IMG/VR virus record: IMGVR_UViG_3300037840_000250
Span: 1 to 28,405 of that record
DNA: 28,405 bases
DNA from: a virus
Reading direction: 5' to 3' (one strand)
The notes beneath the pieces are model-generated. The model was not told the origin of the DNA. It saw only the letters and a program-made list of their open reading frames with translations, and searched no databases. How positions within the stretch are numbered: position 1 is the first letter of the stretch; every line of letters starts with the position of its first letter. This document shows, in pieces, positions 1-28,405 of this stretch. The position numbers and the translations under genes were made by a program.

Positions 1-285
1 AAGACTCATTGTTTTGACATCTTCTTTCTGTTCAGATGTCATTAACTTTTTCTTTTCAGGGGCAATGAACAGGTCAAGATCATGTTCTTCGTCAACCATA
101 TAAGAACCTTTAATCGAATAATCTTCAAAATCTTCCCATGTATCATTGGAATTATTATTTGTTATCAAAGCAACAATTGGATATTTTTCTTTTTTACAAT
201 CATAACAAATAATCCTAGCATTCCTTCCATCTCTTGTGCACAAAGATTTTCCGGCTTTAGCTTCTTCTAAATTAAATGGTTTCAC
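1..285 (-). CDS. Phage protein of the KPFNLEEA...TRDGR type, partial (C-terminus beyond window)
   Basis: An open frame of 95 codons runs to the left edge without a stop, so the C-terminus is missing. The start is taken as GTG at 283-285, behind AAAAGGAAATAATA; it overlaps the end of the YopX gene by 14 bases, a spacing typical of this operon. The N-terminus reads KPFNLEEAKAGKSLCTRDGR, followed by an IICYD segment and a PIVALI strand. I recognise this pattern from small phage proteins commonly found next to YopX-type genes; their biochemical role is not known to me. The visible C-terminal part is acidic, then lysine-rich. Confidence 0.75.
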   Translation of the reverse strand, partial: MKPFNLEEAKAGKSLCTRDGRNARIICYDCKKEKYPIVALITNNNSNDTWEDFEDYSIKGSYMVDEEHDLDLFIAPEKKKLMTSEQKEDVKTMSL

Positions 286-658
286 TATTATTTCCTTTTA
301 ATAATTCTGGATTTTCGTAGATATTTCCTATTATTTTATACCTTCCATTTACATATAATCCCATTATTTTTCCAAAACTATATCCTTCGTTAATTCTTTC
401 TAGGTAAAATCCAAGTACTGCATCTTTATGAAATTGTCCATTATCGTATTCTCCGAATTTAATTTTAAAATTTCCAAGATCGCATTTAACAATATCATCC
501 TCATACATATCTTTGCCATTTTTGTCTTTTATTCCCAAACATTGATTCAATACATAACCATTTATTTCTATATTTCCTTGATAAATATAAATAGATAAAT
601 CATCATAAACCATTTCATGGTTTTTTTTATTCCATCCTCTAAATTTAATATCTATCAT
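272..658 (-). CDS. YopX-family protein
   Basis: A 128-residue protein. Evidence for the YopX family is the opening IKFRGWNKKNHEMVY, the central CLGIKDKNGKDMYEDDIVK and the closing IIGNIYENPELL, which are the three conserved blocks of that family, in order and at normal length. Members are frequent in phage early regions; their molecular function is not established. The start is the ATG at 656-658 because AGAGGATAAT precedes it. It lies two bases downstream of the 41-residue membrane-protein gene and overlaps the next gene by 14 bases, so it is an internal cistron of the leftward operon. Confidence 0.88.
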   Translation of the reverse strand: MIDIKFRGWNKKNHEMVYDDLSIYIYQGNIEINGYVLNQCLGIKDKNGKDMYEDDIVKCDLGNFKIKFGEYDNGQFHKDAVLGFYLERINEGYSFGKIMGLYVNGRYKIIGNIYENPELLKGNNSETI

Positions 659-659
659 A

Positions 660-785
660 TTATCCTCTAAATAAAAAAAACTTAGCCAAACATATAACCA
701 ATACAATAATACTTGTCTTTTCTATCCCTATCAAAAAACATAGTGATATAAGGCATATTGCTATGTAGATTAATTCGTTATTCAT
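660..785 (-). CDS. Small membrane protein, 41 residues
   Basis: Short frame whose ATG (783-785) overlaps the end of the upstream DUF551 gene by 8 bases and whose stop is followed after one base by the YopX start. The protein is almost wholly hydrophobic, with two possible membrane helices, about residues 4-20 (rich in I, L, C) and 24-39, separated by the short polar turn IEKTS. No strong ribosome-binding site is seen, so translation is probably coupled to the upstream gene. Function unknown. Tight packing in the operon and the hydrophobic pattern argue that it is real. Confidence 0.6.
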   Translation of the reverse strand: MNNELIYIAICLISLCFLIGIEKTSIIVLVICLAKFFLFRG

Positions 786-1074
786 TTACAATTCGTCTTA
801 TTGATTTTTCTAATTCTTGAATCATTGATTCTATAATAGTTTTATTTATTTCATCACTATTTAAAATTTTTGGAACTTCTGGAAGTTCTATTTTGCACCA
901 GTGGGAAATATGTTCAATTTTTGCCGTTCTCATGAGAATAATTCCATTAATTCCATTACTTTGAATAAAATTATTTTCTCTATATAAACAATAATAAATT
1001 TCTCCATCATCAAATAAAACAGCAACAAAATCATCTTCTTCAGGTCTTGCATCTTTTATACTAATCCATTTCAT
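778..1074 (-). CDS. DUF551-family protein
   Basis: A 98-residue protein with the DUF551 signature: N-terminal MKWISIKDARPEEDDFVAV (the W-I-x-x-x-x-x-x-P block), a short strand with GEIYYCLY, and ISHWCKIELPEVP near residue 65, the family's T/S-H-W-x-x-LP-x-P ending. A lysine/glutamate-rich helical tail of about 30 residues follows. GGAGAAGTAAAA precedes the ATG. DUF551 proteins are common small phage proteins without an assigned activity. A second, shorter member lies at 12135-12332. Confidence 0.8.
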   Translation of the reverse strand: MKWISIKDARPEEDDFVAVLFDDGEIYYCLYRENNFIQSNGINGIILMRTAKIEHISHWCKIELPEVPKILNSDEINKTIIESMIQELEKSIRRIVNE

Positions 1075-1091
1075 TTTTACTTCTCCTTTAA

Positions 1092-1253
1092 TTAAATATC
1101 TAATTCTGATTCTATCATTTCAAATTTATTATCATGATTTTTTTCTAGCTGATTTAATAATTTTTCAGCTAGATCTTTTCTATTGAATATATGAGCTAGA
1201 CATTCAAATTCTTTATCGAATGCGGTTTTGTTTAGAACAATGTAATATTTCAT
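1092..1253 (-). CDS. Hypothetical protein, 53 residues
   Basis: Short frame beginning MKYYIVLNKTAFDKEFECLA. Its ATG at 1251-1253 overlaps the stop of the upstream 52-residue gene in an ATGA arrangement, and GGAGATAAAGA precedes it. Residues 2-8 look like a beta strand and residues 12-50 like charged helices. I do not recognise a family. Coupled start, good ribosome-binding site and absence of a competing gene support it as a genuine small operon gene. Confidence 0.65.
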   Translation of the reverse strand: MKYYIVLNKTAFDKEFECLAHIFNRKDLAEKLLNQLEKNHDNKFEMIESELDI

Positions 1254-1408
1254 TCTTTATCTCCATATTGCAATTCTAATTCATCTTTATAATTTTCTGA
1301 ATATACTTTAAATTCATTATCTAATTGAACTAGTCCTTTAAATATATTATCTAAAATTTCTTTTATTCTTTTTTCACTATATCTTTCACATTGTATTTTT
1401 GTTCTCAT
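1250..1408 (-). CDS. Hypothetical protein, 52 residues
   Basis: Begins MRTKIQCERYSEKRIKEILD and is predicted to be mostly one charged amphipathic helix with a C-terminal acidic end. The ATG (1406-1408) follows the DUF669 gene after 13 bases, behind an AAGG. Its stop overlaps the next start by four bases. No family recognised. Its place directly after the recombination pair suggests cotranscription, not necessarily related function. Confidence 0.62.
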   Translation of the reverse strand: MRTKIQCERYSEKRIKEILDNIFKGLVQLDNEFKVYSENYKDELELQYGDKE

Positions 1409-1421
1409 TTTTTAATACCTT

Positions 1422-1850
1422 TTAAAATGGTAAATCATCATTTAATGTATCTTCTTTTATAGATACGGAATCTATAATATAATCTCTAACAGAATTTTTA
1501 TCAGGATATTTTCCACCATTTGGATTGTCTTTTCCTTTTTGAATAATCAAATTTAAGGTTCCTAATTTAGCTATGAGATCAAAAGGCTCTATAGATCCTT
1601 CTTTGTACTTATCAGATAATCCAATTGCATCACAAAAATGTTTCAATTTGTATGCCATTGCTTCTAATAGGTAATCAAATATTGTGTGAATCTGTCCTTC
1701 TTTATCCCATATTCCTAAAGTTAATTTTATCATTTCATTTCCGCCCTTTGATATCATAGGTTCGGCGTTTAAAACTTCAAAGCTATATTTACCTTCTGGT
1801 ACTAATTTTATTTCGTTTAGTTCTTCTTCGGTTTTAGGGGTGAATTTCAT
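1422..1850 (-). CDS. DUF669-family protein, probable Sak4-associated ssDNA-binding protein
   Basis: A 142-residue protein with the DUF669 pattern: EGKYSFEVLNAEPMISKGGNEMIKL near the N-terminus (G-x-Y-x-F-x-V...S-x-x-G-N-x-M-I), then a strand containing GQIHTIFDYL, a helix with KHFCDAIGL, and a C-terminal acidic tail ending DDLPF. The acidic D-D-L-P-F end is typical of single-stranded DNA-binding proteins that recruit partners through their tail. DUF669 genes are regularly found beside Sak4-type ATPases, as here, where start and stop share one base. Start chosen behind GGAGATAAATA. Role in recombination is inferred from family and neighbour. Confidence 0.82.
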   Translation of the reverse strand: MKFTPKTEEELNEIKLVPEGKYSFEVLNAEPMISKGGNEMIKLTLGIWDKEGQIHTIFDYLLEAMAYKLKHFCDAIGLSDKYKEGSIEPFDLIAKLGTLNLIIQKGKDNPNGGKYPDKNSVRDYIIDSVSIKEDTLNDDLPF

Positions 1851-2698
1851 TATTTATCTCCTTTAATTTTTGAATTTAAGTATTCAATACATTTCTTAAT
1901 ACATTCCTCAGTCATATCATTAAATGTTTCAGCATTATTTTTATCAAGCCATTTTTGATAAGTTTCTTCTGGAACTTTAATGAGATCAATTAATCTAATC
2001 AATTCTGAAACTTGTTCAATATTAGCCAATGATTCCGAAACCGCTTCTTTCTCTAATATATCTATTCCATATCGTTTAGCTATTTCTGGATAACTAAATG
2101 GAAATGTTTCTCCATCAGGAAAAGTTTCTATCCTTGATTTTTTAATAACACCAACCCTTTCCTTACCCATTTTTTTTATCTCAAAAACTAAATCGAATAG
2201 AAAATCTAACTTTTTATAACAATCGAATGTCTGTCCAAGAACCGCCATGTTATTCCCATATTCGTTTTTACTATGGGCGGTAATAATGACATTCATATCC
2301 AGATTAAGAAGAATATTAACCAGATTCTTCATTTTTTTGTTAGCTTCGTTGTAATGTTTCCCGAATTCTGTTCCAACTTTAATTGCTGATTTATCTAATA
2401 GATCGTTATATAACATAGTCATAGGATCAATTATTAAAGTTTTAAATTCATGTTTTTCAGATCGGAGTGCTTTAATTTCTTTTATCATTTCATCGAAATC
2501 GGTCGTTTGAAATATAGCGCCTTCTGACTTACGCAATGTTTCAACGTATTGATCATTTGTAGCGCCTTTTTCTGTATCTATTAAATATGGCTTAGGAAAA
2601 TTAATAGCAGCTGTTGTCTTTCCAACCCCTGCATTTCCATAAAATAGAGCCTTCAATCTTTTAACTACTTTCTCCGGACTAACACCTCTCAATCCCAT
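1850..2698 (-). CDS. Sak4-type RecA-like ATPase, phage single-strand annealing recombinase
   Basis: A 282-residue P-loop ATPase. Walker A is GNAGVGKT at residues 21-28, after a beta strand KALFY. Walker B is the LIID at about 88-91 of the strand KTLIIDPMTMLYNDL. The segment MNVIITAHSKNEYG (about 140-153) resembles the sensor strand of the RecA core. The compact single RecA core fits the phage Sak4 / AAA_24 group, which acts in phage DNA recombination with a DUF669-type partner; that partner is encoded immediately downstream. GGAGATAGGAA precedes the ATG at 2696-2698. It lacks the N-terminal domain of bacterial RecA. Confidence 0.85.
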   Translation of the reverse strand: MGLRGVSPEKVVKRLKALFYGNAGVGKTTAAINFPKPYLIDTEKGATNDQYVETLRKSEGAIFQTTDFDEMIKEIKALRSEKHEFKTLIIDPMTMLYNDLLDKSAIKVGTEFGKHYNEANKKMKNLVNILLNLDMNVIITAHSKNEYGNNMAVLGQTFDCYKKLDFLFDLVFEIKKMGKERVGVIKKSRIETFPDGETFPFSYPEIAKRYGIDILEKEAVSESLANIEQVSELIRLIDLIKVPEETYQKWLDKNNAETFNDMTEECIKKCIEYLNSKIKGDK

Positions 2699-2708
2699 TT
2701 CCTATCTC

Positions 2709-2846
2709 CTAATTCGATGCTATCAATAGACAACCAATAACCACGCATAACAATGCCATAATGGCTAATACATTATTAACAAATGCATGAGAGTTACTAA
2801 TTTCTAATCCGCTTAATCTTTCTGATGCTGTTATGAAATCTTCCAT
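2709..2846 (-). CDS. Small membrane protein, 45 residues
   Basis: Reads MEDFITASERLSGLEISNSH, then one hydrophobic helix of about 21 residues (AFVNNVLAIMALLCVVIGCL) ending at the C-terminus. GAGGAATTAATC precedes the ATG at 2844-2846. It fits exactly between the 139-residue gene and the Sak4 gene. A single-pass protein with an N-terminal polar head is the simplest reading. No family recognised. It is the second tiny membrane protein of this operon. Confidence 0.65.
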   Translation of the reverse strand: MEDFITASERLSGLEISNSHAFVNNVLAIMALLCVVIGCLLIASN

Positions 2847-2848
2847 GA

Positions 2849-3268
2849 TTAATTCCTCACCCAATAAGATTCGCCATTGTCGATGTGACCTGATCTTGAA
2901 TAACCCATTTCTTCCATGTCTTCTTGCTCAACCCAACCAATGACATCATCAATCATTGCTTGCATTCTTTTTTTATAGAACTCAACCACCTTTGATTTAA
3001 ACAGATCGGCGAAGTTTATTTGATCATCGACACTTTCATTGGTGAGTAAGGCCAATGTTTCAGAGACGATATCTTCAACGCCATCCATATCCCAAAGGAA
3101 GTTGGGTTCCATTTCATTGTGGATTATTAAGTGTCTTGCGAATTGCTCTTGTTCGAAGGAGTCCAAATCATCTACAGAAAGTTCATAGATTTTTTTACCG
3201 GAATCTTCATTATGAGATCGAATTAGTTCTTCAACGAATGGATATAATTTTGTTGAATAGTAGGACAT
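2849..3268 (-). CDS. Hypothetical early protein, 139 residues
   Basis: An acidic, predicted all-helical protein beginning MSYYSTKLYPFVEELIRSHN, with blocks DLDSFEQEQFARHLI and KVVEFYKKRMQAMIDDVIGW. GGAGTAACTGAT precedes the ATG. I do not recognise a domain. Its gene follows the 28-codon reading frame after one base and lies upstream of the small membrane protein and the recombinase genes, so it is probably an early cistron of the operon. Confidence 0.72.
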   Translation of the reverse strand: MSYYSTKLYPFVEELIRSHNEDSGKKIYELSVDDLDSFEQEQFARHLIIHNEMEPNFLWDMDGVEDIVSETLALLTNESVDDQINFADLFKSKVVEFYKKRMQAMIDDVIGWVEQEDMEEMGYSRSGHIDNGESYWVRN

Positions 3269-3269
3269 A

Positions 3270-3356
3270 TCAGTTACTCCCTGTAGCTATAGTTTTAAAT
3301 CCATTAAAACTTTCTTGCGTACCGAAACTCAGATGTATTATATTCTTACACAGCAT
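3270..3356 (-). CDS. Possible leader peptide, 28 residues
   Basis: A 28-codon frame (MLCKNIIHLSFGTQESFNGF...) with a strong AGGAGATATAATT before its ATG at 3354-3356. It ends one base before the 139-residue gene. It is the first possible cistron after the promoter at 3434-3462. It could be a translated leader rather than a functional protein. Support is limited to the ribosome-binding site and the spacing. Confidence 0.4.
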   Translation of the reverse strand: MLCKNIIHLSFGTQESFNGFKTIATGSN

Positions 3357-3426
3357 AATTATATCTCCTAAAGGTATTTATGTTAGATGGGGAGAAGCTC
3401 TAACTTCTTTCCATCATCTTTATTAC

Positions 3427-3462
3427 AAGTACAAATGTACTCCGTGTACTTCCCAGAGTCAA
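3427..3462 (-). promoter_or_regulatory. Leftward early promoter with overlapping inverted-repeat operator
   Basis: On the - strand, TTGACT (3457-3462) and TACATT (3434-3439) are separated by exactly 17 bases. The start would be near 3427, about 70 bases before the first small frame. The promoter is overlaid by AAGTACA (3427-3433) and TGTACTT (3445-3451), an inverted repeat with an 11-base spacer, and by TACAAATGTA (3430-3439), which contains the -10 hexamer. A protein bound there would block RNA polymerase. Confidence 0.7.
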
Positions 3463-3623
3463 CTCTTTTTTTCACAAAATTTTCTGTAATGATTAACTGC
3501 GTCTATTAATACTGATCTCATACAGGCTGAGGGATTTTTTGGTGCTTCTTTAACGGCACGCGATTTTAAAAATAGCCATAAATCTTCCGGCATCTTTGTA
3601 TTGAAGAATCTTACTTTTTCCAT
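3459..3623 (-). CDS. Ribbon-helix-helix-like (Arc/MetJ fold) DNA-binding protein, 54 residues
   Basis: Begins MEKVRFFNTKMPEDLWLFLK. Residues 2-10 can form the short beta strand, 12-25 helix A (PEDLWLFLKSRAV) and 31-50 helix B (PSACMRSVLIDAVNHYRKF), the layout of small phage ribbon-helix-helix repressors. Length (54) is close to Arc and Mnt-like proteins. AAAAGGATTGGAA precedes the ATG at 3621-3623. It is the promoter-proximal gene of the leftward region and lies between two promoters that both carry TACAT/TGTAC repeats, which suggests autoregulation. The fold assignment comes from pattern only. Confidence 0.68.
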   Translation of the reverse strand: MEKVRFFNTKMPEDLWLFLKSRAVKEAPKNPSACMRSVLIDAVNHYRKFCEKKS

Positions 3624-3659
3624 TTCCAATCCTTTTTAATTTTTAATTTTAGAGATGCT

Positions 3660-3688
3660 ATTGTATCTACATGCATACTAATGTACAA
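3660..3688 (-). promoter_or_regulatory. Promoter of the ribbon-helix-helix gene with TACAT/ATGTA repeat
   Basis: On the - strand TTGTAC (3683-3688) and TACAAT (3660-3665) are 17 bases apart, placing the start near 3653, about 30 bases before the ATG. The spacer and -35 hold TACAT (3668-3672) and ATGTA (3681-3685), an inverted repeat of the same type as at the two other leftward promoters. A perfect 14-base AT palindrome lies just upstream, at about 3692-3705. Confidence 0.6.
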
Positions 3689-3704
3689 CTATATTTTATA
3701 AAAT

Positions 3705-3738
3705 AAAAAAAACGCACTTCGATGAGGGCGAAGTGCGT
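3705..3738 (-). terminator. Rho-independent terminator, - strand
   Basis: ACGCACTTCG (3712-3721) and CGAAGTGCGT (3729-3738) form a perfect 10-bp stem with a 7-base loop. On the - strand it is followed by an unbroken T run (3711 down to 3705), so it stops leftward transcription. Nothing protein-coding lies within 240 bases upstream on that strand, which implies a non-coding transcript. Confidence 0.85.
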
Positions 3739-3926
3739 CAGGACAATAATAAGGATTTTATGAAGATTTAAAACTTTTTAATTGTAACCTTGAATTGCCC
3801 CTTGTTCAATTAGATTTGGAGATTTAGAGGAGTATGTGAAATGATAGAGGAGTGATTTGGAGAGGGGGAACTGCAGAAACAGCTCCCCTTTCAAACTAAA
3901 CAGACTTAATCCGTAAGTCCATGCGC
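3705..3926 (-). ncRNA. Candidate small regulatory RNA with repeated anti-Shine-Dalgarno segments
   Basis: A - strand unit of about 220 nt bounded by the promoter at 3933-3960 and the terminator at 3705-3738. It has no credible reading frame with a ribosome-binding site. Near its 5' end is GACTTA/TAAGTC (3914-3919 with 3903-3908; 6 bp). Next is a 9-bp stem (3880-3888 with 3865-3873) containing one pair that is G-U only in the - strand RNA, so the fold favours that strand. Then comes a C/U-rich stretch in which ACTCCTCTA occurs twice (3845-3853 and 3825-3833), plus further CUCC segments. These are complementary to Shine-Dalgarno sequences. Role as an antisense or translation-repressing RNA is inference. 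Confidence 0.5.
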
Positions 3927-3932
3927 TATTTC

Positions 3933-3960
3933 ATTTTAGCTAGGACTACGGACAAGTCAA
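3933..3960 (-). promoter_or_regulatory. Leftward promoter of the candidate small RNA
   Basis: On the - strand TTGACT (3955-3960) and TAAAAT (3933-3938) are 16 bases apart. The start would be near 3926. It lies only 23 bases before the ATG of the rightward replication-like gene, facing away from it, so transcription from this site and expression of that gene could interfere. Confidence 0.6.
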
Positions 3961-3982
3961 CAATTTATTAAAAGGATGAGCT

Positions 3983-4816
3983 ATGTCAGTCAAAAAACTC
4001 GATTTCGATTCTATTCGTCAATCAAAAAAATCATTCACCACCAACTTCAACGAAGTTATCCAAAATATCCCAAATGCATTTTATTTAGGAGTCTATATCT
4101 ACTTATCTAGCCTTCCAACTGATTGGAAAGTAAATATTAAACAATTGATGGGTCATTTTAGTTCTGGAAGAGAAAAAATACAACGAACCTTAAAATGGTT
4201 AAATGATAACGAATTAATAGATTATATTCGAATTAGAGATGAAAATGGTAAGTTCATAAAAGACCCTGTGGATAACTTTAATCACTGCGCAATTGAGGTT
4301 CAAGAGGGGTTAAAATTCATAGAAAACACCATAAAAAATCAACAACTTAATACCACAATACCAGAAACCCGTATTATGGCTAATAAACTGTACAAAAAGC
4401 AACCCACAATACTGAAAAACCAGAGTGTGGAAAAACCACACTGTGGATTTTCGTCACCTACAAATACAATAATTAATACAAATACAAAAAAAAGCAGAGA
4501 GGCCGAAAATCAAAATCCTCTCTCTCAAATTTTTAAACCAAATCATGAAAACACCCGACTATGCGTTCAGCTAAAATTGAATCTGGAAGAAGAACTGAAA
4601 AGCTTCGATAACCGTCACCGCGGTGAAAAGACCCAATATGAATTTGAACGTTGGATTAAATCTTCAAGAGAATATTTGGATAAACGTACTCCGCCTTCTA
4701 ATCAGCCCATTAGAACTCCCTTTAACGAAGTTAAATCAACGGTTCCTTTCTGGGGTCCCGGTCATCCTGGTTGGGAGGCGGTAAATTCTGTCAAGGTTAA
4801 ACGAATGGTATCTTGA
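3983..4816 (+). CDS. Winged-helix replication-like protein
   Basis: A 277-residue protein. About residues 25-90 look like a winged-helix domain: AFYLGVYIYLSSLPTDWKVN, then IKQLMGHFSSGREKIQRTLKWLNDNELI, the helix-turn-helix plus wing seen in phage replication initiators of the O / DnaD-like kind. The middle (about 130-180) is low-complexity N/K/T-rich, and the C-terminus holds a short region with FWGPGHPGW near residue 251. AAAAGGATGAGCT precedes the ATG. It is the first rightward gene opposite the early leftward operon, the position where temperate phages keep replication initiators. No helicase gene follows. Initiator function is inferred from fold, position and an inverted repeat within the gene. 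Confidence 0.62.
   Translation: MSVKKLDFDSIRQSKKSFTTNFNEVIQNIPNAFYLGVYIYLSSLPTDWKVNIKQLMGHFSSGREKIQRTLKWLNDNELIDYIRIRDENGKFIKDPVDNFNHCAIEVQEGLKFIENTIKNQQLNTTIPETRIMANKLYKKQPTILKNQSVEKPHCGFSSPTNTIINTNTKKSREAENQNPLSQIFKPNHENTRLCVQLKLNLEEELKSFDNRHRGEKTQYEFERWIKSSREYLDKRTPPSNQPIRTPFNEVKSTVPFWGPGHPGWEAVNSVKVKRMVS
4425..4450. other. Inverted repeat with DnaA-box-like sites, possible replication origin
   Basis: Inside the low-complexity middle of the replication-like gene, GTGTGG (4425-4430) and CCACAC (4436-4441) form an inverted repeat around AAAAA. TGTGGAAAA (4426-4434) fits the DnaA-box consensus in reverse, and TGTGGATTT (4442-4450) is a weaker match. A very AT-rich run follows to about 4495. 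Some phages place the origin inside the initiator gene. Only pattern supports this. Confidence 0.3.
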
Positions 4817-4882
4817 TAATATGGATGTAGCGGGTAATATAAGAAAGTTCTTTATAAATTAAATATGGAGGTTTAATTAAAT

Positions 4883-5119
4883 ATGGTTGATTCACCTTAT
4901 TGGATTTCTGATTATCAGATTTTGATCAGATTACATAAAATTTTTCTTCCACACGTTGAATGGAGCGGATGCAACAATGAATTGTATATTTTATCATCAG
5001 ATTTAAAGGAAGAAGTTTCAAAGATTTATCCGAATATGAACGATAGACAAGTATCGCAATCCATACTTTCTCTTTCGGATGAAGAGATAAAAGAATATCT
5101 GGAGGAACGTTCTACGTGA
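4883..5119 (+). CDS. Hypothetical protein, 78 residues
   Basis: Begins MVDSPYWISDYQILIRLHKI and ends with acidic helices (NMNDRQVSQSILSLSDEEIKEYLEER). GGAGG lies 11 bases before the ATG, a rather long spacing. Its stop overlaps the next gene's GTG. No family recognised. Position before the nuclease gene suggests an early or middle role. Nothing more can be read from it. Confidence 0.62.
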   Translation: MVDSPYWISDYQILIRLHKIFLPHVEWSGCNNELYILSSDLKEEVSKIYPNMNDRQVSQSILSLSDEEIKEYLEERST

Positions 5120-5298
5120 AACATTCTACCTGGAATAATGGATTTGTTTATGGAAGTAAAAAATACCGTTCTGATTATTTAAAGGGAGTTAAAGAACTTT
5201 ATGGTGAGATCAAGGAAGATACGGACAGTTCCAAAAAAGATAGTTCCGAAAGAGGATTACGAACAGATAGTATTTGTAAATTGGTTAAAAAAAAATAA
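5116..5298 (+). CDS. Hypothetical basic protein, 60 residues
   Basis: Starts at a GTG that overlaps the previous stop (GTGA), with GGAGG ten bases upstream (5101-5105). Reads MKHSTWNNGFVYGSKKYRSD and ends in a K/S-rich tail. The last 98 bases are shared, in another frame, with the VRR-NUC gene. The first half looks protein-like (aromatic and charged residues in a GKKYRSDYLKGV-type pattern). The tail may simply be read-through of the overlapping gene's sequence. Confidence 0.45.
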   Translation: MKHSTWNNGFVYGSKKYRSDYLKGVKELYGEIKEDTDSSKKDSSERGLRTDSICKLVKKK

Positions 5299-5596
5299 TA
5301 TCCTGTTCACTGCTTCAGCAAATGGTGGAAAAAGAGATTTAATGACTGCTATGAAGCTAAAAAGGATGGGCGTTTCTGCTGGATTTCCGGATATTTTTAT
5401 TCCAGTTCCGAAAGGAGGGTACCATGGACTTTTTATTGAATTGAAAAGAATCGAGGGAGGAGTCGTTTCAAGTAACCAATTGCTTTGGATAAACCGATTA
5501 AGAAGTTATGGCTATTATGTCAAAGTTTGCGAAGGCGCTGAAATAGCAAAAAAATACGTAGATTATTATTTTAGTTTAGAGGAAGAGAAATGTTAG
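5201..5596 (+). CDS. VRR-NUC domain nuclease
   Basis: A 131-residue single-domain protein of the VRR-NUC family (PD-(D/E)XK fold). Visible motifs: EQIVFVNWLK (about 21-30), ANGGKRD (40-46), GFPDIFIPVP with the catalytic-type Asp at 64, GLFIELKR with Glu80 and Lys82, SNQLLWINRL with Gln93, then GYYVKVCEGAEIA. This is the full catalytic set and the normal length for stand-alone phage VRR-NUC proteins, which are thought to act as structure-specific DNA nucleases. The ATG at 5201 has GGGAG 12-13 bases upstream and overlaps the preceding frame. Its stop overlaps the next start. Confidence 0.87.
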   Translation: MVRSRKIRTVPKKIVPKEDYEQIVFVNWLKKNNILFTASANGGKRDLMTAMKLKRMGVSAGFPDIFIPVPKGGYHGLFIELKRIEGGVVSSNQLLWINRLRSYGYYVKVCEGAEIAKKYVDYYFSLEEEKC

Positions 5597-5766
5597 TTAG
5601 TCGTTGTTGTCAAAATGTTATGTATGTTGAAGGTTATCATATCCATTATTACGTTTGTAATAAGTGCAAGAAAGCGTGCGACCCTTTAGAAATTTCATTT
5701 GAAAAAGGAGATAGACATGATTGCAAGGATGAAGGAAAAAGTGAAAGGATCATTGGTCAAACATGA
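5590..5766 (+). CDS. Small zinc-ribbon-like protein, 58 residues
   Basis: Begins MLVSRCCQNVMYVEGYHIHY, followed by YVCNKCKKAC. Cysteine pairs C6-C7 and C23-x-x-C26, with C30, suggest a zinc ribbon. GGAAGAG precedes the ATG, which overlaps the nuclease stop. The last 50 bases overlap the lysozyme gene in another frame, and the C-terminal 17 codons include the lysozyme's ribosome-binding site. A nucleic-acid or protein contact role is plausible but not shown. Confidence 0.6.
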   Translation: MLVSRCCQNVMYVEGYHIHYYVCNKCKKACDPLEISFEKGDRHDCKDEGKSERIIGQT

Positions 5767-6142
5767 GGGCTATAAGACACATCCTTATGTTGATACCGTT
5801 GGAAAAATAACCATTGGTATTGGATACAATCTAACTGATAGGGGGATTTCTGACGATTGGATAATGTCTCAATTTGAAAAAGATATTGATTACTTTTACT
5901 GTCAGCTTAGCTGCTACGACTGGTTTAATAAGCTTAATGAAGACAGACAAACCATCCTGATTGATATGTCTTTTATGGGAATGAAGAAATTATTGGGTTT
6001 CAAAAAAATGATTGCAGCTATTGAAAATGATGATTTTGAAGAGGCTGAAAGACAGATGCTAGATAGTAATTGGGCGCATCAGACTGGTAATAGATCAATA
6101 GAGCTGGCGAACGCAATGAAAACAGGCATTTACACCGTATAA
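5717..6142 (+). CDS. T4-type lysozyme (GH24 endolysin)
   Basis: A 141-residue muramidase. The GH24 catalytic triad pattern is intact: Glu17 in VKHEGYK, Asp26 in YVDTVGK and Thr32 in ITIGIGYNL, with the E-9-D-6-T spacing of T4 lysozyme (E11, D20, T26). GKITIGIGYN is the substrate-cleft loop. No N-terminal membrane or signal segment is seen, so it should wait in the cytoplasm for a holin. AAGGAG at 5705-5710 fixes the start at 5717, not at the TTG 18 bases upstream. The presumed holin is encoded on the opposite strand at 6846-7403. Confidence 0.93.
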   Translation: MIARMKEKVKGSLVKHEGYKTHPYVDTVGKITIGIGYNLTDRGISDDWIMSQFEKDIDYFYCQLSCYDWFNKLNEDRQTILIDMSFMGMKKLLGFKKMIAAIENDDFEEAERQMLDSNWAHQTGNRSIELANAMKTGIYTV

Positions 6143-6170
6143 ACTTAAAGCTAAACTTTAACTTGTTCTA

Positions 6171-6209
6171 TTAACGGTCATGGATGGCTAACTCTCAGGC
6201 GGTCATCCT
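6171..6209 (+). promoter_or_regulatory. Leader resembling those of the scaffold and portal genes
   Basis: The 67 bases between lysozyme and the WGR gene contain GTCATGGA (6177-6184) and CAGGCGGTC (6196-6204). Close copies occur in the same order in the scaffold leader (15301-15308 and 15324-15332). It also holds GGATGGCTAACT (6182-6193), which recurs with one change right before the portal start (13106-13117). GGATG and CATCC can pair around it. The WGR gene lacks a normal Shine-Dalgarno site here. Confidence 0.4.
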
Positions 6210-6422
6210 ATGATTAAGTTCGAAAACAGTGAAAATGGTCGATACTATTATTTATATGTCGTAAAGGATTTATTTAATGCATTGGCTCTCATTACCGTTC
6301 GCGGCGGTCCTCGTAATAATATTCGTAAAAGTAGGTACTTTTGTTCGAGAAAATCAATGCTGCAAGAAATTGAAAAAATTAGCCGCACGCGAATCAAAAG
6401 AGGCTATCGATTGGTTTCATAA
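6210..6422 (+). CDS. Stand-alone WGR-domain protein, 70 residues
   Basis: The whole protein fits one WGR domain: GRYYYLYVVKDLFNALAL (about 10-27), ITVRGGPRNN where R-G-G replaces W-G-R, then a strand KSRYFCS, a helix MLQEIEKISRTRI and the closing KRGYRLVS, matching the family's K-x-x-K-G-Y end. WGR domains bind nucleic acid ends in PARPs and occur as stand-alone proteins in bacteria and phages. The central W-G-R tripeptide itself is not preserved. The last 19 bases overlap convergently with a small - strand gene. The ribosome-binding site is weak (AGGCGG). Confidence 0.62.
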   Translation: MIKFENSENGRYYYLYVVKDLFNALALITVRGGPRNNIRKSRYFCSRKSMLQEIEKISRTRIKRGYRLVS

Positions 6423-6535
6423 ACATTATTAGAAGATTCTATTTCAGATATTATTTTTTCTAATCTTTCATTTGAACTTTTTATTGCTTTATCTATTTCT
6501 TTTTCTAATTCTTTAAAATGACATTCATCTTTCAT
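6404..6535 (-). CDS. Small coiled-coil peptide, 43 residues
   Basis: Reads MKDECHFKELEKEIDKAIKS and continues as a charged helix with heptad-like spacing of I and L to about residue 35. AGG lies ten bases before the ATG at 6533-6535. It follows the tRNA-like region on the same strand and overlaps the WGR gene's 3' end convergently. No family recognised. Similar short acidic/lysine-rich helices are common in phage operons. Support is moderate. Confidence 0.45.
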   Translation of the reverse strand: MKDECHFKELEKEIDKAIKSSNERLEKIISEIESSNNVYETNR

Positions 6536-6552
6536 TTTTTATGACCTAATAA

Positions 6553-6840
6553 TTGAGAATATTCCGGAATTGAACCGGATATGATCTAGTAGTATAAATA
6601 CGGAAACGCTTATCAGGACGCCCCCATCGTTAGAGCCAGTGATTCACACTATATCCGGAATCAAGGAATCGAATGCTCATCTAAAATAGATTCTTAGGGT
6701 TCATAAAATGGAGACTCGAACTCCAGACTTCCCGGATTAAATGTCCAGGCCCTCTAACCATCTGAGGTATTCTATGAACTTTTAAAAGAATTTCTTAACC
6801 TGTTCCTACTGCGTTTCGCCGTCAACGCCGATATTCTCAA
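6553..6840 (-). ncRNA. tRNA-like termini enclosing a second tRNA-like fold (about 288 nt)
   Basis: On the - strand, the 5' end (6840-6831) and 3' end (6562-6553) form a perfect 10-bp stem. Immediately inside the 5' strand is a D-arm-like hairpin (GCGTT/AACGC, 6828-6811, loop GACGGCGA). Directly before the 3' strand is a canonical T-arm: TCCGG, loop TTCAATT, CCGGA (6579-6563). AGTAG (6810-6806) can pair with CTACT (6592-6588) as an anticodon-like stem. The 213 bases between them contain the complete cloverleaf at 6701-6776. It could be a tRNA interrupted in its anticodon loop, a tmRNA-like RNA, or a degenerate tRNA cluster. No group I intron core is recognised. Confidence 0.45.
6701..6776 (-). 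tRNA. tRNA-like gene, tRNA-Asn-like body, unusual anticodon arm (UUU at the anticodon position)
   Basis: A full cloverleaf can be drawn: acceptor CATAGAA/TTTTATG with one G-U, T8-A9, D-stem CCTC/GAGG with loop AGATGGTTA, T-arm TGGAG/CTCCA with loop TTCGAGT, and a 5-base variable loop AAGTC. The anticodon stem has 6 bp (CCTGGA/TCCGGG) and the loop is CATTTAA. UUU therefore sits at the anticodon position, but base 33 is A instead of the nearly invariant U. The anticodon region GGA..TTAATCC resembles bacterial tRNA-Asn. GTT/AAC outside the acceptor would extend that stem to 10 bp. No CCA is encoded. It may be a decoy or a decayed tRNA. Confidence 0.6.
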
Positions 6841-6845
6841 ATAGA

Positions 6846-7403
6846 TTATGACTTACGATCTAATTCGTTTTCAATCTTTTTGTTATTTGAAGTTGATCCG
6901 AAATAATAACCCATTGCCATGACCCAAACGGTAGTTAATGCGCTTATTACAGTTACAATTATTTCTTTATTATCTTCCGGTATACCATGAACGAACAAAT
7001 AGCATAGAGCCATAAATACACCTAAAGTTAAGAGATATGCCAATGTGCTTGCAGTGTAATCTCTCATACCAGCTTTGGCTAAATCAGACTCTCTTTGACG
7101 TGCACTGGCTCTATCTTTGAATTCAGTGAACCTTTGAAGTGAATCATATTTCAATGCGTCATGAGCCATTGCGAGATGTATTTTCTCAATCTCTTCTTTG
7201 TGAGTTGTTTGTATTTCTAATAGTTTAACTGCTGACTGAGGATCAGCTTGAATGCGGGCTAATAAATCATCGGTATCTTGCGAATTTCCACCAAATTTTG
7301 ACGCTATCAGTGAACCAATGGCCACACCCGCTGGCCCACCGATAACACCCCCAAGTAAAGGCGCTGCTTTTGAAATTACTTGAATCAGAGCGTCCATGCT
7401 CAT
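6846..7403 (-). CDS. Three-TM holin (GTA_holin_3TM-like)
   Basis: A 185-residue protein whose order fits the three-TM holin family of gene-transfer agents and podoviruses. It has a glycine-rich hydrophobic N-terminal segment (LLGGVIGGPAGVAIGSLIA), then the helical D-P-x-x-A-V-K-L-L-E block and E-F-K-D-R-A-S-A-R-Q-R-E-S-D. Two C-terminal membrane helices follow, STLAYLLTLGVFMALCYLFV and IIVTVISALTTVWVMAMGYYFG. GGAGG eight bases upstream fixes the ATG at 7401-7403; an in-frame TTG five codons upstream lacks such a site. It would open the membrane for the lysozyme encoded at 5717-6142 on the other strand. Confidence 0.8.
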   Translation of the reverse strand: MSMDALIQVISKAAPLLGGVIGGPAGVAIGSLIASKFGGNSQDTDDLLARIQADPQSAVKLLEIQTTHKEEIEKIHLAMAHDALKYDSLQRFTEFKDRASARQRESDLAKAGMRDYTASTLAYLLTLGVFMALCYLFVHGIPEDNKEIIVTVISALTTVWVMAMGYYFGSTSNNKKIENELDRKS

Positions 7404-7449
7404 GATTAAATCCTCCAAGTTGATAAGAGGACTTTAACATATTTTTTTA

Positions 7450-7611
7450 CTATATGTTCTTCCTAGAAAAACGTGAAAAAAATTCTTGGCATAAATCACA
7501 CACATCTTCTTTGAATTTTATGCCATAAAATAAAGTGTATCTTTTGCATTTTGAACACTGTTTTCCATCATTTGAATTATAATCATCTTGTGAATTTTCA
7601 TAATCATTCAT
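7450..7611 (-). CDS. Small zinc-ribbon protein, 53 residues
   Basis: Begins MNDYENSQDDYNSNDGKQCS. CSKC (19-22) and CDLC (38-41) form two CxxC knuckles 15 residues apart, a typical zinc ribbon, followed by a basic aromatic tail (EFFSRFSRKNI). AGGAGAATAAAG precedes the ATG at 7609-7611. It is the first gene after the leftward promoter at 7664-7692 and precedes the holin. A regulator of the lysis operon is possible, but nothing proves it. Confidence 0.68.
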   Translation of the reverse strand: MNDYENSQDDYNSNDGKQCSKCKRYTLFYGIKFKEDVCDLCQEFFSRFSRKNI

Positions 7612-7663
7612 CTTTATTCTCCTAAAGGTTTTTGGTTTGTGCGATCTCTAAATCACAATAATA

Positions 7664-7692
7664 ATTCTATCCTATGTGTACATATGTATCAA
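7664..7692 (-). promoter_or_regulatory. Leftward promoter of the holin/tRNA-like operon with TACATATGTA operator
   Basis: On the - strand TTGATA (7687-7692) and TAGAAT (7664-7669) lie 17 bases apart. The perfect palindrome TACATATGTA (7679-7688) overlaps the -35 hexamer and spacer. It differs by one base from TACAAATGTA at the early promoter (3430-3439), which suggests one repressor for both. Confidence 0.65.
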
Positions 7693-7703
7693 CAATATTC
7701 TTC

Positions 7704-7732
7704 TTGAGAAATTACTTTAACAAGTTCATAAT
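7704..7732 (+). promoter_or_regulatory. Rightward promoter before the small terminase gene
   Basis: TTGAGA (7704-7709) and CATAAT (7727-7732) are 17 bases apart, about 20 bases before the small terminase ribosome-binding site. It is divergent from the leftward promoter at 7664-7692, with only 11 bases between the two -35 boxes. It is a plausible late promoter for packaging and structural genes. Confidence 0.55.
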
Positions 7733-7759
7733 TAGGACAACATTGCAAAGGAGTTGCAA

Positions 7760-8179
7760 ATGGAAATCAAACCCGGGAAGGATCCCTACACCCCTCGCAA
7801 AGTCAACCAAGAACGAATAGATCAGATTCTATATTGGATAAAGCAAGGTTCTCCAATCAAGTATGCTGCTGAATCCAATGGAATAACAAAAACCCATTTT
7901 TATAATCTTGTTAAGCAAGGTCTATGTGATATGGACCATGATATTCATGATTCTATTCATGCACGTTTAGTTAACTCTCTCAGGTCCATTGAGCGAGATG
8001 ATGTTATTAGTTGCTTATATGATATTAGGCATAATGACAAAGGTCATAAAGGTGCTGAATGGATACTCGAGCATAAATATTGGCGTGAATTTGGTGGAAA
8101 TGCCCAGATAAAAGAATTGTCTGACGATATTGAGAAATTGAAACAGGGTAAATTGGAAGTTGAAAATGACCAAGTCTGA
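7760..8179 (+). CDS. Terminase small subunit
   Basis: A 139-residue protein with an N-terminal helix-turn-helix (about residues 15-50: ERIDQILYWIKQGSPIKYAA, then GITKTHFYNLVKQG) and a helical C-terminus containing KGAEWILEHKYWREFGG, the block usual in phage small terminases, followed by a coiled coil (IKELSDDIEKLKQGKLE). It would recognise the packaging site and load the large subunit. AAGGAG (7748-7753) sets the ATG at 7760, not the TTG at 7754. It is the first gene of the rightward structural operon. The large subunit gene lies 1.4 kb downstream, after seven small genes. Confidence 0.85.
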   Translation: MEIKPGKDPYTPRKVNQERIDQILYWIKQGSPIKYAAESNGITKTHFYNLVKQGLCDMDHDIHDSIHARLVNSLRSIERDDVISCLYDIRHNDKGHKGAEWILEHKYWREFGGNAQIKELSDDIEKLKQGKLEVENDQV

Positions 8180-8423
8180 TGAAGAAAAAATTATCGATAC
8201 ATTAGATAGAATGAATTTATTCGATCTAATAAATGATTTTTTGATATGCATCGATCGTTTAATGAATAACATTGGATTCAAAGATAAAGAGTTATTTGTT
8301 CACGGTAACATTTCACTTATCCTCAATGGAGAAATAGGTGATAGGTTTGAAATTACAACTAATGGAGAAGGATTTATTAGCTATGGAAAAGAAACCAAAG
8401 AAGTGGATTCAAGGTGCAATTAA
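8166..8423 (+). CDS. Hypothetical protein, 85 residues
   Basis: Begins MTKSDEEKIIDTLDRMNLFD, with the start overlapping the small terminase end by 14 bases; GGAAG lies six bases upstream. The middle contains a hydrophobic helix (DLINDFLICIDRLMNNIGF) and the second half two beta-like segments (ISLILNGEIGDRFEITT). No family recognised. Overlaps the next gene by 41 bases. Confidence 0.6.
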   Translation: MTKSDEEKIIDTLDRMNLFDLINDFLICIDRLMNNIGFKDKELFVHGNISLILNGEIGDRFEITTNGEGFISYGKETKEVDSRCN

Positions 8424-8571
8424 ACATCCTGGTGCTTTGCATAAAGAACTGAAAGTACCAATGGATAAAAAGATACCAGAAAAGAAATTAGAGAAAGCTG
8501 AGCATTCAGATAATCCTAAATTGGCTAAGCGTGCTCGATTGGCCAAGACATTGAGAGGAATGCGTAAGTGA
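8383..8571 (+). CDS. Small basic phage protein (KWIQGAIKHPGALHK type), 62 residues
   Basis: Begins MEKKPKKWIQGAIKHPGALH, then KIPEKKLEKAEHS and a basic end (AKRARLAKTLRGMRK). The W-I-x-x-A-I-K-x-P-G-A-L block followed by K-I-P is a pattern I know from small phage proteins of unknown function encoded near structural genes. Strongly positively charged, so a DNA or nucleoprotein contact is possible. AAGGA lies 11 bases before the chosen ATG; an upstream in-frame ATG at 8338 lacks a good site. Confidence 0.68.
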   Translation: MEKKPKKWIQGAIKHPGALHKELKVPMDKKIPEKKLEKAEHSDNPKLAKRARLAKTLRGMRK

Positions 8572-8765
8572 ATAAGACGGATTCAGTATTATTTGAAGAA
8601 GCAATGGATCGTTTACAAGATACAATTTCACTTATTTCTAATTTGAATGATCCGATTAGTTCAATACTTAGGGTAAATATAACTTCTGCTTTTAATTATG
8701 CAAGATTGTTGCAAGAAAAGAATCTTAATCCAATAGATGATAAAGAGGGTAAAGATGCATCTTAA
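8568..8765 (+). CDS. Hypothetical protein, 65 residues
   Basis: Starts with GTG overlapping the preceding stop (GTGA), behind GAGAGGAATGCGTAA. Reads MNKTDSVLFEEAMDRLQDTI and is predicted to be two helices (LFEEAMDRLQDTISLISNL and ISSILRVNITSAFNYARLLQEK). No family recognised. The translational coupling supports expression. Confidence 0.6.
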   Translation: MNKTDSVLFEEAMDRLQDTISLISNLNDPISSILRVNITSAFNYARLLQEKNLNPIDDKEGKDAS

Positions 8766-8913
8766 TATTGATCATCATATGAATAGCGAAGGAACAGAAG
8801 TGTTTACAATCGAACTTGCTGATTTCAGATATGGCGATGACGTTGATAAGTTCTGCAAGAAGTTAGAAAAGGCATTGAATGATTTAATGATTGGAAGAGG
8901 TAATAGAAAATGA
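8755..8913 (+). CDS. Hypothetical protein, 52 residues
   Basis: Short frame MHLNIDHHMNSEGTEVFTIE ending in a charged helix (DKFCKKLEKALNDLMIG). GAGGGTAAAG precedes the ATG. The start overlaps the previous gene by 11 bases and the stop overlaps the next ATG in an ATGA. No family recognised. Confidence 0.6.
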   Translation: MHLNIDHHMNSEGTEVFTIELADFRYGDDVDKFCKKLEKALNDLMIGRGNRK

Positions 8914-9095
8914 ATAAAGAAGAAAACGGAAACCAAGATGTCGGTGCAACTGCATTTGATTATCCAAATAGCATGAATCCAAAACCTATTAAACAACCTT
9001 ATATCACCAATATGAAAGTTCCACATCCAACCAATTCAACTGCCAAGATTACCAATGGAATGAAGGTAATGTGTGAAACAATGAAAGGAAAATAG
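8910..9095 (+). CDS. Hypothetical proline/asparagine-rich protein, 61 residues
   Basis: Reads MNKEENGNQDVGATAFDYPN and stays rich in N, P, T and K with no hydrophobic core, so it is probably disordered. GAAGAGG precedes the ATG, which overlaps the previous stop. The next gene begins directly after its stop. It may be a virion or assembly accessory, but nothing in the sequence shows this. Confidence 0.58.
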   Translation: MNKEENGNQDVGATAFDYPNSMNPKPIKQPYITNMKVPHPTNSTAKITNGMKVMCETMKGK

Positions 9096-9449
9096 ATGGG
9101 AAAGAATCAATCCAATGTATTCAATGTCAGTGACTTGAACGGTGGAAATCACCACGATGGAAGTAGATTATTTATTGCATCGGTTTTGAAACAATGTGTT
9201 GCGGATATTTTGGCAGCACCAAGAGCCAGTCCTGATATATCAATGAAATACCGTTTGGATTCTAAGATGAATCACAGTGCGTCTGCTAAGCGATTCATTG
9301 ATAAGAACAACGATCAATTTGTTTACATATGTAATCTTCTTGGTTACGAAGCAGAATGGGTTGAAAGAAAGATGTGGAAGAAAATAAATTACATGCTTGC
9401 AAACCCTCATTTAAGTAAGGGATTTAAAGATGATGTGCAAGAAGTGTAA
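9096..9449 (+). CDS. Hypothetical phage protein, 117 residues
   Basis: AAAGGAAAATAG precedes the ATG, which abuts the previous stop. After an N-terminal G-G-N-H-H-D-G stretch there is a helical domain: SRLFIASVLKQCVADIL (about 23-39), RFIDKNNDQFVYICNLLGYEAEWVERKMWK (about 66-95). The F-x-x-V/I-C-x-x-x-G-x-x-x-x-W-V pattern resembles small proteins encoded near the terminase genes of other phages, whose role is unknown. The 3' end overlaps the NrdR-like gene by 20 bases. Confidence 0.62.
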   Translation: MGKNQSNVFNVSDLNGGNHHDGSRLFIASVLKQCVADILAAPRASPDISMKYRLDSKMNHSASAKRFIDKNNDQFVYICNLLGYEAEWVERKMWKKINYMLANPHLSKGFKDDVQEV

Positions 9450-9606
9450 CTATCCTCATAGTAGTGTCGTTTGGTCTAGAAATGATGATATTAATGTTAT
9501 TTCTAGAAGACGTGAATGCAAACGATGTGGTGAAAGATTCACAACAATTGAGAACTTCAAAGAAGCAATGAACGATAGACAATATTTTATGGAAATTGGC
9601 AAATGA
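9430..9606 (+). CDS. Stand-alone NrdR-like zinc-ribbon protein, 58 residues
   Basis: Begins MMCKKCNYPHSSVVWSRND. CKKC and CKRC form the metal knuckles, and RRRECKRCGERFTTIE closely matches the N-terminal zinc ribbon of bacterial NrdR (R-R-R-E-C-x-x-C-x-x-R-F-T-T), the repressor of ribonucleotide reductase genes. NrdR also has an ATP-cone of about 100 residues, which is absent here. The ribbon is therefore alone, probably still able to contact DNA. Two adjacent in-frame ATGs (9430 and 9433) make the exact start uncertain. The stop overlaps the large terminase start. Confidence 0.78.
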   Translation: MMCKKCNYPHSSVVWSRNDDINVISRRRECKRCGERFTTIENFKEAMNDRQYFMEIGK

Positions 9607-11156
9607 CTTCATTGGCCGACTGCCGGAATAGATTTAATCTCATAAAAAGTTCAATAGGAATGGCTAATAACCAACATATTTATTTCAAGGGAAAGGAAAC
9701 GATTTTATATGGACGTGAGAAGAACAAAATATACATTCCTAGTAAGACTGGTGAAGTGTTCCATACTTCTGACCACTTTGTTAATCTCATCATGGGCCCT
9801 TTCGGAAGTGGCAAGACTACAATCTGCCTTCACCACATTGTCCGAGCAGCTTGTGCAATGCCAGTATGGAGTAACGGTCGTCGAAGATCCCGATGCATCA
9901 TCATACGAAATACTTCGGGCGAACTATATTCAACAACCCTCAGATCATGGCTCAGTTGGTTTGATGAGTTAGGTGATATTAAAAAGAGACAAAAACCATT
10001 ATTGACTTATGAACACACTTTCAATGATGGAAAAGGTGTTGTTGAACTTGAATTGATATTCATTGCATTAGACAGAGAAGAAGATCTTCGTAAACTAAAA
10101 TCATTGGAGGCAACCTTTGCGTACATCAATGAACTTTCTGAAGTCCCTCAAGGTGTCTTATCTGTACTTAAAGGACGCCTTAACCATCGCTATCCTTCCC
10201 CTTCGTTTTGCAGTGAACCTTATTGGAGTGGGATTGTATGTGATACTAATCCGCCTGATGTCGATCATTGGATTTACAAAGCTTTCGAAACCGAAGGAAT
10301 AGAATCCTATCGAATGTTTAAACAACCTCCAGGGTTAATTGATAATGATGGTGAATGGAAACAAAATATAGAATGTGACAATTATGAACATCTTGCTAAG
10401 GACTATTACACTTTATTAGCACAAGGACAGACGCGTGATTTTGTTAAGGTATTTTGTCTTGGAGAATATGGGTCTGTTGGAAGTGGTAAACGTGTTTATC
10501 CTGAATTTAATTCTGATGTTCATGCAGTTGAGAAAATAGAAATACTTCAAGGTGAACCTATTCATCTTGGATGGGATTTTGGGCTTACACCAGCTTGTAT
10601 TGTCATACAGGTTTCATCAAGAGGTCAGATGAGAGTTCTTAAAGAATACCAAGGTGAAGATATGGGAATACGTACTTTTGTCCAAAGTATTGTAATGCCA
10701 TCACTTCAAAAGGATTTTCCATATTGCAAGATAGGCGATTCATTTGGTGATCCATCTGGAATGGCTGGTGATACCATCATGGAAGAATTGAGTTGCATTG
10801 GTGAACTTAATTCACTTGGTATTAATACTAATCCTGCCAATACAAATGACCTAGACCCAAGAATAAGTTCAGTTAAATATTTTCTTAATACAATGATCGA
10901 TGGAAAACCAGCATTCATTGTTTCACGAGAAGGTTGTCCAGGATTGATAAAAGGATTTATCAAGGACTACATGTATAAAAGAGTTTCGGTTTCAGGAGAA
11001 GAAAGATACAAGGATGTTCCATTTAAAAATATGTCATCTCATAAACATGATGCGCTTCAATATATTTCACTTAACTTTGCGGCTAGTCGAATACTTGAGA
11101 ATAAGGCCCCTGTTAATCGGGTTGATATGTATAATCCTGTGATGAGGTTATTTTAA
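9603..11156 (+). CDS. Terminase large subunit
   Basis: A 517-residue packaging motor. Walker A is GPFGSGKT at residues 65-72. The Walker B-like segment is ATFAYINELSEVP (about 172-184), with Asn-Glu in place of Asp-Glu. The C-terminal RNase H-like nuclease shows HLGWDFGLTPACIVIQ (first Asp near 325), GDSFGDPSGM (about 378-387) and SSHKHDALQYI (about 478-488), which supply the acidic metal ligands in the expected order. Length is close to P22 gp2. The ATG overlaps the NrdR-like stop, and the end overlaps the next ATG by one base. Confidence 0.95.
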   Translation: MTSLADCRNRFNLIKSSIGMANNQHIYFKGKETILYGREKNKIYIPSKTGEVFHTSDHFVNLIMGPFGSGKTTICLHHIVRAACAMPVWSNGRRRSRCIIIRNTSGELYSTTLRSWLSWFDELGDIKKRQKPLLTYEHTFNDGKGVVELELIFIALDREEDLRKLKSLEATFAYINELSEVPQGVLSVLKGRLNHRYPSPSFCSEPYWSGIVCDTNPPDVDHWIYKAFETEGIESYRMFKQPPGLIDNDGEWKQNIECDNYEHLAKDYYTLLAQGQTRDFVKVFCLGEYGSVGSGKRVYPEFNSDVHAVEKIEILQGEPIHLGWDFGLTPACIVIQVSSRGQMRVLKEYQGEDMGIRTFVQSIVMPSLQKDFPYCKIGDSFGDPSGMAGDTIMEELSCIGELNSLGINTNPANTNDLDPRISSVKYFLNTMIDGKPAFIVSREGCPGLIKGFIKDYMYKRVSVSGEERYKDVPFKNMSSHKHDALQYISLNFAASRILENKAPVNRVDMYNPVMRLF

Positions 11157-11521
11157 TGGAAAAATGTTGTTGGAAATGTGGAGAAGAAATAGGTTTATAT
11201 GAGTGTAAAAAATGTAATACCTTATCAATTAAAGAAAAAGAAATAATAAAAACATGGATTGATGATCCAAGTGAGAAAAAATCCGAAGGGTGGCTTCCTT
11301 TAATTTATAATCACTATTCTGATGGAAGGCATTGGATTAAAGCAGAATGTAGATTCGATGGTTTTGTTTCTTTAATCAATGCATTTAATACTCCATTTCC
11401 AAAAGATAATGATAATGGAGATATGCAGGAAATTCATATTTGTCATATTGATGAGTTAATAAAAGAATTAACTTTACTAAAAGAAGTGGCTAAAAAACAT
11501 TTTGGAGATGATTGGAAATGA
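11156..11521 (+). CDS. Zinc-ribbon-containing hypothetical protein, 121 residues
   Basis: Begins MEKCCWKCGEEIGLYECKKC: CWKC and CKKC form a compact zinc ribbon in the first 20 residues. A second region (about 40-120) contains SEGWLPLIYNHYSDGRHWIK and ends in helices (IDELIKELTLLKEVAKKHFG). The ribbon is followed by an unrecognised domain. The start overlaps the terminase stop (TAATGG), so it is translationally coupled. This gene and those up to 12592 are notably richer in A+T than the structural genes. Confidence 0.66.
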   Translation: MEKCCWKCGEEIGLYECKKCNTLSIKEKEIIKTWIDDPSEKKSEGWLPLIYNHYSDGRHWIKAECRFDGFVSLINAFNTPFPKDNDNGDMQEIHICHIDELIKELTLLKEVAKKHFGDDWK

Positions 11522-11763
11522 ATATATACAATATTTGTACAATTATTAGCTTGGTTCTCATTATAATTGATATTTTATTTTTAAGAATAAAAATATCAGA
11601 TTTAAAAAAACAATTAGAATCATTTATTAGAATAGAAAATACTTTATATGCAAAATATTCAATTGAAAATAAATCAGTAGAAGATTTCATATATAAAAAA
11701 TTTGAGGATAAGTTATTTAATATTCAAACTCAGATTAATCATATGAAATTGGATAAAAAATGA
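11518..11763 (+). CDS. Membrane-anchored coiled-coil protein, 81 residues
   Basis: MNIYNICTIISLVLIIIDIL gives one N-terminal membrane helix (about 5-23), followed by a long charged coiled coil (KISDLKKQLESFIRIENTLY, later IYKKFEDKLFNIQTQINHM). The start at 11518 overlaps the previous stop (ATGA) behind GGAGATGATTGGAA. The layout is that of an inner-membrane spanin or a small superinfection protein, but no lysis gene lies nearby and no lipoprotein partner is seen. Function open. Confidence 0.58.
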   Translation: MNIYNICTIISLVLIIIDILFLRIKISDLKKQLESFIRIENTLYAKYSIENKSVEDFIYKKFEDKLFNIQTQINHMKLDKK

Positions 11764-11773
11764 GGTTATCTTA

Positions 11774-12058
11774 ATGAAATGTCAATGTAGATTTGAAGAA
11801 GACAATGGAGATTATAAAAAAGGGGATTTTATGCCTTTTTGTCTTGGTTTATGTGAACCTGCAATCAATCAGCAGAAAAAATTCAAAGAATATGAAAATA
11901 ACATGGATATGATGGATGAATTTATAAAAAAATTGGATAGGATTGAAATTAAATTTAAAGATCAGTTGAGACAATCTCTTATTGATCATAGAAAATCTTA
12001 TAAAATGGGATTTTTGGATGGTATTAATTCTAAATCTTATGAGGATGATTGCGAATGA
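11774..12058 (+). CDS. Cysteine-containing hypothetical protein, 94 residues
   Basis: Begins MKCQCRFEEDNGDYKKGDFM, with C3-x-C5, then FCLGLC about residues 22-27, suggesting a small metal-binding head. The rest is a helix (NNMDMMDEFIKKLDRIEIKFKDQ) and a tail with KMGFLDGI. TGAGGTTATCTTA precedes the ATG. No family recognised. Part of the small-gene cluster between terminase and portal. Confidence 0.58.
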   Translation: MKCQCRFEEDNGDYKKGDFMPFCLGLCEPAINQQKKFKEYENNMDMMDEFIKKLDRIEIKFKDQLRQSLIDHRKSYKMGFLDGINSKSYEDDCE

Positions 12059-12132
12059 GTGCATGTTATTACTTCCATAAACCTGGACAAATTTGTCCTT
12101 TTTGTAAGTGGCCTAATTTGCCTAGGATGTGA
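12055..12132 (+). CDS. Possible zinc-binding mini-protein, 25 residues
   Basis: Reads MSACYYFHKPGQICPFCKWP, with C4, H8, C14 and C17 spaced like a single zinc knuckle. GAGGATGATTGCGA precedes the ATG, which overlaps the previous stop (ATGA), and its stop lies just before the DUF551 start. For such a short frame the coupling and motif are suggestive only. Confidence 0.45.
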   Translation: MSACYYFHKPGQICPFCKWPNLPRM

Positions 12133-12134
12133 AT

Positions 12135-12332
12135 ATGAAATGGATTTCAGTTGAGGAATTTTTGCCTGGTGAAAAATTAAATTGGGTCATAGTTAGATGT
12201 AAAAATAAAGATATTGAAGGTTTTTATTTCATGGCTATTCATGGATTCGAAGGTTGGGATTTTTTTAATGATGAAGATAAAGAAGGAATGATAGTAACTC
12301 ATTGGTGTATTCCAGATCCTATTGGAGATTAA
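12135..12332 (+). CDS. DUF551-family protein, short form
   Basis: A 65-residue protein: MKWISVEEFLPGEKLNWVIV at the start and VTHWCIPDPIG at the end, the two DUF551 landmarks, with little between them. Start chosen at the ATG 12135 behind AGGATGTGAAT, which gives the same MKWIS opening as the paralogue at 778-1074. It carries the family core without the C-terminal helical tail of the early copy. Function unknown. Confidence 0.76.
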   Translation: MKWISVEEFLPGEKLNWVIVRCKNKDIEGFYFMAIHGFEGWDFFNDEDKEGMIVTHWCIPDPIGD

Positions 12333-12334
12333 AT

Positions 12335-12592
12335 GTGAGTAAATTTTGTGAAAAGTGCATGAGAAGACATGGCGCCTATATAGATAAGAAATGCATGTAT
12401 TGCGCAATGGCAAAGATAAAATATTTAGATTTAATTGAAGTTCAAGAAGAAATAATAAGAAATTCAGAAAAAGAAATAGAGTTATTGAAACAAGCCTATA
12501 GAGACTTTGATAAATATCTAGACAGATATGAGTTAAAAAATATTGATGGAGAATGGGTTAGGAAATTAGTCCCGAAAGGAGAAGAGAAATGA
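12335..12592 (+). CDS. Zinc-ribbon plus coiled-coil protein, 85 residues
   Basis: Starts at GTG 12335 behind TTGGAGATTAAAT; no ATG is available in frame before the cysteines. CEKC (5-8) and CMYC (20-23) form a zinc ribbon, followed by a long charged helix (LDLIEVQEEIIRNSEKEIEL) and a short beta-like end (NIDGEWVRKLVPKGEEK). A dimeric DNA- or protein-binding accessory factor is plausible. Overlaps the next gene start by four bases (ATGA). Confidence 0.62.
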   Translation: MSKFCEKCMRRHGAYIDKKCMYCAMAKIKYLDLIEVQEEIIRNSEKEIELLKQAYRDFDKYLDRYELKNIDGEWVRKLVPKGEEK

Positions 12593-12786
12593 ATAAAAAT
12601 AAGCTACCCATGCTATGGCCATACAGTATCGACGACCCCACTACATGGAAATATAGTGATGTTATAATCACATCTGAGAAGAGCAAGGGAAGATCCCAGG
12701 TTGTTAGATGGATACGTAATCCCGAGTTCAAATACACCCATTTTGATAAGGAAATCAATCATGCCAATATTACAGTACACAGTTAA
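12589..12786 (+). CDS. Hypothetical protein, 65 residues
   Basis: Reads MNKNKLPMLWPYSIDDPTTW, then DVIITSEKSKGRSQVVRWIR. AAAGGAGAAGAGAA precedes the ATG. It overlaps the following gene by 26 bases. Base composition is closer to the structural genes than to the AT-rich small genes just upstream. No family recognised. It may belong with the virion genes. Confidence 0.58.
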   Translation: MNKNKLPMLWPYSIDDPTTWKYSDVIITSEKSKGRSQVVRWIRNPEFKYTHFDKEINHANITVHS

Positions 12787-13048
12787 TTTTCCAGGACAGT
12801 TGGTCAAACCAAGAATTGCTCACATGTTAACCAATGACACATTAGCCGAAGTTCAAGTTGCCGGATACATAGATCCATATATCCATTCACAGGGTTATGA
12901 CGTTGAAGATACGGATTTTGTATTCGTTGCTGCTATCGATGGTAGATTGAGCGGATATTATACTCAATCAGGTACTGTTTTCACGATTGTATCACTAAAT
13001 TCTGGGTTATCCGATCCATTCGCCATCGATATTGAACATGGTGGTTAG
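12761..13048 (+). CDS. Putative virion structural protein, 95 residues
   Basis: Begins MPILQYTVNFPGQLVKPRIA behind AAGGAAATCAATC. It continues with ML-T-N-D-T-L-A-E-V-Q-V-A-G-Y and a beta-rich half (TDFVFVAAIDGRLSGYYTQS, then VFTIVSL). Small beta-strand proteins with this opening are often encoded just before portal or near coat genes. I take it as a probable capsid or tail accessory by position and composition, not by a confirmed domain. Confidence 0.6.
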   Translation: MPILQYTVNFPGQLVKPRIAHMLTNDTLAEVQVAGYIDPYIHSQGYDVEDTDFVFVAAIDGRLSGYYTQSGTVFTIVSLNSGLSDPFAIDIEHGG

Positions 13049-13064
13049 TATATAGCTAGTGTGT

Positions 13065-13095
13065 AGGCGGTTAAATCACCGCCTTCAAATTTTTT
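13065..13095 (+). terminator. Terminator-like hairpin between the 95-residue gene and portal
   Basis: AGGCGGT (13065-13071) and ACCGCCT (13078-13084) form a perfect 7-bp GC-rich stem with a 6-base loop. A T run (13090-13095) follows after five bases. The gap before the T run makes it a weak or attenuating terminator that could lower portal transcription relative to upstream genes. Confidence 0.55.
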
Positions 13096-13097
13096 AA

Positions 13098-13117
13098 TTA
13101 ACCAAGGATGGTTAACT
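13098..13117 (+). promoter_or_regulatory. Hairpin presenting the portal Shine-Dalgarno site in its loop
   Basis: TTAACCA (13098-13104) and TGGTTAA (13109-13115) pair perfectly around the loop AGGA, the only Shine-Dalgarno candidate for the portal ATG at 13118. The site is thus held in a 4-base loop two bases before the start codon, which could limit or time initiation. Confidence 0.5.
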
Positions 13118-15241
13118 ATGGAAAGACATTCAGATGATGTCAATTTAGAGGCATTTACGCCAAATGAATTGGATGAAATGGAAGAACGTCGAATCGCTGC
13201 CTTGGATGAAGCAGGAATTGATGAACAAAAAGTTTTAACTGAGGCAAAAGAACGAAAGAATATCTGGACTGGGTATTTCAATGAGAATATTACCCGGGGT
13301 AAGGACGATCTTAACTTCGTATTACGAGACCAGTGGACCGCGGTTGAGCGATCTGAATTCACTCGAAACTTTAAACCTGCTATGACCTTCAATAAACTCT
13401 ATGACCCCATCAAGAAATTGATTGGAGAACAGAGAAATATGAAACCAGATCTAATTGTTAGATCTTTGACTGGGCATGCCTCTCAAGAAGATATAAATTT
13501 ACGTGCTGATCTTGTTAGAACGATTGCCTATCAATCACAAAATGATTTAGTTTATCAAGCTGCATTCAGGTCCGCATTATTGATGGGATTTGGGGCATTC
13601 CAAGTTTGTTTAGATTATGAATCTCCACATAGTTTTAATAAAATAGTTAGATATGAAGCTATTAATGATCCTACTTTATGCGCTTGGGATCCTAGTGCTA
13701 TAAAACCTCACAAAGGTGATGGTAATTATTGTTCCAGAAATTACATCATGAGTCGTGATGAATTCTTTGCGACCTTTCCTTATGTAGAAAATCCTGTTTC
13801 ATTTATCGATCCTTATATGTTATTAGATTATCAGTGGCTAACTCGTGACACTATTTGTGTCTGTGATGAATTTATTAAAGACTGGTTTCCATTGATCATT
13901 TACAAATTGTCCAATGGAGAATCAGTAACAGAATCGGAATGGCGAAAGAGAGAAAAGAAATTTGAAGATATGAAAGAATTTTCCGAAGATTCCATTACTG
14001 GAGAAATAATATCTCGTGAAATACCAAGAATAGTCGGTGAAAGACAAACTCAAGATTATAAAATAATGCATTACCGTCTAATCAGAGACAGAATCATTGA
14101 TTTCTCTGAATGGCCATCAAAACAACTTCCAATTCCGTTCGTTGATGGGGATAGTTATTTTGTTGAAGGACGTCAATACACTAAATCATTCATACATGAA
14201 GGTAGAGATGCTCAGAAGGCATTTAATTATACTCGATCTGAGATGATTAGTGAGATTAAGAACCGAGTGAGGCCGCAATGGCTAGGAACACCGGATAATA
14301 TAATCGGAAATGAACAGCAATGGCGTAATCCAGAACTTCAACAAGGTATTTTAATTGCTAAACCCGATCCAAAGAATGGAATGATGCCGACTAAGATGCC
14401 TGCATGGGATGTAACCCAAGGTTTATTCCCAACTTCTACGATGCTTAATCAAGATATGAAGGAAATATTGGGTTATTCCGAAAATGAGGAAATGCAAGGA
14501 CGTGACATCTCTGGGAAAGCTCGAAGAGAACGTAAAGTTGAAGGATCAAAATCAGCTGAGGTATTTTTTAGCAATCTAAATCAAGCAATTGAACAAGGTG
14601 GCCGCATTGTAAATGACCTTTTGAATTATATTTATGATGAAAATGAGCCCCGTCATACGGTAGTGACGCGTAAAAATGGTCAATCAGATTCAATAGTCAT
14701 TAATGAACAAGATGGTGAGAAGATCAAAAATCACCTTAAACCTGGTGATTTCGATGTTGAAATTGATGTTGGTCCTTCTTTTGCTGTTCAAAAAGAAATG
14801 GCATTAGAGTTCTTGCAACAAACTCTTCAAGCCTTCCCACAAGCGTTCCCATTGGTTGCTGATCTATGGGCAAAGAATTTAGATGTTCAGTTTATGCCAC
14901 AAATGGCAGAGCGTTTTAAAACATTAGTTCCCCCTGAAATCATAGCAAAAGAGGAAGGAAAACCACCTCCACCTCCTAAACCACCATCCCCTGAAGAACA
15001 GATGATGCAAGCTAAGATGCAGAATGAACAACAGGAATTGATTGAAAGAGCTCAAGAATTAAAAATTCGTGAGCAAAAACATGAACTTGAGAAAGCTGAG
15101 TTGATGTTGAAGGCTCAGGAAATGCAAGCGAAGGGTCAAAGAGAAGCTCAGCGTGATCAATCCGAAGATTCAAGAGCCGCATTGGATTTCCACGCTAAAA
15201 TAGCTAAGATTTTGGCCGATATGCATAAAAGTAATAAATGA
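13118..15241 (+). CDS. Portal protein, P22 gp1-like
   Basis: A 707-residue protein, near the 725 of P22 gp1. The N-terminal part is acidic and helical. The core contains KPAMTFNKLYDPIKKLIGEQ (about 86-105) and RSALLMGFGAFQVCLDYE, blocks usual in P22-type portals, and later NRVRPQWLGTPDN and LGYSENEEMQGRDISGKARR. The C-terminus has a proline run near residue 613, then a long Q/E/A/K-rich helix (about 630-700) matching the extended portal barrel of P22. It forms the dodecameric vertex for packaging and tail attachment. It follows a structured leader. Confidence 0.93.
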   Translation: MERHSDDVNLEAFTPNELDEMEERRIAALDEAGIDEQKVLTEAKERKNIWTGYFNENITRGKDDLNFVLRDQWTAVERSEFTRNFKPAMTFNKLYDPIKKLIGEQRNMKPDLIVRSLTGHASQEDINLRADLVRTIAYQSQNDLVYQAAFRSALLMGFGAFQVCLDYESPHSFNKIVRYEAINDPTLCAWDPSAIKPHKGDGNYCSRNYIMSRDEFFATFPYVENPVSFIDPYMLLDYQWLTRDTICVCDEFIKDWFPLIIYKLSNGESVTESEWRKREKKFEDMKEFSEDSITGEIISREIPRIVGERQTQDYKIMHYRLIRDRIIDFSEWPSKQLPIPFVDGDSYFVEGRQYTKSFIHEGRDAQKAFNYTRSEMISEIKNRVRPQWLGTPDNIIGNEQQWRNPELQQGILIAKPDPKNGMMPTKMPAWDVTQGLFPTSTMLNQDMKEILGYSENEEMQGRDISGKARRERKVEGSKSAEVFFSNLNQAIEQGGRIVNDLLNYIYDENEPRHTVVTRKNGQSDSIVINEQDGEKIKNHLKPGDFDVEIDVGPSFAVQKEMALEFLQQTLQAFPQAFPLVADLWAKNLDVQFMPQMAERFKTLVPPEIIAKEEGKPPPPPKPPSPEEQMMQAKMQNEQQELIERAQELKIREQKHELEKAELMLKAQEMQAKGQREAQRDQSEDSRAALDFHAKIAKILADMHKSNK

Positions 15242-15246
15242 TCAAG

Positions 15247-15392
15247 TTCTACCAGTAGAAGTTGATGCGTAACCACACTGGCATAAAATTAGTCTATACA
15301 GTCATGGAATGACTGGGACTATACAGACGGTCGCAATTTAAAGGTAGGTGAACCTATCTATGTCTGGGGCAACGATAATTGCCAGTGTGGAG
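15247..15392 (+). promoter_or_regulatory. Structured leader of the scaffold gene that can mask its Shine-Dalgarno site
   Basis: Visible helices: TTCTA/TAGAA (15247-15260); an 11-bp stem, CCACACTGGCA (15273-15283) with TGCCAGTGTGG (15380-15390); within it CAGTCAT/ATGACTG (15299-15315), flanked by AGTC/GACT (15291-15294 and 15317-15320); CAGAC/GTCTG (15324-15328 and 15362-15366) enclosing AGGTAGG/CCTATCT (15342-15359, loop TGAA). The outer stem includes G15389-G15390 of the ribosome-binding site GGAG (15389-15392). GGCAA (15368-15372) can instead pair with TTGCC (15379-15383), excluding the outer stem. A two-state translational switch is inferred. Confidence 0.5.
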
Positions 15393-15399
15393 AAGTAAT

Positions 15400-16167
15400 A
15401 TGGAAGCTCAAGAGAACCATGAAGGTTCGACTAGTGAAGTGATGGAAAGTGAAGGTCAGCCCACAGAAATGCATGAAGGGGAAACCCAACATGAAGGTGG
15501 CGGAGATCATGATGATCTACCGAAAGGTGTAAAAGAGCGGCTTGGACGACAAGAGCGCAAACACCAACGTGAAATGAGAGAGATGCAGTCACGCATGGAA
15601 ATGCTGCATGCAAAACTTTCAAATCAGCCTGAACAACAGCCACAACACCAGATGGATGCGCCTCAAGGTGTAGATGAGCAGATTCACAGGGCAGTTAGCT
15701 ATGCGCTTCAACATAAGGAAAATGAAGAACGCAAAGCGAAAGAAGCTGAAAGCCAAAGGCACGTTGAAAAGCAACATGAAGAGCTTAAAAGGCACTTAAA
15801 TAATGTAGCTGATAAATACGATGACTTTGATGATGTGGTTCACGGTGAAGATTCACCATTTACCCATCATATGGTAACAGCCTCTTTAATGTTGCCTAAA
15901 AAAGGTGCAGGAAGCGCCGGTGAAGTTCTCTACAAGTTAGGTAAGAATCCAGAAGAGCTTAAACGTATTGCAAAACTCCACCCTATAGATCAAGCAAGTG
16001 AGATGGTTAAACTGTCGCATGCCTTGATGGGTGGTGAATCTGAAAAGTCCTCATCGCCCCGACCCTTAGGTCAAATCAAAAACTCGCCAGTAGCCAATTC
16101 TCGCAATATTTCAGATAAGACGCCGATTTCCGAATTACGGCAACGGATGAAATCGAACTGGAAGTAA
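15400..16167 (+). CDS. Scaffolding protein
   Basis: A 255-residue, highly charged, almost entirely helical protein. The N-terminal 45 residues are E/G/H-rich and disordered. A coiled coil (RLGRQERKHQREMREMQSRM) follows, then Q/H-rich and E/K-rich helices. The C-terminus contains LGKNPEELKRIAKLHPIDQA and ends in a basic, short helix (PISELRQRMKSNWK), as expected for P22-type scaffolds that contact coat through a basic C-terminal helix. Position between portal and coat matches P22 gp8. Start is the ATG 15400 behind GGAG; a TTG seven codons upstream lies inside the leader stem. Confidence 0.85.
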   Translation: MEAQENHEGSTSEVMESEGQPTEMHEGETQHEGGGDHDDLPKGVKERLGRQERKHQREMREMQSRMEMLHAKLSNQPEQQPQHQMDAPQGVDEQIHRAVSYALQHKENEERKAKEAESQRHVEKQHEELKRHLNNVADKYDDFDDVVHGEDSPFTHHMVTASLMLPKKGAGSAGEVLYKLGKNPEELKRIAKLHPIDQASEMVKLSHALMGGESEKSSSPRPLGQIKNSPVANSRNISDKTPISELRQRMKSNWK

Positions 16168-16194
16168 GGGATCAATGACTGATCTTTTCCAGTT
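16156..16194 (+). promoter_or_regulatory. Long hairpin spanning the scaffold stop codon
   Basis: AACTGGAA (16156-16163) pairs with TTCCAGTT (16187-16194), continuing as GGGATCA (16168-16174) with TGATCTT (16180-16186, two G-U pairs) around loop ATGAC. A 4-base bulge contains the scaffold TAA. No T run follows, so it is not a simple terminator. It could be a processing or mRNA-stability element separating scaffold from the highly expressed coat gene. Confidence 0.5.
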
Positions 16195-16221
16195 GAATAT
16201 TTACAGGGATGGAGAGATCAA

Positions 16222-17433
16222 ATGGCTAATCAGTTTATTACTACACAGTTAGTGTCTAATACCGCACTCGCAATGTTTGCGAATAATTCACCTTTTGTAA
16301 TGACCGGTTCTCGAATCTATCAAGATGATTTCCAGAATGCAGGTTATAAGATCGGTGATACTTTGCAAGTTCGTAGACAAAATAATTTCATTATCGGTGA
16401 TGGTTCTACAGCAGTTCCTCAAGACATTATCGAAACAGTTGAAAATATTACGGTTGCTCATCAATACCATGCTTTGATTGCCTATACGGTTCAAGATCTT
16501 AGCTTGAGAATTGAAGATTTTACTCGAATGTTTATTCAACCTGCTATTCAAAATATCATTTCTCAGATGGAAGGTGATATAAATTCAGCTGCCGAAACTG
16601 CTTTAAACTTCTATACCGGAACTGCTGGTACGCCAATCAATAGTTTTTCTAGTGTTGACTTAGCTGGTGTAAAACTTTTAGAACAGGGTGTTAATATTAG
16701 TTCAGATGCTTATCTGGCTATGACTGTTCGAGATGGTTCTAGTTTAAAGAGTGCGTTGTTGAATCAATTTACTCCAGTATTTAATGAAGAAATTGTTCGT
16801 CAATCTGCAATTGGTCATTTGTCTTATTTTGATATGTTCCAATCACAAAATATTAGAAGACATATCGCAGGAGCTGGTCCAACTGATTTTGCTGGTGATA
16901 CATTAACTGTTAATGGTGCAGTTGGTGCGGGCAATACGATTGTTCTTGCAGGCGCAACGGCAAGTATTGCGAATTATTTCCTTCCTGGAGATTTGATTCA
17001 GATTGCTGGCGTATCAAGCGTTAATCCTCTTTCTAGACAATCAACTGGTCAGGATATGCAATTTGTAATCCAATCAGCAGCTAGTTCAACTGCCGGTGGT
17101 GCGATAACTATTATAGTTAATCCAACCATTATCAGTTCAACTTCTAGCCCATTACAAAATGTAAGCAATCCAATTCCTAATGGTGCTGCTGTGACTGTAG
17201 TTCCAAGTTATAATTTGAATATTGCTTATCCTGCTAGAGCATTGGACATTGTCTGTCCTCCTCTCTATAAATTGCAAGTTCCTTATTCCAGTATCGCTGT
17301 TGATCCTGAAACAGGTCTATCTCTTGCAGTAACACAAACTGGCGATATTTTAGGTTATCAAAACTTAATGCGTATCGACATTCTGTGTGGTTTCCAATGG
17401 CATCCACAATACGCAATTAAATTATTGTCCTAG
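16222..17433 (+). CDS. Major capsid protein, P22 gp5-like
   Basis: A 403-residue protein with the P22-type coat opening: MANQFITTQLVSNTALAMFA, then GYKIGDTLQVRRQNNFIIGD and HQYHALIAYTVQDLSLRIED. Residues about 225-330 are a beta-rich, G/A/S/T-rich segment (DTLTVNGAVGAGNTIVLAGA, later QDMQFVIQSAAS), at the position of the insertion (I) domain of P22 coat. The C-terminus returns to HK97-like core sequence (GYQNLMRIDILCGFQWHPQY). It builds the T=7-type procapsid with the scaffold. GGATGGAGAGATCAA precedes the ATG. Confidence 0.93.
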   Translation: MANQFITTQLVSNTALAMFANNSPFVMTGSRIYQDDFQNAGYKIGDTLQVRRQNNFIIGDGSTAVPQDIIETVENITVAHQYHALIAYTVQDLSLRIEDFTRMFIQPAIQNIISQMEGDINSAAETALNFYTGTAGTPINSFSSVDLAGVKLLEQGVNISSDAYLAMTVRDGSSLKSALLNQFTPVFNEEIVRQSAIGHLSYFDMFQSQNIRRHIAGAGPTDFAGDTLTVNGAVGAGNTIVLAGATASIANYFLPGDLIQIAGVSSVNPLSRQSTGQDMQFVIQSAASSTAGGAITIIVNPTIISSTSSPLQNVSNPIPNGAAVTVVPSYNLNIAYPARALDIVCPPLYKLQVPYSSIAVDPETGLSLAVTQTGDILGYQNLMRIDILCGFQWHPQYAIKLLS

Positions 17434-17447
17434 TAAGGAGAATTGAA

Positions 17448-17714
17448 ATGAGAAATAGATACGATAATGCACCAGGCAAAGATGCGGCAATGGCGAATAC
17501 TCGTCAAAGACGTCATGAATCTGAACATGCTGCCAAAAATCAATTTGTTAAAAAAGTTATGGCAGAACAAGCTAGACATGCTGGCAGAAATCCAGACCTC
17601 AAAGGTGAGGCTATGGAATTCAATGCTTACATGTGCAATAACGGCGAACATGCTGAAAAATTAGCAGAAAAAATTACTGCTGGTTTAGATAAAGTAGCAT
17701 TTCCCGTTAAGTAG
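17448..17714 (+). CDS. Hypothetical charged protein, 88 residues
   Basis: Begins MRNRYDNAPGKDAAMANTRQ and is basic and helical, with H/A/K-rich composition (KNQFVKKVMAEQARHAGRNP). AAGGAGAATTGAA precedes the ATG. It lies between coat and gp4-like genes, where small head-completion or decoration factors occur, but it has no recognisable domain. Confidence 0.66.
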   Translation: MRNRYDNAPGKDAAMANTRQRRHESEHAAKNQFVKKVMAEQARHAGRNPDLKGEAMEFNAYMCNNGEHAEKLAEKITAGLDKVAFPVK

Positions 17715-17739
17715 TTTGTAAAACTGGAGGGCAACGGAA

Positions 17740-18477
17740 ATGCCCCAACAAGTCAGAACGGTTAATGATTTAATCGTTAATAGTTTATATCTGTCTGGAG
17801 AGCTTGGCGTCGGTGAAACACCTGACGGCTTTATGCTCTCCACAGGTTTAGATCTTATTAATGAATTATTGGATAAATTTTCCTCCGATAGTATCTATAT
17901 TCCTTTTTTAACCACCATCAATTTTACTTTTACGGTTGGTAAAGATACTTATTCTATTTCAGACATGATGTCTGCTGATATTATAGCGGATCGAATAGTG
18001 GATCTTTCATTTGCTAATTATGTGGTTCCAACCTCAGGACCTACTCAATTAGTTTATCCACTTCGAATTATCAATAAAGCCACCTATTGGAATGTGGTTA
18101 GACAGACCAATTTACTGGCTAGACCTGGATTTATATTCTTAGATAAACAATCTTTAGAAAGTTTTATTACGGTTTATCCGATTCCTGATCAACCTTATCC
18201 ATTTAGCATTCAAGTTAAATCCATGATTAATGAATTGGGAAATCAAGATACGCTTGGTGAATTACCACCCAATTATTACGGATTCTTGAAATATGCTCTT
18301 TGCAAGAAATTCAATGGATACTATCCATCTTCAAATTGGACTCCTCAAATGGAGCAGGAATTGGATGATTACTATGAATCATTTAAAGCAGCAAATGAAA
18401 CTGATCTAACAATAAGACCTTCCGTGATATTGACTGCGCCGGAGCCGTTCTACTGGCCTAATATATTGAGTTACTAA
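17740..18477 (+). CDS. Tail adaptor, P22 gp4-like (tail accessory factor)
   Basis: A 245-residue protein opening TVNDLIVNSLYLSGELGVGE and GLDLINELLDKFSSDSIYIP, the pattern of P22 gp4-family head-to-tail adaptors. The C-terminal half holds ELPPNYYGFLKYALCKKFNG and a helix with MEQELDDYYESFKAANE. It would bind under the portal ring and receive the tail hub. GGAGGGCAACGGAA precedes the ATG, and its stop overlaps the next start. It is longer than P22 gp4 (166 residues). Confidence 0.85.
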   Translation: MPQQVRTVNDLIVNSLYLSGELGVGETPDGFMLSTGLDLINELLDKFSSDSIYIPFLTTINFTFTVGKDTYSISDMMSADIIADRIVDLSFANYVVPTSGPTQLVYPLRIINKATYWNVVRQTNLLARPGFIFLDKQSLESFITVYPIPDQPYPFSIQVKSMINELGNQDTLGELPPNYYGFLKYALCKKFNGYYPSSNWTPQMEQELDDYYESFKAANETDLTIRPSVILTAPEPFYWPNILSY

Positions 18478-20243
18478 TGAATAACTCAGTGGATTTTGAC
18501 ATTGTTGGTAGTTTCAATAATCAGCGTGTTGCTGAAATAGATTCAGAACGATCGGTTAATTGTTTTGAATACATTGATCCTCTAGCCAAGAAAAAGAAAT
18601 CCTTGGTTAATACATCTGGGATCACTGATACAGGCTTAGTTTTTCCAGGAGCAGCCAATGGTTTCAGAGCAGAATTTGTATTTGATAATATTCACTATCT
18701 TGTTATTGGTAATGCTGTTTATTCGGTAACCACCAGCAATGTAGTAGCATTTTTAGGGAATATCGGAACTATCACCGGATATGTTGGAGTGGATGCAAAC
18801 ACTTTCCAAGTCATATTCGTTGATGGTGAGCATGGTTATATATTTGATACAAATGCTCTGACTTTTACCCAAATTACTGACGATTCATTTCCAGTAAATC
18901 CATTGGATGTTTGTTATCTCGATGGATTTTTTGTTGTTACAGTTGGTGGGACGAATGGATTTGAATTATCTAGTTTTAACCAGGGCCTCGTCTGGGGACC
19001 TGCCGCAAATATGTTTACGACTAATTTTGCAGTTAATAACGAATTAACTATTGGAGCAAGTACCATTGGTGGATTGCCAGGAACTGATAATTATCAAACA
19101 GGTGTACCAGTAACTTTATCCACTACATCAGCTTTACCTTCTCCACTGGTTGCTGGAACGGTTTATTATTCAATATTTATTGATGCAACGCATATTGAAT
19201 TAGCCACCACTTATAATAATGCAATTTTAGGAATTCCTATCGTTTTAACTTCTGATGGAGTTGGTGTTCAGACTATTACCTCAGAGGGACAATTACAGGA
19301 AGGATTTATGATATCCCATCCTGGCACGATTGTTGCATGTAGAACACTTCATCGAAGATTATTTCTATTTAGCCAATTCTTTACTGAAGTTTGGGAAAAT
19401 GCCGGAATTGGAACTAATCTTCCATTCAGAAGAAATAATGCGCTGCTCATTGAATATGGTACGATAAATGCAAGTAATATCGCGGTTGGGTTTGATAAAT
19501 TATTTTTCCTTTCTCAAGATCGAGACGGTCTTGGATCAGTAATGGAAGTAATAGGAACTCAAGCTATTCCGGTCAGTAATAGGGCTTTAGACTTTCAGTT
19601 AGCTCAATATGCTCAAAATCAACAGATAGCAGATTGTCGTGGATTTTTGATTAAAGAAAATGGTTTGATATTTTATAGAATGAATTTTACTTCTGCTAAT
19701 CATACCTATGTCTATGATGTTACTTTTAGTAATCCTCTTAGTGAAGAAACAAAATATTGGCATGAAGAAGAAGTATTAAATGGTGATCGTCATCCTGCCC
19801 AGACGCATGCTTATTTCAATGGAAATAATTATGTAGGGGATTATTTATCTCCAACTCTCTATTTAATCGATAATGCTATTTACAACAATAATGGCGAATC
19901 AATTAGAAGAATGCGAGTTACTCGAGAATTTGTTCCGCCTGGATATCAAAGATTGCGTGTAGATAGATTACAAGTCGATTTACTTCAGGGTAACGTGAGT
20001 GATGATACTTTTACTGCACAACAATATATGTACATTTCTATTTCAAAGGATGGTGGACAAACATTTGGTAGCAGGATTAAAGCACCACTCGGCCATGTGG
20101 GCCAACGAAGTGCTAGAACTGTATGGAGAAAATTAGGTGTTACGCCAAGAGGACAGGGATTCTTAGCAAAATTCGAATACTTTGAACAAACACCATTTGT
20201 CATACTTGGCGCAAGTTGGTGTCCGTCAGTTTTACCGGAGTAA
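18477..20243 (+). CDS. Tail hub / packaged-DNA stabilisation protein, P22 gp10-like
   Basis: A 588-residue beta-rich protein. RVAEIDSERSVNCFEYIDPL and KKSLVNTSGI near the N-terminus, repeated V/F/I-rich blades, DRDGLGSVMEVIGTQAIPVS and IADCRGFLIKENGLIFYRMN are the landmarks of gp10-type hubs, which plug the portal after packaging. It is about 115 residues longer than P22 gp10 (472). About 80 of these lie at residues 185-265, where an inserted TLSTTSALPSPLVAGTVYYS-type domain interrupts the blades. The start overlaps the gp4-like stop by one base. Confidence 0.88.
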   Translation: MNNSVDFDIVGSFNNQRVAEIDSERSVNCFEYIDPLAKKKKSLVNTSGITDTGLVFPGAANGFRAEFVFDNIHYLVIGNAVYSVTTSNVVAFLGNIGTITGYVGVDANTFQVIFVDGEHGYIFDTNALTFTQITDDSFPVNPLDVCYLDGFFVVTVGGTNGFELSSFNQGLVWGPAANMFTTNFAVNNELTIGASTIGGLPGTDNYQTGVPVTLSTTSALPSPLVAGTVYYSIFIDATHIELATTYNNAILGIPIVLTSDGVGVQTITSEGQLQEGFMISHPGTIVACRTLHRRLFLFSQFFTEVWENAGIGTNLPFRRNNALLIEYGTINASNIAVGFDKLFFLSQDRDGLGSVMEVIGTQAIPVSNRALDFQLAQYAQNQQIADCRGFLIKENGLIFYRMNFTSANHTYVYDVTFSNPLSEETKYWHEEEVLNGDRHPAQTHAYFNGNNYVGDYLSPTLYLIDNAIYNNNGESIRRMRVTREFVPPGYQRLRVDRLQVDLLQGNVSDDTFTAQQYMYISISKDGGQTFGSRIKAPLGHVGQRSARTVWRKLGVTPRGQGFLAKFEYFEQTPFVILGASWCPSVLPE

Positions 20244-20245
20244 TT

Positions 20246-20506
20246 ATGGCTAATGATTTTGATCAACCACCTTTATACAGTCCAATTACTCGAGATGGGG
20301 ATTTAATATCTGATATTTGGATAAATTTCATGTCGACTGAATACATGAATTTGATTGGATATTTGACTCAATTTGGAATTTTGTTACCACAGGTAACAAC
20401 CGTTCAACGAGATTCTCTAAATACGATCCAAAATGGACAGATGATATATAATACAACTTTAGGAACAGCGCAGTATTTCAAAGCAGGAGCGTGGGTTTCT
20501 TTCTAA
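20246..20506 (+). CDS. Small structural protein with a tail-fibre-like motif, 86 residues
   Basis: Begins MANDFDQPPLYSPITRDGDL behind CCGGAGTAATT. The C-terminal part QRDSLNTIQNGQMIYNTTLG followed by FKAGAWVSF is the short repeat found at joints of many tail fibres (N-G-x-x-x-Y-x-T-x-x-x-x-x-x-x-x-x-G-A-W). It lies between the hub and the ejection proteins, where P22 encodes its tail needle, but it is far shorter than the needle and lacks its coiled coil. Structural role is inferred. Confidence 0.66.
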   Translation: MANDFDQPPLYSPITRDGDLISDIWINFMSTEYMNLIGYLTQFGILLPQVTTVQRDSLNTIQNGQMIYNTTLGTAQYFKAGAWVSF

Positions 20507-20526
20507 CTTCATAAGGATATGATGTT

Positions 20527-21252
20527 ATGGCAATGAGTGGAAACGATTTATATGCTAGAGCACCTAATTATGCTGGTGGTAGTATAGTTCCATTATCTAA
20601 TTTTGGTTCGACTTCTTCTAATGGAATGGGTAGTGGAAATGCTTTTAGTCCTTATGCAAGGAATGCTCTAGCAGGTGGAATTGGTTCTATCGCTAGTGGA
20701 TTATTCAATGATTCTGGCGCTCCATATAATGCAGCTATGGATCAATATCAAAAATATTACAATCAAGCGCAAAATACACAACAACCATTTTTAAATGCTG
20801 GTACGGGTGCAATTCCAAACTATCAAAACTTCTTGAGTAAAATGCAGAATCCTACTGATTTTATTAATAATATTAGTTCTCAATATAAAGAATCTCCGTA
20901 TGCACAATATCAACAACAACAGGCTCGCAGAGCAGCAGAAAACTTTGGATCCGCTAATGGATTGTCTGGAAGCACTCTTTTAATGCAACAGGCACAACAG
21001 AATGCCTCTAATATATCCAGTCAAGATATGAATAATTGGCTTCAGAATGTTCTTGGTGTTAATCAACAATATGGACAAGGTCAACAGAATTTAATTCAAG
21101 GCGGTCAAAATTCAGCTAATTCATTGACAAATTTACTATCAATGTTAGGAAATAATATGGGACAAGCTGCTTATGGGCAAGAAGCCGGAAATCAAAGTGA
21201 TTTTAGCAATATTTTAGGTGGTCTTGGATCACTTGCAGCATTCTTTTTATAG
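20527..21252 (+). CDS. DNA ejection / pilot protein (P22 gp7-like role)
   Basis: A 241-residue Q/N/G/S/A-rich protein. AAMDQYQKYYNQAQNTQQPF, DFINNISSQYKESPYAQYQQ and QDMNNWLQNVLGVNQQYGQG are landmarks of podovirus ejection proteins. An N-terminal small-residue segment (ALAGGIGSIASGLF) and a C-terminal hydrophobic end (LGGLGSLAAFFL) are typical. These proteins are packed inside the head and leave before DNA to build a channel through the cell envelope. AAGGATATGATGTT precedes the ATG; a second in-frame ATG follows two codons later. Confidence 0.8.
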   Translation: MAMSGNDLYARAPNYAGGSIVPLSNFGSTSSNGMGSGNAFSPYARNALAGGIGSIASGLFNDSGAPYNAAMDQYQKYYNQAQNTQQPFLNAGTGAIPNYQNFLSKMQNPTDFINNISSQYKESPYAQYQQQQARRAAENFGSANGLSGSTLLMQQAQQNASNISSQDMNNWLQNVLGVNQQYGQGQQNLIQGGQNSANSLTNLLSMLGNNMGQAAYGQEAGNQSDFSNILGGLGSLAAFFL

Positions 21253-21263
21253 GAGAGTAGATA

Positions 21264-22451
21264 ATGGCATTACCATTACCTAATGTTGTTCCAGAGGTAG
21301 GTCCTGGAGGAAGAATATCCAATGTAATGAATAGCATTGGACAGAACGCTAATGCTTTGACTCAAGGTCAGGCAGAAGCTAAATATGCTCCTTATACTCA
21401 GTATGCTAATGCATTATCTAAAACTGCTTATGCAAATATGCTTCCTTACCAAATTCAATCAACCATCCTATCTAATCCAGTAATATTGCAAGCCTTCAAA
21501 GATAAACCTGAAGCACTTAATGCGATGATGACCAATTTGATGGGATCTATTCCAAAAGGTAGTCAAGTTCAGGGAAATGCTAATATTCCTTCACCAGATA
21601 ATATGGGTAGTTCACAGGGTGGGTTTCTATCTATGTTAATGGATAGATTGCGTGGTGGAAATTCTCAAGCCGGAAATCAAAATGCACTTTTAAATCAACA
21701 GACACCCATGAGTGGGGTTAATTCTTCTGGTAAATCACAACCGGGATCGAATAGTGGATCGCCTCTTCTTCCATCTATGCAAGGTGGAATGAGTGGAGTA
21801 ATTGGTAATAAGACAGCACCATTTAGTACTTCTCCCTATAAGTCAGGATCATTAATAGAAGATACTTCTGGACAACCGAGATCTGTTCCTACGGAATCAA
21901 CAAAATCAGCAGCTCAGAGTTCAATCAATGCGGCTGAACGTGTCGCTCCTCAAATAGAAAAATTAGCCGATTTGGCAGCACCTTTTTTAAGTTTCCAAGG
22001 AAAAGCACAGCATCACATTCAAAGATTATTGAATTTGGCAGATCCGACTGGACAAAGAGAACTTCCAACTAAATATGCTGAATATAGATCTATCTTAAAA
22101 GCAGCTCCAGAAGCTTTGGTAAAAGCATATGGATTGAGACCAACTAATGAAACCATCGAAAGGATGCAGCAGGTTATTGAACCTTATAATGGTGAAACCA
22201 AAGAACAATATAAAGAAAGAATGGTTAGGCAATTGGAATCTATTAAACAAGAACAGATTGGAATTTCCAAAAAGAATTTGGCTGAAGGATTCCCTTTAGG
22301 TGAAGAAAGTAAGACATCATCTGGTGCAAAGAATCTAGCAAAAGGTCTTGAACTTCCAGAATTTGAATCAAAAGAGAAATTTAGAGAATGGTATGATCGC
22401 CAGCCCGAACATACAAAAAAGGCTGTTAGAATAAAATTGGGAGAAAAATAA
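21264..22451 (+). CDS. Putative second ejection / internal virion protein, 395 residues
   Basis: Rich in N, Q, G and S. The N-terminal half has YAPYTQYANALSKTAYANML, then a low-complexity stretch (about 95-215). The C-terminal half is helical (SINAAERVAPQIEKLADLAA, TKYAEYRSILKAAPEALVKA, and a charged end ESKEKFREWYDRQPEHTKKA). Composition and place between two ejection-like genes suggest an internal protein released with the genome. GGAGAGTAGATA precedes the ATG, and its stop overlaps the next start. Confidence 0.68.
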   Translation: MALPLPNVVPEVGPGGRISNVMNSIGQNANALTQGQAEAKYAPYTQYANALSKTAYANMLPYQIQSTILSNPVILQAFKDKPEALNAMMTNLMGSIPKGSQVQGNANIPSPDNMGSSQGGFLSMLMDRLRGGNSQAGNQNALLNQQTPMSGVNSSGKSQPGSNSGSPLLPSMQGGMSGVIGNKTAPFSTSPYKSGSLIEDTSGQPRSVPTESTKSAAQSSINAAERVAPQIEKLADLAAPFLSFQGKAQHHIQRLLNLADPTGQRELPTKYAEYRSILKAAPEALVKAYGLRPTNETIERMQQVIEPYNGETKEQYKERMVRQLESIKQEQIGISKKNLAEGFPLGEESKTSSGAKNLAKGLELPEFESKEKFREWYDRQPEHTKKAVRIKLGEK

Positions 22452-23644
22452 TGGCCTATAAACCCTCTCTCAATGATATTTCTGATTCTGGAGGATATAA
22501 ACCTTCATTATCAGATATAGAACAACCTCAACAAAAAATGCAGACAAAAAATCTTGCATCTGAATTTTTGAATAAAAGTCTAAATCAAATGGCTAATCCA
22601 GATTACACCCAAGCACAAAGTTTCTTACAGGGCGTAGCAAAAGGTGGTCAAAATATTGCAAAGGCATTTGGAGCTTCTCCTGATATAGATCTTACGGGGG
22701 TATTTGGGAATAAAAAAACAGATACTCAAGCGGAAAATATAGGTCAATATCTTCCTACTTTGGTAGGAGGTGCGGCTGGATTGCCTGGAATAATTGGATC
22801 GGGATTGTATGGTGCTTCACAAGCTAAACCTGGAAAGGGAATAGAAGAAGGAATTTATTCTGCTCTTGGATCACTTGGTGGAAATTTATTAGGTAAAGGG
22901 GGAAATGCGATTTCAGTTTTATTTAATAAGGCACGTGGTAAATTAGAGCCTAATGAAATAGCCAAGATTGCTCAGAATGCCCATAATTTAATGGATCAAA
23001 AATCTTCAAAGATATTCCAAGATGTTGGCAAACAAGCATATGAAAGAGGAGTAGATCAAGTACCTATTGATATGAAAGTTATTAAAGATGTTAAAAAATT
23101 ACTTCCTAAAACCAGTCAAAATAAAGAATTGATACAGAAAGCACAGTCTGGTGATTACAATTCTTTGAGAAAATTACAAAGTGATTTAGGAACTCGTGGA
23201 AGTGAAGCAAAACTATCTAAATTCTTATCCGATCGCGATAAAGGCGAAAAAATATTAGATTTAAGAAGAAAAATAAATGATACGGTTTCAAACCATTTTA
23301 AGAATACTGGTAATCAGGATTTAGCTAATTCCTTAAAAGAAGGGAACAATATCTATAAAAATATGCAGGATATTTATTATAAAGATAAACGGCTTGGAAA
23401 ACTCGTGCATCCTGAAAAACTTGAAGTTCCTAATAATATATCGGGTTTATTTTCTAAAAATTCCAAAACAATGAATAAATTTAGGGAATTACATCCAGAA
23501 ATTAAAAATTCTCTTAATCAATTAAATACTTTAAAAGATTTAAAGAAATTAGGTATAAGTGGATCATTATTAGGAAGTGGCGCTTTATTAAATCATTTTC
23601 TAGAAAAATCCAATATTCCAAATCCAATTTCTGAAACACCATAG
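22451..23644 (+). CDS. Putative third ejection / internal virion protein, 397 residues
   Basis: Starts with a twofold motif YKPSLNDISDSGGYKPSLSD (YKPSL-x-D-I repeated). Residues about 100-150 are glycine/alanine-rich and could insert in a membrane (LVGGAAGLPGIIGSGLYGAS, LGSLGGNLLGKGGN). A K-rich helical domain follows, and a hydrophobic C-terminal segment (LGISGSLLGSGALLNHFL). P22 makes three ejection proteins (gp7, gp16, gp20); this is the third such gene here. No lytic transglycosylase motif is seen. Confidence 0.68.
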   Translation: MAYKPSLNDISDSGGYKPSLSDIEQPQQKMQTKNLASEFLNKSLNQMANPDYTQAQSFLQGVAKGGQNIAKAFGASPDIDLTGVFGNKKTDTQAENIGQYLPTLVGGAAGLPGIIGSGLYGASQAKPGKGIEEGIYSALGSLGGNLLGKGGNAISVLFNKARGKLEPNEIAKIAQNAHNLMDQKSSKIFQDVGKQAYERGVDQVPIDMKVIKDVKKLLPKTSQNKELIQKAQSGDYNSLRKLQSDLGTRGSEAKLSKFLSDRDKGEKILDLRRKINDTVSNHFKNTGNQDLANSLKEGNNIYKNMQDIYYKDKRLGKLVHPEKLEVPNNISGLFSKNSKTMNKFRELHPEIKNSLNQLNTLKDLKKLGISGSLLGSGALLNHFLEKSNIPNPISETP

Positions 23645-23698
23645 TCGAATGGGTTATAAAAGAGTAAAATAATTGTAACTTTTTACAAGGATGTAAAA

Positions 23699-25348
23699 AT
23701 GGCAATCACTTATAGTCTTGCGGATAATCCAAAGTGGTACTTTGCTGATTTAACCGGCTTGCCATTAGGCGGAGGCTATTTAGCTGCTTTTAGTTCCTTA
23801 AATCCTACAATGATGAAATTGATTTATCAGGATATGTCAGGACTGTTTCGTTGGCCAACCGTTACTATTCCAAATCAAAGTACCACTCTAGGTATTCAGA
23901 TAGATGAAAATGGGACGTTAGGTCCCCTTTATTTCGCATTTGATTCCGATAATCCCAACGATAATTATTATCTAGAAGTTTATGACGCTAATGGCGTATT
24001 GCAATGGACAATCGACGATTTCTTCCCAAGTGGAGGAGGTGGTGGTGCAGTAGTCACAACAGCCATTAATATAAATAATATATTGGTAAATAACGTATTT
24101 TGGCGAAATGTTGGAAATGTAGTTGGATCTCAATTTATAGTATTAGCTCCTGGAGTAAATACAGGATTAGCATTGACTAATGCCTTATCGCCTGAAATGT
24201 ATGGGCCAGACATCGTTTTTGTTAAAAACAATAATAGTGCAACTGATTCACTTTCATTCATACCATTTGCGGCCGGCGACACACCGTTTACAAATGATGT
24301 GACGCCAACGCAATATTTGAACTATACCTGCACAGGTTCGGGTTCAAGTGAAACCTTCAAATATGTCCAAATACCCATAACTCAGAATGTTAAAAATCTT
24401 CAGAATCAGACATTGACATTCACCATTTGGGCTAGAAGTAATGTAACTCCCCATACTTTGACTTGTCAAATCAAGCAATTTTTTGGAGATGGAAGTGCAC
24501 CGTCACTTCCTTTTAATATTCCAATTCTTCCTACATTTAGCATGAATGGAACATGGCAGAAATTTACACAGACTGTGAATATTCCATCTGTTGCTGGAAA
24601 GATAATCGGTGAATGTGGAAATGACGGATTATTTTTACAAATTCAATATCCATTGGATGTAATTTGTAATATCGATATAGCAAAACCTTCTTTATTTTTG
24701 GGTGACATTGCTCCAGATGAAGATTATCAGACATTTGATTCCATCAATTCTGTTATAGATTCACCAAGAACTGGTCATAAGAAAGAATCCTATACTGCTA
24801 TCGAATATGGATGGGTTCCTCTAAATGATGGAACTATAGGATCTTCGGCATCCACGGCTACTACAAGAGCAAATATTGATACTTTTCCATTATATAATTT
24901 GATTTGGAATCATATTAGTCGGACTTTTTGTCCAGTTATTGGAGGTGCGGGTGCTAGCGCTGTTGCTGATTTTATTGCTAATAAGCCAATATCATTACCA
25001 AAATCATTAGATAGAGTAGCTGGTGCGGCCGGATTAACCTATCAATTGGGTGAATTTGAAGGAAGTGTCACTCAAACTTTGAGTATAGCAAATTTGGCAG
25101 CTCATACTCATAGTGCAACTTCTACTGATCAAACTATTATGAACTTTGGACCTTCCGATCCAAGCGAACCACCTGGTGTTGGATTTCCAAATGCAATCAT
25201 TCCGGTTTCATTTACGCATGCTATTCCAATGAATGTAACTAGCGCGGTAAATGGAATCATTTCAACAACTATCGGTTCAACTGGATCGAATACACCATTT
25301 AGTATTTTACAACCGACAACTTTTGATAACAAATTCATTAAATTATAG
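23699..25348 (+). CDS. Tail fibre with N-terminal attachment, carbohydrate-binding-like middle and collar-like C-terminus
   Basis: A 549-residue protein. Residues 1-110: MAITYSLADNPKWYFADLTG, LPLGGGYLAAFSSLNPTMMK and DNYYLEVYDANGVLQWTIDD, an N-terminal domain I know from phage tail proteins. A polyglycine linker follows (about 112-116). Residues about 120-345 are beta-rich (TLTFTIWARSNVTPHTLTCQ, WQKFTQTVNIPSVAGKIIGE), like a carbohydrate-binding jelly roll. Residues about 365-549 carry YGWVPLNDGTIGSSASTATT and LAAHTHSATST, as in phage collar domains. A receptor-binding role is inferred. A TTGTAA/TTACAA hairpin lies just before the ribosome-binding site. Confidence 0.82.
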   Translation: MAITYSLADNPKWYFADLTGLPLGGGYLAAFSSLNPTMMKLIYQDMSGLFRWPTVTIPNQSTTLGIQIDENGTLGPLYFAFDSDNPNDNYYLEVYDANGVLQWTIDDFFPSGGGGGAVVTTAININNILVNNVFWRNVGNVVGSQFIVLAPGVNTGLALTNALSPEMYGPDIVFVKNNNSATDSLSFIPFAAGDTPFTNDVTPTQYLNYTCTGSGSSETFKYVQIPITQNVKNLQNQTLTFTIWARSNVTPHTLTCQIKQFFGDGSAPSLPFNIPILPTFSMNGTWQKFTQTVNIPSVAGKIIGECGNDGLFLQIQYPLDVICNIDIAKPSLFLGDIAPDEDYQTFDSINSVIDSPRTGHKKESYTAIEYGWVPLNDGTIGSSASTATTRANIDTFPLYNLIWNHISRTFCPVIGGAGASAVADFIANKPISLPKSLDRVAGAAGLTYQLGEFEGSVTQTLSIANLAAHTHSATSTDQTIMNFGPSDPSEPPGVGFPNAIIPVSFTHAIPMNVTSAVNGIISTTIGSTGSNTPFSILQPTTFDNKFIKL

Positions 25349-25359
25349 GAGCCAATGAA

Positions 25360-25650
25360 ATGGCTACACAGCAAATACAAATAATACCTCCTCTGGATGG
25401 TAACTTAGTAACAGGACCGACAAGAATCGGATCAGTGGTTGGAAGAACATTAAATCCAACTCCAGATGTTTACTATGGCGAAAAAATGCAATGGATATAT
25501 GTTGGTACGACAGGGAATATATCTTATCAAAAGTGGGATGATACAACCCAAGTATTAGATTCATTGCAAGCAGGAATATGGCATCCAATCCTTTCATTAA
25601 AAATCAATTCAACCGGCACTACTGCCACTAACATAGTCGTAGGGAGTTAA
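25360..25650 (+). CDS. Small virion structural protein, 96 residues
   Basis: Beta-rich: YYGEKMQWIYVGTTGNISYQ, then SLQAGIWHPILSLKINSTGT and ATNIVVGS. The G-T-T-G-N-I-x-x-x-x-x-D...L-x-A-G-x-W-H-P-x-x-x-x-x-I-x-S-T-G-T-x-A-x-x-I pattern matches small phage spike-base or decoration proteins found near tail genes. GGAGCCAATGAA precedes the ATG. It sits between the tail fibre and the three spike paralogues, consistent with a connector. Confidence 0.7.
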   Translation: MATQQIQIIPPLDGNLVTGPTRIGSVVGRTLNPTPDVYYGEKMQWIYVGTTGNISYQKWDDTTQVLDSLQAGIWHPILSLKINSTGTTATNIVVGS

Positions 25651-25654
25651 TATT

Positions 25655-26056
25655 ATGAGTTTTCAAAATTACAATGTTTATGATGGTTTAACATCAGTTC
25701 GATTAGTGCAGGTCGGTAGTCAAGCAGGCACTTATTATAATGGTCCATTGAACAATGGAGTTGGTGCTACTTTCACTAGTGCTTCTAGCACATTTACTAT
25801 TGATGGATTAGTAGTACAAGTTGGAGATAGTGTTCTGTTACAAAATCAAGCTAATGCACAAAATTGCGGTATCTATATTTGTGTAGAACCTAATATCTTG
25901 CAAAGACGTCCTGATTTTCAATCTGTCGAACAGATGAGAGCAGGTCAATTTGTAACTGTTGGTGACGGTAATGCTCAGGCAGGTTCAATATACACATTGA
26001 TTAATCCATTACCATCTTTAATTGGAATTGATCCAATTAATTTTGTTAAAAGTTAA
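25655..26056 (+). CDS. Tail-spike head domain alone, paralogue 1 (133 residues)
   Basis: Consists only of the domain shared with the two following genes: QNYNVYDGLTSVRLVQVGSQ, AGTYYNGPLNNGVGATFTSA, STFTIDGLVVQVGDSVLLQN, CGIYICVEPNILQRRPDFQS, VEQMRAGQFVTVGDGNAQAG. This is the common phage tail module (A-G-T-Y-x-N-G...G-V-G-A-T-x-T...L-x-I-D-G...V-G-D-x-V-L-x-x-x-Q...N-G-I-Y). It has no C-terminal receptor domain, so it may be a truncated copy or an adaptor. GGGAGTTAATATT precedes the ATG. Confidence 0.8.
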   Translation: MSFQNYNVYDGLTSVRLVQVGSQAGTYYNGPLNNGVGATFTSASSTFTIDGLVVQVGDSVLLQNQANAQNCGIYICVEPNILQRRPDFQSVEQMRAGQFVTVGDGNAQAGSIYTLINPLPSLIGIDPINFVKS

Positions 26057-26076
26057 TTATTATTTAGGGGATTAAT

Positions 26077-27129
26077 ATGAGTATTCAGAATTATAACGTT
26101 TATGAGGGGCTTACTTCGGTACGTTTAGTATCAACTGTAAATATAGCGGGTACTTACAACAATGGGCCTTTAAATAATGGTATAGGTTCATTTCTCACTA
26201 TTAATTCCTCTACTTTCTCAGTTGATTTAAAAGAAGTAAATATTGGTGATGACTTATTATTGATTGGTCAAACTAATACAAATGAAAATGGTATTTATAC
26301 TTGTATTCAAACAGGTGGAATATATAGTTTTAGCGCTATTCAGAGACGACCCGATTTTCATGCTGTTGAACAAATGAGATCTGGACAATATATTAGTGTT
26401 GGAGATGGAACTATAAGCCAAGGTAGTATGTATTGCTTGGTTACGCCATTGCCAATTATAATTGGTGTAAGTCCAATTAATTTTGTTGGGACAAGTCCTT
26501 CAATACAAAATTTCACAATTAATACTCCAGATTTAACGCCATTAGCGGATGCAAAAGATTTTGTCGCGTTGACTGGACAAGTAACAAATTTTACGGTTCC
26601 ATTTCATTCAATAACTCCGATCGCAAATAATTATTCTCAAATCACCATAAATGGTCTGACAGAAGGATTCATTGGTGCGGATATCACCAATATAATTGGT
26701 AATGCACCATTGAATGGACAGATTTCTGGAACTACCAATTTTTTTGAAATAAGCGGCGTATTAAGTGGTCAATTATTTTTAACTGGATCATTTTTTTCTA
26801 TGGATTTGAGCAATGCCACTGTTAATGGTGATCAAATTTACGGTCAATGGATTGGGTTTCAAACTAATATAGGAACCCCAAATGATATTACAAATGTAAT
26901 AGGTCAAGTTATAGCAAATGAAACGGGTATTGCATTACAAACTTTCCAATTATTTTCTGGAGATGCAAGTTATCTATTTCAGGCTGAAGGTGCCTCTACT
27001 TATTATACAACTGCTGGGACAGGAGCAGGGCAAGCCGGTGACCCAACGCATTGTAATGCACAGGTAGTTTTAACTGTTAAAATAAATGGATCAAATATTT
27101 ATATACCTGGATTCCAAACTAATTCATAA
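26077..27129 (+). CDS. Tail-spike / receptor-binding protein, paralogue 2 (350 residues)
   Basis: Residues 1-140 repeat the head domain of paralogue 1 (QNYNVYEGLTSVRLVSTVNI, AGTYNNGPLNNGIGSFLTIN, RRPDFHAVEQMRSGQYISVG). Residues about 145-350 are a second, beta-rich domain shared with paralogue 3, containing SMDLSNATVNGDQIYGQWIG and ending GDPTHCNAQVVLTVKINGSN-IYIPGF. Two-domain layout and position at the end of the tail cluster suggest a host-binding spike tip. GGGGATTAAT precedes the ATG. Confidence 0.8.
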   Translation: MSIQNYNVYEGLTSVRLVSTVNIAGTYNNGPLNNGIGSFLTINSSTFSVDLKEVNIGDDLLLIGQTNTNENGIYTCIQTGGIYSFSAIQRRPDFHAVEQMRSGQYISVGDGTISQGSMYCLVTPLPIIIGVSPINFVGTSPSIQNFTINTPDLTPLADAKDFVALTGQVTNFTVPFHSITPIANNYSQITINGLTEGFIGADITNIIGNAPLNGQISGTTNFFEISGVLSGQLFLTGSFFSMDLSNATVNGDQIYGQWIGFQTNIGTPNDITNVIGQVIANETGIALQTFQLFSGDASYLFQAEGASTYYTTAGTGAGQAGDPTHCNAQVVLTVKINGSNIYIPGFQTNS

Positions 27130-27141
27130 AGGATTATTAAA

Positions 27142-28143
27142 ATGTCTTTTTCTCAATATAATTTTAATGGAAATATAACATCTGTTGATGTATCGGCAAC
27201 TACTAATGTTGCTGGTAATTATTATAATGGAAATTCTAATAATGGTGTTGGCGCTCAATTAGTTATTTCGGGAACTACCTTAACAATTGATTCAATAACA
27301 CTTAAAATTGGAAATATTATTTTATTAACAAATCAAACTAATAAGAATGAAAATGGAATTTATGTTTTAAACAATATTGATTTACTAAATAGTCTAATAA
27401 CACTTGAAAGAAGAAATGATTTTCAGTGCATAGAGCAATTAAAATCTGGCCAATATCTCACTGTTGGTGAAGGAACAGAAAATGCTGGTTCCGTTTATAT
27501 TGTTAATGAGCCATTACCAAGTAGATTTGGTATTGATCCTTTAATAATTACATTACCTGCGCCATCAACAGCAGATTTTAACGTCATAACAAGTGGACCA
27601 ACGCCTGGTTTTGTTAATGCATTAACGGCTTCTATAACTTCTCCTGTTGCAATAGTAGATGGTCCAGGAACTAATTTTGAGGTCATTTCTGGTATAGTAA
27701 ATTTAAATGGCGTGGCAAGTTCAGGTCCAATAGTCGGAGTAACAGGTGTTTTAATATCTAAAAGTGGAACATATGATCTCAGTTCTTCATATCTAGCTGC
27801 GGTTGTTGGTGAAATAAATTTTACGGCTGGAAATTCAACAATAAATGGCGCCGAAATGTTCGGGGTACTTTCACTATTCCGTGGTGTCAATACTCCAACT
27901 GATTTGAGTAATGTTAGGGGACTTGGTTCTATTAATCTAAGTATTCAAGAAATAGGTGCTCATTTATATAATCAAGGAACAGCAACTTACTTCTTATTTG
28001 GCACTGGCGTAACTTATAATTCTGCCGCAGGAACAAGTTCTGGATCGGCTGGTGACCCAGCTCACTGTAATGCAAATACTGTTTTGAAAATTTCGATTAA
28101 TGGATCGATTGGTTATATTCCTGTATTCGCAAGTAATGAATAG
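27142..28143 (+). CDS. Tail-spike / receptor-binding protein, paralogue 3 (333 residues)
   Basis: Residues 1-135 are the same head domain, more diverged (SQYNFNGNITSVDVSATTNV, AGNYYNGNSNNGVGAQLVIS, RRNDFQCIEQLKSGQYLTVG). The C-terminal 200 residues match paralogue 2 in the motif GDPAHCNANTVLKISINGSI-GYIPVF and the preceding N-x-G-T-A-T-Y-F / T-A-G-T stretch; elsewhere they differ strongly, as expected for a receptor-contact surface. GGATTATTAAA precedes the ATG. Confidence 0.8.
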   Translation: MSFSQYNFNGNITSVDVSATTNVAGNYYNGNSNNGVGAQLVISGTTLTIDSITLKIGNIILLTNQTNKNENGIYVLNNIDLLNSLITLERRNDFQCIEQLKSGQYLTVGEGTENAGSVYIVNEPLPSRFGIDPLIITLPAPSTADFNVITSGPTPGFVNALTASITSPVAIVDGPGTNFEVISGIVNLNGVASSGPIVGVTGVLISKSGTYDLSSSYLAAVVGEINFTAGNSTINGAEMFGVLSLFRGVNTPTDLSNVRGLGSINLSIQEIGAHLYNQGTATYFLFGTGVTYNSAAGTSSGSAGDPAHCNANTVLKISINGSIGYIPVFASNE

Positions 28144-28151
28144 GATTTAAA

Positions 28152-28373
28152 ATGGAAAAAATAAGACTACAGAATAGATTGAATGAAATTGAAAAATTAA
28201 TAGCTGATAAGAATAAGTCAATTCAACAAGGAATGGCTGATCTAAATGTTTTACTTGGTTGTAAAAATGAATGCCTTCATTGGATGAAGGAAATGGATAC
28301 GCCTCCTCTAACATTGGATGAATTAAAAAATGTTTTGGGGGCCGACAAGATAGAAGTTATGGATAACAAATAA
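28152..28373 (+). CDS. Coiled-coil protein, possible tail-fibre assembly factor (73 residues)
   Basis: MEKIRLQNRLNEIEKLIADK starts a heptad-patterned helix up to about residue 47, followed by TPPLTLDELKNVLGADKIEV. AGGATTTAAA precedes the ATG. Its place right after the spike genes and its short coiled coil recall small chaperones of tail-fibre assembly, but no family is recognised. Confidence 0.62.
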   Translation: MEKIRLQNRLNEIEKLIADKNKSIQQGMADLNVLLGCKNECLHWMKEMDTPPLTLDELKNVLGADKIEVMDNK

Positions 28374-28386
28374 AGGAGTTATTTAA

Positions 28387-28405
28387 ATGGGATTTCCAAT
28401 TAGTA
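28387..28405 (+). CDS. Start of a further gene, cut by the window end
   Basis: AAAGGAGTTATTTAA precedes an ATG at 28387-28389, followed by MGFPIS before the window ends. Spacing from the previous stop fits the operon. Nothing can be said about the product. Confidence 0.5.

Follow-up and report, generated by a model that had tools for sequence, protein, structure and literature searches.

Plant-virus tRNA-like structures and the yjdF riboswitch occur as the 3' ends of genomic RNAs or in mRNA leaders. The bacterial Y RNA YrlA (RF02553) is a non-coding RNA bearing a tRNA-like domain (PMC7790460), and GOLLD is a large phage RNA located near tRNA islands, with a linker that sometimes bears tRNAs (PMC12286853); GOLLD is the nearest precedent for a tRNA within a phage RNA. 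In tmRNA (RF00023), a large insert replaces the anticodon arm of a tRNA-like domain. The element described here lies at positions 6840-6553 on the minus strand of the window (the whole 28.4-kb stretch of DNA analyzed, which is an entire virus record), and its outer fold belongs, judging from sequence comparison, to a large and apparently uncatalogued family of phage RNAs that imitate the upper half of a tRNA. Like tRNA (RF00005), the members of this family have an acceptor stem that stacks on a T-arm of 5 bp, a D-arm, and a D-loop/T-loop elbow with G19-C56, to which the subgroup of the window adds G18-U55; CCA is sometimes encoded, and arrays with tRNAs are frequent. Unlike tRNA, they have no recognized anticodon arm but an insert of 29-419 nt (median 87 in 134 elements), a 5-bp D-stem with the fixed loop GACRGYGA (the family consensus), mostly A18/G55 at the elbow, and an acceptor stem of 7-10 bp, and their outer fold is missed by the Rfam tRNA model. 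The replacement of the anticodon arm by a large insert is shared with tmRNA, but no tag reading frame is recognized and no H2-type long helix identified in the elements, which are usually far shorter and can coexist with a real tmRNA in one phage. The 5-bp D-hairpin present in the elements also sets them apart from tmRNA. Likeness to YrlA lies in the non-coding RNA with a tRNA-like domain; YrlA, which Chen et al. are said to have reported in phages too in 2014, was rejected as an identity, with no RF02553 match and with a Ro60/TROVE gene (PF05731) in 0/48 element-bearing viral records. GOLLD and ROOL are likewise phage RNAs near tRNA islands, but are much larger and not tRNA-framed, and their Rfam models gave no match at the elements. 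With the plant-virus structures and yjdF the element has in common tRNA mimicry outside translation (PMC9142559), differing from them in standing alone within the tRNA arrays of DNA phages.

In the window, the outer fold consists of an acceptor-like stem, a D-arm, a 231-nt insert, and a T-arm. The 5' strand of the stem, TTGAGAATAT (6840-6831), whose inner 7 nt (AGAATAT) correspond to the family acceptor with a 3-nt extension, pairs perfectly over 10 bp with the 3' strand, ATATTCTCAA (6562-6553), forming a 7-bp acceptor-like stem extendable to 10 bp. A CG linker (6830-6829), equivalent to tRNA positions 8-9 and replaced at most by a close variant in almost all of the 50 members aligned, leads to the D-arm GCGTT-GACGGCGA-AACGC (6828-6811). 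The insert (6810-6580) stands where a tRNA has its anticodon arm and variable loop and ends in an A immediately before the T-arm, as it does in 125/134 members. The T-arm TCCGG-TTCAATT-CCGGA (6579-6563), identified from the covariance model and family comparison, directly adjoins the 3' acceptor strand in the manner of tRNA, and its T-loop base 2 is T, matching the G at D-loop base 4. The 10-bp end pairing, the D-arm-like hairpin, and the T-arm before the 3' strand, all pointed out in a first-pass annotation of this DNA, are confirmed by the minus-strand sequence. Thermodynamics by itself is unconvincing for this outer fold (z of the folding energy -1.76, from thermodynamic folding alone). Homology, unlike the folding energy, is decisive, and the outer fold is therefore accepted as real: a covariance model (R1) built from 54 full-length elements, with the window left out, matched both acceptor-like strands and the rest of the frame at 6839-6552 on the minus strand with 42.1 bits (E=2e-8), spanning the long insert, and the next match scored 8.6 bits. 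Covariance modelling thus scores the outer arms and not the inner tRNA alone, and the first-pass view of them as a true tRNA-like fold surrounding a second one was upheld. No family of Rfam 15 covers the outer fold in the window, where the sole match is the inner tRNA (6776-6701), and BLAST with the element returned only ordinary phage tRNAs.

The second cloverleaf enclosed in the insert, which the same annotation had described as complete and closed by a stem extendable to 10 bp, was recovered both with the Rfam tRNA model (6776-6701, 42.9 bits, E=8e-8) and by ARAGORN, which called tRNA-Lys TTT at 6777-6698 and no tmRNA. A whole-window scan with the fast filters of Rfam listed no match, the inner tRNA included. 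With its 10-bp stem (GTTCATAGAA, 6779-6770, and TTTTATGAAC, 6708-6699), the cloverleaf extends over 6779-6699 on the minus strand. The suggested checks with the tRNA, tmRNA, and group I intron models gave a match for the inner tRNA and none for tmRNA or intron; in 6400-7000, Rfam recognized no group I intron core even at E-values as high as 5. Because the inner anticodon loop, ACATTTAAT, has a non-canonical A at position 33, directly before TTT, it is doubtful whether the inner tRNA decodes, and the inner cloverleaf may itself be a tRNA-like unit rather than a decoding tRNA. An anticodon arm with a 7-nt loop and U33 was recognized neither in the outer fold nor, owing to A33 and the odd loop, in the inner cloverleaf. 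Elsewhere in the insert, at 6651-6661, TTCCGGATAT is a repeat or complement of sequence in the outer T-arm and acceptor and may be what is left of a further T-arm or belong to an alternative fold.

The family was reached through exact D-arm patterns, so that the counts given here are lower bounds. The exact 19-nt D-arm string of the window was present in six further viral stretches; two of these (L005 and L007) have the identical D-arm within the entire outer fold, with just 56 nt in the middle and without an inner tRNA, and differ from each other by paired changes in the acceptor (AGTCGGT/ACCGACT versus GGTCGGG/CCCGACC), and no fold was recognized around the string in L002, L003, L004, and L006. 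Relatives of the terminase of the window yielded further elements with an altered D-arm, GCGTG-GACAGTGA-CACGC, and a scan with this version found 94 viral stretches, the majority with the full fold; scans for a GACGG version and a U-A-closed version of the D-arm added more. Scanning of bacterial and archaeal genomes gave a few elements, mostly on MAG contigs (L228, L248, L278, L280, and L289). In total, the family comprises at least 134 non-redundant elements with 85 distinct acceptor strands, sampled almost wholly from environmental phage contigs; short queries of named isolate phages (INPHARED) and plasmids gave no convincing element match. A first gapped pattern missed the family, its spacing range being too short, and a second gave mostly ordinary tRNAs. 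No description of a family of tRNA-framed phage elements was found in the open-licence literature searched.

Among 120 distinct D-arm sites, the strict full fold (all 7 pairs of the acceptor and all 5 of the T-stem, with the T-loop at the right junction) was present in 86, against an expectation of 0.0 when the downstream sequence was resampled, the loci having been taken from D-arm patterns only. In 50 joined frames, 99.6% of the pair cells are standard and 15 of the 17 pairs have changes on both sides, with a covariation score of 0.777 compared with 0.152 in shuffled and about 0.1 in slid controls, although this set is biased, since the search had made use of the acceptor, T-stem, and T-loop and the elements were partly picked for pairing. 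The arms accordingly change together in the relatives, as the first-pass annotation had required of a genuine fold. Less biased are the resampling comparison and the count at the elbow, for which T-loop base 2 was left free. The pair formed by base 4 of the D-loop and base 2 of the T-loop, which we take to be tRNA positions 18 and 55, the contact docking the D-loop on the T-loop, is A/G in 98, G/T in 32, A/T in 3, and A/C in 1 of the 134 elements, that is, with four exceptions to an A/G-or-G/T rule; that of the window is G/T, the canonical type. The neighboring G19 is invariant, by search design as well as in the alignments, and base 56 is nearly always C. Since such a long-range correlation between the D-loop and T-loop is hard to explain without a folded RNA, it is almost certain, on these sequences, that the two loops dock as a tRNA-type elbow. 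Acceptor stem, D-arm, and T-arm in tRNA order were found in the window with the held-out model, and the D/T elbow by covariation in the 134 members.

In contrast to the conserved frame, the inserts are largely unrelated. No common sequence motif was found among them, and sub-types are shared by some members (L059/L151/L161/L184, L164/L248, L053/L140, and L130/L205/L278). They fold slightly better than shuffled sequences (mean MFE z -0.59), and an H-type pseudoknot adjoining the T-arm can be drawn in many short inserts, with a mean z about 1.1 above shuffles; this excess is modest and the window offers no clear example, and a common insert pseudoknot is no more than suggestive. A further T-arm hairpin is present in 7/113 inserts (0.2 in shuffles), and an inner T-arm with a closing stem nearby in five (0.025 in shuffles), namely those of the window, L156, L316, L329, and L340. 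Nested tRNA-like units therefore recur, inner T-arms being far more frequent than in shuffles; a complete inner cloverleaf was present only in the window among the inserts examined. The hexamer GAACAG occurs 4-8 nt past the D-arm in four inserts with inner T-loop hairpins (the window, L157, L316, and L319).

The elements share the strand with most of their recurrent neighbor genes and frequently lie in close same-strand succession with tRNA genes or further elements. One locus (L163) reads element, tRNA-Gln, element, head-to-tail on the same strand; L202 has tRNAs between two elements, L156 a gap of 2 nt between element and tRNA gene, and L222, L164, and L131 further series of this kind. Matches to tRNA were detected in 20 of the 48 element-bearing viral records and none in the other 28, and a tRNA array is therefore not obligatory. 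CCA is encoded at the tRNA position in 15/134 elements. No universal protein partner or neighbor gene was found across the elements. In the 224.7-kb record G037 (that of L187), the region 58613-59056 includes a true tmRNA (98 bits); the phage also has its element, separate from this tmRNA, and 26 tRNA matches. The virus of the window encodes a terminase as well as a P22-like portal and a phage major head protein. The element sits between two same-strand genes that have no assigned function in Pfam or PHROGs: upstream a 190-aa gene of phrog_1544, of unknown function (6846-7418, minus strand), whose stop codon lies 5 nt short of the element, and downstream a small ORF of 43 aa without a family (6535-6404, minus strand). 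The holin operon in which the first-pass annotation had placed the element finds no support in Pfam or PHROGs, and the 190-aa protein, used as a route to relatives of the element, recovered none. Near-identical 10-mers flank the element (6846-6855 and 6539-6548; TAAGTCATAA and TAGGTCATAA on the minus strand), as a target duplication might, or which could be due to chance.

Comparison among the members shows a tRNA frame, covarying stems, a covarying elbow contact, and frequent same-strand co-location with tRNAs, and the identity of the element as a member of a tRNA-framed RNA family is very likely. We consider it probable that 6840-6553 encodes a phage non-coding RNA built on this frame, one whose maturation and folding imitate those of a tRNA and which carries a variable payload. 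In the predicted RNA, the acceptor stem, D-arm, and T-arm would form the frame, with the D- and T-loops docked and a hypervariable structured insert standing for the anticodon arm. By analogy with tRNA biology, RNase P would cut at the 5' end of the acceptor, the 3' end would be trimmed and CCA added, and the mature product would persist as a stable tRNA mimic unable to decode, with the insert acting as the variable effector part; the earlier suggestion of a structured RNA with tRNA-like processing is in this sense probably right. Less confidently, the RNA would most likely act on host factors that recognize the acceptor and elbow, either by occupying them or by being carried by them; candidates are a nuclease directed at tRNA or some other protein that binds tRNA. 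In this virus the insert carries a second, tRNA-like cloverleaf. For the family as a whole, we lean toward the view of a widespread class, absent from Rfam 15, in which the tRNA body is used as a modular chassis, the anticodon arm being exchanged for interchangeable RNA domains, sometimes a tRNA or tRNA-like unit, so that the resulting RNAs would enter the host tRNA pathway without decoding.

A specific form of this mechanism, possible but somewhat unlikely, is that of a decoy in counter-defence, offering acceptor and elbow as bait to host tRNA-attacking nucleases or toxins without an anticodon to cut. A tRNA frame lacking an anticodon and the co-location with tRNA arrays agree with it; phage tRNA arrays are discussed as antidefence units (PMC12803027), and the tRNA-like domain of YrlA has been proposed as a competitive inhibitor of anticodon nuclease (PMC7790460). 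A decoy, however, leaves the variable, structured insert unexplained. In a second reading, the frame gives only maturation signals and stable ends, all function residing in the insert and differing from virus to virus, as would suit a conserved frame with unrelated inserts of several sub-types in arrays with tRNAs; yet the D-loop/T-loop contact is so strictly kept that the elbow seems to have a function of its own, more than processing is likely to need, and we hold this reading, too, to be somewhat unlikely.

The remaining explanations concern what the outer fold is. The first-pass annotation had offered a tRNA interrupted in its anticodon loop, with an intron or another tRNA to be removed before decoding, and the outer acceptor, D-arm, and T-arm do follow in tRNA order. 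No family member, however, has a recognized anticodon arm, and most hold unrelated structured inserts, some of only 29 nt, for which reason we favor a frame with a payload over a split tRNA; T-loop base 55 is moreover G in about three-quarters of the members and no group I intron matched, so that an interrupted tRNA appears very improbable. A divergent tmRNA, which would suit the size of the window element and the tRNA-like ends around an insert, deserves hardly any credence: the tmRNA covariance model matched at no element examined, the 5-bp D-hairpin is present, members of about 86-130 nt contradict it, leaving little room for a tag and pseudoknot region, and L187/G037 has a true tmRNA besides its element, in keeping with the original doubt that this was a tmRNA. 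Finally, a normal phage tRNA with coincidentally complementary flanks would agree with the weak folding z-score but is refuted by the held-out model match and by the family itself, and its probability is next to nil.

The family enlarges the known RNA content of phage genomes by a sizeable, apparently uncatalogued group whose clear structural signature escapes automatic annotation. Its elbow, swapping between G18-U55 and A18-G55, is a natural system in which the requirements of the elbow contact can be tested. Should the RNAs be decoys or carriers, they would represent a new phage means of engaging the tRNA enzymes of the host, and in bacteria the frame could be put to use as a ready scaffold on which RNA domains are displayed. 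Some minor observations were made alongside. About 130 nt upstream of its element, L102 has on the minus strand a tRNA-like unit with another D-arm (GGGATGGAGCTCGAAAAGCT ... GCGGGTGAAATTCCCGT-CATCCC-ACCA), which may point to further types of tRNA-framed RNA, and in L059 a second, diverged unit starts straight after the element (GGCAATCGCGGCGTGTAGGAAACGC...) as a tandem copy whose D-loop has changed. In L005 (2977-3339) and L007 (566-928), reverse-strand ORFs extend across the T-arm (GAGIEPARRHGHI...), an artefact that typically arises when tRNA-like sequence is translated at the end of an ORF. In the window, three successive ORFs at 25655-28143 have repeats of the FQSVEQMRAGQFVTVGDG type in common and are apparently duplicated structural or fibre genes.
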